IMG/VR virus record: IMGVR_UViG_3300027969_000005
Span: 1 to 59,387 of that record
From: a virus
Strand: one strand, 5' to 3'
Length of the DNA: 59,387 nt
Shown here: positions 1-59,387 of the stretch, piece after piece
Layout of the letters: the number at the start of each line of letters is the position of its first letter
Position numbering within the stretch: position 1 is the stretch's first letter
The notes under the pieces: generated by a model
The model's input: only the letters and a program-made list of their open reading frames with translations
The model's database searches: none
Told to the model about the DNA's origin: nothing
Program-made: the position numbers and the translations under genes

Positions 1-127
1 CGTCATCTTCGATGACAGGAAGATCAAAGAAATCCGTCACAGGTGTGCGCTCGCCAGTAGTGCCGTTTTCCCGCAAGATGATCTGCTCAAGCGGCTTGAC
101 CAGAATGAATGCCAACAGACCGATATC
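1..127. repeat. Terminal direct repeat, left copy
   Basis: These 127 bases are identical to the last 127 bases of the window (59,261-59,387). The repeat lies inside one virion gene whose reading frame continues across the join, so the molecule is best read as circular or circularly permuted. A length of exactly 127 also matches a common assembler k-mer, so this is probably an assembly overlap, not a biological terminal repeat. Confidence 0.95.
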
Positions 128-790
128 TGGCGTGTCAAACGTCACGGACAAAACCTCGCGAACACCTGTATCGCCGGGAAGCAAAGTCAAAAACGGGTAG
201 TTGCTATTTGGCATTGCCACGTTGCCATTGTTTCCCGTCGCAAGTTGACCCGTGATAGACGCCGACCCGCAAGTCTGTGGAGGGCTTGTTCTGAAGAGGC
301 CGTCTTGATTGGTGTAGGTGAACCGAAAGGTCGGGCTTCCGGTGCCGAGTAGGCCTGCCATTTGAACGGCTATGACTTGCACACCTTTCCCGTCAACGTA
401 TCGCGGCAGGCCCAAGCCTTGATATAGAAACTGCTCGTCCGTCGTGCCTGTGTCGATAAACGGATAGTAATATAGAAAATCCATCAGGATCATGGGGCCA
501 GCACTAAATGCCGCCGCCGAAGGAGAGATCGCAATGGTTTTGAGGTAGGTTTTATATCCTAACTGACCAACAGGCTGATTGTGCGGAATGCCGCCATTGG
601 CGGCTTGGCTAAGTTGCTCGCCATAGAGAGGTGATGACGCATAGTAGAACGGCAGCGGGTTGCCGGGGCTTGATGTCACATCAAACCAGCAGCTATTGGC
701 AGTCGAGTTAAAACTCTTACGGAAGCCGCCGATAAAGGTCTGCCCGCGCTCTTCAGCGTCCACCAAATCTTTGTAGGACCTGATCGCCAC
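1..790 (-). CDS. Virion structural protein (5' part; gene continues across the seam)
   Basis: The gene starts with GTG at 790, one base after the TAA of the 56-aa gene upstream (791-793). It reads without a stop to position 1 and continues in frame from 59,260 down to its stop at 59,175, giving about 291 residues. It begins VAIRSYKDLVDAEERG and ends NFIGTIQTVWG. It lies among virion genes and resembles the neighbouring 373-aa protein in organisation (short N-terminal helix, a GNP-containing segment, C-terminal PVIEDDAYLSML versus [11 protein letters not shown]). The exact role is unknown; a minor head or neck component is likely. No ATG exists near the operon junction, so GTG is the best start. 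Confidence 0.75.
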   Translation of the reverse strand, partial: MAIRSYKDLVDAEERGQTFIGGFRKSFNSTANSCWFDVTSSPGNPLPFYYASSPLYGEQLSQAANGGIPHNQPVGQLGYKTYLKTIAISPSAAAFSAGPMILMDFLYYYPFIDTGTTDEQFLYQGLGLPRYVDGKGVQVIAVQMAGLLGTGSPTFRFTYTNQDGLFRTSPPQTCGSASITGQLATGNNGNVAMPNSNYPFLTLLPGDTGVREVLSVTFDTPDIGLLAFILVKPLEQIILRENGTTGERTPVTDFFDLPVIEDD

Positions 791-961
791 TTACTTGACC
801 TCTGACGTGCCGCGCAAGATCGCTGACAGGTTTGCGAGAACCGCAGCCGCCGTGTGGGCGCAAGGCTTGTAGACGATGCCATCGACCAGAAACACGGGTC
901 CATTGCATTGGACGCAAGAATACAGAGGCTCTTCGCCCTTGGCTAGGTTTGGCTGGCTCAT
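791..961 (-). CDS. Small CxxC protein, 56 aa
   Basis: A short ORF starts at ATG 961 and stops with TAA at 791. It sits between the 143-aa gene (stop at 964) and the GTG of the next virion gene. The protein contains C16-x2-C19 and C34-x-H36, a possible zinc knuckle, followed by an amphipathic helix. Coding is supported by tight packing, same-strand continuity and the spaced Cys/His pattern. Function unknown. Confidence 0.65.
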   Translation of the reverse strand: MSQPNLAKGEEPLYSCVQCNGPVFLVDGIVYKPCAHTAAAVLANLSAILRGTSEVK

Positions 962-963
962 GC

Positions 964-1395
964 TTAGGTCTCCGTCACGGTGAGCGCCGAAGCGTTAAAC
1001 TGTGGCTGGATACCCGATGCCACGGCCAGCGAACTGTTCAACGGACCCGAATAAAGCACGTTACCCACACCCGTCGCCGCCGTGCCGATGGCAACATAGG
1101 TCAAGGTCGCGCCTGTAGCACCGCACTGGGGGAACTGCACCAGACCCGCATTGACCGCCGTGTTCGTTGCAACCGTCCAGCCTGCCGAAGTCCGCAAGAC
1201 CGCGACGCGAGCGTAGTTGGTGTATCCGGTCTCGTTGGTCTGCTGACTGTTGCCCGTGCCGGGATCAGCCGTGTGAAGGCTGATATACAGGTTGGTGTAC
1301 GGCGCTGACGCAGCGTTATCCGCAATGCCTGCCCAAGCGGTGGCATTGAAAAGCAGCTTTAGCAAACTGTTACAGGTGGCGACTGACTTTGCCAT
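964..1395 (-). CDS. Tail-fibre-type virion protein, 143 aa
   Basis: The start at 1395 has a good ribosome site (AAGGAG, 5 bases upstream). The sequence contains NLYISLHTADPG near residue 36, then a TGYTNYARVAV segment and an alternating beta-rich C-terminus. This arrangement is familiar from small phage proteins usually annotated as tail fibre or minor virion proteins. It lies in the structural gene run, with no signal peptide and no catalytic motif. The family resemblance is from memory; the precise place in the particle is not shown. Confidence 0.6.
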   Translation of the reverse strand: MAKSVATCNSLLKLLFNATAWAGIADNAASAPYTNLYISLHTADPGTGNSQQTNETGYTNYARVAVLRTSAGWTVATNTAVNAGLVQFPQCGATGATLTYVAIGTAATGVGNVLYSGPLNSSLAVASGIQPQFNASALTVTET

Positions 1396-1427
1396 GATGG
1401 CTCCTTATGCCGAAAATATAAGCCATC

Positions 1428-1766
1428 TTACACGCCCGTAAGCGTTTGGAACAGTCCATAGGTTAGGGCCGCCCTAGCAGCCCACGCGGAGGCGTAGGAG
1501 GCATATCCCGGATTGTTGGACAGGTTGGCATACCGCATCGTTCCCGCCGCTGTGGAGTACTTCTGAAGCAACCACACGCCGCTGGAAGTGGCCTTGCCAA
1601 GGTAGAGCGGATCGGTGCCGTCCAGATCGTTTAGGGGGTATGGGTCTAGGGGCGCAGTTCCACCGCCGCCGCCTCCGCCGCCCGTCGTAGGCAGGGGATT
1701 GAGCGGGGTAATGGGGTTGCCATACTGGTCCTCAAGTAGCGTGCGAAAATCGACGACGCCAGACAT
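1428..1766 (-). CDS. Virion-cluster protein with poly-Gly linker, 112 aa
   Basis: Not recognised. The N-terminal 25 residues end in a run of eight glycines (about residues 29-36), followed by a Pro/Asp-rich segment and an Ala/Tyr-rich C-terminal half containing YLGKATSSGVWLLQKY. The glycine linker suggests two units joined flexibly. It lies 4 bases from the coiled-coil gene upstream (ATG 1766, upstream stop 1770), so it is probably cotranscribed with the head and neck genes. Confidence 0.6.
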   Translation of the reverse strand: MSGVVDFRTLLEDQYGNPITPLNPLPTTGGGGGGGGTAPLDPYPLNDLDGTDPLYLGKATSSGVWLLQKYSTAAGTMRYANLSNNPGYASYASAWAARAALTYGLFQTLTGV

Positions 1767-1769
1767 GAC

Positions 1770-2336
1770 TTAGAGGCTTTCGATGAACTGCTTATGGCGA
1801 TCCACGATATCTTGCTTTTCTGCGGCCAGATCAGCAGCAGCCTTGGCCAGCGTGTCGGCTTGGGCGCTCACCGCTTCTGCCGCAGTAGCGGCCTCAGCGA
1901 TCTTCTCATCGGCCTCTGCGTGGGCTGCCTTGGCATCATCAAGTGCCGCAGCCAAAGATGCCTTCAGCTTCTTGGCCTCCGCATTGACCTTCTTAGCCTC
2001 ATCTCGAAGTGCAGAAGCCTCAAAGACAGCCTTGTCTTTTGTTGCCGCCGCCGAGGCCAAGGCATCACTAACAATGCCTTCGGCCTCCAGCTTGGCGGCG
2101 GCCAATACAGATTCTGCCTCAGCCCGATCGGCAATAGCCTGATCGCGCAGGGTCGCAATCTCTCTGGCCGGGCCAACAAGCTCGACAATCTTAAGGTTCT
2201 CGGCAATTGCCGCTTGGACCTCAACAAGCTTCTCTGCCAGCTTTACGGCCTGTCCCGATGGGTCGGACATTAGGGCCAAAAAGTTAGCCAGATCGCCTTG
2301 GCCTGCGCCTGATCCGTCAATGCTTGTGGAGATCAT
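1770..2336 (-). CDS. Ala-rich coiled-coil virion-cluster protein, 188 aa
   Basis: From about residue 30 to the C-terminus the protein is almost entirely Ala, Glu, Lys and Asp with heptad-like spacing, which predicts one long alpha-helical coiled coil. The first 25 residues are Gly/Ser-rich and acidic. Its start overlaps the stop of the 111-aa gene by one base (TAATG-type junction at 2336). A fibrous spacer, trimeric rod or secondary scaffold would fit, but there is no specific family signal. Confidence 0.65.
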   Translation of the reverse strand: MISTSIDGSGAGQGDLANFLALMSDPSGQAVKLAEKLVEVQAAIAENLKIVELVGPAREIATLRDQAIADRAEAESVLAAAKLEAEGIVSDALASAAATKDKAVFEASALRDEAKKVNAEAKKLKASLAAALDDAKAAHAEADEKIAEAATAAEAVSAQADTLAKAAADLAAEKQDIVDRHKQFIESL

Positions 2337-2671
2337 TAGTAGCCCCCGCCAGTCTGCAGCACCGTAAGAACAACAGACCCGGAGCCAGAAGCTTGGGTCA
2401 TGCGAACAGCCGTCACCGGGTAAGCAATGTTGCTGTCCTTGGTGGTCGTCTGGGCCGTAAGGCTAGGATGGTTGGTCCAGTTTCCCGTCGCGGGGGTCCA
2501 GCCAGCATCTTGGATCTTGTCGAAGGTGTACTGAACCGTATAGTTGACCGTCCCGGTTACTTGGCAGTTCAAGGACACCTGAAAATTCATGGCGAAATAG
2601 TCGAGCGCGACGATGTTGGTCGTCTTCGCAACGGTGCTCGCATCTGTCGTAGTTCGCGTAATTGGCAGCAT
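2336..2671 (-). CDS. Small beta-rich virion protein, 111 aa
   Basis: Alternating Thr/Val strands (for example FQVSLNCQVTGTVNYTVQY at residues 29-47) and a Thr/Ser-rich composition suggest a compact beta-sandwich of the decoration or tail type. It has no signal peptide and no catalytic motif. It is translationally coupled to the coiled-coil gene downstream. I do not recognise a family; assignment to the virion rests on position and composition. Confidence 0.6.
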   Translation of the reverse strand: MLPITRTTTDASTVAKTTNIVALDYFAMNFQVSLNCQVTGTVNYTVQYTFDKIQDAGWTPATGNWTNHPSLTAQTTTKDSNIAYPVTAVRMTQASGSGSVVLTVLQTGGGY

Positions 2672-2709
2672 TGCCGATACCCCTTTGGTTTAAACCAACC
2701 ATAGCACCA

Positions 2710-2979
2710 TTAGCATTTTACGTCCCAACGCTTAAGTGCCAAATTTATACGGCTGTTGGGGTCATGCGCCGTCTTGGAAGATGTCAGCTTTTCCTTCATC
2801 CCGCACATTCGACTTCTAAAGTTCTCCCTGCGCTGGGCGCCCTCAGGGCTGTGAGACGCCTCAGAGGCCGTCACAGGCTTTTTGATGTCGTGCCCTTCAG
2901 CACGCAAGGAAGCCCGCCCACGGTCGTTCAGGCCGCCCTGCGATGACTTTCCTTCGTTACGGGTCCATGCACCAGACAT
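2710..2979 (-). CDS. Small basic phage protein, DUF6321-like, 89 aa
   Basis: The sequence begins MSGAWTRNEGKSSQGGLND and contains RRENFRSRMCGMKEKLT and a C-terminal ALKRWDVKC. This order (W-x-R-x-EG, GGLN-x-RGRAS, SFxxRMxGM, LxKW-C) matches small basic proteins common in phage structural clusters that I associate with DUF6321. The role is unknown; DNA or capsid interaction is possible given the charge. A terminator hairpin lies upstream at 2991-3019. Confidence 0.6.
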   Translation of the reverse strand: MSGAWTRNEGKSSQGGLNDRGRASLRAEGHDIKKPVTASEASHSPEGAQRRENFRSRMCGMKEKLTSSKTAHDPNSRINLALKRWDVKC

Positions 2980-2990
2980 GATCGGTCCTT

Positions 2991-3019
2991 ATAGTAAAAC
3001 GGGGGCGCAAGGCCCCCGC
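2991..3019 (-). terminator. Rho-independent terminator (minus strand)
   Basis: On the minus strand, CGGGGGC (3018-3012) pairs with GCCCCCG (3006-3000) around a 5-base loop, followed by TTTTACT. It sits between the 95-aa gene (stop 3042) and the 89-aa gene (start 2979). It should end or attenuate transcripts carrying the capsid genes. Confidence 0.75.
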
Positions 3020-3041
3020 TTCCCGGCCAAGTAAGCCGTAT

Positions 3042-3329
3042 TTAGTTGTAGTCCACTTGGACCTTGTGGCCCTTCGGAGTGGTGCCCTTCGCCGCAGAGG
3101 TGAAGGGATTCTGATCCGAAGATGCGCGACCGCCGCTCTTGCGGGCCTTGCGGCCTGCGTGAGGGGCGTCAGCAGCGCCATGGACCTTGCCCATAGCCTT
3201 GCCACCACGCTTGCGCTCCATGGCCTCGCCGGTCACCTTGTTGGTGCCAGTGTAGCTCATGGGCTTGGTGTTCATATCTTCAGCGGCGCTGTTGACGCCG
3301 CCCGTAGCGCGAGATTTACGTCCCTTCAT
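3042..3329 (-). CDS. Basic Gly-Gly motif protein, 95 aa
   Basis: A small Lys/Arg-rich protein with two copies of a basic Gly-Gly motif, RKRGGKAMGKV and ARKSGGRAS, separated by HAGRKARKSGG. The same peptide pattern recurs in the 520-aa protein at 8469-10031 (RGGKVMDKV with NAGRMARKSGG), so the two are related over this segment. Likely a virion or DNA-associated protein; no enzyme motif is visible. It precedes the terminator at 2991-3019. Confidence 0.65.
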   Translation of the reverse strand: MKGRKSRATGGVNSAAEDMNTKPMSYTGTNKVTGEAMERKRGGKAMGKVHGAADAPHAGRKARKSGGRASSDQNPFTSAAKGTTPKGHKVQVDYN

Positions 3330-3340
3330 TGGGATGCTCC

Positions 3341-4576
3341 TTAGGCTTGAGTGACGCCAAACAGGCCCACAGTGGACCCGACGTTGTAGACTGCAGGGGA
3401 CTGCTTGAGAACAATACGGTTAGCACCGCTAGAGGCAGCAGTTTGAAGCGCATATGTGCCCCGAACATCGCCGGTCGTGGTGGTTGCAACCGTAGTGACC
3501 GCAGCCGTGTAACCGGTAGCTGCCGTAACCAAGACGGGGTTCAGCGAGGCTGAATAGTCAAGGATCACATCGCCCCAATTGTCCGACCGGATTGGCAGGC
3601 CAATGATGTTGGTCGTGCCGACGCTGAAGGTGATCGTGTCAGACACGGTAGGCGTGACTGAAGCGATGTACTTAAATGCCTTCTTGCCATTGACAGCCGT
3701 GCTCTGAGCAGAGGCAGTCGTCAGGGCGATAACTTCAGTCATTGGGTAGCCGTAGATGTCATACCCAGCAACAGTGAAATTGATGTTTGCGGTCGGAGTA
3801 CCAGATGTTGGTGTAATGCTAACGGCGCGACCAAGGATGGCCATTGGGTTCCAAAGCTGGACAGTGCCCGCCTGACCAAATGGAACGCGATGAGCCAGCA
3901 GGGCGTTGATCGTGCTGGAGCCCAAGGCCGCCGTAATGGTGATTGGAGAGCCGCTGGTGCCAGCCGCCACAGGTGCGCCGCTGACGGTGTAGGTGCCGGT
4001 GAAGCCGGTGCCTGCACCCGCTGCAGCCGTGGATGGGCCATAGCCAGTGATGATCGTACCGGCGGCGATGCCGGTGCCGGAAATCACCATGCCAACAGTC
4101 AATTGGCCAACCGAAGATGACGTCGTGACCGTGAGGATATTGCCTGCAACGCTGCTGACGCCACTTGAGATGTAGCCAGACACCGAAGTGTAGGCATCAA
4201 TCCCAACAAGGCCAGTGACCGTCGCGCCAGTGTCGGCACGAGCGATCGACTGAGCAACAGCCACGCCCGTGGTCGATGAGCTAGACGAAACTAGTGTCAT
4301 CGCCGTACCGGCTGTAGTTGCGGCAGCAGCCGCGATGGCTGCGGCTGCTAAGGTATAGGGCACCGCGTTCAAAGACGTGATGGCCTGCGTCCCTAGGAAG
4401 CCACAGGTCGCGGCACCAAAGTCCTGCCCCGGCGTGTAGGTGTATGGTAGGCGCGGATCAAGAAGAGCCGCACCCCCAAAAAACAGCGACGGACCAAGCT
4501 CCGGATTATATTCGGAAGCTGGGTACGGGCTTTGCCCGTAAGAAACTACGGGACCAGAAAAAGCCGAAATGGACAT
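3341..4576 (-). CDS. Virion protein with inserted Ig-like/beta domain, 411 aa
   Basis: A Thr/Ser/Ala/Gly-rich protein directly downstream of the major capsid protein. Residues about 150-225 form a module (LTVTTSSSVGQLTVGMVIS, SGTGIAAGTIITGYG, TGTYTVS) that is also present in the proteins at 52589-54889 and 58050-59171. The flanking parts (NPMAILGRAVSI, YDIYGYPMTEVIAL, LPIRSDNWGDVIL) look like a conserved beta-rich virion body. A capsid fibre or decoration protein is the most likely role, inferred from position. Confidence 0.7.
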   Translation of the reverse strand: MSISAFSGPVVSYGQSPYPASEYNPELGPSLFFGGAALLDPRLPYTYTPGQDFGAATCGFLGTQAITSLNAVPYTLAAAAIAAAAATTAGTAMTLVSSSSSTTGVAVAQSIARADTGATVTGLVGIDAYTSVSGYISSGVSSVAGNILTVTTSSSVGQLTVGMVISGTGIAAGTIITGYGPSTAAAGAGTGFTGTYTVSGAPVAAGTSGSPITITAALGSSTINALLAHRVPFGQAGTVQLWNPMAILGRAVSITPTSGTPTANINFTVAGYDIYGYPMTEVIALTTASAQSTAVNGKKAFKYIASVTPTVSDTITFSVGTTNIIGLPIRSDNWGDVILDYSASLNPVLVTAATGYTAAVTTVATTTTGDVRGTYALQTAASSGANRIVLKQSPAVYNVGSTVGLFGVTQA

Positions 4577-4588
4577 GGTGCCCTCTCC

Positions 4589-5503
4589 TTACGAGGTTGG
4601 GAACGATCCGTAGATCGAACGCCAGTTATAGTAACCGAAGGAGTAGCGTTCGTAACCTTTCACCAATAGGTTGTCAGTCACGAAGTCAACTTGCATGTCG
4701 GTTTCGAAGCTAATGCGCTCCATGTAGGACAGACCATCGATGTTGGTCAGCAAGAACCAAGCGAACGACGAGGTCAAGAAGTCGTTGACCATGTAACCTT
4801 CTGGAAGGCCACCGGCTGCAGACATGATCGCGTTGACGTCGTTATCGGCAGTGCCGGGACGCAGTTCGGTCTTGGTCAGGCGGATTGCAACAGGCTCCAA
4901 CTGAGGCGGAATGATCAGCTTGCGGCCACGGCCAAAAACCTTAAGACCGGCTTGGTCCTTGAAGTTTGTCCGGATCGCGATCATTGCGTTCAGCAGGGTG
5001 GATTCGTTCAAGTCCACATCAGTGGTGGGCTTGTTAGCCACGGTGCCGCCGTCGATTGGGTGAGCTGTCGAGCACAGTGCAACGCCGTCACCGCCAACAG
5101 AGGCGTTGTAGGTTGTGGCGGTGTTCAAGACGTTCGCGCCGTAGATTTCCTTGGTCTGGCCGAAAGATTCGATCAGGCCGAGGTTCGACGGATGGAATTG
5201 CGTCTTGTACAGGTTGTCATCGATGGCCTTGCGAGTGATCGCATAGCCAAGGGCGATTTCCGAGTGCTCTTGGTTGTAGACAAAACGCTCACCGGCACTG
5301 TTGTCAAAGGAGGTCTGGCCACCTTCGGTCTTCAACTGAGCCAGACCGAGGTAGCGCATTTCAGCGGTACGCTCGAGAGCAAGCTTAGAATCGTGCTTCG
5401 TGAAGATCTTGTCGTACTGAGATGGGATCATCTCATACTTGCCTTCAATCCCCCGGAGACCGGGGAGCAGAAGGTCTTTAATTGCTGAAAGATTGACAGC
5501 CAT
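4589..5503 (-). CDS. Major capsid protein, Mu gpT-like
   Basis: A 304-residue protein that should form the HK97-fold head shell. The family signs are a central STAHPIDGGTVANKP segment (about residues 147-161), an ERFVYNQEHSEIALGYAITR region early on, and a C-terminal LLVKGYERYSFGYYNWRSIYG. Together these match Mu-like gpT major head subunits found in many podovirus-like phages. It sits between the decoration-type gene (5517-6107) and the 411-aa virion gene. Length is normal for the family and no protease is fused. Confidence 0.88.
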   Translation of the reverse strand: MAVNLSAIKDLLLPGLRGIEGKYEMIPSQYDKIFTKHDSKLALERTAEMRYLGLAQLKTEGGQTSFDNSAGERFVYNQEHSEIALGYAITRKAIDDNLYKTQFHPSNLGLIESFGQTKEIYGANVLNTATTYNASVGGDGVALCSTAHPIDGGTVANKPTTDVDLNESTLLNAMIAIRTNFKDQAGLKVFGRGRKLIIPPQLEPVAIRLTKTELRPGTADNDVNAIMSAAGGLPEGYMVNDFLTSSFAWFLLTNIDGLSYMERISFETDMQVDFVTDNLLVKGYERYSFGYYNWRSIYGSFPTS

Positions 5504-5516
5504 TGTCCTCTATCCC

Positions 5517-6107
5517 TTACGCGATGCCGGTCGGGCCAGCACCGTTGGTGCGGGTCGAGGCGTTGTTGAAGCCGACAATGACTTGGTTGTAGGCGGCGGT
5601 GATGTCTGTGCCGTTCTGGCCGGGAGGGCTAGAAACAAGGCCGACGACGCGGAATGGCAACGTGACCGTAGTCGCTGGGCTTTCGACAAACATGCCGGAA
5701 ATGCCAGTGGCGGTGTTGCCGGTGCCGACGTTCAACTGGATATACTCACCAATGTTGGCAAAGCCGATATTGGTAGCGCCAGCCTGAACGACGAATTGCG
5801 CGTTTGGATCATCGATCACATAGGCCTCAACGTCGCCAGTGGCATCCGAACCGGGCCAGTAGTTTGACCAGACGGTGCGCTTTTGCGAGGTAGAGGTGTA
5901 CTTGCAGCCGACAAAGATGCCTTCGACGCGGACGGTCGAGGCGGTCGCCTGAGCGATGTAGCCGGTGGTCAGCGGGATAACCGCGTCACCGCTGAAGATT
6001 GCTGTGCTGTTGCCGGAGGCAATGTAACGGACGTTCTGTTCAAAGGTGGGAACTGAGCCCGTACCCTTGACTTGTCGAAAACCGAAAGGCGAATTTGTAT
6101 TCGGCAT
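5517..6107 (-). CDS. Head decoration-type protein, 196 aa
   Basis: The start chosen is ATG 6107, which has AGGAG at 6120-6116; an in-frame ATG at 6137 lacks a site. The protein begins MPNTNSPFGFRQVKGTGSVP and continues with a YIASGNSTAIFSGDAVI segment. This opening is typical of small proteins encoded immediately upstream of gpT-like capsid genes. The body is beta-rich. A capsid-surface or stabilising role is inferred from family and position. Confidence 0.75.
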   Translation of the reverse strand: MPNTNSPFGFRQVKGTGSVPTFEQNVRYIASGNSTAIFSGDAVIPLTTGYIAQATASTVRVEGIFVGCKYTSTSQKRTVWSNYWPGSDATGDVEAYVIDDPNAQFVVQAGATNIGFANIGEYIQLNVGTGNTATGISGMFVESPATTVTLPFRVVGLVSSPPGQNGTDITAAYNQVIVGFNNASTRTNGAGPTGIA

Positions 6108-6235
6108 GACGGGTTCTCCTCTTGGGAAAGCCATCATCGCGCCACCGAGGGCGATTCAGAGCCGGGGATATGCAAAATCTCCACACCGGGGGAGAATGAC
6201 CTTAGAAATAAGCCGCTTTCTGAAAAAGCGCAAAC

Positions 6236-6262
6236 AAAAAAAGGGCGACCCGAAAGCCGCCC
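6236..6262 (-). terminator. Strong rho-independent terminator (minus strand)
   Basis: On the minus strand GGGCGGC (6262-6256) pairs with GTCGCCC (6249-6243) around a 6-base loop, followed by seven T residues (6242-6236). It follows the 210-aa gene (stop at 6270). The stretch 6108-6235 before the decoration gene must hold a promoter if capsid genes are to be expressed independently; I see no clear consensus there. Confidence 0.85.
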
Positions 6263-6269
6263 CTTAATC

Positions 6270-6902
6270 TTAGTCCTTAGGGATTGGAATTGCCTCGTAA
6301 GATTTGCTGACCTTGGCGAGGGAATTGCCCTTATTGTCTCGGCCAAAGTGCCCATCCGGAGCCGCATTAAGCTGCGCCTCTTTGTGGCGAACCTGATTGC
6401 GAGCGCGAAGCTTTTCGATCTCACGGGCCTCTTCAGTAAGCTCCATGGGACGTTCCATCAGGACCATGCCCTTGCGCTCGATCGTAGAGAACCGACCGCC
6501 GTCAGGCATGTAGGACGGGTGACGATCTGCGGGGACCGGCTCCCAGCCCTTGCGGGCCAAAGCCACCTGATAGGCCGGGTCCTCTTGGCCAAGGATGGTC
6601 TTGCGCTTCCACTCATACGACCAGCCAGCCGGGACGTCAGACTGGTTGATGTGGAAATCATCCGTACCCTCATCCATGTTGCCGCCGTTGTGATTGCGGA
6701 TTTCCGCAGCCCGGCGAGCAGCGCGGGTGCGGGGATCTTCTTCACGGGGCGCGGCGCGAAGGTCTTGGCGAAGCGACTGGCGCTCGACATACTCTTCGGG
6801 CTCCTGCTCCGTGACCATGGCTTCCTGCTCGATCTCTTGAGCAGCATCTTTCAAGGGGTTGTTCATGCGTGCGCGGGTGCGCTTTGGGGGCGACTGTTCC
6901 AT
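6270..6902 (-). CDS. Conserved phage protein (GWSYEWKR motif), 210 aa
   Basis: A hydrophilic, charged protein. Residues about 85-135 contain DDFHINQSDVPAGWSYEWKR and KGWEPVPADRHPSYMPDGG, a pairing seen in a family of small head-cluster proteins of tailed phages. The N-terminal third is acidic and helical, and the C-terminus ends SYEAIPIPKD. It is coupled to the scaffold gene (6902 shared junction). The role is unknown; an assembly factor or internal head protein would fit. Confidence 0.65.
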   Translation of the reverse strand: MEQSPPKRTRARMNNPLKDAAQEIEQEAMVTEQEPEEYVERQSLRQDLRAAPREEDPRTRAARRAAEIRNHNGGNMDEGTDDFHINQSDVPAGWSYEWKRKTILGQEDPAYQVALARKGWEPVPADRHPSYMPDGGRFSTIERKGMVLMERPMELTEEAREIEKLRARNQVRHKEAQLNAAPDGHFGRDNKGNSLAKVSKSYEAIPIPKD

Positions 6903-7801
6903 TAGTGGAGCTTCCCTTCCTTCTGGAGAGCCAATTTGTTGCGGGCATATTCCTGATCGGTCATGCCCATCATTTTTGCCATTTCGCGTTCATCAGAATT
7001 GAGACGAACGACATTGGGTCGGCTGCCCGTGCCCGTGCCGCTGCGCGAGACTGGCGCAGCAGGCGGTGCGGTTCGACGCTGAGTAACCTGAGCTGCAGAT
7101 GACGTAGGGTCATTGTCGAGGTTCACCTGTGTGGATGGCTTAATCCGCAGGGTGTTTTCAATCTCGGCAAAATACTCATCCGAATCGACCGGGATATCGT
7201 CGGCCACGGCCAGATTGTGCGCGGCCAGCATCTTTTGGAACAGGCGCTGGTCGGTGGCATATTCTGGGTGAGCACGCACCCAAGCCGCAGATCGAGGCGA
7301 AAGCTGCGCGGCCATAGCCTCGACAGGATCGGCCACATAGGGCTGCGGCGCGGCCTGCTTGGGCTGGGCTTCAAGCGACTGCTTGCCCTGCTCAAGCTGC
7401 AAGAGCTTCGCAGCATTGGTGGACATTTCCGACTGAAGGTCAGCGGCCCGATCGTAATCGCCAAGGCTCATGGCCTCGCGATAATTGGCCTTCAGGATTT
7501 CGTTATTCTGCGTGACCGTCGCGATCGCGTTGGTCACCAGATGGTAACTGTTTTCCTGAACCTCAGTTTGGGCAGTGAAGGCGGCCTGATTGGCCTCGTT
7601 CGCCCGGCGCTCAGCCTGAAGGCGGGCATCACGCTCACGCTCATACCGCTCCTTCATTTCCCTCAGGGCATCCTGAGGCTCAATGACCGGGCCAGATGGG
7701 GCGGCGTCCTCGACCTTTACGACCTCAACATCGCCCTCAGTCCCCTTAGGGGCCTCATCAATTTCAATATCGACATCAATTTGATCGTCTTTGACAGACA
7801 T
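6902..7801 (-). CDS. Capsid scaffolding protein (probable)
   Basis: A 299-residue, mostly helical, highly charged protein. The N-terminal 45 residues are very acidic. Residues 45-155 form a Gln/Glu/Ala-rich coiled coil, the middle is Ala/Pro-rich, and the C-terminus is a short basic helix (NKLALQKEGKLH). This layout, with length and position between portal and major capsid genes, is that of scaffolding proteins, whose basic C-terminal helix usually contacts the coat. No protease domain is visible. Assigned by organisation rather than by detailed similarity. Confidence 0.7.
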   Translation of the reverse strand: MSVKDDQIDVDIEIDEAPKGTEGDVEVVKVEDAAPSGPVIEPQDALREMKERYERERDARLQAERRANEANQAAFTAQTEVQENSYHLVTNAIATVTQNNEILKANYREAMSLGDYDRAADLQSEMSTNAAKLLQLEQGKQSLEAQPKQAAPQPYVADPVEAMAAQLSPRSAAWVRAHPEYATDQRLFQKMLAAHNLAVADDIPVDSDEYFAEIENTLRIKPSTQVNLDNDPTSSAAQVTQRRTAPPAAPVSRSGTGTGSRPNVVRLNSDEREMAKMMGMTDQEYARNKLALQKEGKLH

Positions 7802-7810
7802 CTTCTGCTC

Positions 7811-8203
7811 CTACCAGACCATGTCAGGGTGCGGAATGCGCCCACGGACATTGGTGTCATCCAAAATGCGGCACAGGACATTGTTAATCGTGATGCTCCA
7901 GCCATCCGATGGGCGGAAGACCAGCCAGTCATTCACGTCAATATCCATGTCCTTGAACCACTGATCGCTACTGTCAACGAATGCGGTCGGACCCTTTTTA
8001 ACCACAAGGCCGACCTTGCCTTGGATCTTGTCCTCATCAACCGTCTGAGAGGTCAAATAGATGCCGCTCTTGGTCTTTTGGGGGCGCACATAGACGGCCA
8101 CCACGACTTGATTGTTGAAGATTTCCAGATCAGAGATGTCCCCAAGCTCGGCCAGAAGAACGTCTTTAGGGTCGGTTTCGTGCGTCATAACCATATGAGG
8201 CAT
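7811..8203 (-). CDS. GroES-like co-chaperonin
   Basis: 130 residues; start at 8203 with AAGGAG 8 bases upstream. Residues 31-120 follow the Cpn10 fold order: NNQVVVAVYVRPQKTKSGIY, a mobile-loop equivalent (SGIYLTSQT, 46-53, compared with GGIVLT in GroES), GKVGLVVKKGPTAF for the KGEVVAVGxG strand, DVNDWLVFRPSDG for the VGDxVLF strand, and NVLCRILDDTNVRG for the C-terminal EYLILxExDILA strand. It is longer than GroES (about 97 aa) at both ends. By analogy with T4 gp31, it may replace host GroES on GroEL to fold the coat protein, which is encoded close by. The family call is firm, the role inferred. Confidence 0.82.
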   Translation of the reverse strand: MPHMVMTHETDPKDVLLAELGDISDLEIFNNQVVVAVYVRPQKTKSGIYLTSQTVDEDKIQGKVGLVVKKGPTAFVDSSDQWFKDMDIDVNDWLVFRPSDGWSITINNVLCRILDDTNVRGRIPHPDMVW

Positions 8204-8214
8204 ATGTTTTCTCC

Positions 8215-8412
8215 TTATCGATTTGAGATTTTAGTCTGCACTTCATCACAGTAATCGATCACAGAGCGCATGCCCTGCAATCTCCCTACATGCTGCTTGT
8301 ACTCGGCATAATCAACCGGTGTGCCGGTCGAAAGCACATCCTTGATGCGTTCAATTTCTTCCTCAAGGATTTTCTTAAGCTCGACCTCAAATAAAATATT
8401 GATATTCATCAT
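8215..8412 (-). CDS. Small helical protein, 65 aa
   Basis: An all-helical, charged small protein (LKKILEEEIERIKDVL; YAEYKQHVGRLQGMRSVIDY). The YKxxxGRLQGMxxVIDYCD pattern resembles short phage proteins found between head genes. It starts ATG-ATG (8412 or 8409), and a stable hairpin lies just upstream. Function unknown. Confidence 0.6.
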   Translation of the reverse strand: MMNINILFEVELKKILEEEIERIKDVLSTGTPVDYAEYKQHVGRLQGMRSVIDYCDEVQTKISNR

Positions 8413-8432
8413 GTTTTTGGGCGTCCTAATAA

Positions 8433-8461
8433 ATAGGCGTCCCGATGATCAGGACGCCTAT
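8433..8461 (-). terminator. Perfect 10-bp inverted repeat, possible attenuating terminator
   Basis: ATAGGCGTCC (8433-8442) and GGACGCCTAT (8452-8461) are perfect inverse complements around a 9-base loop. On the minus strand the stem is followed by TTATTAGG, a weak U-tract, so it may only attenuate or protect the message between the Gly-Gly protein and the 65-aa gene. The half-site GGACGCC also occurs again at 8420-8426. Confidence 0.5.
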
Positions 8462-8468
8462 CTGTATC

Positions 8469-10031
8469 TTACTGTTCCCCGTAAAGGTCAATTTTCTTTA
8501 ATCGACCTAGGCCGCCGCCCGCGCCAGTGGTGCCCTTGGCCATTGCGTGGGCCACGCGGCCACCGCTTTTGCGCGGCATGGGCATGCCCGGAGGCGGACC
8601 CATTGGCGGACCACCGGGGGGCGGACCCATGGGCGGCATCATGCCGGGAGGTGGGCCGCCGGGGGGCGGGCCGCCCATAGGCATACCCGGAGGTGGGCCA
8701 GCGGGCGCGACAGGAACCGGAACGCCGCGTGGCGGCATTGGCGGTGCGCCAGCGCCGGGCTGGGCCTGCTGGCCACCGGGGTGGCCGCCAATGATGATGT
8801 TAATGTTTGTTTTGCCCTTGCCTGTGCGACCGCCATGCTTGCGGGCCATACGGCCACCGGTCGGGCGCGTACCTTGGAAGACGCCGTCAGAGACGCTGCC
8901 GCCGTCTTTCTTTGCGCCAAGGAGCATAGCGGCGGGGGACAGGTACTTTGCGGCTTTGGGGTTTGCCGCAAGCGCCGCAGCGGGCGAAAGCATCTGAAGG
9001 ATGCCGCCGTCTGCCTTGTGTGCGCGACCGCCATCCTTGCGGGCCGTGTACCCCCCAGAGCACTTAGCGCAAGAGCAAGACCCGCCATGCTTCAGGCCCT
9101 TCATGGACTTCTGTCGGTCATGCTTTTCGTCCATCTCGGACTTTTCCCAGTCCGCATGAGACATCTTGTATTTAGCAGCTAGCTTCTTGTCTTGGCGCAT
9201 GTCCTCTTTCGATCCTTCGAAAGAGGCCTCTCCGCCCTTTTTGTAAGGGACGGGACGACTTGCAGCAGCGCCAGCACGACCGGCGGCAGCCGTAGCTGCA
9301 GCATTTTGAGCAGCGGCAGCCTTTGCCATGCGGATTTCTTCAGGCGATGGGCCTGATGCCACAGTCTTAACTGGGACTTTAGGCGGTACAGCCTTGTCGA
9401 GTTGAGCGGCAGTGCGTCCAAAGTCGCGACCCTCATTGTTCATGCTGCGGAGACGTGCGGCATTAAGCTCACCACCATCGGCACGCTTCTGACGACCACC
9501 AGCCTTATAGGCTTGGCGACCGTTGCCAGTAGGCTCACCGCCACCGCCGCCGCCCGAAGAGGAGCCAGAAGGAAGACCCGCCGCCTTGGCCGCCATAGAC
9601 GTAGCGCCATTAAACGCCATTCGTGAGGTTGGGACAAACGACTTGTCCGATGGCCCGGCAAGCCCGCCCTCAGACTTTTTAGGGGCACCGCCGCGCTTAA
9701 AGCCTCCGACATGCTTAACGCCGTCGCGCTTTTCGTTGGCTTCCTTTTGATTTCGGTTCATCAGGTCAATGGCGTAGGTGCTTCCACCAGACTTGCGAGC
9801 CATGCGGCCCGCGTTGGGGCTTGGGGCGCAGCCATCGACCTTGTCCATGACCTTGCCACCGCGCTTGAACTGGCGGCGGGAGATGGGGCGCATGCCTGTG
9901 GCCTTGTCAGCATCCAAAGGATCAGGCGTCACATACCCCGATGCATCAACCTTTTGGTTTGGATCGGTTCGAGTGATGCGTGCGATCTTGGCATGCATCG
10001 CCTTTCGGGCTGCTTTGGCGGCTTCAGACAT
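8469..10031 (-). CDS. Long repetitive Gly-Gly motif virion-cluster protein, 520 aa
   Basis: Start chosen at ATG 10031 (MSEAAKAARKAMHAKI), which has GGAGAA upstream; an in-frame GTG at 10043 is part of the same site. Residues 1-320 carry about ten short basic Gly-Gly motifs (FKRGGKV, ARKSGGS, FKRGGAP, YKKGGEA, LKHGGSC, ARKDGGR, ARKHGGR, PRKSGGR). There is one CSCAKC cluster near residue 320. Residues about 425-490 are a Pro/Gly/Met tract, and the end is basic. The composition suggests a disordered, nucleic-acid- or capsid-binding protein. No enzyme domain is visible. Confidence 0.65.
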   Translation of the reverse strand: MSEAAKAARKAMHAKIARITRTDPNQKVDASGYVTPDPLDADKATGMRPISRRQFKRGGKVMDKVDGCAPSPNAGRMARKSGGSTYAIDLMNRNQKEANEKRDGVKHVGGFKRGGAPKKSEGGLAGPSDKSFVPTSRMAFNGATSMAAKAAGLPSGSSSGGGGGGEPTGNGRQAYKAGGRQKRADGGELNAARLRSMNNEGRDFGRTAAQLDKAVPPKVPVKTVASGPSPEEIRMAKAAAAQNAAATAAAGRAGAAASRPVPYKKGGEASFEGSKEDMRQDKKLAAKYKMSHADWEKSEMDEKHDRQKSMKGLKHGGSCSCAKCSGGYTARKDGGRAHKADGGILQMLSPAAALAANPKAAKYLSPAAMLLGAKKDGGSVSDGVFQGTRPTGGRMARKHGGRTGKGKTNINIIIGGHPGGQQAQPGAGAPPMPPRGVPVPVAPAGPPPGMPMGGPPPGGPPPGMMPPMGPPPGGPPMGPPPGMPMPRKSGGRVAHAMAKGTTGAGGGLGRLKKIDLYGEQ

Positions 10032-10110
10032 GATGTTCTCCACAAAACCGGCGTCCCGGCATTAGTTGGCCACAAGATAGCACACCCTGTAAAAGCGGCG
10101 AGATGATTTT

Positions 10111-13100
10111 TTAGCGGCGCTTTTGGGCCCTCATGGCGACGCCAATGGCCTTGTTGACTGTGCCGCCCTTGTTCAGGCCGTAGTCTTTCTGCCGCTCAAG
10201 CCCCTGCTGAATGCTCTCAAGCATGCGATCATTGATCGGCTGGGTTTGCTTTTGTTCCTCAAAGAGCTTCCTAGCGGTTGATCGGCCCAAACTATCCGGC
10301 GAATAGGGGTGAATAATTTGACCGCTTTTTGTCGGGTTAGACAGCATCTGATCAATCACGTCAGGCATGGCATAGTGGCGCTGAACCAAGGGAACATCGC
10401 CCCAATATTCCCCCGGCGTGTCGGTGGAATATGTTGAGTGTTCAAAGGATTTAGGGTGAGTATCGGTGGCGTCAGGATTAAATTTTACAATTCGATGCCC
10501 AAGCATGTTTCCGGAAGCGCCCTTAACATCTGGATCGGAAATTGCAGCACGGGTTACGCCCACAGAGGGAAAGCCCTTTTTGGCCCACAAGGCAGTGTCC
10601 ATATATTTCACAATGTCACTGCGATGGCCGCCGGGAAGATCGCGGGCAAACTCACTTGCGGCCTTGGCGTTTTTGATTCCCGGCCAAGTCTCAAGATATT
10701 TGATAGCAGAAGCACGTTTGGCGACAGACTTATCGTCCGTGCCCTTTATGTGCTCACCGCGCATGATGCTCTCATCAAAAGCTTTTGCATCGGCTTTTGA
10801 GATATCTAGCGTCGGAATTTGAGCCATTAGGGCATCAAACATATTGTGCGATGAATCCACCGCCCTTGGACCCATTGGCCCAAAAGCACCGAAAACAGGA
10901 CCAGTTTTGGCCGCAGCCCGAATGACCTTTTGCAAAGCGGTCGCATGAGATGGGTTGTTTGCCCAGACCTGACCCTTGTTGGGCTCGCGCATGTAGGATG
11001 TGCCAGCATGCAGATCGACCGGCCAAGCAAGCTCCTTGCCGTTGATGTGCGTCAGGCGGCCAAGGGCAGATCGGTCACCGCCTAAATTCAAAAGCGTTCC
11101 GCCCTCTTTGTGCAGGGCCTCCCAGCTTTTATGCTGAATGTCCTTAGGGGTAACGCCGGGGATGTTCGCAACCGTTGCGGAAACGTCAGAAACGCCCATG
11201 GGCTGCTTGACGTTATAGAAGCTGCCGGTTCCAGTCTCGCCGCCCATTGGCGTCTTTAGGCTGCGGGCAATCATCAAAGCCGAATTGACGCTCTTAGGAT
11301 CGGCACTGAAGGGACTTGAGACCCTTGCCAAAGCCGCCCTGACCCTATCCATATCTGGCGATCCGCCCTTGCTAAAGCCAACCTCGCCACCCTTGGCATA
11401 TGCCTTAAACCCGCGCTTAAGGATGCTCTCGCGCATGCGAGGCGTGATGGTCAGGCCGGGCAGTGGTACGGAACCGTTTAACGAGGCAGGCACCCAATCA
11501 GCACGGCTCTCCGCCCCAACCTCATGATACCCCAAATGTGCTTCGGGATCGTGCTCACGAGCAAGCTTTATCAATCGGTTTGGCAAGAGCTTGTCGTAAT
11601 AGCCCTCCATGCCCTCTCCGCCAGTTTTTAAGTCGAGGTTAGATAGCTTTTTCCAATCACGATATGGCCCGTGAACCCGATCTCCGTGCCCGGCATGAAT
11701 CTTGTCCGCAATTTCTTTTCCAAAAATATCGCTTATTTCAGAATGAGTTTTTCCAGCGTGAGCCGACAACTCTTCACCGTTTGAATCATGAGCAACGACG
11801 GTGTGTGTGCCGTCCTCTTCAGGCTCATATTCAATATGGTCAATATGATGACTTAAGTCATATCTATTTGCCTGCTCTTTTCCGGGCGTCCAAACGAACT
11901 TATCGTAACCACCTTTAGCGGCCTCAATAAGTGCCCGCTTCAGCCCTAGATCGGTCCAGTTTTCGGTTTTATTAATATATGGGGCATCCGGCCCTATTCC
12001 GGCCACTCCTTTTTTTCGTGCATCCTGACCCCAATCGCTTTGCAACTCTTCAAGATGTAACACCTTTTGACCTTCAGGCGTAGATCGATCAGACATACGA
12101 AGATGTGCGACAACATTGGGTTCGTGCCAATGAGAAGATTGATAATTCCCCCCGAGAGCATCATTCTCAGGAAGATGCATTAGCACTTCTCGATAATTTC
12201 GTCTTGGCCCAGCCATTTGGTATTTGTGGTACATCGAGGCCCCGTGAGAGTTGCTAGGAAGCTCCTCTCTATCATCCGTAAAAAAGTCTTCCGGCAAATC
12301 CCAATCAGGACCATCCAGAATGCCAGTTTGGTTGGCCGGATTGGAGGCAACCTTATATTTGCCGTGTGGATGGTATGTCTTTTCAAGCAATTGCGGAATG
12401 CGATTGTGAAAATGATGAACCAAATCCTCTTTGGTTACGCTAGGTTGATTAGCAAACGCTTCATTTGCTCCCGACCATTTAAATTCATCGGCCTTTACGC
12501 CGGGCGATGTGGAAATGGCACGAAGCATGTCCTGAGGACGCCCCTTGGCCTGCTTTAGACTGTCGGCAGCCTTTGCCGCTTGGCTGTATAAGCCCGCATC
12601 GTTCAGATCATTGCCATCATCAACCTCGCCGCCCGCAGCCCGATGCACAGCCTGCCGATCGCGAATAACTTGCTCGGGGTGCTCAATGCCAATTGCCCCG
12701 CCCTCAGGCACCTGATGGCGCATAGCCTCGATCTGCTCAGCGGCGGTCGCATGCGTACCTGCAGCCGATACGACTTCGTGCCCTTCGTGGTCACGAGCGA
12801 CAACAGCCACGGGATGCTCGCCTTGCATGATACGCTTGGCGATGTCCTGCTTGGAATAGGGACCAAGGCCCAAAACCTCATTTAGGCGGTGTTGACGTGA
12901 GGCTTCGTGGATTTGCTCTTCGGTCACCAGCGCCGGGTTGAAGTGGAACGTGCCATCAGGCGTAATAGTCTCGCCAGCGCCGTCAGGAGCTTCAGGAGCG
13001 GGGTTTCCGCCCTTGGGGTACATGACAGCCTTCCGGCGGCCCTCCAGCAGTAGCTGGCGCTGGTGCTCAAGCGTCTTGTCGCTCTCGGGCAGGGTCTTAC

Positions 13101-13290
13101 CTTCGTCGTTGGTGTCGATCTCGCCGCCCTCGGAATACCCACCATTGGCGTATCCCCCGCTAGCCCGCTCGACCGGCGCACCATGTCCAAAGGTCGGAAT
13201 GTCTACCGACGCAAAACCCGGATCGACTTTAGATGCGATCCGCTTTGCAAGCATGATGGCCTGAACGGCTGAACTGGGGGCAAGTTTCAT
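10111..13290 (-). CDS. Polyvalent-type protein with LPD-like domains, about 1059 aa
   Basis: Start ATG 13290 overlaps the TGA of the portal gene. Residues about 1-240 contain Gly-Gly motifs (ERASGGYANGGY, HRAAGGEV) and a short region containing HATAAEQIEAMRH. Residues about 340-630 match the large polyvalent-protein-associated domain: NYREVLMHLP, SSHWHEPNVVAHLRM, EELQSDWGQ, a GYDKFVWTPGKEQANRYDLS segment and YYDKLLPNRL. The last 350 residues hold a second such region (DLPGGHRSDIVKYMD, GFPSVGVTRAAI, WGDVPLVQRHYAMPD). Such proteins are thought to be carried in the virion and injected. Activity is unknown. Confidence 0.75.
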   Translation of the reverse strand: MKLAPSSAVQAIMLAKRIASKVDPGFASVDIPTFGHGAPVERASGGYANGGYSEGGEIDTNDEGKTLPESDKTLEHQRQLLLEGRRKAVMYPKGGNPAPEAPDGAGETITPDGTFHFNPALVTEEQIHEASRQHRLNEVLGLGPYSKQDIAKRIMQGEHPVAVVARDHEGHEVVSAAGTHATAAEQIEAMRHQVPEGGAIGIEHPEQVIRDRQAVHRAAGGEVDDGNDLNDAGLYSQAAKAADSLKQAKGRPQDMLRAISTSPGVKADEFKWSGANEAFANQPSVTKEDLVHHFHNRIPQLLEKTYHPHGKYKVASNPANQTGILDGPDWDLPEDFFTDDREELPSNSHGASMYHKYQMAGPRRNYREVLMHLPENDALGGNYQSSHWHEPNVVAHLRMSDRSTPEGQKVLHLEELQSDWGQDARKKGVAGIGPDAPYINKTENWTDLGLKRALIEAAKGGYDKFVWTPGKEQANRYDLSHHIDHIEYEPEEDGTHTVVAHDSNGEELSAHAGKTHSEISDIFGKEIADKIHAGHGDRVHGPYRDWKKLSNLDLKTGGEGMEGYYDKLLPNRLIKLAREHDPEAHLGYHEVGAESRADWVPASLNGSVPLPGLTITPRMRESILKRGFKAYAKGGEVGFSKGGSPDMDRVRAALARVSSPFSADPKSVNSALMIARSLKTPMGGETGTGSFYNVKQPMGVSDVSATVANIPGVTPKDIQHKSWEALHKEGGTLLNLGGDRSALGRLTHINGKELAWPVDLHAGTSYMREPNKGQVWANNPSHATALQKVIRAAAKTGPVFGAFGPMGPRAVDSSHNMFDALMAQIPTLDISKADAKAFDESIMRGEHIKGTDDKSVAKRASAIKYLETWPGIKNAKAASEFARDLPGGHRSDIVKYMDTALWAKKGFPSVGVTRAAISDPDVKGASGNMLGHRIVKFNPDATDTHPKSFEHSTYSTDTPGEYWGDVPLVQRHYAMPDVIDQMLSNPTKSGQIIHPYSPDSLGRSTARKLFEEQKQTQPINDRMLESIQQGLERQKDYGLNKGGTVNKAIGVAMRAQKRR

Positions 13291-15620
13291 CACTCAGATC
13301 CTTCAGTGCCCAGTTCGCGTTCAATCGGGCCAAGCTGGCTCTCGGCAGCAGCCGCGCCTTCTGGATGCAGCATAATATCCCGCGCCAATTGAAGCAATTG
13401 AATGCGCTCACGGCTGTGGCGGTCGAAGTCACGGTTCTTGTCCTCAGCATCGCGCTCAGCATGCTTGACGGTAAGCTCCTCGCGGCGCGTCTGGGCATCC
13501 ATCATCTTGGCCTCTACGGCCATCAGATCGGCCTGCGTGTCCTGCTGCTGCATGCCCCCGCCAGCCAGACCCTCTTGGCGAGGCGCGAACGCACCGCTTT
13601 GGATCTTGGCATCGACCTCTTTCATTTTGGCCTGTGCGCTCGTGGTCTGAGCGTCGGCGGCCTGCTTCTTGACCTGAATTTCGGCCATGACCTTTTGCAG
13701 TTCTGGCGGCGGTGCGGCTTGAGCCGTCTTGGGCGCAAGGAACTGCTGCGGGTTGTTCCAGCCGATAGCCTGCAGGGCCGCAGTGTCGATCGCCAGAGGA
13801 TCGTACATTGACGGATTGGCGGCCTGAAGCTGCTTCAGAGCCATGATCTTCATCACACGCTGGCCGTGCGAGGCAGTGTTAGGGTCTGCCTGCGGCACCA
13901 GTTCGCAATTGTTGATGGCCTGCAGGAACATCTGCTCGTCCCATTGCGTGGCGGACGCATTCTTGCGCTGCCAGAAGCTCTCAGGATGCTCCTTAAAGCA
14001 CTCGACGAGCAACTGAAACTCCGCCGCCTGCGAGGCGTGGATGCGCTTGTGGACGGCGTTCATGACCTTAGTGGCCTGCTCGATCATCGCCAGCGTCGTT
14101 CCGACAGGCGCTTCAGCCTTGCCCTCACCGACCTGTTGCTCAGATGTGCCGCCGATTCGCATGCCGGTGTTGGCCATGTCGCCAACAAGCTGCATCAGCG
14201 CCTGCGAAGGTGGCTGATAGGGCAAAGGCATGATGGCCTGACTGATGGGTAGACCACCAGTCTTGACGAGAGCACCACCGCCGGGCGGCACGCGGAAGAT
14301 ATTGGTGTTCTGCCGCGCCCCAGTGTCAGCCATGAGGAAGCCGGGGAAGTTCGAATACATTCCGGCGTCCAGAAGCTCGCGCCATGCGGCTGTGATGGCA
14401 TTGGTCGTGTTCCCAAGGATGTGAAGCAGGCCGATGTCATAGAAGCCCATGCCCGGCACAAAGGTGTACTTCACAAACGTCGTGCGGGCATCTGGAAGGT
14501 CTTGCGTTTCCTCGTCATAGTTCCGAACGATCGACAAAATCTCACGAGACGTCAGATCGATCGTCACCCGGTAGGGGATTTCAAGCCCGCTGATCTTGCC
14601 CTTGTGCTTGTGCTCAAAGCCCGCAATATCAAGCTCGCAATAGCACTCGTAGATTTCCCGATCACGGTCCTCAGGGCTTCCGGCGTTGGCATCTAGGCCC
14701 TGCTGGTTTTTTTCTTCGCGCTGCAGGCTGTCCAGCTTAGGCGCATTGGGCATGCCCAGATCAATATCGCGATAGACGCCCAAGATCTGCAGGCGCTTAA
14801 CCGTCGAGGGGCGCATATAGACGCGGTGCGTCACGCGCTTGGCGTTAGACAGGTCTGTGGCGCTGTTATTGACGATCAAATCGTCGGCATCGACTGATTC
14901 GCTGACCGGACGATTGCGAAGAGGGCAGAAATACACCTTTTTGAACGACGTGCCGCCAAACCCCAGCATCAAGAGCATGCGGTCGGTGTCTGGGTAATAT
15001 TCCTTGGCCGTTGCAGTCAGATAGTGGTTTAGGTCGCGCTCAAGGGCGTTGGCAAGCTGGTCTTCGCGCAGTTCGGCGTTGTTATCGTCGTTGCGGATCT
15101 TTACCGGACCATCTGTGGGCAGCATTTCAGACCGTGCATTGGCCTGAAAGCGCAAGACGGCCTCCAAAAGCAGCGGGTGGCGCACTTGGCTCATGCCCTC
15201 GACGGGCGCACCCTCTGCAGAACCGCCAGACTTGCCAATCTCGATCTTTAGGCCAAGAAGCTTTACGCCCTGACTGCGCTCTTGGATCCACTCCTCGCGG
15301 CTTTTTAGGTCAGACTCAATGCCGCGAAGCAGTTCTGACGAAATGCGGCCCAACTCACCGTCTTCGATGTCCTCAACAAGGTTATCGAACCACTCCAGCG
15401 GCCCACGGTTAGCCGCCTCCCCCAAAGGCGACCCGTCAAGCGACACAGTGACCGATCCGTCGCCATGTTCGATCTTGATGATATTGCCCTTTTGGTCAAC
15501 GTCCGGCACATCTTCGGCCTCGTCGCCCATTTCGATGACGACATGGTCCATATCGGGCTCAGCAGCGGCCCCAAGGCCACCAAGGCGGATGTTCGGCGTC
15601 AAACCGGGTGTCATGGCCAT
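13290..15620 (-). CDS. Portal protein
   Basis: 776 residues, downstream of the terminase. A central segment (MSQVRHPLLLEAVLRFQANA, GFGGTSFKKVYFCPLRNRP, VTHRVYMRPS) and a C-terminal Gln/Ala-rich helical barrel (about 640-760) match P22-size portal proteins of podovirus-like phages. The portal forms the dodecameric channel at one head vertex through which terminase packages DNA. It overlaps the 76-aa gene by 10 bases and the polyvalent gene at TGATG. The acidic N-terminus (about residues 20-50) is a local extension. Confidence 0.82.
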   Translation of the reverse strand: MAMTPGLTPNIRLGGLGAAAEPDMDHVVIEMGDEAEDVPDVDQKGNIIKIEHGDGSVTVSLDGSPLGEAANRGPLEWFDNLVEDIEDGELGRISSELLRGIESDLKSREEWIQERSQGVKLLGLKIEIGKSGGSAEGAPVEGMSQVRHPLLLEAVLRFQANARSEMLPTDGPVKIRNDDNNAELREDQLANALERDLNHYLTATAKEYYPDTDRMLLMLGFGGTSFKKVYFCPLRNRPVSESVDADDLIVNNSATDLSNAKRVTHRVYMRPSTVKRLQILGVYRDIDLGMPNAPKLDSLQREEKNQQGLDANAGSPEDRDREIYECYCELDIAGFEHKHKGKISGLEIPYRVTIDLTSREILSIVRNYDEETQDLPDARTTFVKYTFVPGMGFYDIGLLHILGNTTNAITAAWRELLDAGMYSNFPGFLMADTGARQNTNIFRVPPGGGALVKTGGLPISQAIMPLPYQPPSQALMQLVGDMANTGMRIGGTSEQQVGEGKAEAPVGTTLAMIEQATKVMNAVHKRIHASQAAEFQLLVECFKEHPESFWQRKNASATQWDEQMFLQAINNCELVPQADPNTASHGQRVMKIMALKQLQAANPSMYDPLAIDTAALQAIGWNNPQQFLAPKTAQAAPPPELQKVMAEIQVKKQAADAQTTSAQAKMKEVDAKIQSGAFAPRQEGLAGGGMQQQDTQADLMAVEAKMMDAQTRREELTVKHAERDAEDKNRDFDRHSRERIQLLQLARDIMLHPEGAAAAESQLGPIERELGTEGSE

Positions 15621-15841
15621 GTCTTAGTGCCCTCTATCTCAACGTCTCGCAGGCATTCCATCTCTTCTTCGAACAGACCAATGCCTTCCATAGCGGCCAC
15701 ATTATCAGTTTTTGCGCGGATGTTGTAGGTGCGGGTTCGATCAAACGGCGCGAGGCCCGTAACGACCACTTCCCAAAGGGGTTTTGGTCCAAATTCGATC
15801 TTCTCGACCGATGCGGTCGCCAAAATACGATCGGTAATCAT
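15611..15841 (-). CDS. Small conserved protein between terminase and portal, 76 aa
   Basis: A mixed alpha/beta protein with LWEVVVTGLAPFDRTRTYNI and NVAAMEGIGLFEEEM segments. It starts 12 bases after the terminase stop with an AGGA site, and its end overlaps the portal start. Similar tiny genes occur at this place in related phages. Function unknown; it may help portal or packaging assembly. Confidence 0.65.
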   Translation of the reverse strand: MITDRILATASVEKIEFGPKPLWEVVVTGLAPFDRTRTYNIRAKTDNVAAMEGIGLFEEEMECLRDVEIEGTKTWP

Positions 15842-15852
15842 CGCTATCGTTC

Positions 15853-18489
15853 CTATGCGGGGTAAAGCGGCTGCAATTGGCCGCCGGGATAGGTCTTCAT
15901 GGACTCGATCTCTTCAATTCGCTCAGCGCCACGGGTCAAAAGCCCAATATCACGCATGTGGCGCAAGGCCTGAGACACCGTATCGACCATATCGTCGTGC
16001 TTTCCCTTAGGGAATTGTCCGACTTGGGTGATTAAGGCTTCTGCCCACGACCGATCTGGCGCATAGATCATGCCCTCGGCAAACAGATGCTGGATCGAAT
16101 AGAGGCGAGACAGCTTATCTTGGCTCTTTGGGTCGTGAAGCTGCACGCCAAACCGCTCGTGGTTATACAGACGCCGGATTTCCTGCGCCACAGAGTGTCC
16201 GGCGGCCTTGTTCTCGATTAAAAGCACGTCAACCTTGAGCGACCGGCATGTCTTGGCGACCTTTTCGACCAGTTCGTGGATCTCCAAACGTGCCTCCCAA
16301 GCATGCATCAGCATGACCTTGGGCGCGGCGTCCATATAGGACCGGTCGATATACATTGGCCGACCATCAGCATCCAAAATGCGCGAGGCCTGCGCCGTCG
16401 TTTCAGACGTGAAGACGCCCCAGATGCTCAGGGCGCTAGGGTCATTCATTGTCTTGGTCGTATAGGCGGTGTCCAAAGACGCCACGATGTAATCCATCGG
16501 CGGGAAGGACGCATCCTCCCACAATTGCCACCAGTCTCGCTTGATGACACCGCCCCCGGCGGGCTCAGGACGCTGCTGTAGCTGACCGGCGGCGGAGAAC
16601 GGACCCAAGGCACGCTCAAGGCGCGACACCTCTGCATCGCCAAACCGCTCGGGCCAGAGCAGTTCGCCCGGTTCGCTTCGTGGATCCTTCCAGCCGATAC
16701 CAGATACAAATGACCGCTCAGGTTCATAACGCATGGGAAGCATCAGGTGCGTCCAGTCATCGCGCTCCTTCTCAAGGATGTGGCCGGTCAGGTCGTCTTC
16801 GGCCAGACGCTGCTGGATGATCACGAACGCGCCCGTCTTGGGATCGTTGAGACGGGTGCTCATGGTGCCGTCCCACCACTCCTTGGTGGTCTCGATCGTG
16901 GCCTCAGAGAAGGCCTCAGACGCAGCGTTGGGGTCATCGACGATTATGCAATTGTGGACGAGAACTCCATCAGCAAAGAAGTTGCTAAATTCCTCAACTT
17001 GTATGTCATAGACCCACTCCTCTCTTGTGCCCAAAGATGCAACAGAGGAGACACCGTCAAAGTTCCAACGTGATGTTTGGCATGACAAGGCTGGCAAAGA
17101 GTAATCAGGTTTTCCGGCTCGTTGTTTTGAGGGTTGTGATCCACATGATGGACATGAAGAATTGATCTTGCATGAGATCCCCGTGGAAGCTTCATCTCCG
17201 CCTCCCCGCAAGCTGTGCATTCGTGATCGTCCCGCTCCAAAACAACCCGCCTCATTAATTTGTAAAGATTCGAGTATGGGGAATTGTTCTTGAAGTTTGA
17301 GTTCAATCTCCCCCGCATTCTGTCCGAATGATCCGCATCCGCACAAGCTGGAGAACAATATATTGTCCATATCTTGCCGCTCGGCATAAGTTTCATTCCG
17401 AAAATCGTTCCACAGCGGGGGCAAGATCGTTTCTTTTGATTTTTCCACCGCCATATTGCCTTGCAAGCATCCGAACAACATTTCGAGTGTCGGGTCTTTC
17501 TTGGCTTTTCGCAAACGACGCATTGAGCCGTATTTTTTGTCGCATGATGTGCTGAGCAACATATTTTCGAGCAATAGGCATCCCGACTGTTTTGCTTGAG
17601 CGCCTTCCTTGCTTCGTATAGTTGTTTTTCCGTCCGCTTCCCGCAATTGTCGCAAATCAAATGAAGAACTATTGTCCTTCCCGTTTTCGACAATAAGCCC
17701 GTCTCCTCTCCCCATTTCAGAAGCAAAGATATATCCCCACCCCGGTGAGAAGATTGGATGGTCTCCAGTACAGATAAATCGATTTCCCGAAAATGAATCC
17801 AATTGATAGAGGTCATTTGACTTCCTACGGTGTGTGGCTAAAATTTTAGAACTTACCACCTTACCCCGTGAATGATCAAACGCCAATATAATGTCACCGA
17901 TTTTTAGAGATTCGATTGGAACATGGCCCGCAGGCGTTGAAACCATCGTTCCCGCCACAAAACAGCTTCCGCCCTCACCGGTCACCGCCGCGCCAACGGA
18001 CGTGATCAGGCGCTCACCGCCCTTGTCGTTGGAGAAACGGCTTTTGGTGTTTTGGTCGCTGTTGAGCGTAAACCGATCACCCCACATGGACTGATACCAC
18101 GGGCTCTCGATCAGGCGTCGGCACTTGACACTGTCTCGCAAGGTCAACTGCTGGGCATAGGACGCATGCAGGAACTGCACGCCCGGCCCAGAAGTGGGGC
18201 CGCGATAGCTTTGCGCCCATGTCCATGCTGGAAAAGCCACCGAAGTAATCGATGACTTTCCAAAACGCGGAGGCACATTAATTATTAGACGTCTAATTTC
18301 CCCATCAACAACGGCTTGCAGATGTTCCGCAATTGCCTCGATGGGCCATCCGTCAGTCCATGGTGAGCTATCGATGTAGCGCCACGCATGGGTCAAAAAC
18401 AGATAGAGGCTGTCTTCGTATTCCGCCCGATCCAAGTCGAGCAATTGTCTTTTGGCATCGACCGTCAGACCACCAAGATCAACCTTCAT
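15853..18489 (-). CDS. terL: Terminase large subunit interrupted by an intein
   Basis: Start ATG 18489 is preceded by GAGG; more distal starts lack a site. In this 878-aa precursor the ATPase Walker A motif is PPRFGKSS (73-80). Walker B, IIVDDP, begins immediately after C514. Nuclease acids are D673 (VASLDTAY), E759 (LLIEN) and D832/D833 (HDDMVD). An intein of 338 residues occupies C176-N513, leaving an extein of 540 residues, a normal terminase size. The protein cuts concatemers and pumps DNA into the head through the portal. It can work only after splicing restores the chain at GEGGS/CIIVDDP. It overlaps terS by 11 bases. Confidence 0.9.
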   Translation of the reverse strand: MKVDLGGLTVDAKRQLLDLDRAEYEDSLYLFLTHAWRYIDSSPWTDGWPIEAIAEHLQAVVDGEIRRLIINVPPRFGKSSITSVAFPAWTWAQSYRGPTSGPGVQFLHASYAQQLTLRDSVKCRRLIESPWYQSMWGDRFTLNSDQNTKSRFSNDKGGERLITSVGAAVTGEGGSCFVAGTMVSTPAGHVPIESLKIGDIILAFDHSRGKVVSSKILATHRRKSNDLYQLDSFSGNRFICTGDHPIFSPGWGYIFASEMGRGDGLIVENGKDNSSSFDLRQLREADGKTTIRSKEGAQAKQSGCLLLENMLLSTSCDKKYGSMRRLRKAKKDPTLEMLFGCLQGNMAVEKSKETILPPLWNDFRNETYAERQDMDNILFSSLCGCGSFGQNAGEIELKLQEQFPILESLQINEAGCFGAGRSRMHSLRGGGDEASTGISCKINSSCPSCGSQPSKQRAGKPDYSLPALSCQTSRWNFDGVSSVASLGTREEWVYDIQVEEFSNFFADGVLVHNCIIVDDPNAASEAFSEATIETTKEWWDGTMSTRLNDPKTGAFVIIQQRLAEDDLTGHILEKERDDWTHLMLPMRYEPERSFVSGIGWKDPRSEPGELLWPERFGDAEVSRLERALGPFSAAGQLQQRPEPAGGGVIKRDWWQLWEDASFPPMDYIVASLDTAYTTKTMNDPSALSIWGVFTSETTAQASRILDADGRPMYIDRSYMDAAPKVMLMHAWEARLEIHELVEKVAKTCRSLKVDVLLIENKAAGHSVAQEIRRLYNHERFGVQLHDPKSQDKLSRLYSIQHLFAEGMIYAPDRSWAEALITQVGQFPKGKHDDMVDTVSQALRHMRDIGLLTRGAERIEEIESMKTYPGGQLQPLYPA
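16944..17816 (-). CDS. HNH homing endonuclease nested out of frame in the intein
   Basis: 290 residues on the same strand as terL but in a different frame, starting inside the intein and ending 7 bases beyond it. The ATG at 17816 has AGGAAG 4 bases upstream; a TTG at 17693 after GGAGAGGAG is an alternative start. Three zinc-ribbon-like repeats follow: C55-x2-C58/C82-x3-C86, C99-x2-C102/C114-x3-C118, C132-x2-C135/C154-x3-C158. Then comes the HNH domain: CTAC (200-203), HVHHVDHNPQNNEPENL (221-237) and LCQPCHAKHH (240-249). It would cut intein-less terL copies to spread the element. Motifs are clear; expression is inferred. Confidence 0.8.
   Translation of the reverse strand: MTSINWIHFREIDLSVLETIQSSHRGGDISLLLKWGEETGLLSKTGRTIVLHLICDNCGKRTEKQLYEARKALKQNSRDAYCSKICCSAHHATKNTAQCVVCEKPRKTRHSKCCSDACKAIWRWKNQKKRSCPRCGTIFGMKLMPSGKIWTIYCSPACADADHSDRMRGRLNSNFKNNSPYSNLYKLMRRVVLERDDHECTACGEAEMKLPRGSHARSILHVHHVDHNPQNNEPENLITLCQPCHAKHHVGTLTVSPLLHLWAQERSGSMTYKLRNLATSLLMEFSSTIA
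16951..17964 (-). mobile_element. Class 1 intein in the terminase ATPase domain
   Basis: Block A begins at C176 (CFVAGTMVSTPAGHVPIESL). Block B is FICTGDHPI with T241 and H244. Block F/G is VYDIQVEEFSNFFADGVLVHN, ending in H512-N513 followed by C514. All residues for protein splicing are present, so the intein is probably active. Between blocks B and F (about residues 274-490 of the precursor) there is no LAGLIDADG or HNH motif in the terminase frame. Instead that DNA encodes an HNH protein in another frame. Confidence 0.88.
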
Positions 18490-18970
18490 TTGCCTCAAAT
18501 TCCTCTTCATCGGAGGTGTCTTTGTCGTATTGACCCTGCTTGTCGATCGCCTTTTCAAGGATCTCACGCAGTGAATCGCGCTGATCTTGGGTCAAATCGC
18601 GGCTATCGACCGTCTGCGTGCTGGTCTCGCTTTGGATCGGATTGCCGTCTGGGCCGGTAAGCTCAGTGCGGTTTGTCTCACGCCAGCCAAGCTGCGTCTT
18701 TGCCCAGAACATGGCTGCAGGGGCGCAGCTTTTGTGGTTGATGTCCGTGGCAATCTGGAAAAGGGTCGAGACGACCTTAAAGTTCTTCTCGCCCTTCGCC
18801 TTCTTAAGCTCAGCGGGATAGTATTTGACCAGCGTATCGACATGCAAACCCATCATGTCGGCCACCTGAAGGTTGGTCATACCCATGCCAGCAGCCTCGG
18901 CCACTCGCTCGCGGCTTTCGTCTGTGGCAACATGGGCTGGTCGTCCGCGTCGGCGTGGTGCGTCGGTCAT
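18479..18970 (-). CDS. terS: Terminase small subunit
   Basis: 163 residues. Residues about 15-55 form a helix-turn-helix (AAGMGMTNLQVADMMGLHVD), followed by a helical oligomerisation region with APAAMFWAKTQLGWRE (84-99), a hallmark of this phage protein family. The tail is acidic and Glu-rich. It should recognise the packaging site and recruit TerL, whose gene overlaps its last 11 bases. An AGGA site precedes the start. Confidence 0.85.
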   Translation of the reverse strand: MTDAPRRRGRPAHVATDESRERVAEAAGMGMTNLQVADMMGLHVDTLVKYYPAELKKAKGEKNFKVVSTLFQIATDINHKSCAPAAMFWAKTQLGWRETNRTELTGPDGNPIQSETSTQTVDSRDLTQDQRDSLREILEKAIDKQGQYDKDTSDEEEFEANEG

Positions 18971-19032
18971 GGGTGCATCCTATTCATTTGGTCTAATATA
19001 TCTGTGCGCCGGTCGAAAAACTAGCCCCCCAT

Positions 19033-19389
19033 TTAAGTTGGATTGCAAGGCCATGATTCCATCTGGGCCTTAACGACCAGCAATGGCGCTGAATCGTTTC
19101 TGGTTGCCGGGTGACGGGTGATGTAGCTGATCACAACGTCCTTGACCTGACCGACTGTAACACCTGCGGGGGCACAATAGGGTTTGGCCTTATTGGATAG
19201 GGCCCAGAGCGTAAGTGTCGCATCTGCGCCACGGATGTAGCCAAAACAAACGCCGCGCCCCCATTCGTCGGAGCTTGTGCAAAAGCCCAAAAGCTCATTG
19301 CCGTCGTCCGGAACCACGTCTCTGGCCTGCGTGGCCGCAGGCACAAGCACGATCGCGATAGGTAGGATTAGCTTCAATAGGTTGTTCAT
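19033..19389 (-). CDS. Secreted Rap1a/Tai-like protein, 118 aa
   Basis: Start ATG 19389 gives a signal peptide (MNNLLKLILPIAIVLVPAAT, cleavage after ATQA). The mature part has GNELLGFCTSSD, GVCFGYIRGADATLTLW, KPYCAPAGVTVGQVKDVV and MESWPC, the Cys spacing and GYIxG core of the Rap1a/Tai family. Known members are periplasmic immunity proteins that neutralise type VI amidases. The start overlaps the stop of a 49-aa membrane protein (ATGA). In a phage it might guard the cell wall, modulate lysis or block rivals; none of this is shown by the sequence. Confidence 0.75.
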   Translation of the reverse strand: MNNLLKLILPIAIVLVPAATQARDVVPDDGNELLGFCTSSDEWGRGVCFGYIRGADATLTLWALSNKAKPYCAPAGVTVGQVKDVVISYITRHPATRNDSAPLLVVKAQMESWPCNPT

Positions 19390-19535
19390 GATCCAATTCC
19401 GTTCAAAACAATTTTCGCGTGAGCCAAAAGCCAAACGCAGGAATACCAAGAAAAGCAGGCCGCCGGTGCAAGCACCAAGACGGCAATGAATGCGGCGACG
19501 ATGGATGTCGCCCATGAAACGGACTTATCGCTCAT
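19386..19535 (-). CDS. 49-aa single-span membrane protein
   Basis: ATG 19535 with a GAGGAGGGGGAG ribosome site and stop TGA at 19388-19386, overlapping the Rap1a-like start. The sequence is MSDKSVSWATSIVAAFIAVL followed by a continuing hydrophobic stretch to about residue 40, giving one or two membrane spans. Coupling to a secreted protein suggests envelope function, possibly a small holin-like or regulatory membrane protein. A separate holin is found at 35289-35447. Confidence 0.6.
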   Translation of the reverse strand: MSDKSVSWATSIVAAFIAVLVLAPAACFSWYSCVWLLAHAKIVLNGIGS

Positions 19536-19711
19536 CACTCCCCCTCCTCGGGCTGTAGGGCAAGTCTAGCGACGGCTGCCCCGGCGATTACCAACCGGCC
19601 AACAATAGTGCTGAGGTCAGCAGCACAGGGCTTACGCTTTGGCAGAGACACAGGCTGTATCTCTTGAGCTTTTGCGTAGCCATGAAAGTCAAAAATGCTG
19701 AGTTCGCTCAT
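19535..19711 (-). CDS. Small hypothetical protein, 58 aa
   Basis: ATG 19711 to TGA 19535, between two tightly packed genes and coupled to the 49-aa gene by TGATG. It starts MSELSIFDFHGYAKAQEIQP and ends ARLALQPEEGE. Its C-terminal ALQP-x2-GE and the following start signal are near duplicates of the end of the upstream gene (ALQPKDGE). Function unknown. Confidence 0.55.
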   Translation of the reverse strand: MSELSIFDFHGYAKAQEIQPVSLPKRKPCAADLSTIVGRLVIAGAAVARLALQPEEGE

Positions 19712-20040
19712 CACTCCCCATCCTTGGGCTGTAGGGCGGCGCGGGCAAGTTCGATGCTTTCCAGTTCATCTTCCACCTGCTCATCTGACAAATTCGAGCC
19801 GTTGCCAGCCTCGCTTTCGCACCAAGCAAGCAACCTATTGATCGCATGTTCCAGCCGCTCGATCTGCGCCGCCTCCCGCTGCGACCGTGCCAGCAGGATT
19901 TCATATTCGATTTTTATCTCGCGATAGACCTCGGCCTCGTGTTTATAGGCCTCGATTTCCGCCGCCTGAGACGCGATGGTGGCGTCACGCTCGGCAATAC
20001 GAACAGCGTGAACCTCGGCCATTTCCATAATCGTGCTCAT
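19711..20040 (-). CDS. Coiled-coil protein, 109 aa
   Basis: Start at ATG 20040 (MSTIMEMAEVHAVRIAER) has GGAGG 7 bases upstream and overlaps the preceding stop (ATGA). Residues 8-75 are heptad-rich Glu/Ala/Ile helix, then an acidic segment (SDEQVEDELESIELARAAL). It resembles the small helical accessory proteins common in early phage operons. No enzymatic motif. Confidence 0.65.
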   Translation of the reverse strand: MSTIMEMAEVHAVRIAERDATIASQAAEIEAYKHEAEVYREIKIEYEILLARSQREAAQIERLEHAINRLLAWCESEAGNGSNLSDEQVEDELESIELARAALQPKDGE

Positions 20041-20522
20041 GCCGCGCCCTCCGGCTGAGTGATGATGGCGTAGTGGGTGACTTTTTGCCAAAATCGGTTG
20101 TCTGCACGGCTTAAACCATAAGGCGGCATGTACGGATTTTTGGGATCATAATTATGGGTCATAACCCAAGCGTTTAAATCGATTGGACAGATACTTGACC
20201 CATCATGCTTAACCCAAACCATCCCCGGCTTGGCCTCGGCTGCTGCGAGGGCGCGGCCTCGTTTGATGCTAGCAAGGACCAGTGCGTGATTATCAAAGTT
20301 TTCGCTTGGGGCAATCAAATCCCAAGCCTCCGCAATATCAGGATCAACCGCCACAGGCTTCGGCTCCGGCTCTGGCGAAAATGGCCTTTCGCCTTTTGAG
20401 CAAGCTTTTAAATCGGCAACAAATTTTTCTAACGCTACCAAGCGATCCTCCATAATCTCTCGGTCGGTTTTGATCCAAGCCTTGCCCTCAGACAAAAGTA
20501 TAGTTCCTGTTTGTTCGTTCAT
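20037..20522 (-). CDS. Hypothetical protein, 161 aa
   Basis: The N-terminal helical part (about 1-50) is followed by a Pro/Glu linker (FSPEPEPKPVAVDP). The C-terminal half holds PGMVWVKHDGSSICPIDLNA and a Tyr-rich end (WVMTHNYDPKNPYMPPYGLS). I do not recognise the family. Starts and stops overlap both neighbours, so it belongs to the small-gene operon from 23,189 to 19,033. Confidence 0.6.
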   Translation of the reverse strand: MNEQTGTILLSEGKAWIKTDREIMEDRLVALEKFVADLKACSKGERPFSPEPEPKPVAVDPDIAEAWDLIAPSENFDNHALVLASIKRGRALAAAEAKPGMVWVKHDGSSICPIDLNAWVMTHNYDPKNPYMPPYGLSRADNRFWQKVTHYAIITQPEGAA

Positions 20523-20689
20523 CAGATCGTTCCCTCCTCAACCATGGCCATCACGGCCTCGCTGACGCCATTGCTGGCCTTCTGGTAAAGCTGCCATGCC
20601 CGATTGTTGCGCGAGCGTGTCCAGAGCCTAAAGGCCTGCTGCTGCTTTACCTGAGCGGTCTTGAAGCGTATTTGTGCCTGTGTCGCCAC
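20522..20689 (-). CDS. Small basic helical protein, 55 aa
   Basis: GTG start at 20689, one base after the previous stop, with GGAGGCG upstream; stop TGA overlaps the next ATG (20522). The protein is VATQAQIRFKTAQVKQQQAF followed by RLWTRSRNNRAWQLYQK and a short acidic tail. It is helical and basic, possibly nucleic-acid binding. Found only by reading the gap between longer ORFs. Confidence 0.6.
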   Translation of the reverse strand: MATQAQIRFKTAQVKQQQAFRLWTRSRNNRAWQLYQKASNGVSEAVMAMVEEGTI

Positions 20690-20690
20690 G

Positions 20691-20981
20691 TCACGCCTCC
20701 GCCTTTTTTTCGATAGCCCTAACTATATCCACAGCCGTTTTGCGGATCAGATCTTCAACCTGAAAGACAATCTCATCAATCATGGCCATATCGCCCGCAC
20801 AAGATGCGGCAATCGTCGTGCCCATGTTAAAGATTAGGGACGACATAATGGCCTCCAGAGCGGCGTCAAAACCCTCTTCACCAGCAGCCGTCACCCCCCA
20901 CAATGCGCTTTTCAATGATGAACTCAGGATCGTGTGGAAGTCTTGAGGCGACATAGGTTCGCTTGCGTTAATCAGTTTCAT
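20691..20981 (-). CDS. Hypothetical helical protein, 96 aa
   Basis: Helical protein with MSPQDFHTILSSSLKSALWG and a C-terminal DLIRKTAVDIVRAIEKKAEA helix; the centre is mildly hydrophobic (SSLIFNMGTTIAASCAGDMA). Start overlaps the stop of the coiled-coil gene upstream (ATGA). No known family recognised. Confidence 0.6.
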   Translation of the reverse strand: MKLINASEPMSPQDFHTILSSSLKSALWGVTAAGEEGFDAALEAIMSSLIFNMGTTIAASCAGDMAMIDEIVFQVEDLIRKTAVDIVRAIEKKAEA

Positions 20982-21598
20982 TGGTCGCCATCCTGCATGT
21001 GCGATGAGAGGAACAATCTGCGAAGCCAGCGCGGGACCCTTGCGACGTCGCGCTTGTAGGCAATAATCTGCGAGCGGTAATACTCACCATCGGCTTGGTA
21101 CATGATCCTTGCGGCAGCGTTTTGCGCTTCCTTGCTATTCAAGGCCCGATCGTATTGTTGGGCCGCGACTTGAGCGAGACCCTCAAGCTCTTGGATCTTG
21201 CCCTTAAGCTCCTCAACATAGGCGTCGCGATCATCTGCCGTGGCCACATGGACAGCGATGTCCTTTTGGTATTGGTCAATGCCAACGGTGAGGCGCTCAA
21301 TGGTGTTGGCGCGTTCGCTAATCACCGTCTCCAATCGGCTGATTTCGCTTTCGTGGATCTTGATCTGCTGCTCAAGGCCGTCGATCAAATTCAGATGCTG
21401 CCCGGCAACAATCCTCACCGCATCCAGTTCGGCACGGATGGTGTTGTACCGATCAGTGACAGCAGCGCACGATTGCCCTAGAGCCACGCATTCGGTCTCT
21501 AGGCGCTCAGCCTTTGCCTTCCAATTGACGCGGATACCTGAGGGCGTTTCGTCCTGCGGCATTGGGGAGGGCATTACGCCCTCCTTTCGCTTAGCCAT
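20978..21598 (-). CDS. Long coiled-coil protein, 206 aa
   Basis: Residues about 25-165 form an almost unbroken coiled coil (ERLETECVALGQSC to EGLAQVAAQQYDRALN), and the basic C-terminus ends RVPRWLRRLFLSSHM. The terminal Trp/Arg/Leu helix could bind membrane or nucleic acid. The upstream gene is the GapR relative, 2 bases away. Function unknown. Confidence 0.65.
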   Translation of the reverse strand: MAKRKEGVMPSPMPQDETPSGIRVNWKAKAERLETECVALGQSCAAVTDRYNTIRAELDAVRIVAGQHLNLIDGLEQQIKIHESEISRLETVISERANTIERLTVGIDQYQKDIAVHVATADDRDAYVEELKGKIQELEGLAQVAAQQYDRALNSKEAQNAAARIMYQADGEYYRSQIIAYKRDVARVPRWLRRLFLSSHMQDGDQ

Positions 21599-21600
21599 GA

Positions 21601-21864
21601 TTATAGCCCTCCGATCGCGGACAGGTACAGGTCGATCAACGCCTCAAGCTCAAGGCGCTTAGCGCGATCCATCTTCCGCATGGCTACGATCTTGCGGATA
21701 GCCTTGACGTCGTAGCCATCGTACTTGGCTTCGGCATAGACCTCCTTAAGGTCACCAGCGATATCGTCAGCATCTTGATTGAGGCGCTCGATGCGCTCAA
21801 CAATTGTGCGGAGGCGGGTTTGTGCTTCGCCATTAAGCACGTCGGCGGAAACTTTGTCGGTCAT
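21601..21864 (-). CDS. gapR: GapR-like (DUF2312) DNA-binding protein
   Basis: 87 residues covering the whole GapR domain: NGEAQTRLRTIVERIERLNQ (11-30), DIAGDLKEVYAEAKYDGYDV (34-53) and KAIRKIVAMRKMD (54-66). Cellular GapR is a small alphaproteobacterial protein that binds overtwisted, A/T-rich DNA ahead of forks and polymerases and stimulates type II topoisomerases. A phage copy could aid replication of phage DNA or displace the host protein. The domain is full-length with all charged positions present. Confidence 0.88.
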   Translation of the reverse strand: MTDKVSADVLNGEAQTRLRTIVERIERLNQDADDIAGDLKEVYAEAKYDGYDVKAIRKIVAMRKMDRAKRLELEALIDLYLSAIGGL

Positions 21865-21868
21865 GTGT

Positions 21869-22102
21869 CTATTCTCCCTTCAGGAATGCGAGGAAGGTGC
21901 TGGCAATCTTGACGGTGCCATCAGTGCTTAAATTATTCTTAGCGCATATCGCCTGATAGCTCAGCGCACGGTCCAGCGCCTTAAGGCGAAGGTCGGTGTC
22001 TTCCTCGCCGCGAGCATTAGCGGCAACCATTTCAAGCAAATCGTAAAATTTAATTCCGTCTAAGCCCTTACCATCTGCTTCATCGTCGATGTGGTCGGTC
22101 AT
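21869..22102 (-). CDS. Hypothetical protein, 77 aa
   Basis: Start chosen at ATG 22102 (MTDHIDDEADGKGLDGIKFY), preceded by AGGGA; a longer reading to 22168 lacks support. Acidic N-terminus followed by a helical core (DLLEMVAANARGEEDTDLRL). No family recognised. Probably the operon partner of gapR, 4 bases upstream of it. Confidence 0.55.
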   Translation of the reverse strand: MTDHIDDEADGKGLDGIKFYDLLEMVAANARGEEDTDLRLKALDRALSYQAICAKNNLSTDGTVKIASTFLAFLKGE

Positions 22103-22205
22103 GTTGTCGTCCCTATAAAATTGAGCCATTGCGGCGTGAGTCATCGTCTGACACACGCACATTTGCATGGTTCGATATTATTTCCAATAGGGAAGTGGAT
22201 TTATT

Positions 22206-23189
22206 TTAATTGCCGTCGATGACGGCTTGACCCCGGAAGTAGGCCACGTTTTTGATCACGCAGCAAAGCTCTGGCGGAAGCAGTTCGCCATTACGGAACG
22301 TCAGTACAGCAAAGCCGGACGTGTGCGGCGAGGGGTTATTCTCGGCATAGTCAAACTGCGGGGCTTGAGGGTCTGCAAGGCAGCCGGTGTCCACACCCCA
22401 ACGATGTCCGTTATAGTCCCCCCATGGCGTCACCAGAAGCCTGTGGAGGTGGCCGGTCACAATCGAGCGACCCGACTTGAGAGTGTTATTGTACGCGGCA
22501 TGCTGACCGTTGGCATACCGATGCTTAATCATCGTATTGTCGCTGACGTTGAGCGACCAAGCCATGTTCCAAGCCGGGAACCGCTCATCCAGACGAAGGA
22601 TCGTGCCCTCAAACCCCGGCGCGACCGTGCAAAGGGTGCGATCTAATCGCGCATCGTGGTTGCCAATGTTCCAAAACAGTTCGGCCTTTTTGCCCGGCGC
22701 TGCCATCACAATCTCGTGCAGGCGCTCATCGCAGACCTCAAGCTCCTCCTTAACCGAGGGCAGCTTGCTCCAGCCCAAAGGCGGATGTCTGCTGACACTT
22801 GCCCCATCGAACGCATCGCCATTGTTGACGATGACGGCAGGCTTAAGATCCTTGATGACCTCGAGGAGGGCCATGTTGGCAATGGTCATGTCTTGGTTTG
22901 GCCACCAGTGGCAGTCCGAAAACACCACTATAGTGCCCTTGTCTAGGTCGAAGTCGTTCTGGCGCTTGTAGGCCCGGCCTATGTCCGTCTGCCAACCGTA
23001 CCCAGAACCGCCGTGCGCTGCGGAGGTGGTCCTAAGGAATATGCCCTTATTGGATAGGGCGGCGCGTCTTAGGTAAACCGCCCTGACGTTGATGCCCAAA
23101 AACTCCGATACCCTTTGAGGGCTGCCCCCTGCTCGCTCCCATGCATCGACAAATGTAGCATCCGTTGTGGCGTGGGAATTTGCGGGCAT
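22206..23189 (-). CDS. HTH-metallophosphoesterase fusion
   Basis: 327 residues. The first 45 form a helix-turn-helix (FVDAWERAGGSPQRVSEFLG then VRAVYLRRAAL). The rest is a calcineurin-like phosphoesterase with all metal motifs: DCH (92-94), GD (124-125), GNHD (176-179), H223 and GHLH (246-249). It probably cleaves a phosphodiester in nucleic acid or a nucleotide, steered by the HTH; the substrate is not evident. It is the first gene of the minus operon, with a promoter at 23238-23265. Confidence 0.85.
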   Translation of the reverse strand: MPANSHATTDATFVDAWERAGGSPQRVSEFLGINVRAVYLRRAALSNKGIFLRTTSAAHGGSGYGWQTDIGRAYKRQNDFDLDKGTIVVFSDCHWWPNQDMTIANMALLEVIKDLKPAVIVNNGDAFDGASVSRHPPLGWSKLPSVKEELEVCDERLHEIVMAAPGKKAELFWNIGNHDARLDRTLCTVAPGFEGTILRLDERFPAWNMAWSLNVSDNTMIKHRYANGQHAAYNNTLKSGRSIVTGHLHRLLVTPWGDYNGHRWGVDTGCLADPQAPQFDYAENNPSPHTSGFAVLTFRNGELLPPELCCVIKNVAYFRGQAVIDGN

Positions 23190-23237
23190 GGTCTACCTTA
23201 CGTTACTACGGTTGGCTATCCTCGCGATGGTGGCGGC

Positions 23238-23265
23238 AGTATAGGCGATTTTTGTTTTTTGTCAT
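23238..23265 (-). promoter_or_regulatory. Promoter for the phosphoesterase/gapR operon
   Basis: On the minus strand ATGACA (23265-23260) and TATACT (23243-23238) are 16 bases apart; the spacer is A-rich. Transcription would start near 23231, about 40 bases before the ATG at 23189. Confidence 0.6.
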
Positions 23266-23552
23266 ACCCCCCATGTTTTTTTTAGCGGAAGGGGGTGGGG
23301 GTGTTGGGCCGGTGGGCGTTTTTGGCATTTTTGGGCGTATGACGTTGGTGTGCACGCATACCCACCATAGTGTCTTCGCTATGCTACAGGGGGGTGTCGG
23401 GGGGCGCTTTTCATTTCTTTTCCGCGCCCGAAACGACCGCGTGCAGCGCAGCATTGCTATGTCGTTGTTTTTATTCAGCTTTCTGTCGCGCTGTCGCTTG
23501 CGCCTTCGCACTTGCAGCATGATCACTTGCCACCTCGAACCCGTCAAGACGC

Positions 23553-23581
23553 TTGACCCGCAGGGCGATACAGCCTATCGT
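23553..23581 (+). promoter_or_regulatory. Promoter for plus-strand small genes
   Basis: TTGACC (23553-23558) and TATCGT (23576-23581) with a 17-base spacer that includes GGGCGAT. Start would fall near 23588, before the GAGG site and ATG at 23616. The spacer partly resembles those of the other TTGACA promoters. Confidence 0.6.
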
Positions 23582-23615
23582 GATGGAAGTAATCACATCC
23601 AATGAGGACGATCCG

Positions 23616-23990
23616 ATGACTGACTATCCCAACTACGACGGCCTGAAGGCCGGAGGTTTTCCCCGCGTTGGCCCGCCCGCTGACTGGCCGCACTTCGGTG
23701 TGACCCACCGCACCGCCGACCAGCAGGCCCTGATCGCGCAGGCGCAGCGGAACTCAGGCTTCAGCGCTCATCAGGTGTACAACAGCACGCCAGAGGGACT
23801 GCAGCGCCTGCGTGCCCGCATCGGCCCGCTGCACGTCGTCAACACCCACATGCCGCTCGCAGCGGGCGAGGTGGCAGAGCTACGGCCCAAGCTGACCCTG
23901 ACCCGCGTGCTGGGCGCTCTGGTCGATCTGGGCGCGACCGTGGGCTTCCTCGCCTTCGTGGCGTTCCTGCTGTCGAGGGCAGGCGCATGA
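23616..23990 (+). CDS. Membrane-anchored hypothetical protein, 124 aa
   Basis: Start ATG 23616 has GAGG 8 bases upstream; an in-frame ATG at 23553 overlaps the promoter. The N-terminal 90 residues are soluble (MTDYPNYDGLKAGGFPRVGP), and residues about 100-120 (LGATVGFLAFVAFLLSRAGA) form a single membrane span at the C-terminus. This suggests a tail-anchored inner-membrane protein. Its stop overlaps the next gene (ATGATG). Function unknown. Confidence 0.65.
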   Translation: MTDYPNYDGLKAGGFPRVGPPADWPHFGVTHRTADQQALIAQAQRNSGFSAHQVYNSTPEGLQRLRARIGPLHVVNTHMPLAAGEVAELRPKLTLTRVLGALVDLGATVGFLAFVAFLLSRAGA

Positions 23991-24208
23991 TGACCGGCGA
24001 CGACTATCGCGCCCTGCTCGCACGCAACCACCTGAGGCAGGCCGACGCTGCATGGATCTGTGGCGTCGGGGAGCGTCAGGCGAGGGCGTGGGCGGCCTTG
24101 GGCGATCAGCCCATACCGCAGGCAGCGGCGCTGCTGCTGGCCGCGTACGACCAGCAGAAGATCGACGCCCGCTGGCTCGTGACGACGATCGGCACCGCAC
24201 CGAAATAA
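23987..24208 (+). CDS. Small helix-turn-helix protein, 73 aa
   Basis: YRALLARNHLRQADAAWICG (residues 7-26) followed by VGERQARAWAALGDQPIPQA (27-46) form a Cro-like HTH of the type that reads an operator. The size and early position suit a repressor. It could act on the palindromic promoter spacers, for example the one just downstream at 24220-24232; that is inference. ATG-ATG start overlaps the previous stop. Confidence 0.7.
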   Translation: MMTGDDYRALLARNHLRQADAAWICGVGERQARAWAALGDQPIPQAAALLLAAYDQQKIDARWLVTTIGTAPK

Positions 24209-24213
24209 TATTG

Positions 24214-24242
24214 TTGACAGGGTGATTTACCCTATGGCATAG
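24214..24242 (+). promoter_or_regulatory. TTGACA promoter with palindromic spacer (P1)
   Basis: TTGACA at 24214-24219 followed by GGGTGATTTACCC (24220-24232), whose arms GGGT/ACCC are inverse complements. The -10 box is weak (GCATAG, 24237-24242, or CATAGG). It lies 70 bases before ATG 24293. The spacer palindrome is shared with P2 and P3. Confidence 0.6.
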
Positions 24243-24292
24243 GTTGGGGGCGGGGCGATGTGCCTCGTCGCCAATCCTATGGAGCTACCCCA

Positions 24293-24520
24293 ATGACCGC
24301 CATCCGCACCGACGCCGCCTTCGTTACCGCCCTCGCCAACAAGAAGGGCTATCTGCCTTTCGGTCCTTTTTGTACGCTCGACGGATCCGACACCGCCGCT
24401 TGGCTGCGCGAGCGCGGCTTCGACGTCGTCCGCAACTATGACGCCAAGACCCACGGCGTCGCCATCACCGCCTGCGGCATCACCGTATCGACCAACGGCT
24501 ACGTTTCGCGCCTAGCCTAA
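24293..24520 (+). CDS. Hypothetical protein, 75 aa
   Basis: Start ATG 24293 has GGAG 8 bases upstream; an earlier ATG at 24260 lacks one. Sequence MTAIRTDAAFVTALANKKGY then PFGPFCTLDGSDTAAWLRER, a compact alpha/beta protein. No family recognised. First gene after promoter P1. Confidence 0.6.
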   Translation: MTAIRTDAAFVTALANKKGYLPFGPFCTLDGSDTAAWLRERGFDVVRNYDAKTHGVAITACGITVSTNGYVSRLA

Positions 24521-24546
24521 CCCCACCAGCCTCAAGGACCACGACC

Positions 24547-24810
24547 ATGACCGAGACTATCCACACCGCCTACTCCATCCATAGCCGCAACGGCTGGACC
24601 GTCTATCGCGCCGTGGCCATCGTGCAGCGCGACGGCGACGCCTTCCGCCACACGCGCCGTGTCGGCATAGGCGACAGCGCTCAAGAGGCGCAAGACGACG
24701 CCGTGGCCCACGTCATGACCACATACCGCGACGAGGGTCTGGATGCGCCTCACGCCATCATCCACCACGGCAAGCGCAAGGCCCTGTTGATCGACACCAA
24801 CCAGTTTTAG
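24547..24810 (+). CDS. Hypothetical protein, 87 aa
   Basis: AAGGA precedes the ATG. Opening beta-hairpin (IHTAYSIHSRNGWTVYRAVA), then a helix (SAQEAQDDAVAHVMTTYRDE) and a His-rich C-terminal strand. It looks like a small double-stranded-RNA- or DNA-binding-type alpha/beta fold, but no family is recognised. Followed by a terminator. Confidence 0.55.
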   Translation: MTETIHTAYSIHSRNGWTVYRAVAIVQRDGDAFRHTRRVGIGDSAQEAQDDAVAHVMTTYRDEGLDAPHAIIHHGKRKALLIDTNQF

Positions 24811-24834
24811 CCCCACCGCCCACGATACCCCGTA

Positions 24835-24866
24835 AGCCCGCCAGTTTGACCGCTGGCGGGCTTTCT
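24835..24866 (+). terminator. Rho-independent terminator (plus strand)
   Basis: AGCCCGCCAG (24835-24844) pairs perfectly with CTGGCGGGCT (24853-24862), then TTCT. It ends the plus-strand small-gene unit just before the converging minus gene stop at 24873. Confidence 0.75.
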
Positions 24867-24872
24867 GCGTCA

Positions 24873-25481
24873 TCAGAAGGGTATGTCATCATCCAGCCCT
24901 GCGCGGCTGTCAGCGAGTTTCAGAAGCGGATCGTCGATCGACGCACGCACTGCGACCACCGTAGCGCCCGGAAACGACCGCTTCACAGACTGGATGAAAT
25001 GCCCGCCCTCGACCATCCGGGCGACCTCCTCCAGCGTCCACAGTTCGACGTCACGACCTCCAGCGTCGTAGGTTGCCGCCTCCGAGGCGCTACGGGCGAG
25101 CGCCAGCACCCTTCCGTTGGCCAAGGCTATCTCCCAGACCCCAGACGCCAAACGTGGCTGTGCGGCCTCCGTAGCGACCCGGTCAGCAGCCTGCCACGCC
25201 TTGACCATCCGCTGCGACTGCACACGCACCTCCTCCAGATCGCCATGATGGATCGCATGGTTCACCAAATACCGCTGCCGGTCGAACCGCTCCCGCAGCC
25301 CGACATCGACCAGCATCCGCAGGCGACCCGCACCCCACCTTCGCTCCATCTCGATCGCCACTGCGTCCATCTCATCCAGTGCCGCCTGCCCCGCGATGTA
25401 GGTGCCGGGCGACCGCTGCCAGCTTGGTGCCGCCGGTCTTTCCACCGCCTTGGGTGCTGGTTTCTCATACTGCCTCGCCAT
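24873..25481 (-). CDS. Protein with SSB-type acidic C-terminal tail, 202 aa
   Basis: A mostly helical protein (residues about 35-110), then a small beta region (GVWEIALANGRVLALARSAS). The last residues are LDDDIPF, the same tip that bacterial SSB uses to recruit repair and replication enzymes. I see no OB-fold, so it may be an adaptor or an SSB-tail mimic. It lies beside the iterons and the primase-helicase, which fits a role in loading the replisome. The tail is seen in the sequence; the role is inferred. Confidence 0.65.
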   Translation of the reverse strand: MARQYEKPAPKAVERPAAPSWQRSPGTYIAGQAALDEMDAVAIEMERRWGAGRLRMLVDVGLRERFDRQRYLVNHAIHHGDLEEVRVQSQRMVKAWQAADRVATEAAQPRLASGVWEIALANGRVLALARSASEAATYDAGGRDVELWTLEEVARMVEGGHFIQSVKRSFPGATVVAVRASIDDPLLKLADSRAGLDDDIPF

Positions 25482-25514
25482 AGGGATTTCCTTATTTAAA
25501 GATTGGCTTTATTG

Positions 25515-25520
25515 ATTATA
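25515..25520 (-). promoter_or_regulatory. Possible -10 box for the SSB-tail gene
   Basis: A perfect TATAAT on the minus strand (25520-25515), about 34 bases before ATG 25481, in an A/T-rich 50-base gap. No good -35 hexamer is visible (TATGAT at 17 bases), so the site is tentative. Confidence 0.35.
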
Positions 25521-25530
25521 CCTATACAAC

Positions 25531-25839
25531 CTAAACGATCATACCAACTTGCTCAATGACCCACTCCAGCATGCCGGGGTGATAATCCTCCAGCAGCCTT
25601 GCCGATCGGTTGCGGGCGGCCACCCCATCCTTCACGCCGATCTGCCACATGCGCTTGGGCACCTTCTTGGCATCAAGGTAAAGCTGCGTCGAGATCCAGC
25701 CATGCTTGGACCAGTCCACGACATGCACTAGCAGCCACTTGCCCTTCTCGGCGATGATCACATCATTCGCCCTGCGCGACATCCTCACGCCCCCGACCAC
25801 ATAGGCCAGTTCGTCTGGGCCGATCCTTCTTCTGGCCAT
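25531..25839 (-). CDS. Hypothetical protein, 102 aa
   Basis: Basic alpha/beta protein with GAGAGGAG upstream of the ATG. Features: VGGVRMSRRANDVIIAEKGK, WLLVHVVDWSKHGWISTQLY and a helical end (LEDYHPGMLEWVIEQVGMIV). No known family recognised. Located between the iterons and the SSB-tail gene. Confidence 0.6.
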   Translation of the reverse strand: MARRRIGPDELAYVVGGVRMSRRANDVIIAEKGKWLLVHVVDWSKHGWISTQLYLDAKKVPKRMWQIGVKDGVAARNRSARLLEDYHPGMLEWVIEQVGMIV

Positions 25840-25910
25840 TGTTCAATCTCCTCTCAGATCATACGCCCAGCAGGGCATTGGGCTAATTCTGTCATATGGG
25901 TCGAAGACCC

Positions 25911-25985
25911 ATAGGGGGGCGAAGCGGAGTGTCGCGAGACCGCGCCAAGCGGGCGAAGCGTACCTCCGCGCAGACCCCCCCCTAT
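25911..25985. repeat. G-tract inverted repeat beside the iterons
   Basis: ATAGGGGGG (25911-25919) and CCCCCCTAT (25977-25985) form 9-bp arms around 57 bases. Inner CGGAG (25925-25929) and CTCCG (25964-25968) can extend the structure. A third, direct copy AT followed by seven G lies at 25999-26008. The strand asymmetry and position suggest a structural part of the replication origin, such as a primase-entry hairpin. Confidence 0.6.
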
Positions 25986-26011
25986 TTCACTAATGTTCAT
26001 AGGGGGGGCCG

Positions 26012-26185
26012 ACTTCCGCAAATGAACTTCCGCAAACCTCCGCAAACCTCCGCATTGATTTCATTGAGCTTTTAGACCGACTTCCGCAGACTTCCGCAGA
26101 CTTCCGCAAATGCCCATTTGTTGATTTCATTGAGCTTTTAGACCGACTTCCGCAAACCTCCGCAAACCTCCGCAAGACTTCCGCA
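26012..26185. repeat. Iteron array, probable replication origin
   Basis: Eleven copies of YTCCGCA on the plus strand fall in four clusters. Units within clusters are 10 bases apart (ACTTCCGCAG or ACCTCCGCAA), one helical turn. Two clusters are preceded by the same block (TTGATTTCATTGAGC followed by TTTTAGACCGA), an A/T-rich element, at about 26054-26080 and 26120-26146. The array ends 4 bases from the stop of the primase-helicase. Phased iterons plus an A/T block are the layout of plasmid-type origins. A frame through it (repeated RRFAEVCGSRSK) is best explained by the DNA repeat. Confidence 0.75.
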
Positions 26186-26189
26186 ACCA

Positions 26190-28340
26190 TCATTCGGCCT
26201 CCTGAATGGGCTGCCAGCCGTTGTCCGCACGACCGATGACCCGCAGTCCGCGAGCCTTGGTATTCTTGTTGTGTGTGTCGAGCGCGATGACGTTGTTCAC
26301 CAGCCAAGCCTCGATCATGGTGGCCGCCATCTCTGGCGTGATGCCCCAGCCAATGATGTGCTGAACCGCATGGCGACCCTCGTGGCGGGTCTGTGGGGCG
26401 TTGGACCACGGCTTGTCTGAGTTCCAAGCTGAGGACATCGCGTCGAGGATTTTCTGGCAGATTTCTTTCGATGGCCATGCGTCGGCCTGCGGCGGTTCCT
26501 CACGGGTGATGTGGGCATAGAGCGACTGCGTACCCCGGACATCGCCCGTGTCCGTCAGCGCGAGCCTGAAGGGCACCTTCCAGCCATCTGCTGCTGCCTT
26601 GATCTTTTTGGCGGTGAGGTAACCGATTTCCTCGCCCTCCTCTCTGGTGACGGACAGGATGCTGTCGGCTGCGCCATCGAGGACGGATGATCCGCGCATG
26701 GTGCCGGTGGACTTGGCGACGTGGTGAACACCCAGCACCGCGCAGCCGAAGGTCTCGCGCACCTCGTCGCAGGCCTTGATGAACAGGGTGATCTCCTTGG
26801 CCGCATTCTCGTCCGCGCCGGGCAGGACGCGAGAGACCGTGTCCACCACGATCATGGCCGGTGGATCGCCTGCGCGGTTGGCCGTGGCCTCGATCGTGCG
26901 GAGCAGGCGGTTGATGTCGTCGCGCTGCATGAAATTGATTGACTGATGGACGAGGTAGAACGGCACGTCGTTGACGTTCTGGCCGGTGCCCTGCTCCCAC
27001 GCCATGATCCTGTGTTTCATGTCCGTGGTGCCCTCAGGGCTGATATAGATCACCGGCCCATGGCGCTTGATGTCGCGTTCGAACCACTGGTCCTGCTTGG
27101 ATGCGATGCTGAGGGCCATGCCGATGGCTATGAACGATTTACCTGAGCCCGGTGCGCCGGGGATGAAATTGAGGCTCTTCTCGATCAGCAGGCCAGAGAT
27201 CAGCCAGACCGGATCGGGCAGGCGCTTGATCTGGCCGATGTCCAGAGCCTCATAGGTGTCGGCTATCGGTGCAAACTCATCCGTGATCTCGCCGGTCTCA
27301 GGATCGTAAGCGGGTGCCGCGTCCGGTCGATAGGGCGCGGCGTCCTGCTTTGGGCTGGGTTGACTAGCTGCCTCCGCCACCTTCGTGTTCCACATGCCGA
27401 TAGCTATGGCCCACTTTTGCTGGAACAGGCTGATGCCCCTGCCCTCACGCTCAAGCAGGATATGGTTGGCTGTGCCGGGCTCTCGGATGCGCGATTTGAC
27501 GTTGCGCTCGTAAAGCTGCCAAGCGTCTCGCATGTGCTCTGGTTCGGTGGGGGCGATGGGGAAGCCCGCCGTCTCCCTGTAGAGGTCAAGGACGCGACCC
27601 CAGATCAACCGGGTCATATAGTCCTCACGACCATCGATGATGGCTCCAAAGGCGTCCGTGGCGGCCTCAGGCGTCGGTGTGGAGGTGACAGGCCCCTGTG
27701 GCTGCGTGTCAGCGCCGCTGGCGGCTGTCCTGCCATGCTGGGCTAGTAGGGCGTCCACAGCATTGCAAAGCCACATGGGGGCTTCCTCGGCATCCATGTC
27801 CCATGGTGCCAGACCGTCGAGCCACTGGTAGACGCCCAGCACGCCCTGAGACGGCGGCAGCATGGCAAAGCCTCCGAAGCCCCTGATGTCCACGCCGATA
27901 GGCGTCTTGCCTGTCGGAGGTGTCCACCAGTCTGGGGCTGCGAACACAAGTTGCAGGCCGCCGGACTGCGTGCGCTGCGTCCATGTCTCGATGGCCATGC
28001 CATTGTTGTGCAGAGCCAGCAGGCCCTGCCACCACTGGTTTGCTGCGTCCGTTTTTGACGTATCGAGGTCCAGCACCCAGTAGCGTTTGCCGTGCGCCTT
28101 CACGCCGGTGATCATGCCCATATTGATCCGCAGGCGATACTGGCCAGATGTGGCGTCGTACCACTGCGTGAACAGTTGATCGTCGATCAGATCGTTCTCG
28201 TGAATCCGCCATGGCACCGCTGGCCGCTTCCACTGATCCGATTCGCCCGGCGCGAGAGCCGGGACGACCTGAAAGCCTTTTGATCGGTACATATCCGCCC
28301 ACTGCTGGGGCGACGAAAATTCGGGATCGAAATCGGTCAT
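26190..28340 (-). CDS. Primase-polymerase / RepA-type helicase
   Basis: 716 residues with two domains. The N-terminal 200 match bifunctional primase/polymerase (PrimPol): catalytic pair D91/D93 (VLDLDTS), SGGLQLVF (126-133) and GVDIRGFGGFAMLPPSQ (149-165). The usual His of SGGxH is Gln130. Residues about 375-600 are an AAA/RecA-type helicase like RSF1010 RepA: Walker A GAPGSGKS (395-402), Walker B MIVVDTVS (496-503), GVHHVAKS (537-544) and GSSVLDGAAD (550-559). It should open and prime phage DNA at the adjacent iterons. No phage polymerase is present, so the host enzyme is presumably used. Confidence 0.85.
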   Translation of the reverse strand: MTDFDPEFSSPQQWADMYRSKGFQVVPALAPGESDQWKRPAVPWRIHENDLIDDQLFTQWYDATSGQYRLRINMGMITGVKAHGKRYWVLDLDTSKTDAANQWWQGLLALHNNGMAIETWTQRTQSGGLQLVFAAPDWWTPPTGKTPIGVDIRGFGGFAMLPPSQGVLGVYQWLDGLAPWDMDAEEAPMWLCNAVDALLAQHGRTAASGADTQPQGPVTSTPTPEAATDAFGAIIDGREDYMTRLIWGRVLDLYRETAGFPIAPTEPEHMRDAWQLYERNVKSRIREPGTANHILLEREGRGISLFQQKWAIAIGMWNTKVAEAASQPSPKQDAAPYRPDAAPAYDPETGEITDEFAPIADTYEALDIGQIKRLPDPVWLISGLLIEKSLNFIPGAPGSGKSFIAIGMALSIASKQDQWFERDIKRHGPVIYISPEGTTDMKHRIMAWEQGTGQNVNDVPFYLVHQSINFMQRDDINRLLRTIEATANRAGDPPAMIVVDTVSRVLPGADENAAKEITLFIKACDEVRETFGCAVLGVHHVAKSTGTMRGSSVLDGAADSILSVTREEGEEIGYLTAKKIKAAADGWKVPFRLALTDTGDVRGTQSLYAHITREEPPQADAWPSKEICQKILDAMSSAWNSDKPWSNAPQTRHEGRHAVQHIIGWGITPEMAATMIEAWLVNNVIALDTHNKNTKARGLRVIGRADNGWQPIQEAE

Positions 28341-28381
28341 GCGGCATCCATTGTGTTATTGTCCGCTGACGACCGCCACAT

Positions 28382-28400
28382 ATTGTGCTTGGCGCACAAT
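28382..28400. promoter_or_regulatory. 7-bp inverted repeat, possible operator
   Basis: ATTGTGC (28382-28388) and GCACAAT (28394-28400) are perfect inverse complements around TTGGC. The site lies 40-60 bases upstream of the primase-helicase ATG, where a repressor or activator of replication could bind. No U-tract follows, so a terminator is unlikely. Confidence 0.45.
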
Positions 28401-28440
28401 CAGGTTAGATTGTCTTCGGTCCTTTGAGTTGTCTGACTTT

Positions 28441-28478
28441 GGCCGGTGTTTCTGAGCGGAGGCACCGGCCTAATTTTT
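28441..28478 (+). terminator. Plus-oriented terminator-like hairpin
   Basis: GGCCGGTG (28441-28448) pairs with CACCGGCC (28463-28470), followed by TAATTTTT. The U-tract lies on the plus strand although all neighbouring genes run on the minus strand. It may end an antisense or small RNA from the 28341-28440 gap, or stop plus-strand read-through. Confidence 0.55.
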
Positions 28479-28480
28479 GA

Positions 28481-28843
28481 CTATGGATCAACCCCCAGCG
28501 CACGGTCAATCAATTCTCTGCCCCTCGGTGCGAGCAGATATCCAACCATTGTTGTGGTGATGATATCCGCCCCCAGCTTTTTCCGCATCCGGCTGACATA
28601 GACCTTTACGTCGTGGTTGGTCTGGGGGTCTTCGGTCCTCTGGTGAACACGGTTCGCATGCAGGAAGTCTGAGCGTCTGGGGCGACCATTGGCATGGTAC
28701 AGGTGCATGAGGATACCAGCCTCATTGGGCGTGATGCCATAGGCCATGCACAGCTTGGCGTGCGCCTCTGTGTGGGCGTAGCCGATCTGCAGTTCCAGAT
28801 CAGCGATCTTGGCCTTCAGCTCTTCGCATTGGGGACAGGTCAT
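28481..28843 (-). CDS. Winged-helix regulator, CtrA/OmpR-type DNA-binding domain
   Basis: 120 residues. A short N-terminal coiled coil with C3-x2-C6 (MTCPQCEELKAKIADLELQI) replaces the receiver domain. Residues about 35-115 form a winged helix: ITPNEAGILMHLYHANGRPR, HDVKVYVSRMRKKLGADIIT and the wing TTMVGYLLAPRG. The VKVYVSRMRKKLG helix is that of CtrA/OmpR recognition helices. Lacking a phosphorylation domain, it may act constitutively on phage or CtrA-type host promoters. Its stop precedes the RuvC-like gene start overlap region (28840). Confidence 0.72.
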   Translation of the reverse strand: MTCPQCEELKAKIADLELQIGYAHTEAHAKLCMAYGITPNEAGILMHLYHANGRPRRSDFLHANRVHQRTEDPQTNHDVKVYVSRMRKKLGADIITTTMVGYLLAPRGRELIDRALGVDP

Positions 28844-29316
28844 TTCAGGCCTGCCCCATAAATCGCGATCAGGGATGCGTCTGATCGACCGTCGTCTTTG
28901 ATGCGCTTAAACAGATCAGCCTGATCGGGCCAGATTTCCATAGCCCTCTGGCGCGATCCGTCTTTGCCGCCACGAACCTTGATAGCCATCTGCCAGACCT
29001 TCGGGGTGACGATGGTCGTGGGGATCCCACAGGCGGCCAGAGCGCCGATCACCACGCCTGTGCTGTAACCGAAGCTGAACACGCTGGTGACGCCTTGGCC
29101 GGGCATAGCACCCACGCGCTCAACGCAAGCGGAGGCGATCTGCTGCTCCTGCGACGACAGAATGTGCGCGACCATCGCCGGGCTGATTTCGCGTTTCTTT
29201 TTGCCAGACCGCATGACCTCAAGGGTTGGCATGTCGTGGACCTCGATCTGGTGCGAGGCGGTGTCGTAAAAGGCGATGGCCCCGGACAGGCCGGGATCGA
29301 TACCGATGACTATCAT
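28840..29316 (-). CDS. RuvC-like Holliday junction resolvase
   Basis: Start ATG 29316 (MIVIGIDPGLSGAIAFYD) with AGGAAAC upstream; a longer reading to 29490 has no support. 158 residues with the RuvC acids: D7 (GIDPGLSGA), E66 (CVERVG), and D142/D146 (KDDGRSDASLIAIYG). It would cut branched DNA before packaging or during recombination. It overlaps the regulator gene downstream by ATGA. Confidence 0.85.
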   Translation of the reverse strand: MIVIGIDPGLSGAIAFYDTASHQIEVHDMPTLEVMRSGKKKREISPAMVAHILSSQEQQIASACVERVGAMPGQGVTSVFSFGYSTGVVIGALAACGIPTTIVTPKVWQMAIKVRGGKDGSRQRAMEIWPDQADLFKRIKDDGRSDASLIAIYGAGLK

Positions 29317-29327
29317 TTGGTTGTTTC

Positions 29328-29456
29328 CTAAATTTCTGTTTTGAACCAGACAAAATGAGGGATCTGCGCCGCCTGCCGATACGCCGCGATGACGTAGGCT
29401 GGCGGCGCGGCGGCAGGGCGCAGGACGGTAAGCTGCGCCGGGGTGAGGGAGATCAT
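29328..29456 (-). CDS. Small hypothetical protein, 42 aa
   Basis: ATG 29456 overlaps the stop of the 107-aa gene (GAATGA) and the gene ends with TAG at 29328, 11 bases before the RuvC start. Sequence starts MISLTPAQLTVLRPAAAPPA and ends HFVWFKTEI. Supported only by coupling; weak otherwise. Confidence 0.4.
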   Translation of the reverse strand: MISLTPAQLTVLRPAAAPPAYVIAAYRQAAQIPHFVWFKTEI

Positions 29457-29776
29457 TCTCCAGACTTGCGCTTGAGGGCCGCGTCGGCAAGGGCGCCCAT
29501 CGCAGGGTTTGCGGTGTGGTCGGCGATCAGTTCCTCGCCATCGGGGTCATTACCCCAGACGAGAAGCATCCAACCGACCTTGTTGCCGGTGGCGTCGAAA
29601 AACAGCATCTGGTCTTCGTCGGTCTCACCGATGTCGTCCCAGATCTCATAGAAGGTGGTGGATCGTGGCGACCACTCCTCGCCGTCATGGACGGCGATCG
29701 AGTAGCCTTCAGCCAGCGCGGCCTTGACCAGACGGCGGGCGACGCGCTGCTCACCCCTGTTAAGTTCTGCGTACAT
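29453..29776 (-). CDS. Hypothetical protein, 107 aa
   Basis: Begins MYAELNRGEQRVARRLVKAA, then HDGEEWSPRSTTFYEIWDDI and a strand-rich centre (EDQMLFFDATGNKVGWMLLV) with an acidic loop (GNDPDGEELIADHT). Resembles small alpha/beta phage proteins of unknown function. It lies between the membrane protein and RuvC in one minus operon. Confidence 0.6.
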   Translation of the reverse strand: MYAELNRGEQRVARRLVKAALAEGYSIAVHDGEEWSPRSTTFYEIWDDIGETDEDQMLFFDATGNKVGWMLLVWGNDPDGEELIADHTANPAMGALADAALKRKSGE

Positions 29777-29787
29777 TTCGGTAGCTC

Positions 29788-30156
29788 CTATGAAAACAAA
29801 AGCATCAGGCCGTAGAGCAAGCCACCACCTAGCGCCAAGGCGCAGAAGCCGATGCCCATGCCCATGAGCCCAAACATGAACCTGTCGAATAGGCTGTCGC
29901 CCCCGTAGCCCCCGCCCTTTATCGCGCCAATCAAAAACCCGCCGATCAGGAAGATCATGATAACCGCAACGGCGGCCTTGCTGGTGGGCTCAGGGTTTAA
30001 ACGATGCACGCAGTCTGCGTAGGCGATCTGGGCCTGTGTGTTGGCCGTCTGGGCGTTGAAGCCTTGGATGAGCACCCGACAGGACATGTCGTGCGCGCGC
30101 TCGGTTGCGGCGATTGCCGCGCTGTTCGCGGCGATGATAGCTACTGTAGCTGGCAT
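29788..30156 (-). CDS. Two-span membrane protein, 122 aa
   Basis: GGAGAAAA site before ATG 30156. After a soluble N-terminal half (about 1-60), two hydrophobic segments follow: AAVAVIMIFLIGGFLIGAI (about 61-79) and GLMGMGIGFCALALGGGLLY (about 95-114), joined by a Gly-rich loop. No signal peptide. An inner-membrane location is likely. Transcribed from promoter P2. Confidence 0.65.
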   Translation of the reverse strand: MPATVAIIAANSAAIAATERAHDMSCRVLIQGFNAQTANTQAQIAYADCVHRLNPEPTSKAAVAVIMIFLIGGFLIGAIKGGGYGGDSLFDRFMFGLMGMGIGFCALALGGGLLYGLMLLFS

Positions 30157-30181
30157 TATATTTTCTCCATAAAATAAAATA

Positions 30182-30203
30182 GGGACGGGGATGTCCCCGC
30201 CCC
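30182..30203 (-). terminator. G/C hairpin with U-tract at the 5' end of the P2 transcript
   Basis: On the minus strand GGGGCGGGG (30203-30195) pairs with CCCCGTCCC (30190-30182, one G-U), followed by TATTTTATTTT. It can terminate read-through from gcrA, but it also lies just downstream of promoter P2. P2 transcripts would therefore begin with it, which could attenuate or stabilise them. Confidence 0.65.
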
Positions 30204-30207
30204 TCGA

Positions 30208-30236
30208 TACCTATATCGGGCAAATCGCCCTGTCAA
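30208..30236 (-). promoter_or_regulatory. TTGACA promoter with palindromic spacer (P2)
   Basis: Minus-strand TTGACA (30236-30231), spacer starting GGGCGATTTGCCC (30230-30218) with arms GGGC/GCCC, and TAGGTA (30213-30208) at 17 bases. The start would be near 30201, at the base of the hairpin. Same architecture as P1 and P3. Confidence 0.65.
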
Positions 30237-30244
30237 CCGCCTAT

Positions 30245-30814
30245 TTACCGATGACCAACCGCATGTCGAAATTTCCGCTTCGGCGGCGGGCTGGCAATGG
30301 TGCCCATCTTGCGGTGGAACCGGCAATAGGATGACCCGTCGTCCTTAGTCTCGCCGCACATCTTCATGCTGTCGCCCTCGCCGGGCTGTAGCGTCTCCAC
30401 AGGCCACCGGCACCCGCCAGAGCGCAAGAGTGCCAAGGGTGCCGACCAAGCCCCTGTGGGCGGCTCTGGCGGCGTTTCTGTGGCTTTTTGAGGGACTATG
30501 GCCATGCGGGGCTTCTCAGGCTCTGGGGGTTTGGGTGGGGCCGCAAGCTTAAAAGGGACACGCTTCCACGGGTTGGCGAAATTGTGCCGAACGCCACGGT
30601 TATTGATCCTTTTAAACGTGATCGTGGATTCTGGCAATTCAGGCGCGACGCCCTTGGTCCTGAGGCGGCTCAATTTGCCTATCACCGCGTTTCGGGTCAC
30701 GCCGTAGCCAAGTTCCTTCGCGATCTGGGAGGCTGTTTTGCCCGCAACGTACATATCGACAAGGCGCGTGATGGCATCCTCTGTCCAGTCAAAGCAGTCT
30801 TCTCTTTTGGTCAT
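30245..30814 (-). CDS. gcrA: GcrA-like cell-cycle regulator
   Basis: 189 residues from ATG 30814, overlapping the previous stop (ATGA). N-terminal HTH (TEDAITRLVDMYVAGKTASQ, IAKELGYGVTRNAVIGKLSR) is the DNA-binding part of GcrA. A Pro-rich linker is followed by the sigma-interacting-type end GGCRWPVETLQPGEG and MCGETKDDGSSYCRFHRK. In Caulobacter GcrA binds sigma-70 and activates methylated promoters. The phage copy could redirect host RNA polymerase. Full-length; no missing motif. Confidence 0.88.
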   Translation of the reverse strand: MTKREDCFDWTEDAITRLVDMYVAGKTASQIAKELGYGVTRNAVIGKLSRLRTKGVAPELPESTITFKRINNRGVRHNFANPWKRVPFKLAAPPKPPEPEKPRMAIVPQKATETPPEPPTGAWSAPLALLRSGGCRWPVETLQPGEGDSMKMCGETKDDGSSYCRFHRKMGTIASPPPKRKFRHAVGHR

Positions 30815-31164
30815 TGAGTGGACCCTTCCATATGAAAGAATTGTATAGGAAATTGCGATAGTGCTGCGGCCCGACACCGATCGATCAGGGTGTCCTCCGG
30901 TTCACAGCAGGCATCGCAAATGAAGCCGATCAGGTGGGTCCGATCGGTGTAGCCATCCTTGATCGAGTAGGTGATCGAGATGGCGGCGGCATCGAGGGCG
31001 ACGTCGGGCAGGACGTCGGAGCAGACGGCGCAAATACCGCCGGGCCGCGATCTGGCCAGATTGTCGCCAATCTCTCGCATGAGGGCGGTGATGACCGGAT
31101 CGTCACCACCGAAGGACATATAGAGGGCGGCCTGCTCTGGCCGCACCACAAGGCAGTTGATCAT
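30811..31164 (-). CDS. Cys-pair protein, 117 aa
   Basis: Two Cys clusters, C45-AV-C48 and C82-DAC-C86 region, around SITYSIKDGYTDRTHLIGFI, suggest a zinc-binding beta fold. N-terminal helical (ALYMSFGGDDPVITALMREI). Coupled to gcrA downstream and the 74-aa gene upstream by ATGA overlaps. Function unknown. Confidence 0.6.
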   Translation of the reverse strand: MINCLVVRPEQAALYMSFGGDDPVITALMREIGDNLARSRPGGICAVCSDVLPDVALDAAAISITYSIKDGYTDRTHLIGFICDACCEPEDTLIDRCRAAALSQFPIQFFHMEGSTQ

Positions 31165-31385
31165 TTGGCGTCATCCTCAGAAAGCGTTGGATGTCCCCAG
31201 CCTACCTGAAGGTGGCCGTGGTCTGGCCTGTAGTGCATGCAGCCCTCGCTCCGATCAGCCACGGATATCGGCAGGCCTGCAGCCATCGCCCGGCTTTCGG
31301 CATTGAGGGTCAGGCGCATGTCGCAGAACGTATTGAGGCACTTCAGCGGCGGCTTGCAGAAGGTCATGTCGCGATAGACGATCAT
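31161..31385 (-). CDS. Hypothetical protein, 74 aa
   Basis: Small Cys-containing protein (MIVYRDMTFCKPPLKCLNTF, CDMRLTLNAESRAMAAGLPI). CMHYRPDH near the end could bind metal with the other Cys/His. Overlaps both neighbours. No family recognised. Confidence 0.55.
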   Translation of the reverse strand: MIVYRDMTFCKPPLKCLNTFCDMRLTLNAESRAMAAGLPISVADRSEGCMHYRPDHGHLQVGWGHPTLSEDDAK

Positions 31386-31753
31386 GCGGCACCCCCTTTG
31401 CGGGCGAGGGTCCAGATTCTAAGGTCTAGGGGGTAAACCGCAGCCGCCAAGTCTTTCGCCCCCGAAACGCGGGCCATCAAGCAGCCCTCGGCGGCCTCAG
31501 AGATTGCCGCGATTTCCCATTCGTACTTGTCAATTTCGGACAAAAACACGTCCCCCACCTCCTGAACCGGCGCGGGCGGGTCGCAAAATTCGAGGATGGT
31601 GTCGTTGTGGATGGTTATGAGGGGCCAATCGCCGTCTTCGTCCCTGTCGCTTTCAATTTGAATTTGTACGCAGTCGGAAAAAATACTTCCAATCTTGGCC
31701 CGCAACGTTACCCACTTTTCGATATCCGCGTATTCTAGTTCCTTGGCTTTCAT
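31382..31753 (-). CDS. Hypothetical protein, 123 aa
   Basis: Start ATG 31753 has AAGGAGA upstream and overlaps the stop of the preceding gene. Alpha/beta protein (MKAKELEYADIEKWVTLRAK, then acidic ESDRDEDGDWPLITIHND). C-terminal half helical. Function unknown; part of the early minus operon. Confidence 0.6.
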   Translation of the reverse strand: MKAKELEYADIEKWVTLRAKIGSIFSDCVQIQIESDRDEDGDWPLITIHNDTILEFCDPPAPVQEVGDVFLSEIDKYEWEIAAISEAAEGCLMARVSGAKDLAAAVYPLDLRIWTLARKGGAA

Positions 31754-32049
31754 GATCGGTCTCCTTTGGCTTTGGCGATGGCGGCGAGCAACAGCGCAAC
31801 AGCTTTTTCCTGCTTGTCTGGGCAGTATTGCAGGATGTGCGCCGCCCCTTGACATGCCTCCAGCAGATCGGGCGCAGCGGCGATCAGGCGGGCGTTGGCC
31901 CTGTCTTCAGCATCGGACCGACCAAGGTACGATTGGCCTATGATCTCAGAATCACAGGTACAGATGTAAACGTCGATAAAATCTTCATTTTGGTTTTCGA
32001 CCCATGTGCCGACAGCATTCCAAGGGCCGGGGGTGTGTTTGGTGGTCAT
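31750..32049 (-). CDS. Small phage protein with TPGPW/AAPDLL motif, 99 aa
   Basis: Starts MTTKHTPGPWNAVGTWVENQ and contains ANARLIAAAPDLLEAC (about 50-65), a combination found in many small proteins of tailed phages in the early region. Start at 32049 (ATG 32055 in frame is possible). Function unknown despite being common. Confidence 0.75.
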   Translation of the reverse strand: MTTKHTPGPWNAVGTWVENQNEDFIDVYICTCDSEIIGQSYLGRSDAEDRANARLIAAAPDLLEACQGAAHILQYCPDKQEKAVALLLAAIAKAKGDRS

Positions 32050-32267
32050 AACCAAACCTTTCTCTCGATGATGCGGCCACGCGGGCCGAGGTGGACGAAT
32101 GTCTTTAGGCCATCGCGATCAACATAGACGGTCGCGGCCTTGTCGAAGGTCTTGACCTGTACAACGTCACGCTGGGGCACCACGCTCACGACCAGCTTTC
32201 GCATGGTCGATCGCTGGCTGATGTTGAGCTTGCCGATCTCGGCGGCGATGTGTTCTCGGTCCATCAT
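32046..32267 (-). CDS. Hypothetical protein, 73 aa
   Basis: ATG 32267 (or 32264) overlaps the TAA of the previous gene (TAATG), with GGAG just upstream. Sequence MMDREHIAAEIGKLNISQRS then a beta-rich part (KTFDKAATVYVDRDGLKTFV). Basic, possibly nucleic-acid binding. No family recognised. Confidence 0.55.
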   Translation of the reverse strand: MMDREHIAAEIGKLNISQRSTMRKLVVSVVPQRDVVQVKTFDKAATVYVDRDGLKTFVHLGPRGRIIERKVWL

Positions 32268-32503
32268 TACTCTCCGAAGACCAGAGGTTTGCACGACTTC
32301 AGGACGACCCAGTTTCGGTTGACAAGGAACGCATAGCACCAGCCGCGACCCTCAACCCACTTGTAGGCATTGGTGACCACGTTGCCCCAGTGAACGTCCA
32401 AGGCAACGTGTATCAGGTCACCGGAAATGCGAGCGACATGCGAGGGGCGGGGAAGGCTGATGACTTTGGTGCCGACAGCGGGCACTTCGTAGGCGATGGT
32501 CAT
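32267..32503 (-). CDS. Hypothetical beta-rich protein, 78 aa
   Basis: TGGAG precedes ATG 32503. Small SH3- or OB-like strand pattern (GTKVISLPRPSHVARISGDL, HVALDVHWGNVVTNAYKWVE). First gene after promoter P3. Unknown function. Confidence 0.55.
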   Translation of the reverse strand: MTIAYEVPAVGTKVISLPRPSHVARISGDLIHVALDVHWGNVVTNAYKWVEGRGWCYAFLVNRNWVVLKSCKPLVFGE

Positions 32504-32539
32504 TGGGTAGCTCCAGATAGGATTGAATAGGGTAGGGGT

Positions 32540-32568
32540 AGAGTAGGGGGTAATTTACCCCCTGTCAA
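32540..32568 (-). promoter_or_regulatory. TTGACA promoter, spacer fully palindromic (P3)
   Basis: Minus-strand TTGACA (32568-32563) overlaps the TGA stop of the 92-aa gene. The whole 17-base spacer (32562-32546) is the inverted repeat GGGGGTAAATTACCCCC (8-bp arms). The -10 is TACTCT (32545-32540). It would drive the 78-aa gene and the early operon below. The clearest example of the shared promoter/operator. Confidence 0.7.
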
Positions 32569-32843
32569 CCGGGATTGTAGGCGTTCAGTTCGAACACCAT
32601 GCGCTCCCACGTCTCATCGACGGGGCCGCCTGCGTCAGCGACTGCGGCGGTATAGTCCTCGAAAGCGATGCGGTCGTCGGCCTCGCGCCGGGCGATCTCG
32701 GCGCGGACAGCGTCGGCCTCCGCATGCTTGCCTGCCGCGAGGAACAGGAACCCGCCGCGAGCGTCGGTGTCGAACTCGGCGTTGAGGCGGTTAAGGGCTG
32801 CAGCGAGGTGCAGATCGGAGAAGATAGAATAGTCGATAGCCAT
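32565..32843 (-). CDS. Hypothetical helical protein, 92 aa
   Basis: Start ATG 32843 has AGGAGG upstream; a longer reading to 32888 overlaps the promoter. Helical, charged (YSIFSDLHLAAALNRLNAEF; AEADAVRAEIARREADDRIA). Its last codons contain the -35 box of P3. Function unknown. Confidence 0.6.
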   Translation of the reverse strand: MAIDYSIFSDLHLAAALNRLNAEFDTDARGGFLFLAAGKHAEADAVRAEIARREADDRIAFEDYTAAVADAGGPVDETWERMVFELNAYNPG

Positions 32844-32873
32844 GTCGGCCTCCTGATGTGATAAGGTGTCCTC

Positions 32874-32902
32874 ATCCTGAACCGGCACTAACCGCCTGTC
32901 AA
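32874..32902 (-). promoter_or_regulatory. TTGACA promoter, divergent minus (P5)
   Basis: Minus-strand TTGACA (32902-32897) and CAGGAT (32879-32874), 17 bases apart, 31 bases before ATG 32843. The spacer contains GGC and GCC arms, a weaker palindrome than P3. Back to back with P4. Confidence 0.55.
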
Positions 32903-32916
32903 CCGAATAAATCGTG

Positions 32917-32945
32917 TTGACAGCGGATTTAATGCCCCCTACTGA
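32917..32945 (+). promoter_or_regulatory. TTGACA promoter, divergent plus (P4)
   Basis: TTGACA (32917-32922) and TACTGA (32940-32945), 17 bases apart; CCCCCTACT around the -10 matches P3. Start near 32951, 40 bases before ATG 32991. Drives the RecB-like nuclease and SSB-like genes. Confidence 0.65.
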
Positions 32946-32990
32946 TGGGCCTCGATCTTATCTCATCCCTCATCCAATCGGAGCCGACCA

Positions 32991-33746
32991 ATGAACCCCT
33001 TTGAAACCTACGGCATCAGCCACCTTTCGCCTTCTTCCTGCAACACGTTCATCGCCAGCCCGGCCATGTTCGTCCTTCAGAAGTGCCTCAAGCGTTCGAC
33101 GTCTGTCGGACCAGCCGCCCATCGCGGCACCAGCGTCGAGAGCGGCATTGCTTACGGCCTTGTCAATCCTTCGGCCAGCCTTGCTGACTGCGTGGCCATC
33201 ACGCAGGCCGAGTTCTCCAAGCTGACGTCTTTGATGCCTGAGGACGCCAAGACCGACAAGGAGGCCGCTGGCCTCGCTGGTATGGTCGAGCAGGGCCTGA
33301 ACGAGCTTCGCCCCTACGGCGTGCCTACGGGCCTGCAGGGCGCGATCTCTTACGACGTCGAGGGCCTCGCTGTGCCCCTGATCGGCTACTATGACTTCCT
33401 CTGGGAGGACAAGGGCATCTTGGTTGATCTGAAGACGACGCACGCCCTACCCTCCAAGATCAGCATCAACCACGCCCGTCAGGTGTCGCTCTATCGCGCC
33501 GCCCTCGGTGACAACCTGTCGGCACGCATCACCTATGCGACGTCGAAGAAGGTTGCCACATACGAGCTTGAAAATCCCCGCGAACACTTGGAGGTTCTGG
33601 CTAAGGTTGGCCGGGCCATCCAGCGGTTCCTGTCGATCTCATCGGATCCGATGGAACTGGCCAGCTTGGTTGTTCCGGACGTGGACAGCTTCTACTTTAA
33701 TGACCCGATCACACGTCAAGCGGCGTTTGACATCTGGGGCATCTAG
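32991..33746 (+). CDS. RecB/Cas4-like PD-(D/E)XK nuclease
   Basis: 251 residues with CGGAG before the ATG. Motifs in order: SYDVEGLAVPLIGYYDFLWE with D135, VDLKTT with D146-L-K148, and QVSLYRA with Q164 to Y168 (QxxxY). H44 and E50 (HRGTSVE) precede them. This is the RecB-family nuclease pattern. It likely resects DNA ends for phage recombination, working with the SSB-like protein downstream. Confidence 0.85.
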   Translation: MNPFETYGISHLSPSSCNTFIASPAMFVLQKCLKRSTSVGPAAHRGTSVESGIAYGLVNPSASLADCVAITQAEFSKLTSLMPEDAKTDKEAAGLAGMVEQGLNELRPYGVPTGLQGAISYDVEGLAVPLIGYYDFLWEDKGILVDLKTTHALPSKISINHARQVSLYRAALGDNLSARITYATSKKVATYELENPREHLEVLAKVGRAIQRFLSISSDPMELASLVVPDVDSFYFNDPITRQAAFDIWGI

Positions 33747-33808
33747 AAATCCCCATCATGGGGTAAGGCAAGCGGCCAGCCATATGGTCGCAACAAGGAA
33801 ACTGCAAA

Positions 33809-34480
33809 ATGGCTATCTATGACAACGTCGGCTCCGATTCCTCTGGCGGCGGCGATATCATCCCCATCGTCAAGTACGATGCCCGCGCCGGTCGGATGTT
33901 CCGCATCGATCGTGAAGACGGCACCAACACGCCTGTCGATATCACCCGCGACTTTAAGGCTGTCTTTGATTTCGAGAACATCGAGATCGGTTACATCCTG
34001 TTTGCTGCAGGGTCCGCCCCAAGCTTCGCCATGGCGCGGTTTGGCAGCCCCATGCCCGCAGCGCCTTCGCCTCTGTACAAGCGCGGCACGCGGGTCATGA
34101 TCAAGCTGGCAAGCTCTCTGGGCGGTGACGTCCGTGAGATCGCCGGTAACAGCCGGGCCTTCCTTGACGGCATCAATGCCATCCACACGGCCTATGAGGC
34201 TGGCATGGCGGCGAACCCCGGCAAGCTGCCTGTCGTGGCTCTGAAGGACACGATCCCCGTCACCAGCGGTCAGGGCGAGAAGAAGTCCACAAACTACACG
34301 CCGGTCTTCGAGATCGTCTCGTGGGCTCCTCGGCCTGCCGACCTTACCTACACGCCACGGGCAACCGCAGCGCCCGCCACGGCGGCTCCTGAGGCCTCCA
34401 GAGGCTCTCCGCCAAGCACGGGGTCTACCCGTGCGGAGCCGCCTAAGGCATCGCCTGTTGCCGACGACGACTTCGGCTAG
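33809..34480 (+). CDS. Probable ssDNA-binding protein with acidic tail, 223 aa
   Basis: Core (about 20-165) begins FRIDREDGTNTPVDITRDFK, AVFDFENIEIGYILFAAGSA and ends TNYTPVFEIVSWAPRP, a beta-rich conserved phage domain encoded next to RecB-like nucleases. A Pro/Ala linker leads to the acidic tip VADDDFG. The organisation (basic core, flexible linker, acidic aromatic tip) is that of SSB and T7 gp2.5. Family identity is uncertain; role inferred from neighbours and tail. Confidence 0.62.
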   Translation: MAIYDNVGSDSSGGGDIIPIVKYDARAGRMFRIDREDGTNTPVDITRDFKAVFDFENIEIGYILFAAGSAPSFAMARFGSPMPAAPSPLYKRGTRVMIKLASSLGGDVREIAGNSRAFLDGINAIHTAYEAGMAANPGKLPVVALKDTIPVTSGQGEKKSTNYTPVFEIVSWAPRPADLTYTPRATAAPATAAPEASRGSPPSTGSTRAEPPKASPVADDDFG

Positions 34481-34488
34481 TAAAGGTG

Positions 34489-34517
34489 GGGCGGCTCTAG
34501 GGCCGCCCTATTCTTTT
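34489..34517 (+). terminator. Terminator-like hairpin (plus strand)
   Basis: GGGCGGC (34489-34495) pairs with GCCGCCC (34502-34508) around a 6-base loop, followed by TATTCTTTT. It follows the SSB-like gene by 8 bases and precedes the 81-aa gene, so it should reduce expression of that gene. Confidence 0.7.
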
Positions 34518-34528
34518 GGAGACTATCA

Positions 34529-34774
34529 ATGCGATTCCAGATCACCATGAACATGCCGTCGCGCAACGGTAACCCCGTCCACCAGATTGTTGGCGAGCAT
34601 CCGGCCATGAGCCTTGCTGAGTTCGTCGAGGCGCTCAGCGGCATCGATTTTGTTGTGGTCGAGGAGCTTTACCGGGACGTGGATGCCAACAAGCACGTTG
34701 GTGACTATTACAGCGTCGGATCGATCGCCCTGAACCCTCTGTTCATCGGGAAGGTGAAGGCCTTAAAGGGCTGA
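34529..34774 (+). CDS. Hypothetical protein, 81 aa
   Basis: TGGAG precedes ATG 34529. Sequence EFVEALSGIDFVVVEELYRD and ALNPLFIGKVKALKG resemble small phage proteins of the recombination region. Its last 32 bases overlap the 3' end of the Rz1 gene running the other way. Function unknown. Confidence 0.6.
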   Translation: MRFQITMNMPSRNGNPVHQIVGEHPAMSLAEFVEALSGIDFVVVEELYRDVDANKHVGDYYSVGSIALNPLFIGKVKALKG

Positions 34775-35045
34775 GCCAAGACCGCTTAGGCGCTGGCTTT
34801 GCCATGCCCTTCCATGCCTCGATCGCCAGACGGTGGCGCGTGCTGCAGTCGGCGTAGCTGCTGACCACACCGACCTCCCATATCAAGCGTTCTGGATCAA
34901 TGGCTGGCTGGGGCGGCGTTGCCAGCGGCTCGCACGGCGACGCTAGGTTCGCCGGTGGTGGTAACATTTGCGTCTGCCACATGGTTGGCGAGCAGGCTGT
35001 ACATAGGGATAGACAGAGCGCAGCGGGGATCCACAGCAGGAGCAT
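34743..35045 (-). CDS. Rz1: Rz1-like o-spanin lipoprotein, nested in Rz
   Basis: 100 residues from ATG 35045 with AAGGAG upstream, in a different frame inside the 3' half of the Rz gene and extending past it. Signal with lipobox LCTAC (MLLLWIPAALCLSLCTAC), then a Pro-rich mature part (LPPPANLASPCEPLATPPQP). This is the Rz1 plan: an outer-membrane lipoprotein that pairs with Rz across the periplasm to fuse membranes in lysis. The longer upstream frame is a shadow. Confidence 0.85.
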   Translation of the reverse strand: MLLLWIPAALCLSLCTACSPTMWQTQMLPPPANLASPCEPLATPPQPAIDPERLIWEVGVVSSYADCSTRHRLAIEAWKGMAKPAPKRSWLSPLRPSPSR

Positions 35046-35292
35046 TGAGGTAATACTCCTTGATGGTATTTGTGCGCTGGAGATTGACGCTGGCGACACG
35101 CTTTTTTTCCTCTTCATATTGGGCTGACAGAAGGTCGATCTCGCCCTGCATCTTGATGCGCTGATCCTCTGCGGCCTTGTAGGCCTTGGATGCTGAGGCC
35201 TTGGCTGATTGATCGCGGTTTGAATAGCCGGTGGCGCACCCCAGCACAAAGACGGCGACGATCGCCCCAATGACATATGGCAGCGGAATCAT
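34897..35292 (-). CDS. Rz: Rz-like i-spanin
   Basis: 131 residues from ATG 35292, overlapping the holin stop (ATGA). N-terminal membrane span (IPLPYVIGAIVAVFVLGCAT) and a periplasmic coiled coil (KAYKAAEDQRIKMQGEIDLL), as in i-spanins. Works with the nested Rz1. No strong ribosome site, consistent with coupling to the holin. Confidence 0.85.
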   Translation of the reverse strand: MIPLPYVIGAIVAVFVLGCATGYSNRDQSAKASASKAYKAAEDQRIKMQGEIDLLSAQYEEEKKRVASVNLQRTNTIKEYYLNAPAVDPRCALSIPMYSLLANHVADANVTTTGEPSVAVRAAGNAAPASH

Positions 35293-35447
35293 GAAATGCT
35301 GCCATCTGGCACTAGGGCCGCAATCACGCCCACCACCACAGAGACGTAGGACCAAGGCGCAGGCAGGGCAGATGCTGCCGTTACGCCGCCGCCAATCAGA
35401 AGCCATGTTGAACGCTCGCTTAGGCGAGCTTTGATGAAGGCAATCAT
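35289..35447 (-). CDS. Holin, two-span, 52 aa
   Basis: ATG 35447 to TGA 35289, overlapping the endolysin stop (AAATGA) and the Rz start. Sequence MIAFIKARLSERSTWLLIGG, then APWSYVSVVVGVIAALVPDG: two hydrophobic spans with a short loop and a C-terminal PDG seen in small phage holins. It should permeabilise the inner membrane to release the M15 peptidase. Too short for common ORF cut-offs. Confidence 0.8.
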   Translation of the reverse strand: MIAFIKARLSERSTWLLIGGGVTAASALPAPWSYVSVVVGVIAALVPDGSIS

Positions 35448-35908
35448 TTTGCGATCCCCGGTGTGTAGGCCATTCGTCCATTGACGACCGTGGCCGTTAG
35501 TTCCTGTTTGCGGTTAGGCTCGTGGGCCTTGAAGCTGACGTGGACCCATCCCGAACTTGGGATACCCGGCTTATAGCACTCAAGGATCAATTGGTCATAT
35601 TCGAGGTGCTTTTCAATCCAACGCGCCAAATCTGCGTTGGACATGCCGGGTACTTCGATGTCGGCGGCCTCACCGTCCATGTGCTGGCTGTTGGGTGCGC
35701 CGCCCATCGATCGATTAAGGGCCACGCAGCGGTATCCAGAAGTGACCATGACGGGTCCGAAGCGTTCGCGGATAGGCTCAAGCACATGGACGCACAAGGC
35801 CCTCAGCGCCTCTCTGTGGGCCGCTGAGGGCATGTTGTCGATGCCAGCGCGGTCTCCCGCTTGGCTTTTGATCATTTCCTCAAGGCTGAAGTGAGGGCTG
35901 AGGTTCAT
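35444..35908 (-). CDS. Endolysin, peptidase M15 (D-Ala-D-Ala type)
   Basis: 154 residues with the M15A layout: FSLEEMIKSQAG at the start, MVTSGYRCVALNR (54-66), and zinc ligands H76, D83 (SQHMDGEAADIEV) and H123 (GWVHVSFK). No signal peptide, so it needs the holin next door. It would cut peptide bonds of peptidoglycan. Overlaps neighbours on both sides. Confidence 0.9.
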   Translation of the reverse strand: MNLSPHFSLEEMIKSQAGDRAGIDNMPSAAHREALRALCVHVLEPIRERFGPVMVTSGYRCVALNRSMGGAPNSQHMDGEAADIEVPGMSNADLARWIEKHLEYDQLILECYKPGIPSSGWVHVSFKAHEPNRKQELTATVVNGRMAYTPGIAK

Positions 35909-36183
35909 TTGGCACCTTTTGGTGGATCGTACTGGCCGGGGCGCTTGCCCTCATCCCGCTCGATGGCCTTTTCACAGTGATCTTTGTCGATCCATCCTAG
36001 CATTTTACACAGCACACAGCCAACAAAACGACCGCGCCTTGCGTCCTTACCAAGGCGTGACGACAGGGTTTCGTCCTCGTCGCCGCCTGTGAGGGTGTTG
36101 AGCAGTTGGTCAATGGCTACGAAGACCCGAGCGGCGTAACCGATCAGGCCCTTGCGCTTGGTCAGGAAGGGGTCTTGGTTCAT
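35905..36183 (-). CDS. Conserved phage protein upstream of the endolysin, 92 aa
   Basis: Contains QLLNTLTGGDEDETLSSRLG and a Cys-rich part (GRFVGCVLCKMLGWIDKDHC) ending AIERDEGKRPGQ. Small proteins with this GGDxDETxSSRxG pattern are frequent beside phage lysis genes, of unknown role. Overlaps both the fibre-associated gene and the endolysin by ATGA. Confidence 0.7.
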   Translation of the reverse strand: MNQDPFLTKRKGLIGYAARVFVAIDQLLNTLTGGDEDETLSSRLGKDARRGRFVGCVLCKMLGWIDKDHCEKAIERDEGKRPGQYDPPKGAK

Positions 36184-36671
36184 ACGATGGCCTCGTCAGG
36201 GAGTGCCTCTTCGCCGTTCGGCACGGGCGGCTCGTTGGCAAGGATTTGGGCTGCGCGACCGGGGGCGATCAGACCGGCGGCCTCAAGCAAGGGGACGCCC
36301 GTCAGGATGTCGGGGTCTTGCAAGTTCACCGTCGTGGCCGCGTCCAGCATGTACTGATAGTCGGCAATAATGGGGTTGACCACGCCAGCGGCGCGGATGT
36401 CGATGCGCTCCTGCTGATAGAACAAGCGCAGGAAGTCCACCTTGTTTAGGATCACGGCTGGGGGCGGAGCGGGCGTAGGCTCAGGCGGCGCAGGAGGGCG
36501 CTCAGACAGGATCACCCAGCCGTCAGACTGAAGCTGCGCGACCTGCGTGCCCGTCAGAGCGGGAGGCGCGATAGGCGTCGAGTTGGGCGGGATCGGCCCG
36601 TAGGGGTCGAACGTCGCCGGGTTGGTGTAGATGGCTTGGCTGTCGTAGGCGTAATAGGTCAGATCAACCAT
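36180..36671 (-). CDS. Fibre-associated virion protein, 163 aa
   Basis: N-terminal Pro-rich half (DPYGPIPPNSTPIAPPALTG), then a helical half beginning ILNKVDFLRLFYQQERIDIR and ending in an acidic Pro stretch. The KVDFLRLFxxxERIxIR block is typical of small proteins after phage fibre genes, possibly fibre-assembly or tip proteins. It follows the last beta-propeller gene by 1 base. Confidence 0.62.
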   Translation of the reverse strand: MVDLTYYAYDSQAIYTNPATFDPYGPIPPNSTPIAPPALTGTQVAQLQSDGWVILSERPPAPPEPTPAPPPAVILNKVDFLRLFYQQERIDIRAAGVVNPIIADYQYMLDAATTVNLQDPDILTGVPLLEAAGLIAPGRAAQILANEPPVPNGEEALPDEAIV

Positions 36672-36672
36672 G

Positions 36673-37776
36673 TTAGGATGCCTTTATGTAAGCGGTGGTG
36701 CCGGTGAAGGTTTGGACGACCGGGAGGGTGAAGGTGGTTTGGGCTACGGAGTAGGCTATGGTGGCGGAAGAGGCTGAACCATTGGCTACGGCAACAAAAT
36801 TCTGCACTCCTAGTAAACCGCCATAAGCAACAGAAGACCAACTTAAAGCCGCTGACATTGTTCTCGCAGTCCATGTTATCCCATCGGAAGATGAGGCTGC
36901 GGCAGTGCTTTGGGAGACTGCTACAAAAGCTCCGTTACCAAAAGTTACCGAACGCCAATTTCCTGATGAGGGTAAAGTTCGCTGGGTCCACGTGATCCCA
37001 TCTGTTGATGTGGCGGCGATGTTAGTCTCTGCTATTGCCGAAAAAACACCGTTTCCATAAGCCACGGCAAACCAATTCGCACTCGCAGGCAAAGTTCGCT
37101 GGGTCCACGTAATGCCATCGGGGGAAGTTGCAGCAATATTAGCGGGGCCTTGCGCTACCGCAACAAATGTTCCATTGCCATATGTAACGGAAGACCAATT
37201 TGCACTTGGCAAAGTTCGTTGGGTCCATCCCGCGCCGTTGGTTGATGATGCCGCGACGGTAGACGGACCCGTTGCTATCGCTACAAAAACGCCACTGCCA
37301 TATGCTGCGGATTGCCAAACGGGTGCCGTTGGCAAGGTATATTGGTACCAAGTAGCACCGTCATATGATATCGCAGCGACGTTGGTACCGCCAACCGCCA
37401 CAAACGTACCATTTCCAAAAGTTACGGCCCTCCAGTCCACGCTTGCTGGTAAGGTCCGCGCTGTCCACGTTATGCCGTCAGGAGAAGACGCGGCAATAGT
37501 AGAATTTGCAGCAACTGCTGCAAAAACACCGTTTCCATATGTTGCAGAACTCCACTGTGCAGACGCGGACATTGACCTAGCCGTCGCCGTAAACGCCGTC
37601 ACAGGCGTCGTCACCAGCGCAGCCAAAACGGGATACGAGGACGCCAAATATGAAGCAGTCGCGCTATTCAACGGCAAATACCCCGGAGCCGACAGCGCAT
37701 AGAGCGAGTAGGTGTAGTCCCCGACGTTCAGGCCGGTGGTGCCGAAGTTGACCGTGTTTGCGATGTTGCTAGCCAT
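36673..37776 (-). CDS. Seven-unit beta-propeller fibre protein 4, 367 aa
   Basis: Opens NTVNFGTTGLNVGDYTYSLY and GYLPLNSATASYLASSYPVL, shared with its three paralogues. Then come seven units of about 40-45 residues with the pattern ARTLPxSxxWxSVxFGNGxF followed by SxDGITWT (for example ARTLPASVDWRAVTFGNGTF, QRTLPASANWFAVAYGNGVF). Ends FTLPVVQTFTGTTAYIKAS. A seven-bladed propeller is expected. Likely a receptor-binding or sugar-binding fibre tip. Last of the four in transcription order; coupled by TAATG. Confidence 0.78.
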   Translation of the reverse strand: MASNIANTVNFGTTGLNVGDYTYSLYALSAPGYLPLNSATASYLASSYPVLAALVTTPVTAFTATARSMSASAQWSSATYGNGVFAAVAANSTIAASSPDGITWTARTLPASVDWRAVTFGNGTFVAVGGTNVAAISYDGATWYQYTLPTAPVWQSAAYGSGVFVAIATGPSTVAASSTNGAGWTQRTLPSANWSSVTYGNGTFVAVAQGPANIAATSPDGITWTQRTLPASANWFAVAYGNGVFSAIAETNIAATSTDGITWTQRTLPSSGNWRSVTFGNGAFVAVSQSTAAASSSDGITWTARTMSAALSWSSVAYGGLLGVQNFVAVANGSASSATIAYSVAQTTFTLPVVQTFTGTTAYIKAS

Positions 37777-38891
37777 TAGGTCGCCTTAACATATGCAGTG
37801 GTGCCAGCCTTGGGCGCTACTACGGGGAGGGTGAAGGACGTGGCGTTTACGGCGTAGTCTATTGTGGCTGCGGCAGAAGATGAGTTTGACACCGTTACAA
37901 ACTTGCCCGCACCAAAGGCTAGGCCGTACCATGTGGTGGAAGAGGGTAGGGTTTGAGATGCCCAAGTGATCCCATCGGGTGAAGTGGCGGCGGCAGTGGA
38001 CTGAGACACCATGACGAAAGTATTGTTGCCGTAGGCGCTTTTGGTCCACGTGGCCGAGGCTGGCAAGGTTCGGGCGGTCCAGTTAAACCCATCGGTAGAG
38101 GTTGCGGCGACCGTGCCGGTTCCACCTGAGTTGGCTAAAAAGATGCCGTTGCCGTAAGATAGGCCCGACCAGTTTTGTGCGGATGGCAATGTGCCCGCTA
38201 CCCATGTGATACCGTCAGCCGAAACGCTTGCGGCGGTTGACGCGCTTGAAGCTACCGCAACAAAAACGCCATTACCGTAAGCAACTCTAAACCAACTTGC
38301 CGAGGCCGATAGGGTTCGAGATGTCCAAGTGATCCCATCTGGGGAGGTGGCGGCAAGGGTAGACGAGGCGGCTACAGCGACAAACAGGCCATTGCCAAAT
38401 GTTACACTTGCCCAATTCCCAGACGGCATAGTGCGCTGCGTCCATGTAATCCCATCGGGAGACGTTGCCGCAACAGTGGATGGGCCGCTTGTTACCGCCA
38501 CAAAAATGCCATTTCCAAAAGTAACAGACCGCCAGTCTTGCGCGGATGGAAGGGTTCTCGCCGTCCATGTAATCCCGTCAGGCGAAGTGGCGGCTGCGGT
38601 GGACGTGGTAAATAGCCCGCCCGTCGTCACAAAGACACCGTTGCCAAAGGCCACATCGCCCCAAGACGCGCTGGAAGGCAAAGTCCTAGCCGTCGCCGTA
38701 TAGCTCACAGGCGTAATCACAGGCACGATCAGCGCCCCAAGCGCAGGGTAAGACGACACGAGGTAGGACGCCGTGTAGCTATTCAGAGGCAAGTACCCCG
38801 GCGAGGGCATGGCATACTGAGAGTACATCCAGTCGCCCACGGACTGTGTGGTGGCCCCGAAGTTGACAAGCGATGATGCGTTAGTGGGCAT
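37776..38891 (-). CDS. Seven-unit beta-propeller fibre protein 3, 371 aa
   Basis: Same plan: NFGATTQSVGDWMYSQYAMP, then PGYLPLNSYTASYLVSSYPA, seven propeller units (for example ARTLPSAQDWRSVTFGNGIF, QRTMPSGNWASVTFGNGLF, SRTLSASASWFRVAYGNGVF), and C-terminal FTLPVVAPKAGTTAYVKAT. Unit surfaces differ between paralogues while the W/FGNG core is fixed, as expected for binding proteins under diversification. Start overlaps the upstream stop region. Confidence 0.78.
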   Translation of the reverse strand: MPTNASSLVNFGATTQSVGDWMYSQYAMPSPGYLPLNSYTASYLVSSYPALGALIVPVITPVSYTATARTLPSSASWGDVAFGNGVFVTTGGLFTTSTAAATSPDGITWTARTLPSAQDWRSVTFGNGIFVAVTSGPSTVAATSPDGITWTQRTMPSGNWASVTFGNGLFVAVAASSTLAATSPDGITWTSRTLSASASWFRVAYGNGVFVAVASSASTAASVSADGITWVAGTLPSAQNWSGLSYGNGIFLANSGGTGTVAATSTDGFNWTARTLPASATWTKSAYGNNTFVMVSQSTAAATSPDGITWASQTLPSSTTWYGLAFGAGKFVTVSNSSSAAATIDYAVNATSFTLPVVAPKAGTTAYVKAT

Positions 38892-38893
38892 GT

Positions 38894-40006
38894 CTAGGTC
38901 GCCTTAACGTATGCGGTGGTGCCGGTGATGGGGGAGATTACGGGGAGGGTGAAGGTGGTTTGGGTGACAGAGTAGGCTATGGATGCTGCGGCTGTTGTTG
39001 GGCCTTGAGCCACAATAACAAAGTTTTGCGTTCCGGGTACGCCTCCGTAGCACCCCCCAACGTAATCTGCTGCAGGCAAGGTTTGGGCCGTCCAAGTTGT
39101 GCCATTGGTAGATGTGGACGCAACAGCCGTAGTTCCGGAAATTGCAACAAAGCTGCCATTTCCAAACATAACTTTTCGCCAAGTAGCAGAAGCAGAAAGC
39201 GTCCTTGATGTCCAAGTAATGCCATCGGATGACGTTACCGCAGCATTTGATCCGTAGGCCACCGCGACAAACGTACCATTCCCAAAAGCCACACTAGCCC
39301 AGTTTGCCGCCGATGAAAGCGTTCTGGCGGTCCATGTAAAGCCATCGGGAGATGTGGCTGCGGTGGTTGATAGCGATCCGCCCATAACGGCAACAAAGGT
39401 ATTATTTCCGAAAGCAACGCCAATCCAACTTCCTGAAGATGGAAGAGTTCTGGATGTCCAAGTGATACCATCTGGGGATGTTGCCCCCAAGGCAGACCCT
39501 TGCATTACGCCAACAAATATACCGCCTCCAAAACCAACATAGTATAAAGAAACGGGTGATGTTCTAGATGTCCAATTAATACCATCGGGTGATGTTATTA
39601 CACTTGTGCCGCCACTTAAAGCAACAAATATGCCATTACCAAAAACAACATCTGTCCATCCCGTTCCGACAAATGCGCTGGTTACCCAGTTTATTCCATC
39701 TGAACTAGTTGCTATGCGGCCATTACTAGCGCCACCCGTGCTAACAGCAACAAATTTTCCGTTTCCGTAGGCTACTGCGTTCCAGTCGGCTGATCCGGGC
39801 AAAGTCCTAGCCGTAGCCGTAAACGCCGTCACAGGCGTAGTCATCAAGGCGAACAGCGCAGGGTAAGACGAAGCCAGATACGAAGTCGCCGCATTATCCG
39901 CAGGCAAAAAGCTAGGAGCCGACCGGGGTCCAATCGCGTAGATGAACTCCCCCACGGCTGGGCCTGTGGTGCCGAAGTTGACGAGGCTTGCTGCTGAGAC
40001 TGCCAT
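38894..40006 (-). CDS. Seven-unit beta-propeller fibre protein 2, 370 aa
   Basis: The most divergent copy: NFGTTGPAVGEFIYAIGPRS, APSFLPADNAATSYLASSYP, then seven units including two degenerate ones (TSAFVGTGWTDVVFGNGIF, SRTSPVSLYYVGFGGGIF). Ends FTLPVISPITGTTAYVKAT. The middle of the gene is A/T-richer in synonymous positions than the N-terminal end, suggesting different histories for the blades. Confidence 0.76.
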   Translation of the reverse strand: MAVSAASLVNFGTTGPAVGEFIYAIGPRSAPSFLPADNAATSYLASSYPALFALMTTPVTAFTATARTLPGSADWNAVAYGNGKFVAVSTGGASNGRIATSSDGINWVTSAFVGTGWTDVVFGNGIFVALSGGTSVITSPDGINWTSRTSPVSLYYVGFGGGIFVGVMQGSALGATSPDGITWTSRTLPSSGSWIGVAFGNNTFVAVMGGSLSTTAATSPDGFTWTARTLSSAANWASVAFGNGTFVAVAYGSNAAVTSSDGITWTSRTLSASATWRKVMFGNGSFVAISGTTAVASTSTNGTTWTAQTLPAADYVGGCYGGVPGTQNFVIVAQGPTTAAASIAYSVTQTTFTLPVISPITGTTAYVKAT

Positions 40007-40008
40007 GA

Positions 40009-41118
40009 TCAGGTCGCCTTAACGTAGGCCGTGGTGCCGAAGCGAGCAGGCACGACGGGGAGCACGAAGGTGGTGGCGGTTACGGCGTAGTCAATAGTGG
40101 CCGCTATGGTGCCGGTGGTAATGGATGTAGCCACAAATTTACCCGCCCCAAAAGCCAAACCAATCCAATTAGATGAGGATGGCAATGTTCGTGCAGTCCA
40201 TGTGACGCCATCGGAAGAGGTCGCAGACGCAGAAGAGCCGTAAGCAATAGCTACAAAACTATTGTTTCCGTATCGTACTTGTCTCCACGTTGCGGTGCTT
40301 GGAAGGGTTCTTGACGTCCAATCTAACCCATTTGTAGACGTGGCGGATATTGTTCCAGAGGTAAATGAAAGAGCTGAAAACACACCATTTCCAAAAGCGA
40401 TGGTCGCCCACGAGGACGAAACCGGCATAGTTCCTAAAACCCAATTTACGCCATCAGAAGAAACAGCCGTGTTTGTTGCCGGGGAGGCAACCGCTACAAA
40501 AACGCCGTTGCCATAAGTTATGTCAGCCCAATTTAAAGAGGAAGGTAGCGTTCGCGCAGTCCACGTAACTCCATCAGTAGACGTAGCAGCGGCGTTGGTC
40601 GCGGTTCCCCCTATGGTTACAAAAATACCATTCCCGAAGGTTACTGCGGTCCAAGTTGATGAAGAAGGAAGCGTTCTAGCGGTCCAAGTTACACCATCGG
40701 GAGAAGTTGCTGCTGAAGTTGATCCGTTAGCGACAGCTACAAAAACACCATTTCCAAAAGTCACAGAATACCAAGATGCGGCGGATGGAAGCGTTCGTGC
40801 CGTCCAAGTGATGCCATCTGGAGACGTGGCGGCAGAAGTGGTGTTTGCCCCCAAAGTTACAAAAACGCCATTTCCATATGCAATAGCTTGCCACTGGGCA
40901 GTGGCTGGCAATGTCCTAGCCGTAGCCGAATAAGCCACAGGCGCAATCACCGGACTAACAATCGCAGCCAAGGCCGGATAGGACGACACAAGATAGGACG
41001 TGGTGTAGCTGTCCAGAGGCAGATAGCCCGGTGCCGTCCGCGCATAGGCGGAGTACAGCCAGTCCCCAACCGCTAGGCCCGTGGTGCCGAAATTGAGAAG
41101 CGTCGAGGCGTCAACCAA
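40009..41118 (-). CDS. Seven-unit beta-propeller fibre protein 1, 369 aa
   Basis: First of the four copies. NFGTTGLAVGDWLYSAYART, then PGYLPLDSYTTSYLVSSYPA, then seven regular units (ARTLPATAQWQAIAYGNGVF, ARTLPSAASWYSVTFGNGVF and others) and FVLPVVPARFGTTAYVKAT. The N-terminal part probably docks to the tail and the propeller binds the host surface. Overlaps the preceding fibre gene by a few bases. Confidence 0.78.
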   Translation of the reverse strand: MVDASTLLNFGTTGLAVGDWLYSAYARTAPGYLPLDSYTTSYLVSSYPALAAIVSPVIAPVAYSATARTLPATAQWQAIAYGNGVFVTLGANTTSAATSPDGITWTARTLPSAASWYSVTFGNGVFVAVANGSTSAATSPDGVTWTARTLPSSSTWTAVTFGNGIFVTIGGTATNAAATSTDGVTWTARTLPSSLNWADITYGNGVFVAVASPATNTAVSSDGVNWVLGTMPVSSSWATIAFGNGVFSALSFTSGTISATSTNGLDWTSRTLPSTATWRQVRYGNNSFVAIAYGSSASATSSDGVTWTARTLPSSSNWIGLAFGAGKFVATSITTGTIAATIDYAVTATTFVLPVVPARFGTTAYVKAT

Positions 41119-42145
41119 TTCGCATTATCCATGTTGTGCCGATATACTCGAACGTCACGCAGACCCCCTTAGTGGAGATCGTCACGTCCTGAGACAGCGT
41201 GTTGATGGTATTGCCGTTTCGAAGCACGGTTAGGTTATTGGTCGCGAATCCATTGACCGTGTCGGTCGTGCCCGCGTCAAAGATCGTGATCGGCTTATCG
41301 CCTGCGGTGGGTGATGCCGGAAGGGCGATCGAGAAAGCCCCGACCGTGATTGTGTTACAGGCTAGATAATCCCCGGCGACAGCCGTGTAGTTGGCTGTCT
41401 TGAGGACTGACACGCCAACGCCGATCGCATTACGGGCACCGGCCTGCGTGATGCTGTTTGTGCCGCCATTGGCAAAGCCAAGAGTGCCTGTGAGCACGAT
41501 AGCGCCTGATGTGGCCGTGTTGGGCAGAAGGCCCGTCGTGCCGCCGCTAAATGTCGTGACGCCGCTGGCAGCCGCTGAGTTCCACGACAGGATGCCAGAG
41601 CCATTTGTCGATAGGAATTGACCAGCCGTGCCGTCAGCCGCAGGCAGCGTGAATGTCACTGCTCCGCTGACCGCCGGTGCCTGAAGGCCCACATAGCCCG
41701 ACGTCGAGCCTGCGAAGCGCACAGCGGACGCTAGGAAGGTTCCTGATGTGGTGACAGCCGGGCTCATGTTTGTGCCGTCACAGTTCAGGAAGGCGCGGTA
41801 GCCCTGCGGGATCGTGCCGCTTGTGCCACCGCCGCCCGATGAGATCGTGATCGAGAACGCGCCACTGGTGTTGTTATAGATTGTCCAGTTGCCGCCGATG
41901 CCCGCCGGAAACTGGTAGTTCACGTTGGCGCTCAGCGTGCCTGAGATGATGATACTGGGGGACTGATATTGAACGTCTGTTAGAACGACCGTACCGGACG
42001 CCGCCACGGCATTGATCAGCGTCGTGCCGCCAAACGCCCGATCGATGATGTCCCAGTCGTTATTGACAGGGATCGACCATGTATTGACGTAATCGCCGTT
42101 GGCGGGCTTCTCGATCTTCTTGTTGGTCGTATAGGTTGACGTCAT
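41111..42145 (-). CDS. Tail fibre protein, 344 aa
   Basis: N-terminal TTNKKIEKPANGDYVNTWSI, DWDIIDRAFGGTTLINA is a common phage fibre opening. The centre has a beta-helix-like GTIPQGYRAFLNCDGTNMSP and a PAADGTAGQFLSTNGSGILS repeat, with GTLGFANGGTNSITQAGARN near the end, a classic fibre linker. It should form a trimeric fibre at the tail. Upstream of the four propeller genes. Confidence 0.82.
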   Translation of the reverse strand: MTSTYTTNKKIEKPANGDYVNTWSIPVNNDWDIIDRAFGGTTLINAVAASGTVVLTDVQYQSPSIIISGTLSANVNYQFPAGIGGNWTIYNNTSGAFSITISSGGGGTSGTIPQGYRAFLNCDGTNMSPAVTTSGTFLASAVRFAGSTSGYVGLQAPAVSGAVTFTLPAADGTAGQFLSTNGSGILSWNSAAASGVTTFSGGTTGLLPNTATSGAIVLTGTLGFANGGTNSITQAGARNAIGVGVSVLKTANYTAVAGDYLACNTITVGAFSIALPASPTAGDKPITIFDAGTTDTVNGFATNNLTVLRNGNTINTLSQDVTISTKGVCVTFEYIGTTWIMRIG

Positions 42146-42155
42146 CGGTTAGCCC

Positions 42156-44585
42156 TTAAATTGCCCGCTGGGCGATATCCAGCGCCTTAACTACAGCCGT
42201 GTCCGGTGCATTCAAAAGCGGTTCCGTCGTCTTGTCAGACACCGTCTTAGCATCTTTTGCCATTTTGATCAGGCGGTTTACCAAAAATTCATGGCGGTTT
42301 TTATCAACCCGTCCGCCCGATGCGCGACCGGGGCGGCCCGCAACATATTGTTCGACGCTTGTGCCGTTGTCATCACGACGACCGGCTCTTGCTGCAAGAG
42401 GGCCGCCCGCAAACCATGCCGACTGAACGTCCTGAACATTGCCGTAGCGTTTGTAAAGCTGCGCCGCCTTGAACCGAGCAATCGCCTCTTGAATCTCTGG
42501 GCTAGCAATAAACTCATCAACAGACACTTCACGCCCCAAAGCCGCCTTTGACCATTCCGGAAGGTTCCCCGGCATAACCTGATACTTGCCCATTGCCCTT
42601 TGCCCCGCATATGGGCCTTTTTCAACCACGGTGCCGCGCTGCTTGTATGGGTCAGTTTCGCCATACTGGTCTGTTCCGCTTGTTTCCCTAGCGTGCAGGC
42701 CCTCCATGATCTGGTCAAGCTCAGGGACGTCCTGAGGCTCTTTGTTGACAATCCCTTGTTTCTCTACCTCCTGCGCCTTCATTGGCGCGGAGGGCCCCTC
42801 CTGAGGCGTCAGGGGGCTAACCGCATCTGCAGCATGGGATGCGTAAGACAAGGGCTTGGTTACGGCCTGCTGTGTCGCGAGATCGACGCCGCGACCGATA
42901 CGACCGGCGGCATAGTTCACGGACCCCATGGCTCGTGGCGAAGATGCGGCCAGATGCACCACGGCGCCGGGAACACTGGCCATCGCAATTCCGGGCGATG
43001 CATACATCAGGGCCTGACGCAGACCGCCGGGCAGAACTGAGCTTAGCTCGTAACCGGCGATCATAAATGGCAGATTGGGGTTGTGCTGCGCCATGCTGCT
43101 CAAAAGGTCTTGGCTTGCCTCGCCCTTACCGAACTTGGACTTCATGACCTTTTGCAAGACTTTTTGATCGGACAGATTTCGTCCAACGCCAAACTGGTCC
43201 TTCATCGCCTTAATTTCGTCAGAGGCAGATCCGTACTGCTTCATGATGTCGGCATATTCGGGGTGCTTGGCACCGATCTCTTTTAGCGTCTTGTTGTACA
43301 TATCCGTGGCCACACGGTAGGCATGAGGATCATTTTTGTACCCAGACCGAATGTCGCCAATCATCTGCTTGAGAGCATCAAAGCCTTCAAGGGTATGAGC
43401 GGTGCTGCCGATAGGCTGGGATGCAAATTGATTGGCCGCATTAGCAATTTCTTGAAGCGCCCTTTCTGCTCCGGGATGCTTCGTTACTGCAAATCCGGTG
43501 TTGGGGTCACGGAACTGGATGCTTTTAAAATTATCGGATAGGGCAGTATTGATCCCGTGCCAATTTAAGGGCGGCAGGACACCGTTGGTGGCAGCTTTCA
43601 TGCTGTTCACATATTCGGTCGATTTCTTTTTGTTAGCCGCTTCTAGGGCATCATCCAAAGCATCAACAAGCTCAGGCGCATTGCGCTTGGTCATTTGTGC
43701 CTTAAATGCCGCACGCTGCTCGGGGGTGGCCTTGGCAGTGGCGGCCTCGGCGGCCTTGGCCAGAGAGGTTGCGCTGGCACCAGTCGTAAGCGACTGAACA
43801 CTTGGGGCAGCCTTGCCGACAGCCTGAAATGGCACCTTAGCTGCCTTTAGTGCAAGCTGTACCGGATCGGAAAATTCTGCAATTTTGCCCAAGGTAGATG
43901 CTGTTTTGGCAAGGCCAGCACCCTTGGCCGCAAGGCCTGCGCCACCTAAAAAGGAGGAGGCATCCATCATAATGCTGGCAGGGTCCGTGGCGAGGGCCTT
44001 TTTGAAGCCAGCCGCACTGCCATAGGTCTGCTTATAGTGCCCCAGAAGGGCATTGAGCATCGATTCGTCTTTGGCCTTTGTGGCCACATCCTGCTTCTGG
44101 CCGAACGCGCCGATGCCCTTGGAAACAGCGCCCGTACCCAATTGCTTTAGGGCACCAAGCGTTTCGCCCGGATTAGTGACCGCAGACCAAACGCCACTAA
44201 GGGCCTCGCCCGTGCTAGGGAGAAGGTTTTTGGCAAAGCCCTGAGCAGTTTGGCCTAAAGTCAGTTCCTTTTCCGCAGGCTTAGGCTTGGCCACGGCGGC
44301 CATGTATCGAGTAGGTGCTTTTGGGGCCATGGGCGATCTTGGCGCAAGCGGGATTATGGGGTGCGGAGGGTTTGCCCTGCCCGGCTTGGCTGTCTGTGCA
44401 CTGCTTGCTGTGTCGGGCGTGGACCCTGACAAAAAGGCCGCAACGGCACGCTTTGCATCATCACTAGGAGCATCGCCCTGAGACATTGTTTCAGGGGCCT
44501 GTGATGCAGTATCAGACTTAAACCGCTGTACTGCCGCTAATGCCTCAGGGCTTGGCGAGCCTTCTGATTGATCATCAAAAGCCAT
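42156..44585 (-). CDS. Internal virion protein with lytic transglycosylase domain, 809 aa
   Basis: A long helical, Ala/Lys-rich N-terminal part (1-600) is followed by an SLT-type transglycosylase at about 629-750: catalytic E634 (HARETSG), GKYQVMPGNLPEW (667-679) and AWFAGGPLA. A Gly-Gly motif follows (GRASGGRVDKNRHEF), then a helical tail. Probably ejected to open peptidoglycan at DNA entry. Start overlaps the stop of the 1823-aa gene. Confidence 0.78.
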   Translation of the reverse strand: MAFDDQSEGSPSPEALAAVQRFKSDTASQAPETMSQGDAPSDDAKRAVAAFLSGSTPDTASSAQTAKPGRANPPHPIIPLAPRSPMAPKAPTRYMAAVAKPKPAEKELTLGQTAQGFAKNLLPSTGEALSGVWSAVTNPGETLGALKQLGTGAVSKGIGAFGQKQDVATKAKDESMLNALLGHYKQTYGSAAGFKKALATDPASIMMDASSFLGGAGLAAKGAGLAKTASTLGKIAEFSDPVQLALKAAKVPFQAVGKAAPSVQSLTTGASATSLAKAAEAATAKATPEQRAAFKAQMTKRNAPELVDALDDALEAANKKKSTEYVNSMKAATNGVLPPLNWHGINTALSDNFKSIQFRDPNTGFAVTKHPGAERALQEIANAANQFASQPIGSTAHTLEGFDALKQMIGDIRSGYKNDPHAYRVATDMYNKTLKEIGAKHPEYADIMKQYGSASDEIKAMKDQFGVGRNLSDQKVLQKVMKSKFGKGEASQDLLSSMAQHNPNLPFMIAGYELSSVLPGGLRQALMYASPGIAMASVPGAVVHLAASSPRAMGSVNYAAGRIGRGVDLATQQAVTKPLSYASHAADAVSPLTPQEGPSAPMKAQEVEKQGIVNKEPQDVPELDQIMEGLHARETSGTDQYGETDPYKQRGTVVEKGPYAGQRAMGKYQVMPGNLPEWSKAALGREVSVDEFIASPEIQEAIARFKAAQLYKRYGNVQDVQSAWFAGGPLAARAGRRDDNGTSVEQYVAGRPGRASGGRVDKNRHEFLVNRLIKMAKDAKTVSDKTTEPLLNAPDTAVVKALDIAQRAI

Positions 44586-47500
44586 TATTCGCCCCCTGTG
44601 AAGTATCTATGGAAGCCTTTTCCATATTTTCCATCAAGCGCCTGAATTGCAAGATCTCTGTCGGCCCTAGATCCACTAATCAAAATCTTTTTCAGATCAG
44701 GGAAGCCGGGCTGCAAAAGCGTCTGAGTAATTGCTGTTCTGTCCCTGTCGTAATCGCGTGTTGGGTGATCAGCATCAAACGCCTGAAGCGCCTCTTGAGT
44801 AATTATCCCGCGAGGCATGCCGTTTGAATTTTGATTTTCAGCATCAAAGGCTTGAACATATTTTGCCTTATCAATTTGACGCAGACTTTCCACATACATA
44901 TCGGCAATCAGGCTCATAGAGGCCTGTCTGGTCAGAGCTTCAGTGGGGACTGCAGAAAGAACGCGCTCAAATGCGCCAAGCGATTCTTGGCCCGCACCTT
45001 GAGCGGCAAGCATGGCGCGAGCCGTAGCCATTTTCTGAGCGACTTCAGCCTCAGCCAATGCGTCCGGGTTAAATTTGATGCTTGATGCCATTTGTGGATC
45101 AAACGGCATTGTATCAACAAAAGAGTTCCAAGCACTGGCCACAGTTCTCTTAAGCGGGGCAAGATATCCCGGCTTTAAAAAGCCATCATCATTGAAGGCA
45201 ATAGAATCGGCCCATTTGCTAACGCCGAGCAAAGATCCCTTTGCAGCCTGACTGGCCGCCAAGGTTTGATCATACTCCTTGTTGGATCGCTCCTGTGTTT
45301 CGGGGGATGCTAAAAACCAGCGATTACTAGCCTCATGCGCCTTATTGACCCCCTCTTTGCCTAAAATTGGAGATACTGGAATCGTGCTGGGGGCACCAAG
45401 CTTTTGCTGCCCCAACATGGCTCCAGCGGGAACGAGGCGATAATGTGTCTTTCCGTCTGGGCCGATATAATTCCCATTTGGATCTTCCTGCGCGATGAGA
45501 CCCTTTTTAACAAGGTCGGTCATATCCTGTTGGGTTAGAACGCCCTCGCGAAGCGTCTGAGCCTGCTGGAAGCCGGTTCGAGCTTTGATCTCGCCAATGT
45601 CGGCCTGCTGCTTGCGGATGTCCATGTAGGACTTAGCGCCCGCACCAACGCCGCTAGCTAAGGCTACGCCCAAGCTACGGGTGGGCGCAGTTCCCATGGC
45701 AGCGAGGCCAGCCAGCAATGGCACGACGTTCTCGGAGTGGCTGAGATAGTCTTTTGCGCCGGATAGGAATGGATGCCTACCGGCAAATGCCGCCTCATCA
45801 GCGCCGGGGACATAAGCAGCCGTGGGCAACACGCCGCCAAGGCCCTGCGGGATAACGTCGCGCTCGCCGGTCCTTTGATTGACTGCCATAGGCTTAGGTG
45901 CGGCTTGAGCCATACTGCCGACACCCATAGGGGTAGGCATAGCTGTGGCCATGGGGGCCACAGGCACTCCACCAAGGCGACCTTCCTGCTGCGCCAAGGA
46001 TGGGGTGGCAGGAGGGGGTGCACCAGCGCCAGCGGCGCCTAGGCCGCGCTGGCGTGGCGCAGGAGCAGCGATTGGGCGCTGAGCGGGCTCTGGCGCAGCT
46101 TGCGGGCCGTAGCCCGGCAGCAAGCCGCCGGGGGCCGTGGCCGCCCTGATCTTGTCCTGCAAATCGTAGGCTTGCTTATTGGTTTCGTACTTCTTGCCCA
46201 GATAGGGGAAGTCGATGATGTTTTTGGACGCAGCAAAGCCAATGGGGTCTGCGCGGTGAAGCGCCGTCCCGATCGGGTTTTCAAGCTGTGCGATTCGCGC
46301 CTTTTGTTCGTCGGACAACTCCTCGACCTCGCCGTCCGTCGCATAACCCTTGCGACCGACCGCGCCGCCGGTATTCATGGCCATAAGGAATGGAGCAATC
46401 GTGGCAATGCTTGCACCAATCCCAGCGATTTTTCCAGCCGTGTCGAGCCCGCTATCGGGCTTAGCGGGCATATCACCCGGCTTAAGAACCTCAAACTTCT
46501 TCTTTTCATCCGGAATGTCTAGGCCATTTCCGTTTTCGCTTGTGTCATAAGGCGTGCCGCCTGTGGCAAATGTAAGGTTGGCCGAGGGCTTGAACTCATA
46601 ATCAAAGGGCTTAGCCGTTTGAGCAGCATCCTTCATAAGCTGGTCGCCCTTGCGAGCGGCCATAAAGTCTTGAGCGCCCTTGCCAGCCGTTGCTGCGCTA
46701 GACGCTATGCTGGCAATTTTTGCCGCCTTATCAAGGCCGCTCTCCTGCTTAGGTGGCGGAGACCCTGCCTTGAGCATTGCTGGTGCAGGTGCGCTGCTGG
46801 CAGGCACAATACCCCCCATAGCGCCGGGGCCGCCTGCGGATGGACCCGCAGCAGGGCCTGACAGGCCGCCATACATACCCTGAGAACGCTGCATCATCTG
46901 CTGCGCTAGCGCGGGATCAAAGCCAACCTCACCACCGGCGGCGTGGGGGCGATAACCTTCAAGCTTTGCATATTTTTCAATTTCTTGATTTTTTTGATAG
47001 GCGTCATAGGCCTTCTTGATCTTGGCCCGCGCCTCGCCGCTACCCTTGTAAATTTGCTCGCCCTTCGTCGCCAGATCGGCAATCTGCGATGCCTTATCAA
47101 GGCCGCTCTCCTGCTTAGGCATGTCCGCAGGCTGAAGCATTTCAGGGATGGGTAGGTTGGCCGAGGGCACAATCCCGCCAAGGCCCGGTGTCGATGCGCC
47201 AAGCATGCCCGGCTGTCCGGGCTGCGCCAGCGTGCCATACATGGCATTATAGTTTTGCAGAATCTGCTGCATCAGGGCCGGATCATACCCGCCCATGGGC
47301 ATACCGCCGTCAGCAAAGCCCTCGCCGTAGCTACCGGGGTTCACACCGCCGCCCATGCTGGCAACGCCGCCCGCATAGAAGTGGCCGCGTTTGGCCGCAT
47401 CCTCAGTGGCCTTGCCGTAATCAACCGTCTTGTAGCCACCGGCCAGACCCACGGCGTTGGGGTGCTTATCCTCGACCTCCTGAGCCATAAGGCCGATCTG

Positions 47501-50056
47501 CTGACGCTTGTCGCCGCCCTTATAGTTGTAGCTATAGATCGGCTGGCCATCGAAGGTCTTACCGACCTCTTTGACGTTCTCCTTAAGGCGTTCGTCAGAG
47601 AAGAAGCCGCCGGGCTGTGTCGTCGTGGTCGTGTTGCCAGATAGGGCGCCTGTTCCCTCAGCAATATTTGCCAAGAACTGCGCCGTTTGGAACGGATAGG
47701 ATTGCTGCTGCAGGAACTGGTTGTACAGCGCCTGCAGGCCAGCCTGCTGGGTCTGCTGCTGCATCTGACCAGCGGCAAGCTGCGCTTGCGCACCCTGCAG
47801 CGCCGCGCCCTGTGCGCCAGCACCAAGGCCCGCCATCTGCTGGGACGTGTTTGCACCCATGCCATATTGCTGCTGGGCCAGAGCCGCACGCTGCTGGGCA
47901 GTGTTTGCGCCCTGAGCATATTGCTGCTGAGCCAAGGCCGCACGCTGCTGAGACACTGTCGATCCCATGCCAAACTGCTGCTGGGCCAAAGCCGCCTGCT
48001 GCTGAGCGGTCGTTGCACCCTGTCCAAACTGCATATTGCCGATGTTGGCTTGGTTCATGGCGGTGCCAGAGCCCATGGCATAACCCTGCTGAGCCAAAGC
48101 GGCCTGCTGCTGAGCCGTCGTGGCACCCATGCCGAACGTCTGCTGAGCATTAGCGGCCTGCTGCTGAGCCGTCGTAGCGCCCATGCCGAACGTCTGTTGG
48201 GCCAGCGCAGCTTGCTGCTGAGCCGTCGTGGCACCCATGCCAAATTGCTGTTGCGCCAAAGCGGCCTGTTGCTGGGCCGTTTGCGCCGACATGGCAAATT
48301 TCTGCTGCGCCATGGCCGCCTGTTGTTGGGCCGTTTGAGCGCCTTGAGCAAACATCTGCTGACCGGCCCCAAGCTGGCCCTGTGCCAAGCCCATGCCTTG
48401 CGCGTATTGCTGCTGGCCGACGCCCTGAAGGCCCTGTCCAGTCGTTTGATTTTGGTTAAGGATTTGTTGACCTAGGGTCGAGAGATTTTGGCCCGCGCCA
48501 GCCTGCTGGCCGTAAATCTGCTGACCGATCTGGGCAAGATTTTGACCCGCACCGGCCTGTTGTGCGTAAAGCTGCTGAGCCATGGCGGCCTGCTGCTGGG
48601 CAGCCGTTAGCCCCTGACCAAAGCCCTGCTGGCCGATGCCAAGTGTCGTCTGTGCCCCTTGCTGAATCGCTGCACGGTTGGCCTGCTCAGCCGCCAGATT
48701 GACGCCCTGCTGCTGCTGGGCAGCGCCAAGGGCTTGGCCATAGCCTTGGTTCAAAATGCCAGAATAGATTTGAGCGTTAGCAAGCTGCTGCTGCTGAGCC
48801 AAGCTGGCCGCAGCGATGCCTGCACGATCACCCCCGAAGGCCCCTTGCTTGATCGCATTGCCGGTTTGCCCAGACATCGCTTGCTGGTTTTGCTGGTCGA
48901 GCATGCCCTGCGTGCCCTGAAGCACGGACGAGATGTAGGGGCTCATAAACTGGCCGATCTGTTGGCCGCCAATTTGCCCCGGACTAACGCCCTGCATTCC
49001 TGCCTGATTAAGCGCCTGTGCCTGTTGCTGGAATGGTTGAGCGCCCGCCAAGGACTGATTGATCTGAGACAGTGCCTGATAGTTTACCGGAGCAGCCGCC
49101 CCAAGACCCTGAGCATATTGCTGGATGGCCGCTTGGTTCAGGGGGTCGGCCTGATTTAGGCTTTGCTGATACTGAATATCGGCACGCTGGTTGTAAGGGT
49201 CTGCCGCAGATAGGCCGGTCCTGTAAAGCGATGCCGCATCTTGATTATAGCCCTGAGCCCCAGAATAGGCACTCGACATATTGTTGACAGCATTTTGCTG
49301 CAAAGGCTGCACGCTAGAATAGGCCTGAGATAGCGTATTTCCGGCCTGATCGGTGCCCTGATAACCAGCCCCAAGGCCGCCAAACAGTGTGCCATAGGCC
49401 CCGGCGGTATTTTGCATCCCAATATCTTGAGCATTAAGAATGCTATTGCCAGCCGTGTTGGTCATGGCATTACCGGCCCGCTGAGCATTGAGGATGCTAT
49501 TGCCGGAAGCATCCGTCATGGCATTACCGGCCTGCTGAGCATTGTAGATGCTGTTACCGGCGGTATTATTGCCCGCATATCCAAGCATCGCGGCATTGCC
49601 GAGGCCACCCAAGGCTCCACGATTGATGTTTTGAGCATCATACATAGAGTTGTTGATGGTGCCGTATGACGCCCCAACACCAGCCTGACCTTGATTATAT
49701 CCCGTATTTAGCGGATCATATGCCTGCTGGGTTCCATACTGGCCAGCCTGCTGAGCATAATTCAAATCGTTATAGGCTTGGCCCGTATTGTATTGGCCGA
49801 CATTCTGCGCGTTCGTAAGGTAGCCAGTAGCGGCCTGATAATAGGGCTGGGCCTGATTGGCGGCGACATTTGTGTTATAAATGCCGGTCATCTGTGTTGA
49901 CGTGAGGGGGGCGACAAAGTCGTTCACATTTGTCGAGTATTCCTTAAACGGCGTACTCGCGGCGTCCTCAGCACGCGCATTGACCGCGTTGTAGCGGGCC
50001 AAGACTTCTGGGGGAATCGATACGCCCTGCGTGGTTGTCGAACTCTTGCCGCCCAT
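44585..50056 (-). CDS. Giant Gln-rich ejection-type virion protein with internal S74 chaperone, 1823 aa
   Basis: Begins MGGKSSTTTQGVSIPPEVLA and a repetitive Tyr/Asn/Gln region, then a Gln-rich segment with nine 18-residue repeats (about 575-740). Around residue 820 is an S74/endosialidase-type chaperone motif (SDERLKENVKEVG, YNYKGGDKRQQIGLMAQEVE, AVGLAGGYKTVDYGKATEDA). About 950 residues follow, with three copies of a KQESGLDKA(A/S)KIA module and several Gly-Gly motifs, then a helical tail. Similar openings occur in phage internal or injection proteins. Function inferred from neighbours. Confidence 0.75.
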   Translation of the reverse strand: MGGKSSTTTQGVSIPPEVLARYNAVNARAEDAASTPFKEYSTNVNDFVAPLTSTQMTGIYNTNVAANQAQPYYQAATGYLTNAQNVGQYNTGQAYNDLNYAQQAGQYGTQQAYDPLNTGYNQGQAGVGASYGTINNSMYDAQNINRGALGGLGNAAMLGYAGNNTAGNSIYNAQQAGNAMTDASGNSILNAQRAGNAMTNTAGNSILNAQDIGMQNTAGAYGTLFGGLGAGYQGTDQAGNTLSQAYSSVQPLQQNAVNNMSSAYSGAQGYNQDAASLYRTGLSAADPYNQRADIQYQQSLNQADPLNQAAIQQYAQGLGAAAPVNYQALSQINQSLAGAQPFQQQAQALNQAGMQGVSPGQIGGQQIGQFMSPYISSVLQGTQGMLDQQNQQAMSGQTGNAIKQGAFGGDRAGIAAASLAQQQQLANAQIYSGILNQGYGQALGAAQQQQGVNLAAEQANRAAIQQGAQTTLGIGQQGFGQGLTAAQQQAAMAQQLYAQQAGAGQNLAQIGQQIYGQQAGAGQNLSTLGQQILNQNQTTGQGLQGVGQQQYAQGMGLAQGQLGAGQQMFAQGAQTAQQQAAMAQQKFAMSAQTAQQQAALAQQQFGMGATTAQQQAALAQQTFGMGATTAQQQAANAQQTFGMGATTAQQQAALAQQGYAMGSGTAMNQANIGNMQFGQGATTAQQQAALAQQQFGMGSTVSQQRAALAQQQYAQGANTAQQRAALAQQQYGMGANTSQQMAGLGAGAQGAALQGAQAQLAAGQMQQQTQQAGLQALYNQFLQQQSYPFQTAQFLANIAEGTGALSGNTTTTTQPGGFFSDERLKENVKEVGKTFDGQPIYSYNYKGGDKRQQIGLMAQEVEDKHPNAVGLAGGYKTVDYGKATEDAAKRGHFYAGGVASMGGGVNPGSYGEGFADGGMPMGGYDPALMQQILQNYNAMYGTLAQPGQPGMLGASTPGLGGIVPSANLPIPEMLQPADMPKQESGLDKASQIADLATKGEQIYKGSGEARAKIKKAYDAYQKNQEIEKYAKLEGYRPHAAGGEVGFDPALAQQMMQRSQGMYGGLSGPAAGPSAGGPGAMGGIVPASSAPAPAMLKAGSPPPKQESGLDKAAKIASIASSAATAGKGAQDFMAARKGDQLMKDAAQTAKPFDYEFKPSANLTFATGGTPYDTSENGNGLDIPDEKKKFEVLKPGDMPAKPDSGLDTAGKIAGIGASIATIAPFLMAMNTGGAVGRKGYATDGEVEELSDEQKARIAQLENPIGTALHRADPIGFAASKNIIDFPYLGKKYETNKQAYDLQDKIRAATAPGGLLPGYGPQAAPEPAQRPIAAPAPRQRGLGAAGAGAPPPATPSLAQQEGRLGGVPVAPMATAMPTPMGVGSMAQAAPKPMAVNQRTGERDVIPQGLGGVLPTAAYVPGADEAAFAGRHPFLSGAKDYLSHSENVVPLLAGLAAMGTAPTRSLGVALASGVGAGAKSYMDIRKQQADIGEIKARTGFQQAQTLREGVLTQQDMTDLVKKGLIAQEDPNGNYIGPDGKTHYRLVPAGAMLGQQKLGAPSTIPVSPILGKEGVNKAHEASNRWFLASPETQERSNKEYDQTLAASQAAKGSLLGVSKWADSIAFNDDGFLKPGYLAPLKRTVASAWNSFVDTMPFDPQMASSIKFNPDALAEAEVAQKMATARAMLAAQGAGQESLGAFERVLSAVPTEALTRQASMSLIADMYVESLRQIDKAKYVQAFDAENQNSNGMPRGIITQEALQAFDADHPTRDYDRDRTAITQTLLQPGFPDLKKILISGSRADRDLAIQALDGKYGKGFHRYFTGGE
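47850..48335 (-). repeat. 54-base tandem repeats (nine units)
   Basis: Within the 1823-aa gene, nine imperfect 54-base units encode 18-residue repeats of the form ATTAQQQAALAQQQFGMG. Most units differ by 2-5 residues; one (SGTAMNQANIGNMQFGQG) is divergent. They predict a long helical Gln zipper and are likely to expand and contract by recombination. Confidence 0.8.
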
Positions 50057-50060
50057 AGAT

Positions 50061-50558
50061 TTACCCCGTCACTTCCGCATTTTGCCCAGTCGTTGCCCCG
50101 TAGAGCCAAAAGGCTCCAGCCGGTTTGCCGAATTGACGTTCGTACATTCGGACCTTGGCCTCAGTACGGCTGTTAGATAGTACCCCAATTACTAGGGGTA
50201 TGCCTAGAGTGTCCGACACCTCTTTGCTGAACTCGCAAAGCCGCTTGGCCCGGCCACCCTTTGCCGCTCGATATTCAGGGTGGATAAAGATGGCCTTTTC
50301 CTCAATGACCAAATCATCCGAATACCACATGGTGCCGATCCTAAGCAGAATGGCCCCCTCGATAATGCCGCCGGGTTTGCCAATGCATCCCATTAGGCCG
50401 TTGTCCTGATGGACGGCTGGCCAGATTTGCTCCAACAAACGTCGGACGCTTGGCTGCAGAAAGCCATTTTCATCCGAGGCGGCGATCGCCAATGCCATAA
50501 GTTCATCAAGGTCGTGCGGCGTTCCAATTCTGATCTTTAGCTCTTCAGATTCGCTCAT
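50061..50558 (-). CDS. GNAT-like acetyltransferase protein, 165 aa
   Basis: RIGTPHDLDELMALAIAASD opening, EEKAIFIHPEYRAAKGGRAK (the acetyl-CoA loop region with R/G) and IPLVIGVLSN, in the order of the GNAT fold. Such genes occur in phage virion clusters between ejection and tail genes. Whether it acetylates a substrate is unknown; the loop R-x-x-x-G-x-A is imperfect. Confidence 0.7.
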   Translation of the reverse strand: MSESEELKIRIGTPHDLDELMALAIAASDENGFLQPSVRRLLEQIWPAVHQDNGLMGCIGKPGGIIEGAILLRIGTMWYSDDLVIEEKAIFIHPEYRAAKGGRAKRLCEFSKEVSDTLGIPLVIGVLSNSRTEAKVRMYERQFGKPAGAFWLYGATTGQNAEVTG

Positions 50559-50568
50559 AATTAATCCT

Positions 50569-51405
50569 CTAATCGCGTTTGGGTCCGGGCAAATTCTTAA
50601 GGGTCTCTACGGTCTTTGCCCGCATACGTTTGACAAAATCATCTAAAACACGGTGGCCCGCTTCAAGATCGCCGCCGCCCGCCACCATAACCTCTTTTGG
50701 CGACAGAACATACTCCCCACCAGCCGCAACGATCGGCACGGAGCCTGTGTGCTCTCCGCCACCAGCCTTACCCGGCAGGGGTTCGTTGTAAGGCCCTCCA
50801 GAGGCTCCGTAGGGCTGATCGCTGTCACTCTGGCCATATGGGGCCGACGTGCCGCTGTAGGGCGCTGTGTCGCCGCTGTAGGGCGATCCGCCGAACATCC
50901 GGCGCATGTGCTTAAACCCGGCCATGGTGTTGCCTTCGCCCATGGCGCTGATGATGTCGGCGGGGATCACATAAGACCCGGACGGGACATGCATCGGTAG
51001 GTGATCCGTGCGGCCTGCTACAGGGCTATGGATCGGGCCTGTGTGAAGATGATCGCCTGCGGGCTCAGGAGCGCCCCACGCATGACCTGAGAGGCCGCCG
51101 GGCGATACTGTGGTCGTGGTGGTTTCTCCCCCACCAGCCTTGGCCGTGCGAGCGGACTGCTTAAAGGCCTCTGCGGTTGGCGCACCCTTGGTGCCGGGCC
51201 TACGCATGTGCTCCTTAGAGCCGTGGGCAATCCGCTCTTGCTTAGCATGGATGTTGGCATAGAGGCCGCCGCCACCAGCCTTACCCACCGACCGCGCAAC
51301 ATTAAGGGCCGCAGCAATGCTCTGATTGCGCGGATGGCCAGCAGCGATCATTTCGCTGATGTTATGGCTGATCGTCTTTTGGGACTTGCCCTTGGATAGA
51401 GGCAT
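50569..51405 (-). CDS. Virion-cluster protein with Gly-Gly motifs, 278 aa
   Basis: Opening MPLSKGKSQKTISHNISEMI, AAGHPRNQSIAAALNVARS is a conserved phage unit. Later segments: PSGSYVIPADIISAMGEGNT, VPIVAAGGEYVLSPKEVMVA and GHRVLDDFVKRMRAKTVETL. Linkers contain KAGGGLY, KAGGGET, KAGGGEH. A recurring virion protein of alphaproteobacterial phages with unknown role. Confidence 0.68.
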   Translation of the reverse strand: MPLSKGKSQKTISHNISEMIAAGHPRNQSIAAALNVARSVGKAGGGGLYANIHAKQERIAHGSKEHMRRPGTKGAPTAEAFKQSARTAKAGGGETTTTTVSPGGLSGHAWGAPEPAGDHLHTGPIHSPVAGRTDHLPMHVPSGSYVIPADIISAMGEGNTMAGFKHMRRMFGGSPYSGDTAPYSGTSAPYGQSDSDQPYGASGGPYNEPLPGKAGGGEHTGSVPIVAAGGEYVLSPKEVMVAGGGDLEAGHRVLDDFVKRMRAKTVETLKNLPGPKRD

Positions 51406-51414
51406 GACGGTTTC

Positions 51415-52176
51415 CTATGCAGCCGTGTTGGCAATCAGCACGCCCTCAACGGCAATGCCGACAGCGGCAGTTCCGGTCGGCGTGTTGGCTTGCCACTGGA
51501 TATCAGTTTTTTGGGCATACCCACGGGGAGATACGCGCATGCTGGAATATGTGTTGGCAAATGGGGCTTGAAGCAAAATCTGCTGCAGACCAGTTTGCGA
51601 CAATGTCAGCACCCGATAGGTGCAATAGGCGGACGAGGTATTGCCTACTTGGTTGGAGTAGGCGTTTGATCGCGTAAGATAGAAGGTGTACCCGTTTGGC
51701 ACGGTATAGACCATCATTTGGCTCTTGCCGCTGCCAACCAGCATCTCGGCATATTGAATTGTTTTGCCAGCGTTACCCAAATTAATGATGCCAATGGCAT
51801 TAACCGATCCAGCAGCCTGTATGCTATTAATCCGTAGATAGCTATTGACGGTTGTCACGCCCGTCGTGCCGTTTGTCAGGATCAGCGTCTCTGAGATTTG
51901 ATTGTAAGATGCATCAAGACCATTGATCAGCACCGATACGTTGGTGTCAGACGCCGACGATGACCAAAGCAGCATAGTCGTGGCCGAGACAGGGTAGGTA
52001 TATGCCGTGGTGTTTTCCCATACGGGGATAAAGGTCGTGCCCACAGATGGCTGATAGCCATAGATGTTGACCACTGATGCGCCGGGCACAAGGCCGCGAG
52101 CCACTTGCATATACCATGGGGCCGAAAGGGTGCTTTCCGTCGAGCCAGCAACAAGGGGAAACTGGGTAATGCTCAT
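51415..52176 (-). CDS. Beta-rich virion protein, 253 aa
   Basis: Start ATG 52176 overlaps the previous stop (ACATGA). Strand-rich sequence with GASVVNIYGYQPSVGTTFIP and VPNGYTFYLTRSNAYSNQVG, and a C-terminal NTPTGTAAVGIAVEGVLIAN. Looks like a tail or decoration jelly-roll. The upstream part of the longer frame (to 52272) is a shadow of the 138-aa gene. Confidence 0.65.
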   Translation of the reverse strand: MSITQFPLVAGSTESTLSAPWYMQVARGLVPGASVVNIYGYQPSVGTTFIPVWENTTAYTYPVSATTMLLWSSSASDTNVSVLINGLDASYNQISETLILTNGTTGVTTVNSYLRINSIQAAGSVNAIGIINLGNAGKTIQYAEMLVGSGKSQMMVYTVPNGYTFYLTRSNAYSNQVGNTSSAYCTYRVLTLSQTGLQQILLQAPFANTYSSMRVSPRGYAQKTDIQWQANTPTGTAAVGIAVEGVLIANTAA

Positions 52177-52589
52177 GTGGATGCGCCCCCTGCAATCATG
52201 ATCGTTACCGCCGTAGTCGAGGCCGACACCTGTATCGTGCCATTGGCAGATAGGATAAGCACAGCCTCCCAAAGCACAGTCGTGTTGGGCGGAACCGATA
52301 CGTTATAAAACACTGCATTGGCCGCGCTGGCCGTTCCCCCGTAGGGAACCAGATAGACCGAAACGGTGGCCGTGGATGACGACGTGTTGCAGATATTAAT
52401 GGTGTTGATGTGGGTCGGGCTAAAGGCCTGCGCCGTATAGACCGTCGATACAGACGTTGTGGCCGCGCCAGACGCCAAGAGTGTCGTCGGAAGGTTCTTG
52501 TACAGGCTCAGAAGGTTGGTTGCCGTGTTGCCGATGGCCACGACGTTATTCTTGATCGCTGTTAGGATGTCATCGATTGAGGCGGCCAT
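52173..52589 (-). CDS. Small beta-rich virion protein, 138 aa
   Basis: N-terminal helix (SIDDILTAIKNNVVAIGNTA) and a beta domain (INTINICNTSSSTATVSVYL, VPPNTTVLWEAVLILSANGT) like small tail or head-surface proteins. Coupled to both neighbours. Role in the particle unknown. Confidence 0.65.
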   Translation of the reverse strand: MAASIDDILTAIKNNVVAIGNTATNLLSLYKNLPTTLLASGAATTSVSTVYTAQAFSPTHINTINICNTSSSTATVSVYLVPYGGTASAANAVFYNVSVPPNTTVLWEAVLILSANGTIQVSASTTAVTIMIAGGAST

Positions 52590-54889
52590 TAGTACTTCCC
52601 ATCCGGCTGGAACCGATAGCGCATATTACCGATGCGCCAAAAGCTGCCAATATCGTTGCTGCTCATTTCAATCGACACAAGACGGCCACGGAACCGGGGC
52701 GACACAAACGTCGTTCCCTGCGTTAGCGCAAATGGGCCATAGGCCGTAGGTGTCTCGCCGGGATAGTCAGCGACATAGAAGGTCAGGTTGACTGTCGCAT
52801 TTTGAGCACCGTTGTAATAACCCCACTTCATGTCTGGCCAGACCTGATCGATGAAGGTCTTTACGTCACCATCGCTAAGCGTGAAGTAGCCAGTTCTGAA
52901 GTTGGACGCCATAGGCAGATTGTCGGCATCTGTCGATGTCTCATGCTGATAGATATAGCCCAGATTGGGGTCGGCACCGATCGGTGGGCCAAGCACAGAC
53001 TGATCAATCCAAGCCGTTCTGGCCAGTGTCCCAAAGTCCCAAACCTGAAGGTTCACGTTAAATTTGGCATAGGCGCTGACTTCGCCGCCACTGGTCGTGG
53101 TGGGATAATACCAAGTGATTTCGCCAAAGCGGGAGTTGACCGCGCAACGGATTTTTGAGGTTTGGGTTGTATCAATGTCTTGGAAGATGACGTCCCAGAT
53201 CGGGCAGGGCACGGGCATCACGCCGCCCCCCGAAAGAGAATAGAACGACGAAGGCCCCATCCAATAGACGGACCCGTTGATGGTTCCGGCAGCCTTACGG
53301 CCAATAAGGCCGCAGCCGGTGCCAATTTCGTTGAAGGAATAGACGTAAGGCTGGCCGGTATATTGCATTGCCCAGACGCCAATGTCTGTCCAGATCAGGC
53401 CCTGCTGTGGCCCTTGCAGGGCACCAACAATTCGCGACCCCTTAGGTATGCGATATGAGCCAGCTTGGTTTGTCACATTGCCGATCCAAGTGTTGTAATT
53501 GTTGACGTCACACCAGCGGATCAAAAGCGGGTCTTGAATGCCCGTGAAGGTCGATCCAAACGCGATGATCTGGCGCTGAGGCATGGCCACGAATATGCCA
53601 TCGTTCATTGTCGGCGCATTGGGGATAACTGTCGCAATGGCCGCGCCGGTAGAAGGGTCCCACTGGTAAATAGGCTGGAAGGCAGCGTTATTGACCGTTG
53701 ATCCGGTGCATGTTGCCGTTTGTGAAATGCTTACGGTATAGGTTCCTGCGCCGCCCGTGGTGCCGGTAACCTGTGCCAAAATTACCGTGCCCCCCGTAGC
53801 CGTGCCGCCAGTTAGGATTTGGCCCGCTCGAATGGTTCCGGTGACGCCGGATGCCGTAAGGGTCGTGGTGCTGATGGACCCGGTAAATGTCGCAGTCTGA
53901 ACGACATCGCCATAAACGGGGCACGACAGCAGAATCTGGCCCCAGTTGTCGAGCGTCCAGTCGGTTGCCGGAATTGCAGTTCCCAGTGATGGGTCACTTG
54001 CCCCGGTGCCATATCCGCCATAGCCGTAGGCATTAATGCCATACCCACTGCCGACCTGAATCGCGCCAATCCCGAAGCTATATTGATATCTGGCCAGTCC
54101 GCCATTGATGGTCGCCGTAGTGGTTGCCGTGGCAATTACGTCGCCATTGATTGTAAATGTATTGGCACTTGGCACCGTTTGGATAACGTAATTGCCGCGA
54201 AGGGTGATCCCACCCACGATTGTGGTGACCAAAATTGGAAAGGTATCACCGACCGAAAAACCGTGGTTAGGCAGCGTTACCGTAACCGCATTAAAGGCAG
54301 CGGTTGTTGCGAAGCTTGCCAGCACCGGACTGACAGATGTGCTGCTGGCGAGCTTTGGGTTGCCATAAATGTCAACCGAAGCAATCTGAAAGATCGTGGC
54401 GCTGTAGAGGATATTCGTCGTTGGGTAGACGCCAAAAAGGATCAGTCCGCCGATGCTGATGTGCGTTTCGATAAAAATAGAATTGTACTGGGTGATTAGC
54501 GTGGTCACATTGTCCGTGATGCTCACGACGTTAGTTCCGGCAGTCGTGGCCAGAACAGGTGTGACGTTATCCACAGACGACTGCGGCGTGATTATCTTTT
54601 GAACACCATCCGTAATGACGCCCAATTGCGCCGAAAATCCGGAGTTTTGTGTTCCGTAGGCCAAATGATTGATGAAATTCTGGTCGGCCCAAGCCCACAA
54701 GGCCCGAACGATAATCGTGATCTGGTTGGAGTAATATTTTGTCCAGCCGCCAAGCTTTTGGATAAGGCCCAAGCCATTGCGATCGTAGATGAAGCGAACA
54801 AGCTGAGAGGTAGAGATGCCAGCCTCGTTAAGGGCTGGCGTCTCATTCTCATCTAGGCCCGGCTTAAGCTTAACGGATTGATGAGGCAT
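52589..54889 (-). CDS. Tail nozzle / stabilisation protein with inserted domain, 766 aa
   Basis: N-terminal VKLKPGLDENETPALNEAGI and DRNGLGLIQKLGGWTKYYSN; core has QGPQQGLIWTDIGVWAMQYT, NEIGTGCGLIGRKAAGTING and SVYWMGPSSFYSLSGGG, typical of podovirus tail-hub/nozzle and packaged-DNA stabilisation proteins. Residues about 335-400 carry the mobile beta module (TLTASGVTGTIRAGQILTGG, GTYTVSISQT) seen in two other virion proteins. It likely closes the tail below the adaptors. Confidence 0.75.
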   Translation of the reverse strand: MPHQSVKLKPGLDENETPALNEAGISTSQLVRFIYDRNGLGLIQKLGGWTKYYSNQITIIVRALWAWADQNFINHLAYGTQNSGFSAQLGVITDGVQKIITPQSSVDNVTPVLATTAGTNVVSITDNVTTLITQYNSIFIETHISIGGLILFGVYPTTNILYSATIFQIASVDIYGNPKLASSTSVSPVLASFATTAAFNAVTVTLPNHGFSVGDTFPILVTTIVGGITLRGNYVIQTVPSANTFTINGDVIATATTTATINGGLARYQYSFGIGAIQVGSGYGINAYGYGGYGTGASDPSLGTAIPATDWTLDNWGQILLSCPVYGDVVQTATFTGSISTTTLTASGVTGTIRAGQILTGGTATGGTVILAQVTGTTGGAGTYTVSISQTATCTGSTVNNAAFQPIYQWDPSTGAAIATVIPNAPTMNDGIFVAMPQRQIIAFGSTFTGIQDPLLIRWCDVNNYNTWIGNVTNQAGSYRIPKGSRIVGALQGPQQGLIWTDIGVWAMQYTGQPYVYSFNEIGTGCGLIGRKAAGTINGSVYWMGPSSFYSLSGGGVMPVPCPIWDVIFQDIDTTQTSKIRCAVNSRFGEITWYYPTTTSGGEVSAYAKFNVNLQVWDFGTLARTAWIDQSVLGPPIGADPNLGYIYQHETSTDADNLPMASNFRTGYFTLSDGDVKTFIDQVWPDMKWGYYNGAQNATVNLTFYVADYPGETPTAYGPFALTQGTTFVSPRFRGRLVSIEMSSNDIGSFWRIGNMRYRFQPDGKY

Positions 54890-54895
54890 GCGCCG

Positions 54896-55666
54896 TTACC
54901 TCGTCGATGTCGCTGCATCAGGAATAGACATAGACGACCAAGCAGAGACGCCAAATTTCTTGCGCTGCTCGACCACATTGGTGTCTTTCATGATGGTCAT
55001 GTATTGAGCCTCGTAGCTCTGCGCCATCGCCGGGTCATCACTCATGCGGCCAAAGTTGCGCTGGTAGGCGCTGATATAGATCATACTGGCCATGATCAGC
55101 ATGTCCGGAAGGTTTGTGCTAATATAGGTCGTGCCGGTGCTGGCGAGGGCCGTAGTGGCGTTTTGATAAAGTGTTGGCAGATTGACTGTGCCCGTAACAG
55201 TAACGCTGTAGGCCGTGTCTGGGGCTGGCCCCATCATAATGATGTTTGACGTGTTTCCGCCGGTTGCATAATCGCCGCCGTACATGGCAAAATATTTTGG
55301 CATGCCGGTGTTCAGGGAGCCATTGTAGACGTTCTGCAAAAACTCTTTGGTCGTGGGCAGAAGCGGATATACCGATCCGCTAGCGTTTACGGCAAGCGTT
55401 TGCAGGGTCTCAAAATCGTTAGAAGAGATTGAAAACATATTGGTGTTGGGCGTCAGGGTATAGTCCTTGCTGGTCACCGCAGGCAGCAAGTCGATATCAC
55501 GCATGATCCGCTGCTCAGCATAGTTGAGCATCTGGGGGATGATGGCATTAAATGCAGCGTCCACGCCCTGAACCACACCAGACACAGTCGTCGTATTGAC
55601 GACAGCCATGGTGGCAATCTGCGTGACGTAGCCGTTATATGTTAGAGGCGTCAAACCGGAGGCCAT
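54896..55666 (-). CDS. Head-tail adaptor protein, 256 aa
   Basis: Helical N-terminus with IIPQMLNYAEQRIMRDIDLL (about 42-61), then strand-rich DYTLTPNTNMFSISSNDFET and a helical C-terminus (MASMIYISAYQRNFGRMSDD). This resembles the SU10-type adaptor family that stacks under the portal. Encoded next to the nozzle. Confidence 0.75.
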   Translation of the reverse strand: MASGLTPLTYNGYVTQIATMAVVNTTTVSGVVQGVDAAFNAIIPQMLNYAEQRIMRDIDLLPAVTSKDYTLTPNTNMFSISSNDFETLQTLAVNASGSVYPLLPTTKEFLQNVYNGSLNTGMPKYFAMYGGDYATGGNTSNIIMMGPAPDTAYSVTVTGTVNLPTLYQNATTALASTGTTYISTNLPDMLIMASMIYISAYQRNFGRMSDDPAMAQSYEAQYMTIMKDTNVVEQRKKFGVSAWSSMSIPDAATSTR

Positions 55667-55737
55667 CGGGGTTCTCCTATTTCCTTGAGGACGCCTTTCG
55701 CAAAGCTACCAAAAAACGTGCTTAAATTCTAGGGCCG

Positions 55738-55971
55738 CTATCTGTCGGCCTTCCCATCTAGCTTATCATAGATTTTGTCGAGCAAGTCATGAACCCGTGT
55801 GATGTCCTGACGATAGTCGTCCTTCTGGACGTAATGTGATGGCAGATCGCGCTCAAGCTTGGATATGTCCTCACGCAGGGCCTTAACTGCCGCCCAAAGC
55901 TCTCTGAGAGCCCACCCAAGAATACCGGATACGGCCACAACGCCATATTGCATGAACTGGTCAAACGTCAT
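55738..55971 (-). CDS. Membrane-anchored coiled-coil protein, 77 aa
   Basis: One N-terminal span (MQYGVVAVSGILGWALRELW) followed by a coiled coil (ALREDISKLERDLPSHYVQK) and ending KIYDKLDGKADR. Phage proteins with this LPxxYVxKDDYR...KLDGKADR pattern are widespread and of unclear function, sometimes discussed as holin-like. Lies in the neck gene cluster. Confidence 0.65.
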   Translation of the reverse strand: MTFDQFMQYGVVAVSGILGWALRELWAAVKALREDISKLERDLPSHYVQKDDYRQDITRVHDLLDKIYDKLDGKADR

Positions 55972-55973
55972 GA

Positions 55974-56615
55974 TCAGATCCCCACGGGAATTGTGGTGTA
56001 ACCATATGGCAGGCCCACCAAGGCTGTTTTGATGATGGTTGTGGGCGTCAGAAGCGCACCGGCGGCGACGGCAGCGCCGGTGAGATAGGTAAACGCCATG
56101 GCTGAGGTCACGACAACGCTATAGAAGCCCGCAGCGGCAGAATTGGTCAGCCCCTCGACGGCCACCTGATCATTGGTAGACAGGCCGTGGGCCACCCGGC
56201 ACGTCACGGCTATTGTGGTGGTACCGTTGGCCGTTACGGAGAGCAAGGACAGTGGGCGGCCATAGGTGATGCCATTGGTTAGCGGCATGACGGCATTGGG
56301 GTCTAGGCCCACAGGAGCGCCATATGGCTGCCCTGTGGCTGACCCGGCCTCATCGGTGATGAAACTCTCGACACGGGCATTGATGATCGGCGTAGGGTCT
56401 GCGGGCAGCACGATGGCGCGAAGCTGCTCTTGCGGCGTATCGGTGCAGCTATCGCAAACCAGAACACGGACATTTGCTAGCTGAGCGCCGCGCCAGTCAT
56501 ACTGCCATTTCAGATCAACGTGATTGTAGCGAAAGCCGCATCGATCGCAGATCGCATGCGCTCGAGGTGAGCTTGCGCTTGTTCTGGCCCGCCCGGCTTG
56601 AGATCCATACGCCAT
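55974..56615 (-). CDS. Virion protein with zinc-ribbon N-terminus, 213 aa
   Basis: C23-DR-C26 and C54-DS-C57 (ICDRCGFRY; LVCDSCTD) frame a short ribbon, then a PQEQLRAIVLPADPTP linker. The C-terminal beta domain (VTCRVAHGLSTNDQVAVEGL) is of the kind seen in phage fibres. This combination is common next to neck genes. Precise role unknown. Confidence 0.68.
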   Translation of the reverse strand: MAYGSQAGRARTSASSPRAHAICDRCGFRYNHVDLKWQYDWRGAQLANVRVLVCDSCTDTPQEQLRAIVLPADPTPIINARVESFITDEAGSATGQPYGAPVGLDPNAVMPLTNGITYGRPLSLLSVTANGTTTIAVTCRVAHGLSTNDQVAVEGLTNSAAAGFYSVVVTSAMAFTYLTGAAVAAGALLTPTTIIKTALVGLPYGYTTIPVGI

Positions 56616-56618
56616 GAT

Positions 56619-57308
56619 CTAAGCCCTAAAATAGCCAGAGATCATTGGGACGATGTACTGTTGGGCGGTTTCAATGTTCTGAGATGCGGCAATGCCGTAG
56701 GCCTCGTCGGCCAAGGGTTTGAGTAAGGCCACTTTATCGGGAGCCCAGATCAGGGCCAGACGTTCGGCAAGGCCAAAGGCAAAAGCCTCAAGAAAATAAT
56801 AGGGAAGTTCTGCCTGCTGAGCGTTGGTGAACTCTGCGTCCTGAATCTGGCGAACCCGGTAATAGTTGAGCGAGGTCTGAGTGCCATCAGGCACCGGCCA
56901 GAGGGTGACGGTTGGCGACAGAAGGCGGTCAAACCAAAAAACGGTCGGGAAGCCAGACTGTGTCGGATTGGGATATGACGCATATTCGGTGCGACTGATC
57001 GGCATGATCAGGCGGTTTGTCGGGGTCGCTCCGCTTGTCGTGTTGATGTAGGCATCAAGCATCACGATCGTGCTTGAGGGCACTGAGTAGGTGGACTGCC
57101 CGGCCACAAGTGGAACGGTCTGTAGATCGACTGTCCACAGGTTGACGCCCATAGACGACCACCGGCCAAGCAGCATGTTAGACGCCATGCGGGCGCTTTC
57201 CATGTGCTCTTGCAGAAGGGCCGTGTTTCGAATGCCGCAGAGATTGAACGCATATAGCGTTATCTCACCGATAGACGGGTTGAAGCTATAGGTGCCGGAT
57301 GTAGTCAT
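56619..57308 (-). CDS. Head-tail connector, P22 gp4-like, 229 aa
   Basis: Helical start (LLQEHMESARMASNMLLGRW), strand SMGVNLWTVDLQTVPLVAGQ, SRTEYASYPNPTQSGFPTVF and VTLWPVPDG, then C-terminal helix (YYFLEAFAFGLAERLALIWA). This order matches P22 gp4-type tail accessory factors that lock the portal after packaging. Neighbours fit. Confidence 0.78.
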   Translation of the reverse strand: MTTSGTYSFNPSIGEITLYAFNLCGIRNTALLQEHMESARMASNMLLGRWSSMGVNLWTVDLQTVPLVAGQSTYSVPSSTIVMLDAYINTTSGATPTNRLIMPISRTEYASYPNPTQSGFPTVFWFDRLLSPTVTLWPVPDGTQTSLNYYRVRQIQDAEFTNAQQAELPYYFLEAFAFGLAERLALIWAPDKVALLKPLADEAYGIAASQNIETAQQYIVPMISGYFRA

Positions 57309-57337
57309 TTTGCATCGGTCCTCTCTGTAGCGTCACC

Positions 57338-58048
57338 TTACTTCAGGGCGAGGAATTTTGAAACCGTTAGTGCGTTAATTAGCTGCTGCCCCATCGTGCC
57401 ATCGACGTTGTATTGCGCGGCTATGGCCCGCCACACCGCAGCGGCGAGGCTTTCGGGGGACAAGACGGACTGGCCGGTGATATTGGCCGCCAGATCGCCC
57501 GTGGCGTATGGCACCAAGGACAGTGAGCCTGCGCCCGATAGTGATGCCTGAACCGATGCAAAGGCCGTGAGGGTGGCTGCGACTGCGCCAGAACCCGTTA
57601 GATTATTGCTGATCAGTTCTAGCTTGCCGACCAGCGACGGTGGCGGTGTGACGTTGCCCGCGCCTGTGAGCGAGGCGATAAGCTGGGCGATTAGGGTCAG
57701 GTTGCCGTTGGTGATATCGCCCGCGCCAGTCAGGCTGGCGTCAGATGGCAGACCGCCCGCTAGGTTTCCGCTTGATACCCCGTTGCCGTAGATTTGGTTG
57801 CTTGACCCGATCTGGCCCGCCTTCTGCGGGATGAACCAAGACAGGGTTGGGTAGCTTCCGTTTGGCAGCGCATACAACGTCAGCGCCGTGGTCGTCATAT
57901 CCTGCATCATGCGGTTACGCCGACGACCGGACTGGACGAAATTACTCTGATTACCGCCGTGGATTGTGCCGGTTTGACCCGGCAAATAAGCACCAGTGTA
58001 TTTTAGCGGTAGCTTATTGTAATTGGAGTAATTCCCAACCAGAGCCAT
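57338..58048 (-). CDS. Repetitive virion protein, 236 aa
   Basis: N-terminal YSNYNKLPLKYTGAYLPGQT and a basic stretch (SGRRRNRMMQDM), then four to five diverged repeats of about 27 residues built on SLTGAGxxT/NLTGSGAVA (about 100-200), and a C-terminal WRAIAAQYNVDGTMGQQLIN helix. The repeats suggest a beta-helical shaft. It is in the neck/tail cluster; exact role unknown. Confidence 0.65.
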   Translation of the reverse strand: MALVGNYSNYNKLPLKYTGAYLPGQTGTIHGGNQSNFVQSGRRRNRMMQDMTTTALTLYALPNGSYPTLSWFIPQKAGQIGSSNQIYGNGVSSGNLAGGLPSDASLTGAGDITNGNLTLIAQLIASLTGAGNVTPPPSLVGKLELISNNLTGSGAVAATLTAFASVQASLSGAGSLSLVPYATGDLAANITGQSVLSPESLAAAVWRAIAAQYNVDGTMGQQLINALTVSKFLALK

Positions 58049-58049
58049 T

Positions 58050-59171
58050 TTAGCCCCACGCTACGTCGATAGAGCCATAGAACGCTGAGTTGACCGGAGT
58101 TGCTGCGCCTGCGTACATCAGCCATTGCAGATTGGCACCGTCATAAATACGGGGCATTGACGGAAGCTGATTGACCAAATCGCGCTCGGATGCCACGCCA
58201 ACCGTGGTAATCGGAAGCGTAAAGATTGGCTTGGCGAGAACCACGACCAGCGAGCCAGAAGTCATTGTGGCCGAAAGGTTGATGGTTTGAATAGACTGGA
58301 TGCCTGTGTCGCCTGCCGCCAATGGCATGAACGGACCATACTTGCCCGCACCCGTTCCGGTATGGACAAGCGCCCCTACAGGTGACGCTGTGTTGGCAAT
58401 CGGTAGTGAGGGGCTGGCAGGCGTCAAACGGCCCGACACGCCCGCCGCGTTAGTGTAACCTAGCTGGATGGTTGGCGTACCAGCGCCCATGACGACCGAA
58501 GGCACGATAAACGCCTGAACCCCCGCGCCTGTGGCATAGCGGGGCAGGGTTTGAGTTCCCGTGAATGATTGTGCGCCCGTCGTGGTAACTGACGACACGG
58601 TAAACATCGCAATCATATCAACCAGCATGAGTGTCGCCGGGGCCGTAGTTGCCGCCGCTGAGAACGCCGAGACGTTCAAGATATTCTTGATTGATGGCGA
58701 GACGGCACCGCCCGTGTACAGTCCGTTGGTCGTTGCCGTGCCTGTGATAGTCTGCGATGTGACGGTCTGAGAGATGCTGACGTTGTAGGTACCACCCGCG
58801 TTGGCACCTGTACCCGTACCAAGTGAAGTGATGTAGGTACCCGCCGTAACACCCGTGCCAGATAGCAGCATACCGACAGTAAAGCGGTTTGTGCCGTGGG
58901 TGGTGTCGGTAAACACCGTGCCTGAGATTGAGCCGCCTAGCGCAGCCGTCGTGGCACCGATAGACGTCGAGTCCGACAGGGACTGAAACGCTAGGTTTGC
59001 CGTCGATCCATGCGTCGAGTTCTGAAACGGATTGCCCGCGCCTGTGCTTAGGTCGTACCACTGGCCAGCGACCTGTGCCGTGACGGGAAGGGCGTTCTTG
59101 TTCCAGTCAGTGCGGTTAAACTGCGAGGCAGTAATCGCGCTGATGATTTGATCCATCGACTGAAGAGCCAT
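58050..59171 (-). CDS. Virion protein with inserted beta module, 373 aa
   Basis: N-terminal [35 protein letters not shown]; residues about 78-150 hold the mobile beta module ([32 protein letters not shown]). The rest is beta-rich and ends [20 protein letters not shown]. It looks paralogous to the 291-aa protein that crosses the window seam (similar GQW/GNP start and RIYDGAN/VIEDDAY end). Probably part of the head or neck. Confidence 0.68.
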
Positions 59172-59174
59172 GAG

Positions 59175-59387
59175 TTATCCCCAAACCGTTTGAATTGTGC
59201 CAATGAAGTTCGACTGGTTTAACTGGTTGAAACCGGGGTTCATTAGCATCGAAAGATAGGCGTCATCTTCGATGACAGGAAGATCAAAGAAATCCGTCAC
59301 AGGTGTGCGCTCGCCAGTAGTGCCGTTTTCCCGCAAGATGATCTGCTCAAGCGGCTTGACCAGAATGAATGCCAACAGACCGATATC
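59175..59387 (-). CDS. Virion structural protein (3' part; begins at 790)
   Basis: The downstream end of the 291-aa gene that starts at 790. The unique part here is 59175-59260; 59261-59387 repeats positions 1-127. It ends NPGFNQLNQSNFIGTIQTVWG before the TAA at 59175. The ATG at 59375 is only an internal Met of the joined protein. Confidence 0.75.
   Translation of the reverse strand, partial: DIGLLAFILVKPLEQIILRENGTTGERTPVTDFFDLPVIEDDAYLSMLMNPGFNQLNQSNFIGTIQTVWG
59261..59387. repeat. Terminal direct repeat, right copy
   Basis: Identical to 1-127. See the left copy: joining the two ends gives a continuous reading frame through the virion gene. Confidence 0.95.

What the first reader, a model, noticed from the sequence alone, without database searches (positions are those of the whole stretch)
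7811..8203. Phage-encoded GroES-like co-chaperonin in the head module
The 130-aa protein follows the Cpn10 strand order and has a mobile-loop equivalent SGIYLTSQT. It lies between scaffold-like and Gly-Gly protein genes, near the coat gene. T4 gp31 is the precedent for a phage GroES replacement needed to fold the coat protein. Its N- and C-terminal extensions are unlike cellular GroES.
Basis: partly seen in the sequence, partly recalled or inferred. Interest (0 to 1): 0.72.

Follow-up and report, generated by a model that had tools for sequence, protein, structure and literature searches.

The report
Phage-borne GroES co-chaperonin in head-gene cluster
This phage carries its own copy of the GroES "lid" of the bacterial protein-folding chamber, beside the genes for its shell; such genes are already known in related phages, so it is real and probably important to the phage but not surprising.

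Summary
The gene lies on the minus strand (8203 to 7811) and encodes a 130-aa protein with a good ribosome-binding site. It scores above Pfam's cut-off for Cpn10. PHROGs names it co-chaperonin GroES. Its predicted fold matches GroES/Cpn10 structures best. The mobile-loop motif (G + three hydrophobic residues) is kept in all 22 aligned relatives. The window has no GroEL (Cpn60).

The gene sits in a fixed block: portal ... 65-aa ORF, GroES, scaffold-like, 210-aa ORF, cement-like, major capsid. Asked from the capsid side, which is not biased towards GroES, all 40 capsid-gene contigs with enough upstream sequence, and 10 of 10 named phage genomes, carry a Cpn10; none of the 19 records tested carries Cpn60.

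The most likely role is a phage-supplied lid for host GroEL that folds the capsid protein or another head protein. The fold, motif and linkage are shown; the client and GroEL binding are inferred.

This is known biology: T4 gp31 is the precedent, and HTVC023P-type pelagiphages list co-chaperonin GroES among 13 core genes (PMC9599517). The gene is a new member of a known kind.

Noticed in passing and possibly more novel: an HNH endonuclease ORF out of frame inside the terminase intein.

The parts
7811..8203 (-). groES-like co-chaperonin gene, 130 aa
   Evidence: Pfam Cpn10 and PHROG 3188; Cpn10 fold
8042..8077 (-). mobile-loop equivalent, residues 43-54 KTKSGIYLTSQT; hydrophobic triad I48-Y49-L50 at 8054-8062
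   Evidence: aligned with E. coli GroES ETKSAGGIVLTGSA; G47 invariant and triad hydrophobic in 22/22 relatives; block pLDDT 60-62, the lowest inside the domain
7928..7993 (-). segment equivalent to the GroES roof hairpin, residues 71-92
   Evidence: length between flanking strands is at least that of E. coli GroES; no hairpin assigned in the model
8132..8203 (-). N-terminal extension, residues 1-24, with M-P-x-M-x-M-x-H at its start and a helix at 12-20
   Evidence: M1 P2 M4 H8 P12 invariant in 22 sequences; helix in the model
7814..7843 (-). C-terminal extension, residues 121-130, with conserved P126-D127 and V129-W130
   Evidence: alignment A1
8211..8216 (-). Shine-Dalgarno AAGGAG
   Evidence: sequence
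8215..8412 (-). 65-aa ORF directly upstream of groES, conserved in position, function unknown
   Evidence: homologues next to groES in related phages
6902..7801 (-). scaffold-like protein, 299 aa
   Evidence: position and homology across the block; the scaffold role is inferred
6270..6902 (-). 210-aa ORF of the block, function unknown
   Evidence: homologues in the same position
5517..6137 (-). 206-aa protein directly upstream of the capsid gene, cement-like by position only
   Evidence: homologues in the same position; the role is inferred
4589..5503 (-). major capsid protein, 304 aa
   Evidence: PHROG 371 E = 5.2e-10; 38-88% identical to capsid proteins of named phages
13290..15620 (-). portal protein
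   Evidence: SU10_portal and PHROG 1216

Best explanation
The gene encodes a phage GroES-type co-chaperonin. It probably assembles as a seven-fold lid, docks through its mobile loop on the apical domains of the host's GroEL, and provides a folding chamber suited to a phage head protein, most likely the major capsid protein encoded three genes downstream. Shown here: family, fold, mobile-loop motif, purifying selection, fixed linkage to the capsid gene, absence of a phage GroEL. Inferred: ring formation, binding to host GroEL, capsid protein as client.
For: Pfam Cpn10 above cut-off and PHROG 3188. AlphaFold2 model pLDDT 81; Foldseek's 25 matches at E <= 0.001 are all GroES/Cpn10 chains; VIA Z 9.4 to a GroEL-GroES complex lid and 7.2-7.6 to T4 gp31. 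Mobile-loop triad kept in 22/22. pN/pS 0.32. Capsid-first test: 40/40 contigs with >= 3.6 kb upstream carry it, 2.2-2.9 kb before the capsid gene, and 10/10 named genomes chosen by capsid similarity carry a Cpn10. Cpn60 absent from the window and from 19/19 related records, so a host GroEL is needed. Six-gene block syntenic from Pelagibacter, Roseobacter, Planktothrix and Alcaligenes phages to Rhizobium contigs. In phage B8b no virion peptides are listed for its GroES while neighbours have them (PMC4294664), as expected of a folding factor.
Against: No direct evidence of ring formation, GroEL binding or client. A gene next to a capsid gene could serve another protein of the block. Two of the ten capsid-chosen genomes have the Cpn10 elsewhere (W13, W14), so adjacency is not needed. 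Sequence similarity to solved GroES is too low for HMMER to see.
Confidence: 0.8

Rival explanations
1. It is a GroES that works with host GroEL, but its main client is another phage protein (scaffold-like, portal or tail protein), not the coat.
For: All genes of the block are linked to it about equally, so linkage does not single out the coat.
Against: The capsid protein is the most conserved member and has the best-known precedent (T4 gp31 with gp23, from general knowledge).
Confidence: 0.3
2. It is a Cpn10 fold recruited as a virion or assembly component that no longer binds GroEL.
For: The protein is divergent from cellular GroES (about 30 bits against 120-127 bits for host copies in the same genomes) and has conserved tails absent from cellular GroES.
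Against: The mobile-loop motif, which has no obvious role other than GroEL docking, is kept in 22/22. No virion peptides for the GroES of phage B8b.
Confidence: 0.08
3. It diverts or inhibits host GroEL to favour the phage or block host proteins, rather than folding a phage client.
For: A divergent lid could compete with host GroES; no test here excludes it.
Against: Fixed place in the late head block and strict pairing with one capsid lineage point to assembly.
Confidence: 0.05

Closest known systems
Co-chaperonin GroES of HTVC023P-type pelagiphages (HTVC023P, HTVC027P) and phages 023Pt_psg01, DSL-LC04, Pag-Yong1, CRP-901
   Same: Same gene order around it, homologous capsid protein (38-43% identity), Cpn10 family, no Cpn60. 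GroES is one of 13 core genes in the pelagiphage group (PMC9599517).
   Different: GroES only about 28-30% identical; different N-terminal extension; window clade has its own conserved M-P-x-M-x-M-x-H start and P-D-x-V-W end.
GroES of Caudoviricetes sp. MW202675 (Manatee Spring)
   Same: 65% identical over the full length, annotated co-chaperonin groeS, same block, capsid protein 88% identical.
   Different: Only sequence divergence.
Bacteriophage T4 gp31
   Same: Phage-encoded co-chaperonin; related fold (Z 7.2 for 1g31_A, 7.6 for the GroEL-bound form).
   Different: Only 7-8% identity; the window protein is nearer to GroES than to gp31 in fold scores and keeps a roof-length segment, which gp31 lacks (general knowledge of gp31).
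Cellular GroES/Cpn10
   Same: Fold (Foldseek E 3.5e-5; VIA Z 9.4) and mobile-loop motif.
   Different: About 20% identity; extra N-terminal 24 and C-terminal about 10 residues.
GroES of Pseudoalteromonas phage B8b
   Same: Phage GroES in a structural module (PMC4294664); its model is among BFVD matches.
   Different: Siphovirus with other head genes.

Membership tests
Cpn10/GroES co-chaperonin | Sequence matches the Cpn10 profile above the curated cut-off | tested here: met
   30.1 bits against 21.1
Cpn10/GroES co-chaperonin | Cpn10 beta-barrel fold | tested here: met
   Foldseek and VIA top matches are all GroES/Cpn10
Cpn10/GroES co-chaperonin | Flexible mobile loop with Gly and hydrophobic triad | tested here: met
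   KSGIYLT aligned with KSAGGIVLT; 22/22 keep it; low pLDDT there
Cpn10/GroES co-chaperonin | Roof beta-hairpin | tested here: inconclusive
   Segment of suitable length (residues 71-92) but no hairpin assigned in the monomer model
Cpn10/GroES co-chaperonin | Heptameric ring | not testable with these tools
   Only single chains can be predicted here
Cpn10/GroES co-chaperonin | Binds GroEL and supports folding | not testable with these tools
   Needs an experiment
Phage GroES of the HTVC023P-type head block | Lies between a small ORF and a scaffold-like gene, upstream of the homologous capsid gene | tested here: met
Phage GroES of the HTVC023P-type head block | No phage-encoded Cpn60 | tested here: met
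   (window is one record and may be incomplete)
T4 gp31 type | Needed to fold the major capsid protein | not testable with these tools
   Only linkage was tested

The most novel reading that the evidence does not exclude
The capsid protein of this widespread phage lineage cannot be folded by host GroEL-GroES, so the co-chaperonin is an obligatory, dedicated partner that has been inherited with the capsid gene across hosts; the conserved N- and C-terminal tails tune the chamber to that client.
Probability: 0.3. Interest if true: 0.4.

Novelty: new member of a known kind. Interest (0 to 1): 0.2.

Why it matters
It adds a case to the small set of phage co-chaperonins and gives a clean system for asking why some capsid proteins need a phage-made GroEL lid. 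The strict pairing of this capsid lineage with a Cpn10 (50 of 50 in the capsid-first tests) is a useful, testable regularity. It is not a surprise for a specialist.

Tried and rejected
Sequence search of solved structures found no GroES, with the single protein or the 22-sequence profile; the fold comparison was needed. Megablast of window 1-25000 against named phages gave no match, so no close named relative. The long plus-strand ORF 7217-8254 that runs antisense to groES was considered as a rival gene and rejected: that antisense frame is broken by stops in 9 of 18 relatives. A tree of 26 GroES sequences was poorly resolved with long branches; it supports a clade of 13 rows containing the window and the Rhizobium copies (98/84), and says nothing firm on the origin from cellular GroES. 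My extraction of host GroES sequences for that tree failed, so host divergence rests on the bit scores. Host prediction was not possible: genome bins holding relatives are assigned to many phyla, which looks like stray phage contigs in bins, except the Rhizobium contigs of 204-397 kb. Not done: background frequency of Cpn10 in unrelated phages.

Full report
What is there. The finding's coordinates are right, but the gene is on the minus strand: 8203 down to 7811, ATG start, 130 aa. An AAGGAG stands 7 nt before the start. The plus-strand frame read across the same bases is not the gene.

Family. The protein matches Pfam Cpn10 at 4.9e-7, 30.1 bits against a cut-off of 21.1, and PHROG 3188 'co-chaperonin GroES' at 1.1e-10. 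Single-sequence and profile searches of solved structures by sequence find no GroES, so divergence from cellular GroES is large. In the genomes that hold relatives, host GroES genes score about 120-127 bits against the Cpn10 model and the phage-like copies about 28-38 bits; this is not a recent copy of a host gene.

Fold. An AlphaFold2 model from 22 relatives has mean pLDDT 81 and pTM 0.76. All 25 Foldseek matches with E <= 0.001 in the PDB are GroES/Cpn10 chains. VIA-align gives Z 9.4 to the GroES lid of a GroEL-GroES complex, and Z 7.2-7.6 to T4 gp31, above the first unrelated rows at 5.9. The nearest viral models are nearly all named co-chaperonin GroES.

Mobile loop. KTKSGIYLTS aligns with ETKSAGGIVLTGS of E. 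coli GroES (the E. coli sequence was entered from general knowledge). Across 22 relatives, G47 is invariant and the three following positions are always hydrophobic or aromatic (IYL, LYI, LYL, IFL, ILL, IIL, IYI, FFL). The model is least confident there within the domain, as expected of a flexible loop. The roof segment is present in length but no hairpin is assigned in the monomer.

Extensions. Residues 1-24 and 121-130 exceed cellular GroES. M1, P2, M4, H8, P12, P126 and D127 are invariant in 22 sequences and V129 and W130 nearly so. They are specific to this clade: Rhizobium copies lack the M-P-x-M-x-M-x-H start, and the Alcaligenes phage copy begins near residue 3 of the Cpn10 domain. Their role is unknown.

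Surroundings. Order on the minus strand: terminase, portal, two long ORFs, 65-aa ORF, groES, scaffold-like 299 aa, 210 aa, 206 aa (cement-like by position), major capsid. The block from the 65-aa ORF to the capsid gene recurs, with detectable homology for most members, in MW202675, HTVC027P, DSL-LC04, Pag-Yong1 and 023Pt_psg01, and by annotation and position in HTVC023P, CRP-901, CRP-902, QDWS535 and three further Manatee Spring genomes. It also lies inside large Rhizobium contigs (204-397 kb), most simply read as prophages.

Test free of selection bias. Loci found with groES as query must contain groES, so I searched with the capsid protein instead. Of 77 new viral contigs, 40 have at least 3.6 kb upstream of the capsid gene; all 40 carry groES, and in all contigs where it is seen it ends 2.2-2.9 kb before the capsid gene. 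These contigs are related and not dereplicated, so 40 is not 40 independent events. Of 10 named phage genomes chosen by capsid similarity alone (W06-W15), 10 have a Cpn10, including Caulobacter phage GB2A, where it is annotated only as hypothetical. In two of them (W13, W14) it lies away from the block. No Cpn60 is found in the window or in 19 related records. Background frequency in unrelated phages was not measured.

Selection. Over 171 pairs of groES orthologues the median pN/pS is 0.32, with synonymous sites near saturation, so the protein is under constraint. Groes is less conserved (51-81% in capsid-chosen contigs) than the capsid protein (90-94%).

Mechanism. A phage with a GroES and no GroEL must use the host's GroEL. 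The late-gene position and strict pairing with one capsid lineage point to a head protein as client; the capsid protein is the best candidate by analogy with T4 gp31 and gp23 (general knowledge). [quoted passage not shown] In phage B8b the GroES row carries no virion peptide counts while neighbouring rows do (PMC4294664). Ring formation, GroEL binding and client identity remain inferred.

Known or new. PMC9599517 reports that 82 HTVC023P-type genomes, mean 58.8 kb, share 13 core genes including co-chaperonin GroES. The window, a 59.4-kb record, carries a diverged form of the same head block. The gene is therefore a new member of a known kind, and interest is low. The least-explained points are the conserved tails and the 65-aa ORF that always precedes groES.

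Noticed in passing
window 15853-18567 (-) with 16951-17964 and 16944-17816 (-): The terminase gene holds a 338-aa intein (Cys ... His-Asn, then Cys; Pfam Intein_splicing). An HNH endonuclease ORF of 290 aa lies almost wholly inside the intein-coding stretch in another frame (+1). Both frames are open and both are conserved in L024 and L029 (intein 38%, HNH 56% identity, same frame offset), so the intein's middle looks like a shadow reading of the nuclease gene. A hidden out-of-frame HNH in a phage insertion is reported (PMC11855218, abstract only), but there the element was not identified as an intein; this deserves its own study.
   Followed up: partly
window 8215-8412 (-): A 65-aa ORF always found just upstream of groES in related phages, with weak but detectable homology. 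Function unknown; a co-expressed partner of GroES is possible.
   Followed up: partly
window 8469-10043, 10111-13293 and 3042-3329 (-): Three proteins share repeated motifs of the kind RKxGGR / KxGG, with no Pfam match.
   Followed up: no
L136:3531-3872 (Alcaligenes phage QDWS535): Its Cpn10 has an altered mobile-loop region (KSAKALGIDLSASQ) without the usual GGI-hydrophobic motif, so it may dock on GroEL differently.
   Followed up: no
L137:6101-6532 (Caulobacter phage GB2A): Annotated hypothetical protein is a Cpn10 (37 bits, cut-off 21.1) in the groES position of the head block.
   Followed up: yes
L054, L055, L056: Rhizobium contigs of 204-397 kb carry the whole head block with a groES 42-48% identical, probably prophages; they offer a culturable route to test the gene.
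   Followed up: partly

What the first reader, a model, noticed from the sequence alone, without database searches (positions are those of the whole stretch)
16944..17964. HNH homing endonuclease hidden out of frame inside a terminase intein
The terL frame carries complete splicing blocks (C176, T241-x2-H244, H512-N513, +1 Cys) but no in-frame endonuclease. The same strand, in another frame, encodes a 290-residue protein with three zinc-ribbon repeats and a full HNH domain, ending 7 bases past the intein. Inteins normally fuse their endonuclease in frame between the splicing blocks. Here one DNA stretch must encode both an intein linker and a separate enzyme, so the unit is a dual-coded homing element with its own start sites (AGGAAG before ATG 17816; GGAGAGGAG before TTG 17693).
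Basis: partly seen in the sequence, partly recalled or inferred. Interest (0 to 1): 0.92.

Follow-up and report, generated by a model that had tools for sequence, protein, structure and literature searches.

The report
Intein with hidden out-of-frame DNA-cutting enzyme
Inside a phage's DNA-packaging gene sits a self-removing protein insert whose DNA also encodes, in a second reading frame, a separate DNA-cutting enzyme that probably copies the insert into other phages; I found the same double-coded arrangement in dozens of other phages, and it had been mentioned once before for phages of Brucella.

Summary
The window (an IMG/VR virus record) carries terL with a 338-aa intein (17964-16951) placed just before the Walker B strand, and a 290-codon HNH gene (17816-16944) in the +1 frame inside it. 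Among relatives this is no accident: 33 TerL precursors (<80% identical) share the insertion site, splicing residues and +1-frame HNH. The intein frame has no stop in any of the 33 (3-21 expected per gene if the HNH's synonymous codons are permuted). The fastest-evolving codon position switches from intein to HNH frame at the HNH's ATG and switches back at the C-terminal splicing block. AlphaFold gives a confident HNH (pLDDT 90.5) and a confident Hint fold joined by a disordered linker. Best reading: a dual-coded mobile intein. Splicing removes the insert from TerL; a separately translated HNH nuclease drives homing (inferred). Allele states found: intact, decayed HNH, HNH deleted, empty site. 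I also found the same trick in the -1 frame (TerL nuclease-site inteins), with a Vsr-like nuclease in helicase inteins, two dual-coded inteins in one terL, and split derivatives. Not without precedent: brucellaphages (2015) and the ShiLan insertion (2025). Hence a new member of a known, barely studied kind.

The parts
17965..18489 (-). TerL N-extein (ATG 18489 to residue 175)
   Evidence: phrog_38, phrog_4758 terminase large subunit
15853..16950 (-). TerL C-extein; first codon 16950-16948 is the +1 Cys, followed by Walker B IIVDDP
   Evidence: intein-free relatives carry Ile/Val at +1
16951..17964 (-). Intein, 338 aa, C1 to N338; 46% GC against 58% in the C-terminal TerL coding part
   Evidence: PF14890 Intein_splicing E 1e-11 and TIGR01443 E 2e-7; solved inteins by fold, E to 1e-7
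17686..17964 (-). Hint N-terminal splicing part, intein residues 1-93 (block A Cys1; block B T66-G-D-H69 at 17769-17758)
   Evidence: C1, T66, H69 invariant in the aligned inteins; pLDDT ~96
16951..17070 (-). Hint C-terminal splicing part, residues 299-338, ending VHN
   Evidence: N338 invariant, H337 nearly invariant; pLDDT 91-96
17137..17673 (-). Intein-frame linker, residues 98-276: predicted disordered, kept open but not conserved as protein
   Evidence: pLDDT mostly <50; divergence pattern
16944..17816 (-). HNH endonuclease gene, +1 frame relative to terL/intein, 290 aa, ATG start
   Evidence: phrog_1271 HNH E 8.5e-24; mean pLDDT 90.5
17667..17816 (-). HNH N-terminal domain (residues 1-50) overlapping intein block B: stretch under constraint in both frames
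   Evidence: pLDDT 88-96; ATG kept in 6 of 6 closest relatives
17343..17654 (-). Three zinc-ribbon-like CxxC...CxxxC modules of the HNH protein (residues 55-158)
   Evidence: C55, C58, C132, C135, C154, C158 invariant in 35 homologues
17067..17234 (-). HNH catalytic domain (residues 195-250; VHH 17153-17145, N236 17111-17109, H245 17084-17082)
   Evidence: H223, H224, N236, H245 invariant in 35 homologues; PF01844
17821..17826 (-). Possible ribosome-binding site AGGAAG upstream of ATG 17816 (weak; not conserved)
18479..18970 (-). Terminase small subunit gene directly upstream of terL (context)
   Evidence: phrog_309 E 4e-14

Best explanation
This is a mobile TerL intein that is dual-coded. Read in the terL frame, the DNA gives a complete Hint splicing domain in two pieces (residues 1-93 and about 299-338) joined by a disordered linker of about 200 aa; after translation the intein excises itself and leaves working TerL. 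Read one base further on, from an internal ATG just upstream of block B, the same mRNA gives a separate 290-aa HNH nuclease with an N-terminal domain and three zinc ribbons. That nuclease most likely cuts the intein-free terL site, and repair from the intein-bearing copy spreads the element together with its +1 Cys codon (homing). Selection keeps the HNH as a protein and keeps the intein frame merely free of stops across the linker. Shown here: both open frames, family-wide conservation, the switch of the selected frame at the HNH ATG and at the C-block, conserved catalytic residues in both products, and intact, decayed, deleted and empty alleles. Inferred: protein splicing, separate initiation at ATG 17816, cleavage of the empty site, and homing.
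For: 33 TerL precursors (<80% identical to each other), all with insertion before Walker B; C1, TxxH and Asn invariant, HN and +1 Cys nearly so. Pfam Intein_splicing in 31 of 33. HNH in the +1 frame in all, with H223/H224/N236/H245 and zinc Cys invariant. Zero intein-frame stops in 33/33 against 3-21 expected each, third frame 6-27. Codon-position rates: window vs L093 extein 0.25/0.19/0.56, overlap 0.53/0.31/0.32; the switch lies at intein residue ~46-50 and ~316. ATG kept in 6/6 closest relatives across three intein dipeptides (ND, NG, DE), each with an HNH-frame stop shortly upstream. Confident models for both products and intein fold matches. Closest relatives at 78% TerL identity have an empty site with Ile/Val at +1. 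Decayed HNH in L040 and L053, remnant in L179, mini-intein in L166, intein frame intact in all four. No Rfam intron.
Against: No direct evidence of splicing, HNH translation or cleavage. Shine-Dalgarno motifs before the conserved ATG are weak in relatives, and the upstream promoter-like match is at chance level. Recent transfer is not clear from synonymous rates: of eight pairs compared only L050-L057 (p=0.0003) and marginally L054-L050 (p=0.049) have an intein less diverged than its extein; window-L093 does not. On the extein tree the six intein carriers need only three changes and are clustered, so patchiness is modest. The stop-count test treats related loci as independent, and loci were required to have an open host frame, although every homologue with E<1e-30 met that.
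Confidence: 0.82

Rival explanations
1. The overlapping HNH is a working part of the DNA-packaging machine, like the HNH proteins encoded next to terminase genes in many phages, and sits inside the TerL intein to be co-expressed with TerL; homing is secondary or absent.
For: terS-terL neighbourhood. Acinetobacter phage BP10 has a homologue of the class-2 HNH free-standing just upstream of terS. The brucellaphage paper proposed a functional association with terminase, citing Kala et al. 2014 (PMC4422536).
Against: Close relatives lack intein and HNH altogether. HNH is decayed or deleted in L040, L053, L179 and L166 with terL and intein intact. Comparable out-of-frame nucleases sit in helicase inteins unrelated to packaging. 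Several zinc ribbons suit site-specific DNA recognition.
Confidence: 0.08
2. The HNH is not started independently but made by a +1 ribosomal frameshift out of the intein frame, giving a Hint-N/HNH fusion with its own role.
For: All class-1 HNH ORFs are in the same +1 frame. Ribosome-binding motifs are weak, and in several distant relatives no single start codon stands out.
Against: In the window clade, HNH-frame selection begins at a conserved ATG just downstream of HNH-frame stops. The class-2 HNHs use the other frame, so no one shift type is favoured. I did not search systematically for slippery sites.
Confidence: 0.1
3. The HNH ORF is a chance overlap or a dead remnant without function.
For: Long overlapping ORFs do arise in some contexts; ET08's portal gene shows several ORFs of 119-220 aa in other frames without recognisable content.
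Against: A complete catalytic HNH with invariant residues in 35 homologues, purifying selection in the HNH frame and a confident fold.
Confidence: 0.01

Closest known systems
Brucellaphage TerL intein with out-of-frame HNH (Virol J 2015;12:66, PMC4422536)
   Same: [quoted passage not shown] an HNH R63L change is silent in TerL.
   Different: One phage group, no analysis of splicing blocks, frame or selection in the text read. Its sequence was not in the collections I could open, so homology to this family was not tested. No brucellaphage appeared among the listed hits of the class-1 or class-2 HNH.
[quoted passage not shown]
   Same: HNH with flanking zinc fingers in an alternate frame of an insertion that keeps the host gene open; patchy distribution read as homing.
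   Different: The paper finds no splicing domain, and the HNH is in the third frame. My search also drew in six C5-methylase genes with an overlapping HNH and no Hint match, in the +1 frame. The window element has a full Hint domain.
Canonical mycobacteriophage TerL inteins (mBio 2016;7:e01537-16, PMC5050341)
   Same: Inteins in the TerL ATPase domain near Walker motifs; splicing and cleavage of inteinless terL shown experimentally for some.
   Different: That paper does not describe an overlapping endonuclease frame in the passages read; here the nuclease is a separate protein in another frame.
Fractured genes: split inteins flanking a free-standing nuclease (Dassa et al. 2009, own knowledge; cited in PMC10448857)
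   Same: Nuclease made as its own protein beside a Hint domain.
   Different: There the intein halves are separate genes. Vibrio phage 1.238.A TerL and Proteus phage PM2 helicase show that state, one stop away from the window's arrangement.
In-frame HNH_3 intein of cyanophage CL131 dCTP deaminase (PMC6293099)
   Same: Phage intein with an HNH nuclease; excision shown in E. coli.
   Different: HNH fused in frame.

Membership tests
Intein (Hint protein-splicing element) | Nucleophile at position 1 (Cys/Ser) and Cys/Ser/Thr at +1 | tested here: met
   Cys1 invariant in 33; Cys+1 in 32 of 33 (Ser in L028)
Intein (Hint protein-splicing element) | Block B TxxH and C-terminal HN | tested here: met
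   T66, H69, N338 invariant; H337 nearly invariant
Intein (Hint protein-splicing element) | Hint fold | tested here: met
   Confident model of residues 1-93 and 299-338; Foldseek to solved inteins E 1e-7 to 1e-3; PF14890 above cut-off
Intein (Hint protein-splicing element) | Self-excision with ligation of exteins | not testable with these tools
   Needs expression; inferred from conserved residues and intact exteins
Intein with in-frame endonuclease domain | Nuclease motifs in the intein frame between the splicing blocks | tested here: not met
   No nuclease family in the host frame; linker disordered; C-block not significantly found in the frame of any of 98 HNH ORFs
HNH endonuclease | H-N-H catalytic residues with zinc-binding Cys | tested here: met
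   PF01844 just above cut-off; invariant H223/H224, N236, H245 in 35 homologues
Homing endonuclease element | Occupied and empty alleles at one site, patchy among relatives | tested here: met
   Empty-site TerL at up to 78% identity, but only three changes on the tree
Homing endonuclease element | Cleavage of the empty allele and gene conversion | not testable with these tools
   Needs cleavage assay and co-infection
Group I/II intron with internal endonuclease ORF | Ribozyme structure | tested here: not met
   No Rfam match in the window; host frame open throughout
ShiLan-type insertion | Out-of-frame HNH in an insertion without splicing domain | tested here: not met
   The window element has a complete Hint domain

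The most novel reading that the evidence does not exclude
Out-of-frame encoding is the common way in which non-LAGLIDADG nucleases live in phage inteins. HNH nucleases (both alternative frames) and Vsr-like DUF559 nucleases entered Hint inteins in terL and helicase genes several times independently as free-standing genes, keep the intein frame open, and give rise to split inteins when one stop codon closes that frame.
Probability: 0.5. Interest if true: 0.8.

Novelty: new member of a known kind. Interest (0 to 1): 0.64.

Why it matters
Inteins are taught as one reading frame holding splicing blocks with a fused nuclease. Here two unrelated proteins share up to about 290 codons of the same DNA, and the arrangement recurs in phages of actinobacterial and cyanobacterial hosts and in many environmental contigs. 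That gives a large natural set for studying overlapping genes, helps explain why such genes are annotated only as one long terminase with the nuclease missed, and offers a testable path from whole inteins to split inteins: a separately translated nuclease makes the intein frame dispensable as a continuous chain. It also shows that gene callers miss a class of homing enzymes hidden inside essential phage genes.

Tried and rejected
Chance overlap: rejected. Intron: no Rfam match. In-frame nuclease in the linker: none. Alternative start TTG 17693: HNH-frame selection already starts at ATG 17816 and residues 1-50 fold confidently, so TTG is at best secondary. Clear recent transfer from synonymous rates: inconclusive. 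Own promoter upstream of the HNH: chance level. PDB fold of the whole HNH protein: no significant match; only the HNH module resembles McrA, Cap5 and IscB. Caspase-2 hits in the sequence search of solved structures are cysteine-spacing noise at E>0.05. Brucellaphage records could not be opened, nor the preprint on actinobacteriophage inteins or Gorbalenya 1998; the ShiLan paper cites these two where it says overlapping frames are frequent in actinobacteriophages, so earlier descriptions of out-of-frame intein nucleases may exist there.

Full report
WHAT IS THERE. The window is a 59,387-bp IMG/VR virus record. terL runs on the minus strand from ATG 18489 to 15853, behind terS (18479-18970, phrog_309) and ahead of a portal gene (13290-15620, phrog_1216). 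Residues 176-513 form an intein (17964-16951; 338 aa; 46% GC against 58% in the C-terminal coding part) inserted directly before the Walker B strand...GEGGS|C...HN|CIIVDDP. Pfam Intein_splicing (E 1e-11) and NCBI intein_Cterm (E 2e-7) match. In the +1 frame of the same strand, ATG 17816 to stop 16944 encodes 290 aa with three CxxC...CxxxC modules and an HNH core; PHROG 1271 HNH matches at E 8.5e-24.

NOT CHANCE, FAMILY-WIDE. tblastn against phages found the HNH under 'terminase' annotations in Gordonia phage Clown and Synechococcus phage S-EIVl; in both it is in the +1 frame of an intein-bearing terL. Scans of viral contigs brought in about 60 loci where a homologous HNH lies wholly inside a long open host frame, and all 39 non-redundant cases (<80% identical hosts) are +1. 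Thirty-three are TerL precursors with the intein at the same Walker B site; C1, T66, H69 and N338 are invariant, and H337 and Cys+1 nearly so. Thirty-one of 33 match Pfam Intein_splicing. The other six hosts are C5 DNA methylases with no Hint match, i.e. ShiLan-like. A search seeded with the intein C-block instead of the HNH gave 31 non-redundant Walker-B inteins: 30 carry an HNH-profile match in the +1 frame (L179's being only a remnant) and L166 has none.

BOTH FRAMES ARE KEPT. If the HNH's synonymous codons are permuted (protein and codon usage unchanged), the intein frame should hold 3-21 stops per locus; it holds none in 33/33, while the unused third frame holds 6-27. The loci are related and were required to have an open host frame, so the product of probabilities should not be read literally; but every homologue with E<1e-30 had the open frame. 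Divergence by codon position gives the selected frame directly. In exteins and the intein N-block, host position 3 is fastest; in the overlap, host position 1 (= HNH position 3) is fastest (window vs L093: extein 0.25/0.19/0.56, overlap 0.53/0.31/0.32). Along the intein of the six closest relatives the switch occurs at residues ~46-50, at the HNH ATG, and back at ~316, the start of the C-block. In residues ~50-95, around block B, all three positions are slow: this short stretch is doubly constrained. In the linker (~96-315) HNH position 3 is near the extein's third-position level, so the intein frame there is kept open but not conserved as protein.

PRODUCTS. AlphaFold with 33 sequences gives the HNH protein a mean pLDDT of 90.5, including residues 1-50, which supports ATG 17816 as the start. 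The intein model is confident at residues 1-93 and 299-338 and mostly below 50 in between; it matches solved inteins. H223, H224, N236, H245 and most zinc cysteines are invariant in 35 HNH homologues. The ATG is kept in six of six close relatives although the intein residues there differ (ND, NG, DE), and each has an HNH-frame stop shortly upstream. Shine-Dalgarno signals are weak; a promoter-like match is at chance level.

MOBILITY. TerL relatives up to 78% identical have no insert at this site and carry Ile or Val where intein-bearing alleles have the +1 Cys, as expected if the element brings its Cys. On the extein tree presence/absence needs three changes. Synonymous divergence of intein against extein is significantly lower clearly in one pair and marginally in another of eight, so recent transfer is only hinted at. 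The homing cycle's states are visible: intact; decayed HNH with intact intein (L040, L053); HNH remnant (L179); mini-intein (L166); empty (L094 and others).

WIDER PATTERN (beyond the finding). TerL nuclease-site inteins carry a different HNH (PF13392 type) in the -1 frame: L192, L194, L200, L204, L208, L213, L222, Acinetobacter phage Highwayman, Tetrasphaera phage TJE1. There host position 2, normally the slowest, becomes the fastest (L194 vs L208 overlap 0.14/0.41/0.20, outside 0.11/0.07/0.49). The stop-count test is weak for some of these (TJE1 P=0.23). L167 carries both kinds in one terL. Helicase inteins of Pseudomonas phage MR14 and Corynebacterium phage phi673 carry a DUF559/MTES_1575 (Vsr-like) nuclease in the +1 frame; Vibrio phage 1.088.O has a similar +1 ORF by eye. 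Vibrio phage 1.238.A TerL and Proteus phage PM2 helicase are split with a nuclease or nuclease-like gene between the halves. LAGLIDADG-type inteins seen here (PS1 TdS, ET08 portal, Walker-A terL inteins L099, L100, L104) appear in-frame, judged by eye. CL131's HNH_3 intein is an in-frame exception.

KNOWN OR NEW. The arrangement was noted in brucellaphages in 2015 (PMC4422536), and ShiLan is an out-of-frame HNH without splicing domain (PMC11855218). The preprint and the 1998 paper most likely to bear on it could not be read. I therefore file the window as a new member of a known but barely studied kind. What is added is evidence for dual coding as a selected, family-wide state and for its recurrence with other nucleases, frames and host genes. 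Splicing, separate translation and homing remain to be shown at the bench.

Noticed in passing
L167:1495-5088: One terL gene with two dual-coded inteins: Walker-B intein with HNH in the +1 frame and nuclease-site intein with another HNH in the -1 frame.
   Followed up: partly
L225:2158-2895, L230:2748-3392, L231: Helicase inteins (Pseudomonas phage MR14, Corynebacterium phage phi673; Vibrio phage 1.088.O by eye) with a DUF559/MTES_1575 Vsr-like nuclease encoded in the +1 frame.
   Followed up: partly
L229:2387-3118, L235:2779-3660: Fractured genes: TerL (Vibrio phage 1.238.A) and UvsW-like helicase (Proteus phage PM2) split within the intein, with a nuclease or nuclease-like ORF overlapping both halves.
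   Followed up: partly
L077:584-2308 and L081:945-2672: ShiLan-like out-of-frame HNH in C5 methylases: the HNH stretch differs at 4 sites in 124 codons while the rest of the gene differs at 332 sites in 433 codons, a strong sign of recent transfer.
   Followed up: no
L224:2495-3136 versus L223:2459-3133: Homologous HNH is free-standing upstream of terS in Acinetobacter phage BP10 but hidden in a TerL intein in phage Highwayman: a possible donor state.
   Followed up: no
36673-41118: Four consecutive ORFs of about 370 aa with similar N-termini (VNFGTTG...GYLPLNS...YLxSSYPxLxAL), probably tandem paralogues next to tail genes; one tested gave no PHROG match.
   Followed up: no
L166:1048-3720: A terL gene that appears to carry two small inteins without nuclease, at Walker A and at Walker B.
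   Followed up: no

What the first reader, a model, noticed from the sequence alone, without database searches (positions are those of the whole stretch)
24873..25481. Non-OB protein ending in the exact SSB interaction tip
The protein ends LDDDIPF, the tip bacterial SSB uses to recruit partners, yet the rest is helical and not a visible OB-fold. It lies next to the origin. It may recruit host SSB partners (primase, PriA, RecO, helicase loaders) to phage DNA, acting as an SSB-tail mimic.
Basis: partly seen in the sequence, partly recalled or inferred. Interest (0 to 1): 0.7.

Follow-up and report, generated by a model that had tools for sequence, protein, structure and literature searches.

The report
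Phage origin protein with SSB tip
A large, undescribed family of phage proteins, encoded just after the phage's replication helicase, ends in the same short tail that bacterial single-strand DNA-binding protein (SSB) uses to call in its partners, while the phage's own SSB-like protein usually lacks that tail; this suggests the phage carries the host-docking signal on a separate adaptor.

Summary
The 202-aa ORF (24873-25481, minus) ends LDDDIPF and has no OB-fold: AlphaFold gives a three-helix bundle, a small alpha/beta unit and a disordered tail. No Pfam, PHROG, NCBIfam or PDB family matches it.

The tip is not chance. I found 267 complete relatives, mostly in uncultivated viral contigs (95 clusters below 70% identity). 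In 68 clusters the protein ends in [ILVMF]P[FW]; shuffled tails give 0.2. In the same loci only 7 other ORFs end in a strict tip, all 7 the phages' own SSBs. Chromosomal SSBs of three carrier genomes end MDDDIPF, IDDDIPF and LDDDIPF.

Gene order is conserved: SSB-like gene, RepA-type helicase, often direct repeats, then this gene. The usual phage SSB-like protein ends DDFG or DDEF (tip in 1 of 126). Where a gp2.5-type SSB carries the tip (28 of 29), this protein nearly always lacks it (Fisher p 0.006, but only about three evolutionary changes).

Best reading: an adaptor that uses a copy of the SSB tip to dock host SSB partners, most likely the chi subunit of DNA polymerase III, since no phage DNA polymerase was recognised in the window. 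Binding is inferred, not shown.

The parts
24873..25481 (-). The finding: 202-aa adaptor protein, founder of the family described here
24876..24896 (-). Codons of the C-terminal LDDDIPF, the SSB-like tip
   Evidence: conserved in 68 of 95 clusters
25531..25839 (-). 102-aa ORF of unknown function between the repeats and the adaptor
   Evidence: no family
26009..26185 (.). Direct repeats TGCGGAAGT/TGCGGAGGT (iteron-like), probable origin region
   Evidence: the same repeat between helicase and adaptor in Caenibius p1, L028 and L086
26190..28340 (-). Prim-Pol domain plus RepA-like AAA_25 helicase, 716 aa
   Evidence: Pfam AAA_25 E 1.5e-35, Prim-Pol E 2.9e-14
28840..29490 (-). RuvC-like Holliday junction resolvase (true start probably the ATG near 29316)
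   Evidence: phrog_1770 E 7.4e-36
33809..34480 (+). The phage's own SSB-like protein, 223 aa, ending ADDDFG, not the host tip
   Evidence: BLAST to Caenibius protein E 2.7e-31; AF2 model; PDB comparison

Best explanation
The protein is an adaptor of the phage replication module. Its folded part (helical bundle plus small alpha/beta unit) would sit at the phage origin, or on the phage helicase or SSB; this is inferred from the fixed gene order. Its disordered tail presents a copy of the bacterial SSB C-terminal tip. The phage coats its single-stranded DNA with its own SSB-like protein, whose tail (DDFG or DDEF type) is not the host tip, so host enzymes that find ssDNA through SSB would lose their docking site. 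The adaptor restores it. The most likely customer is the chi subunit of the host DNA polymerase III clamp loader (about 0.3 on its own); RecO, PriA or DnaG are alternatives. Shown: tip conservation, disorder, gene order, likeness to host tips, chi in the three host genomes checked, near-exclusive placement of the tip. Inferred: binding, the partner, where the folded part docks, and that the phage SSB-like protein binds ssDNA.
For: Tip in 68 of 95 clusters against 0.17 by shuffling, 11 of 16 at 40% identity; seven-residue C-terminal motif after an unconserved stretch; tail disordered in the model. In the same loci about 5250 other ORFs hold only 7 strict tips, all on phage SSBs. Host SSBs end MDDDIPF, IDDDIPF, LDDDIPF. 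RepA-type helicase directly upstream in 87 of 90 clusters with flank, SSB-like gene usually just before it. Phage SSB-like protein of the common type has the tip in 1 of 126. With a tipped SSB the adaptor lacks the tip in 6 of 7 clusters. No DNA polymerase recognised in the window's large ORFs; chi in all three carrier genomes.
Against: No binding data and no complex model. 27 of 95 clusters lack the exact terminal tip, and some have residues after the Phe (DDIPAFQ, LDGLPFAMEGN), which the classical SSB-Ct pocket would not be expected to accept. The tip-exclusion pattern rests on about three changes on the tree and is not significant after correction for relatedness. DNA-binding by the folded part is untested; its net charge is near neutral.
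Confidence: 0.6

Rival explanations
1. The tail docks on a phage protein (the RepA-type helicase or the phage SSB) or folds back as a DNA mimic, as acidic-aromatic tails of phage SSBs such as T7 gp2.5 do (own knowledge). Likeness to the host tip would be convergence.
For: The helicase is the constant neighbour. Some tails drift to DF-type ends like those of phage SSBs (DDIDFG, DELDF).
Against: The commonest ends are the bacterial form with I-P-F, not the DF form of the phage SSBs beside them. Where the phage SSB bears the host-type tip the adaptor tends to lose it, which is not expected for contact with a phage protein.
Confidence: 0.2
2. Decoy: the protein uses the tip to pull host SSB partners (nucleases, RecO, RecQ, replication proteins) away from host SSB, to shut down host replication or protect phage DNA.
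For: The tip alone would suffice to compete; phage factors against host nucleases are common (own knowledge).
Against: The gene stays with the replication genes in 87 of 90 clusters, and tip loss goes with a tipped phage SSB; a decoy has no need of either. The tail is a single copy, weak for sequestration unless the protein is abundant.
Confidence: 0.12
3. It is itself an SSB whose OB-fold is hidden.
For: SSB-like tip.
Against: The model has only three strands in a small alpha/beta unit and a helical bundle; no SSB family hit for it or 18 relatives; a separate SSB-like gene is present.
Confidence: 0.02
4. The ending LDDDIPF is a chance match.
For: Some relatives lack it.
Against: 68 of 95 clusters against 0.17 expected (largest 2 of 1000 shuffles); 11 of 16 at 40% identity clustering.
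Confidence: 0.01

Closest known systems
Bacterial SSB and its C-terminal tip (SSB-Ct, DDDIPF)
   Same: Same terminal motif on a disordered tail; identical last six residues (DDDIPF) to the SSBs of three carrier genomes
   Different: No OB-fold, shorter linker; encoded by a phage beside its helicase, and the phage has its own SSB-like protein
Phage gp2.5-type SSB (phrog_112; T7 gp2.5, Enc34 SSB)
   Same: Acidic tail ending in an aromatic residue; same replication module; in CRP-type phages it bears the host-type tip instead
   Different: The finding protein has no OB-fold and no sequence match to it
Helicase loaders and assembly proteins such as T4 gp59
   Same: Helical protein tied to a replicative helicase and to SSB function (analogy only)
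   Different: gp59 binds SSB and helicase; here the protein imitates the tail of SSB. No fold match was seen
Unnamed viral proteins in BFVD (A0A6J7XNJ8, A0A516MHL7, A0A6J5MLA2 and ten more)
   Same: Foldseek E 1.1e-6 or better for 13 predicted models: probably the same family
   Different: No function recorded; one is labelled 'terminase small subunit', which the gene order in Caenibius p1 does not support

Membership tests
Bacterial SSB (PF00436) | OB-fold ssDNA-binding domain | tested here: not met
   AF2 model: helical bundle plus three-stranded alpha/beta unit; no SSB family match for it or 18 relatives
Bacterial SSB (PF00436) | Acidic C-terminal tip ending in PF | tested here: met
   LDDDIPF at the C-terminus; tip in 68 of 95 clusters
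Bacterial SSB (PF00436) | Tip binds chi, PriA, RecO, DnaG and others | not testable with these tools
   Needs binding assays or complex prediction
gp2.5-type phage SSB (phrog_112) | Sequence match to the family | tested here: not met
   No PHROG match to phrog_112 for it or 18 relatives
Helicase loader / assembly factor (works like) | Gene tied to the replicative helicase | tested here: met
   87 of 90 clusters with flank
Helicase loader / assembly factor (works like) | Fold of a known loader | tested here: inconclusive
   No firm PDB match
Helicase loader / assembly factor (works like) | Loads the helicase | not testable with these tools
   Needs biochemistry

The most novel reading that the evidence does not exclude
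The host-docking SSB tip is a detachable element of phage replication modules. A module needs it about once, and it can ride either on the phage SSB or on a separate helicase-linked adaptor. When the SSB carries it, the adaptor drops it and may end in an SSB-like DF tail instead.
Probability: 0.45. Interest if true: 0.85.

Novelty: new variant of a known kind. Interest (0 to 1): 0.72.

Why it matters
The SSB tip is the bacterial hub for replication and repair enzymes. Here a widespread, unnamed phage family (476 relatives confirmed by tblastn in one scan of viral contigs) carries that signal on a protein that is not an SSB, while the phages' own SSB-like proteins mostly lack it. If it works as proposed, it explains how phages that coat DNA with a different SSB and have no recognised DNA polymerase still bring in the host polymerase. 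It also gives a simple handle for experiment, since the motif can be removed by deleting two residues, and a first functional lead for the family.

Tried and rejected
Single-sequence scans of viral and genome contigs found no relatives; the family was reached through a Caenibius plasmid hit and then by alignments. Weak hits in Burkholderia phages, Rhizobium plasmids and Pseudomonas megaplasmids were not confirmed and not used; the Rhizobium match lies on the strand opposite to the annotated HD-domain gene. Small-terminase identity, suggested by one BFVD label, was set aside: in Caenibius p1 two other genes lie between the relative and the terminase gene. PDB fold searches of the finding protein gave only generic helical bundles such as SCIN and the DnaK lid, at Z values that can mean a common arrangement only. 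Profile comparison did not link the common SSB-like type to the gp2.5-type SSB of CRP phages, so they are treated as two kinds in the same gene position. A tree-corrected test of exclusive tip placement had too few changes to reach significance. Literature searches found no natural non-SSB phage protein with an SSB tip; only open-licence papers were searchable and nearly all were judged by title and abstract. One Pfam call failed on a wrong coordinate and was repeated without that protein.

Full report
What was checked first. It is the only ORF of 40 aa or more in the window with a tip-like end. The window is a whole IMG/VR virus record. No family in Pfam, PHROGs or NCBIfam matches the protein, and no Pfam or PHROG family matches its relatives consistently. 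An AlphaFold model built on 19 sequences (mean pLDDT 81) shows a three-helix bundle at 25-105, a small alpha/beta part at 115-169 and a disordered end at 192-202. There is no OB-fold. PDB fold searches gave only generic helical bundles, while 13 viral models in BFVD without a known function match well.

The family. A tblastn against plasmids found a relative (E 3e-15) in the 38-kb plasmid p1 of Caenibius sp. WL, which carries a terminase and other phage genes; there too it lies directly after the AAA helicase gene. Alignment-based scans then brought in roseophages CRP-811, CRP-821 and CRP-823, many viral contigs and five bacterial or MAG contigs. In all, 267 complete family proteins in 269 loci form 95 clusters below 70% identity. 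One scan alone confirmed 476 relatives, of which the best 80 were kept.

The tip is a conserved element. In 68 of 95 clusters the protein ends in [ILVMF]P[FW]; shuffling the last 25 residues of each gives 0.17 on average and at most 2 in 1000 trials, and at 40% identity clustering it is still 11 of 16. Counting from the C-terminus, F is at -1 in 71%, P at -2 in 73%, I at -3 in 60%, an acid at -5 in 81% and L at -7 in 41%; positions further in are far less conserved. The commonest ends are DDEIPF, NDEIPF, DDDIPF and NDDIPF. In the same loci, among about 5250 other ORFs of 60 aa or more, only 7 end in a strict tip, and all 7 are phage SSBs. The chromosomal SSBs of three genomes that carry relatives end MDDDIPF, IDDDIPF and LDDDIPF.

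The module. A RepA-type helicase lies directly upstream of the family gene in 87 of 90 clusters that have enough flank; some of these, including the window's, also carry a Prim-Pol primase domain. An SSB-like gene is usually just upstream of the helicase. Direct repeats lie between helicase and family gene in many loci: TGCGGAAGT occurs 7 times in the window and 7 in Caenibius p1, and recurs in L028 and L086. That these repeats are origins is inferred from their iteron-like layout. In the window the SSB-like gene lies apart, at 33809-34480 on the other strand.

The phage's own SSB. The common type (alignment A6) has a beta-rich core and a disordered tail. Its best PDB matches are a chain of the phiC31 excisive synapse (Z 7.2) and the RB69 SSB core (Z 5.1), with several bona fide SSBs lower down; this suggests, but does not prove, an OB-fold SSB. 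Its tail mostly ends DFG, DEF, EEF or similar, with the host-type tip in 1 of 126. A second type, gp2.5-like (the CRP-811 SSB matches phrog_112, E 5.8e-16), carries the host-type tip in 28 of 29.

One tip per module. Of 63 clusters with a recognised SSB, 40 have the tip on the family protein only, 6 on the SSB only, 1 on both, and 16 on neither in exact form; Fisher one-sided p is 0.006. In the SSB-only cases the family protein often ends in an acidic DF-type tail, for example SSB QELDDEIPW with adaptor MNDDIDFG in L197. The contig binned as Asaia (L036) shows the exclusion with a common-type SSB (VDDDLPF). The single double case, L246, has a VapE/DUF5906-type protein in place of the RepA-type helicase. 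A tree shows only about three changes of the SSB tip, so the pattern does not reach significance once relatedness is counted. This rule is a lead, not a result.

Mechanism. Bacterial SSB tips dock chi of DNA polymerase III, DnaG, PriA, RecO and others (own knowledge; abstracts). A phage that coats its ssDNA with a protein lacking that tip would lose these contacts, and the adaptor would restore them at the phage origin or fork. Among partners, chi is favoured because no DNA polymerase was recognised among the window's large ORFs, a Prim-Pol domain is present, and all three carrier genomes encode chi. The authors of the CRP-822-type phage paper also argue that subgroups without DNA polymerase rely on the host machinery (PMC12629253). 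Binding, the partner and the docking site of the folded part are all inferred.

Standing. By its body the protein is not an SSB; by its tail it may work like one. No description of such a natural phage protein was found in open-licence papers. The kind of interaction is known; the carrier and its apparent exchange with the phage SSB are not, so it is filed as a new variant of a known kind.

Noticed in passing
window 30245-30877 (-): GcrA-like cell-cycle regulator (PF07750, E 1e-20), pointing to an alphaproteobacterial host.
   Followed up: no
window 36673-41118 (-): Four consecutive ORFs of about 370 aa with weak DUF6242 matches look like tandem paralogues, perhaps beta-propeller proteins of the virion.
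   Followed up: no
window 26055-26109 and 26121-26175: A 55-bp unit (TTGATTTCATTGAGCTTTTAGACCGACTTCCGCA...) is repeated at 93% identity inside the repeat block, so the block seems to have grown by duplication.
   Followed up: no
L246 2536-5163: Here the adaptor and a gp2.5-type SSB both bear the tip, and a DUF5906/VapE-type protein replaces the RepA-type helicase.
   Followed up: partly
window 33809-34480 (+), model mb7e76abc7b03: The common SSB-like type has its best PDB match in a chain of the phiC31 integrase-RDF synapse (Z 7.2), above the RB69 SSB core (Z 5.1); a link between phage SSBs and recombination directionality factors may be worth a look.
   Followed up: no
L011-L014, L066, L081, L002: Variants with residues after the Phe (DDIPAFQ, DDVLPWDDR, DDPVPFELAPSGA, LDGLPFAMEGN) would test whether a free C-terminal Phe is needed.
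   Followed up: no

What the first reader, a model, noticed from the sequence alone, without database searches (positions are those of the whole stretch)
26012..26185. Phased iteron array beside a primase-helicase
Eleven YTCCGCA units in clusters with 10-base phasing, with a repeated A/T-rich block between clusters, lie 4 bases from the end of the PrimPol/RepA gene. This is a plasmid-like origin in a lytic-type phage. No separate iteron-binding initiator is obvious, so the primase-helicase or the 102-aa protein may bind it.
Basis: partly seen in the sequence, partly recalled or inferred. Interest (0 to 1): 0.7.

Follow-up and report, generated by a model that had tools for sequence, protein, structure and literature searches.

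The report
Phage iteron origin with matching helicase
A phage carries a cluster of short, evenly spaced DNA repeats right after the gene for its combined primase and DNA-unwinding enzyme; the same pairing recurs in well over a hundred phage contigs, and the enzyme's tail very probably reads the repeats to start copying the phage DNA, though binding and replication remain to be tested.

Summary
In detail: eleven YTCCGCA units (GCGGARRT on the gene strand), all in one direction, in three 10-bp-phased clusters separated by an exactly repeated A/T-rich block, end 4 bp from the stop codon of a 716-aa PrimPol-RepA-type helicase. Chance is excluded (P about 4e-21).

Comparative evidence makes this a replication origin of a widespread phage family. 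A DNA-only scan for the repeat finds helicases that share one C-terminal domain; protein-only scans for the helicase find the arrays, or variants of them. That domain is a predicted winged helix. It occurs on several helicase types and on one homolog of the 102-aa protein. Relatives with another C-terminus carry other repeats in the same place; one of them keeps the spacer. One wing residue (N693) changes together with the first base of the repeat on 6 of 7 tree branches.

So the helicase-primase most likely binds its own origin through its C-terminal winged helix, as phage P4 alpha, SaPI Rep and Cch2 do, but with a RecA-like helicase and an undescribed domain and iteron. Binding and origin activity are inferred; no experiment was possible. 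GC skew is only weak support. The 102-aa protein is a less likely main binder.

The parts
26014..26185 (.). Iteron array: 11 YTCCGCA units (GCGGARRT on the minus strand), three clusters with 10-bp phase
25962..25969 (-). Outlying twelfth GCGGAGGT unit, beyond the G/C palindrome
26055..26079 (.). A/T-rich spacer block, copy 1 (minus strand CGGTCTAAAAGCTCAATGAAATCAA); diverged form of the CTAAGTCATTGAAATCATTG spacer of relatives
26121..26145 (.). A/T-rich spacer block, copy 2
25976..26008 (.). Palindrome CCCCCCCTAT/ATAGGGGGGG at the far edge of the array; C-run/TA elements or palindromes of this kind occur in 33 of 80 distinct arrays
   Evidence: no T-tract terminator found
26190..28340 (-). 716-aa PrimPol-RepA-type helicase, proposed initiator (PrimPol aa 18-190, RecA-like AAA_25 helicase aa 369-545, C-terminal winged helix aa ~622-703)
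26232..26477 (-). C-terminal winged-helix domain, proposed iteron-binding domain; wing residue N693 covaries with the first base of the iteron
25531..25839 (-). 102-aa protein; homologs (30 loci) lie near arrays in part of the family, one is fused to the winged helix (L009)
24873..25481 (-). 202-aa protein, conserved downstream neighbour of the array; C-terminal tip DDDIPF copies the bacterial SSB tail; function unknown

Best explanation
The array is the replication origin of this phage, and the 716-aa protein is its initiator. Inferred mechanism: the winged helix at the C-terminus of the PrimPol-helicase binds the phased GCGGARRT units, with its wing reading the first base of the unit. Units on one face of the DNA gather several protein copies, the A/T-rich spacers bend or open between clusters, the RecA-like hexamer loads and unwinds, and the PrimPol domain primes. 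Shown here: the array, its statistics, its conservation beside helicases that carry this domain, the modular exchange of domain and repeat, and the residue-base covariation. Inferred: physical binding, melting, loading and priming.
For: (1) DNA-only scan: of 43 viral loci with 5 or more units, 38 encode the C-terminal domain in the same record; the other 5 are contig fragments, 4 of them with the array at or near a contig end. In 15 of 27 non-redundant loci the array begins within 40 bp of the helicase stop codon. In host genomes the five array loci with the domain are all alphaproteobacterial. (2) Protein-only scans: of 79 helicase loci 46 have 6 or more GCGGARRT units (largest count in 1,580 shuffles: 2) and most of the rest have GCGAAAGT, ACGGAAGT or CCGGAGGT arrays of the same layout; 80 nearer relatives mostly agree where enough downstream DNA is held. 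(3) The domain is the shared factor: it sits on PrimPol-helicases, on a helicase with a different N-terminal region (L019), on helicase-only proteins (L077, L093) and, in L009, on a 102-aa homolog. (4) AlphaFold gives a confident winged helix (core pLDDT over 90); structural matches are winged helices, best Z 8.5 to the DNA-bound SAMD1 domain. (5) Related helicases with other C-termini have other repeats there: GTTCCCA in RHph_Y3_1, CGCAACA and CGGGACA in two plasmids; RHph_Y3_1 keeps the spacer. (6) Wing position 693 is nearly always N/K/H/R/Q with G-first iterons and mostly S/A/V/T/D with A- or C-first ones; 6 of 7 base changes fall on branches where the residue class changes, one a reversal (P 0.0009 and 0.0003 in two clades; first of 79 domain columns with an untuned alphabet). 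(7) A 38-kb circular 'plasmid' of Caenibius with a terminase gene carries the same module.
Against: No binding or replication assay. In several clades the array is 0.4-2.9 kb away from the helicase gene and next to the 202-aa gene, as an operator could be. PrimPol-domain columns covary with the fourth iteron base as strongly as wing columns do, so part of that second signal is shared ancestry. The residue grouping behind the strongest P values was set after seeing the data; with a fixed alphabet the combined signal is weaker (chi-square 14.7, 4 d.f.). Some domain-bearing loci with ample downstream DNA show no recognisable array in the stretch held (for example L211, L256, L271). GC-skew minima do not sit at the array in RHph_N65 or in another 60-kb relative. 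Spacer factor unknown: the IHF-like consensus seen in 29 of 80 arrays is absent from the window's own spacers.
Confidence: 0.86

Rival explanations
1. The array is an operator: the helicase or a partner binds it to control transcription of the downstream genes (102-aa and 202-aa), not to start replication.
For: For 76 of 110 distinct 202-aa homologs an array was detected within 1.5 kb upstream, and all 104 that share a contig with the domain are on the helicase strand; array and helicase can be separated by 0.4-2.9 kb.
Against: 5-14 sites with A/T-rich spacers and the fusion of the binding domain to a replicative helicase-primase fit an origin far better; no promoter-like match in 25450-26450 (consensus scan only). 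Origins often overlap promoters, so both may hold.
Confidence: 0.08
2. The array is an origin, but its main binder is a separate protein (102-aa, 202-aa or a host factor), and the helicase is only recruited.
For: In L009 the winged helix is on a 102-aa homolog and no helicase is on that 13-kb contig; 102-aa homologs cluster near arrays.
Against: 102-aa homologs are missing from most array loci (30 loci in all); the covariation and the repeat exchange follow the helicase C-terminus. The 202-aa model has no recognisable DNA-binding fold.
Confidence: 0.08
3. The array is a packaging or recombination site, or a simple repeat without function.
For: Short repeats do occur at such sites (general knowledge).
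Against: It lies beside replication genes, 7 kb or more from the terminase gene (15853-18567), and the unit is conserved across phages whose helicases are ~23% identical, with matching changes in the domain. Arrays without the domain are mostly short 3-4-unit perfect repeats.
Confidence: 0.02

Closest known systems
Bacteriophage P4 alpha protein and its origin
   Same: One protein with primase, helicase and a winged-helix domain that binds repeats at the origin (as described in PMC4234260, which cites Ziegelin & Lanka 1995 and Yeo et al. 2002; C-terminal place of the domain and decameric iterons from own knowledge).
   Different: Other primase and an SF3-type helicase (own knowledge), other iteron; no sequence match of the domain in the PDB search.
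SaPI Rep and SCCmec Cch2 initiator helicases
   Same: C-terminal domain recognises iterons directly downstream of the helicase gene; the isolated Cch2 C-terminal domain binds its origin (PMC7581432).
   Different: Different helicase class, no fused PrimPol; Cch2 iteron is AAGTG; staphylococcal islands.
pRN1 ORF904 replicon
   Same: PrimPol-helicase-winged helix protein with the origin just downstream of its own gene (PMC4234260).
   Different: SF3 helicase, archaeal plasmid, origin is a 100-nt stem-loop without iterons.
RSF1010 (IncQ) RepA/RepC system
   Same: RecA-like hexameric RepA helicase and iteron origin (own knowledge); Wolbachia phage WO gp5, annotated as RSF1010 RepA-like, is 41% identical to the group-B helicases over the helicase part.
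   Different: In RSF1010 the iteron binder RepC is a separate protein; here it appears to be fused to helicase and PrimPol.
PLE RepA / origin modules of Vibrio cholerae satellites
   Same: Natural exchange of initiator DNA-binding domain together with cognate origin, functionally tested by origin swaps (PMC8263062).
   Different: RepA_N domain, ~30-bp semi-palindromic iterons, no helicase-primase fusion.

Membership tests
Iteron-type replication origin | Phased direct repeats close to the initiator gene | tested here: met
   11 units, 10-bp phase, 4 bp from the gene end; conserved in relatives
Iteron-type replication origin | Repeats are bound specifically by the replicon's initiator | not testable with these tools
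   Indirect only: covariation and domain/repeat exchange
Iteron-type replication origin | Supports autonomous replication | tested here: inconclusive
   Same module on a circular 38-kb Caenibius element deposited as a plasmid; no functional test
Iteron-type replication origin | A/T-rich melting region | tested here: inconclusive
   Repeated 36% G+C spacers in a 57% G+C genome; melting not tested
P4 alpha / SaPI Rep class (initiator helicase with C-terminal winged helix) | Winged helix at the C-terminus of the helicase | tested here: met
   AlphaFold model, Z up to 8.5 to winged helices
P4 alpha / SaPI Rep class (initiator helicase with C-terminal winged helix) | Helicase domain of the SF3 or SaPI Rep kind | tested here: not met
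   RecA-like AAA_25, E 1.5e-35; so it works like these, but is not a member
pRN1 ORF904 replicon | PrimPol domain PF09250 | tested here: met
   E 2.9e-14, aa 18-190
pRN1 ORF904 replicon | SF3 helicase and an iteron-free stem-loop origin | tested here: not met
   AAA_25 helicase; iterons present
RSF1010-type replicon | RepA-like hexameric helicase | tested here: met
   AAA_25 and similarity to RepA-like phage helicases; hexamer not tested
RSF1010-type replicon | Separate RepC iteron binder | tested here: inconclusive
   None found among the proteins scanned; binding domain appears fused

The most novel reading that the evidence does not exclude
A large, undescribed family of phage origins, mostly of alphaproteobacterial phages, in which RepA-type helicase-primases carry exchangeable C-terminal winged helices that match the iteron beside the gene, with a readable code: a polar donor at wing position 693 goes with G, a small or nonpolar residue with A or C, as the first base of the repeat. 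Domain and iterons are exchanged together while a host-factor-like spacer stays.
Probability: 0.62. Interest if true: 0.78.

Novelty: new variant of a known kind. Interest (0 to 1): 0.66.

Why it matters
It would supply an origin and an initiator for many uncultured phages whose replication start is unknown, and a rule to find origins: look 3' of the RepA-type helicase-primase. The natural variants of one short iteron with matching wing residues make a compact test of how a winged helix sets origin specificity, and of how phages may escape incompatibility by swapping it. The conserved neighbour with an SSB-like tail suggests how such phages might engage the host replisome.

Tried and rejected
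GC skew as evidence: the minimum falls at 26,249 in the window and stays near the site when the gap is cut out (25,898), but RHph_N65 (24.3 kb against array 34.9 kb) and G021 (raw minimum 41.8 kb, detrended 38.0 kb, against 31.2 kb) do not show it; third-position skew gives no clean turn.

IHF for the spacers: a one-strand YAANNNNTTGAWW match in 29 of 80 distinct arrays against 0.6 in shuffles, but the window's spacers do not match it, and many relatives keep only the CATTGAAATCATTG core, so the factor is left open.

Sequence searches of the domain in Pfam, NCBIfam and PDB gave nothing convincing; the weak cyclodipeptide synthase matches (E 0.008) were judged chance. P4 alpha's solved domain did not appear among the structural rows shown; this is no test of kinship.

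Fourth-base covariation (GCGG to GCGA, two origins) points to wing residues too, but PrimPol columns score equally, so it is not used.

The layout is not general to all RepA-like phage helicases: the Corynebacterium, Mycobacterium, Caulobacter and Burkholderia phages examined have no such array in that place, and Wolbachia phage WO showed none; Roseobacter phage CRP-406 has GGCTGGA repeats.

The first related-loci scan with the single protein and the attempt with alignment A4 gave nothing. An RNA element was rejected because units occur in both orientations within many relatives' arrays.

Full report
OBSERVATION. The array is as described. YTCCGCA occurs at 26014, 26028, 26038, 26048, 26082, 26092, 26102, 26148, 26158, 26168 and 26179, all on the + strand. 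Within clusters the step is 10 bp (once 11, once 14); clusters are 34 and 46 bp apart. A 25-bp A/T-rich block is exactly repeated at 26055 and 26121. The chance of 11 units in 172 bp is about 4e-21 at the window's own rate. On the minus strand, the strand of the genes, the unit reads GCGGARRT, and the array follows the stop codon of the 716-aa gene after 4 bp. A twelfth unit (25962) lies beyond a G/C palindrome (25976-26008).

THE GENE. The 716-aa protein has PrimPol (PF09250, aa 18-190) and a RecA-like RepA-type helicase (AAA_25, aa 369-545). Its nearest isolated relatives are Rhizobium phage RHph_N65 (40% over the helicase and C-terminus) and EBPR siphovirus 5 (33%). Both have arrays of the same kind right after the stop codon: GGCGGAGATA and GGCGGAAGTA at about 10-bp steps.

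TWO-WAY CONSERVATION. A scan of viral contigs with the repeat alone returned 53 loci. A profile of the C-terminal ~80 residues, built from eight proteins, was then run over all loci. By my count 43 viral loci have 5 or more units; 35 hold the domain in the fetched stretch, three more elsewhere in the record, and the five others are fragments (L015, L016, L022, L032, L058), four with the array at or near a contig end. Of ten loci with only 3-4 units, one (L009) has the domain. Among 35 bacterial genome loci five have it, all Alphaproteobacteria. The profile was built on six of these loci's proteins (L007, L008, L009, L013, L019 and the window) and on two isolated phages, so those are not independent; the rest are. 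In the other direction, a protein-only search with group-B helicases gave 79 new loci: 78 carry the domain and 46 carry 6 or more units, while shuffled sequence never gave more than 2. Most of the remainder have a variant array of the same layout. Eighty nearer relatives of the window protein mostly behave alike where downstream sequence is available. In all, 195 loci have the domain at E below 1e-6 and 147 of them an array that the script could class; many of the others end too soon after the gene, but some do not. Many of these loci are near copies; the number of distinct arrays is 80.

THE C-TERMINAL DOMAIN. Its alignment has the pattern P-[FW]-S..PQT...RY......G......A......W...G.I....D..TK.KGL.V. 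It is absent from Pfam and NCBIfam at useful scores. AlphaFold2 on 26 sequences gives helix-helix-helix-strand-wing-strand with core pLDDT over 90. Structural comparison returns winged helices, best SAMD1 with DNA (Z 8.5, rmsd 2.6, 70 residues) and the MCM C-terminus (Z 7.1); Foldseek alone gave nothing below E 0.5. The fold is thus a common one and shows no function by itself. The same domain is found on different proteins: window-type and group-B PrimPol-helicases, L019 with another N-terminal region, helicase-only proteins L077 and L093, and the 208-aa L009 protein whose N-terminal half is a homolog of the window's 102-aa protein (40% over 92 aa).

EXCHANGE OF DOMAIN AND REPEAT. A 38-kb circular 'plasmid' of Caenibius sp. 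WL with a terminase gene has the domain and TGCGGAA repeats after the stop codon. Related helicases whose C-terminus the profile does not match have other repeats in that place: GTTCCCA in Rhizobium phage RHph_Y3_1, CGCAACA in a Methylobacterium plasmid, CGGGACA in a Xanthobacter plasmid. Roseobacter phage CRP-406 has GGCTGGA repeats at the end of its primase-helicase gene (the profile was not run on it). RHph_Y3_1 keeps the spacer TTAAGTCATTGAA. Other RepA-like phage helicases examined have no room or no array there.

RESIDUE-BASE COVARIATION. The first base of the unit is G in most loci, A or C in some. In clade A, G-first loci have N, K, H or R at the position of window N693 in 29 of 30 cases, and A- or C-first loci have A, D, S or V in 8 of 8. 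On trees built without this domain there are 7 changes of base class in two clades; 6 fall on a branch where the residue class also changes, one of them a reversal (P 0.0009 and 0.0003 against length-weighted random branches). The donor/non-donor grouping was chosen after inspection. With a fixed four-group alphabet the column still ranks first of 79 in the domain, with weaker P (0.004 and 0.15). In the model the residue lies in the wing between the two strands. I take this as good, not final, evidence that the wing reads that base.

OTHER PARTS. The spacer YAANNNNTTGAWW occurs in 29 of 80 distinct arrays (0.6 expected) almost only on one strand; it resembles the IHF consensus (own knowledge), but the window's own spacers are a diverged form that does not match. 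A C-run/TA element or palindrome occurs in 33 of 80 (0.3 expected), in the sequences read at the far edge of the array. The gene downstream, the 202-aa family, is on the helicase strand in 104 of 104 distinct cases that share a contig with the domain, and most members end in an SSB-like tip such as DDEIPF or NDPIPF. Its model is a three-helix bundle plus a small alpha/beta part, not an OB fold, without clear structural relatives.

MECHANISM AND STATUS. Most likely the helicase-primase binds the phased units through its C-terminal winged helices, opens the A/T-rich parts, loads as a hexamer and primes. This follows the scheme described for SaPI Rep and Cch2 (PMC7581432) and discussed for P4 alpha and pRN1 (PMC4234260). 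The kind of system is therefore known; the helicase class, the fused PrimPol, the domain and the iteron form a new variant. Papers found by search do not describe these arrays; the library searched is partial, so novelty is a judgement. The GC skew of the window agrees (minimum 26,249) but two relatives do not, so I give it little weight.

Noticed in passing
window 24873-25481: The 202-aa family beside the origin ends in a near copy of the bacterial SSB C-terminal tip (DDDIPF; DDEIPF, NDPIPF and similar in most of 110 distinct homologs) without an OB fold in the model: a candidate recruiter of host replication proteins.
   Followed up: partly
L009:10833-11459: A homolog of the window's 102-aa protein is fused to the winged helix of the helicases; no helicase is on that 13-kb contig.
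   Followed up: partly
window 26190-28340, aa 127-131: In the window-type PrimPol the usual histidine of the GG.H motif region appears as glutamine (GGLQL; GGRQL in L008), while the group-B relative L007 keeps GGKH.
   Followed up: no
window 30245-30877: A GcrA-like cell-cycle regulator gene (PF07750, E 1e-20), pointing to an alphaproteobacterial host.
   Followed up: no
window 36673-41118: Four consecutive paralogous genes of 367-371 aa, 46-62% identical to one another; no PHROGs match for the one scanned.
   Followed up: partly
window 28481-29490: Just upstream of the helicase gene: a 120-aa protein with a Trans_reg_C winged helix and a RuvC-like Holliday junction resolvase.
   Followed up: no
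L195 (Roseobacter phage CRP-406), from 3469: GGCTGGA repeats at about 10-bp steps at the 3' end of a RepA-type primase-helicase gene: another iteron type in the same position.
   Followed up: partly
L015:11726-11908: A 9-unit array next to a 202-aa homolog but no domain-bearing gene on the 18.6-kb fragment; a gene that reads like a DNA cytosine methyltransferase stands upstream instead.
   Followed up: partly
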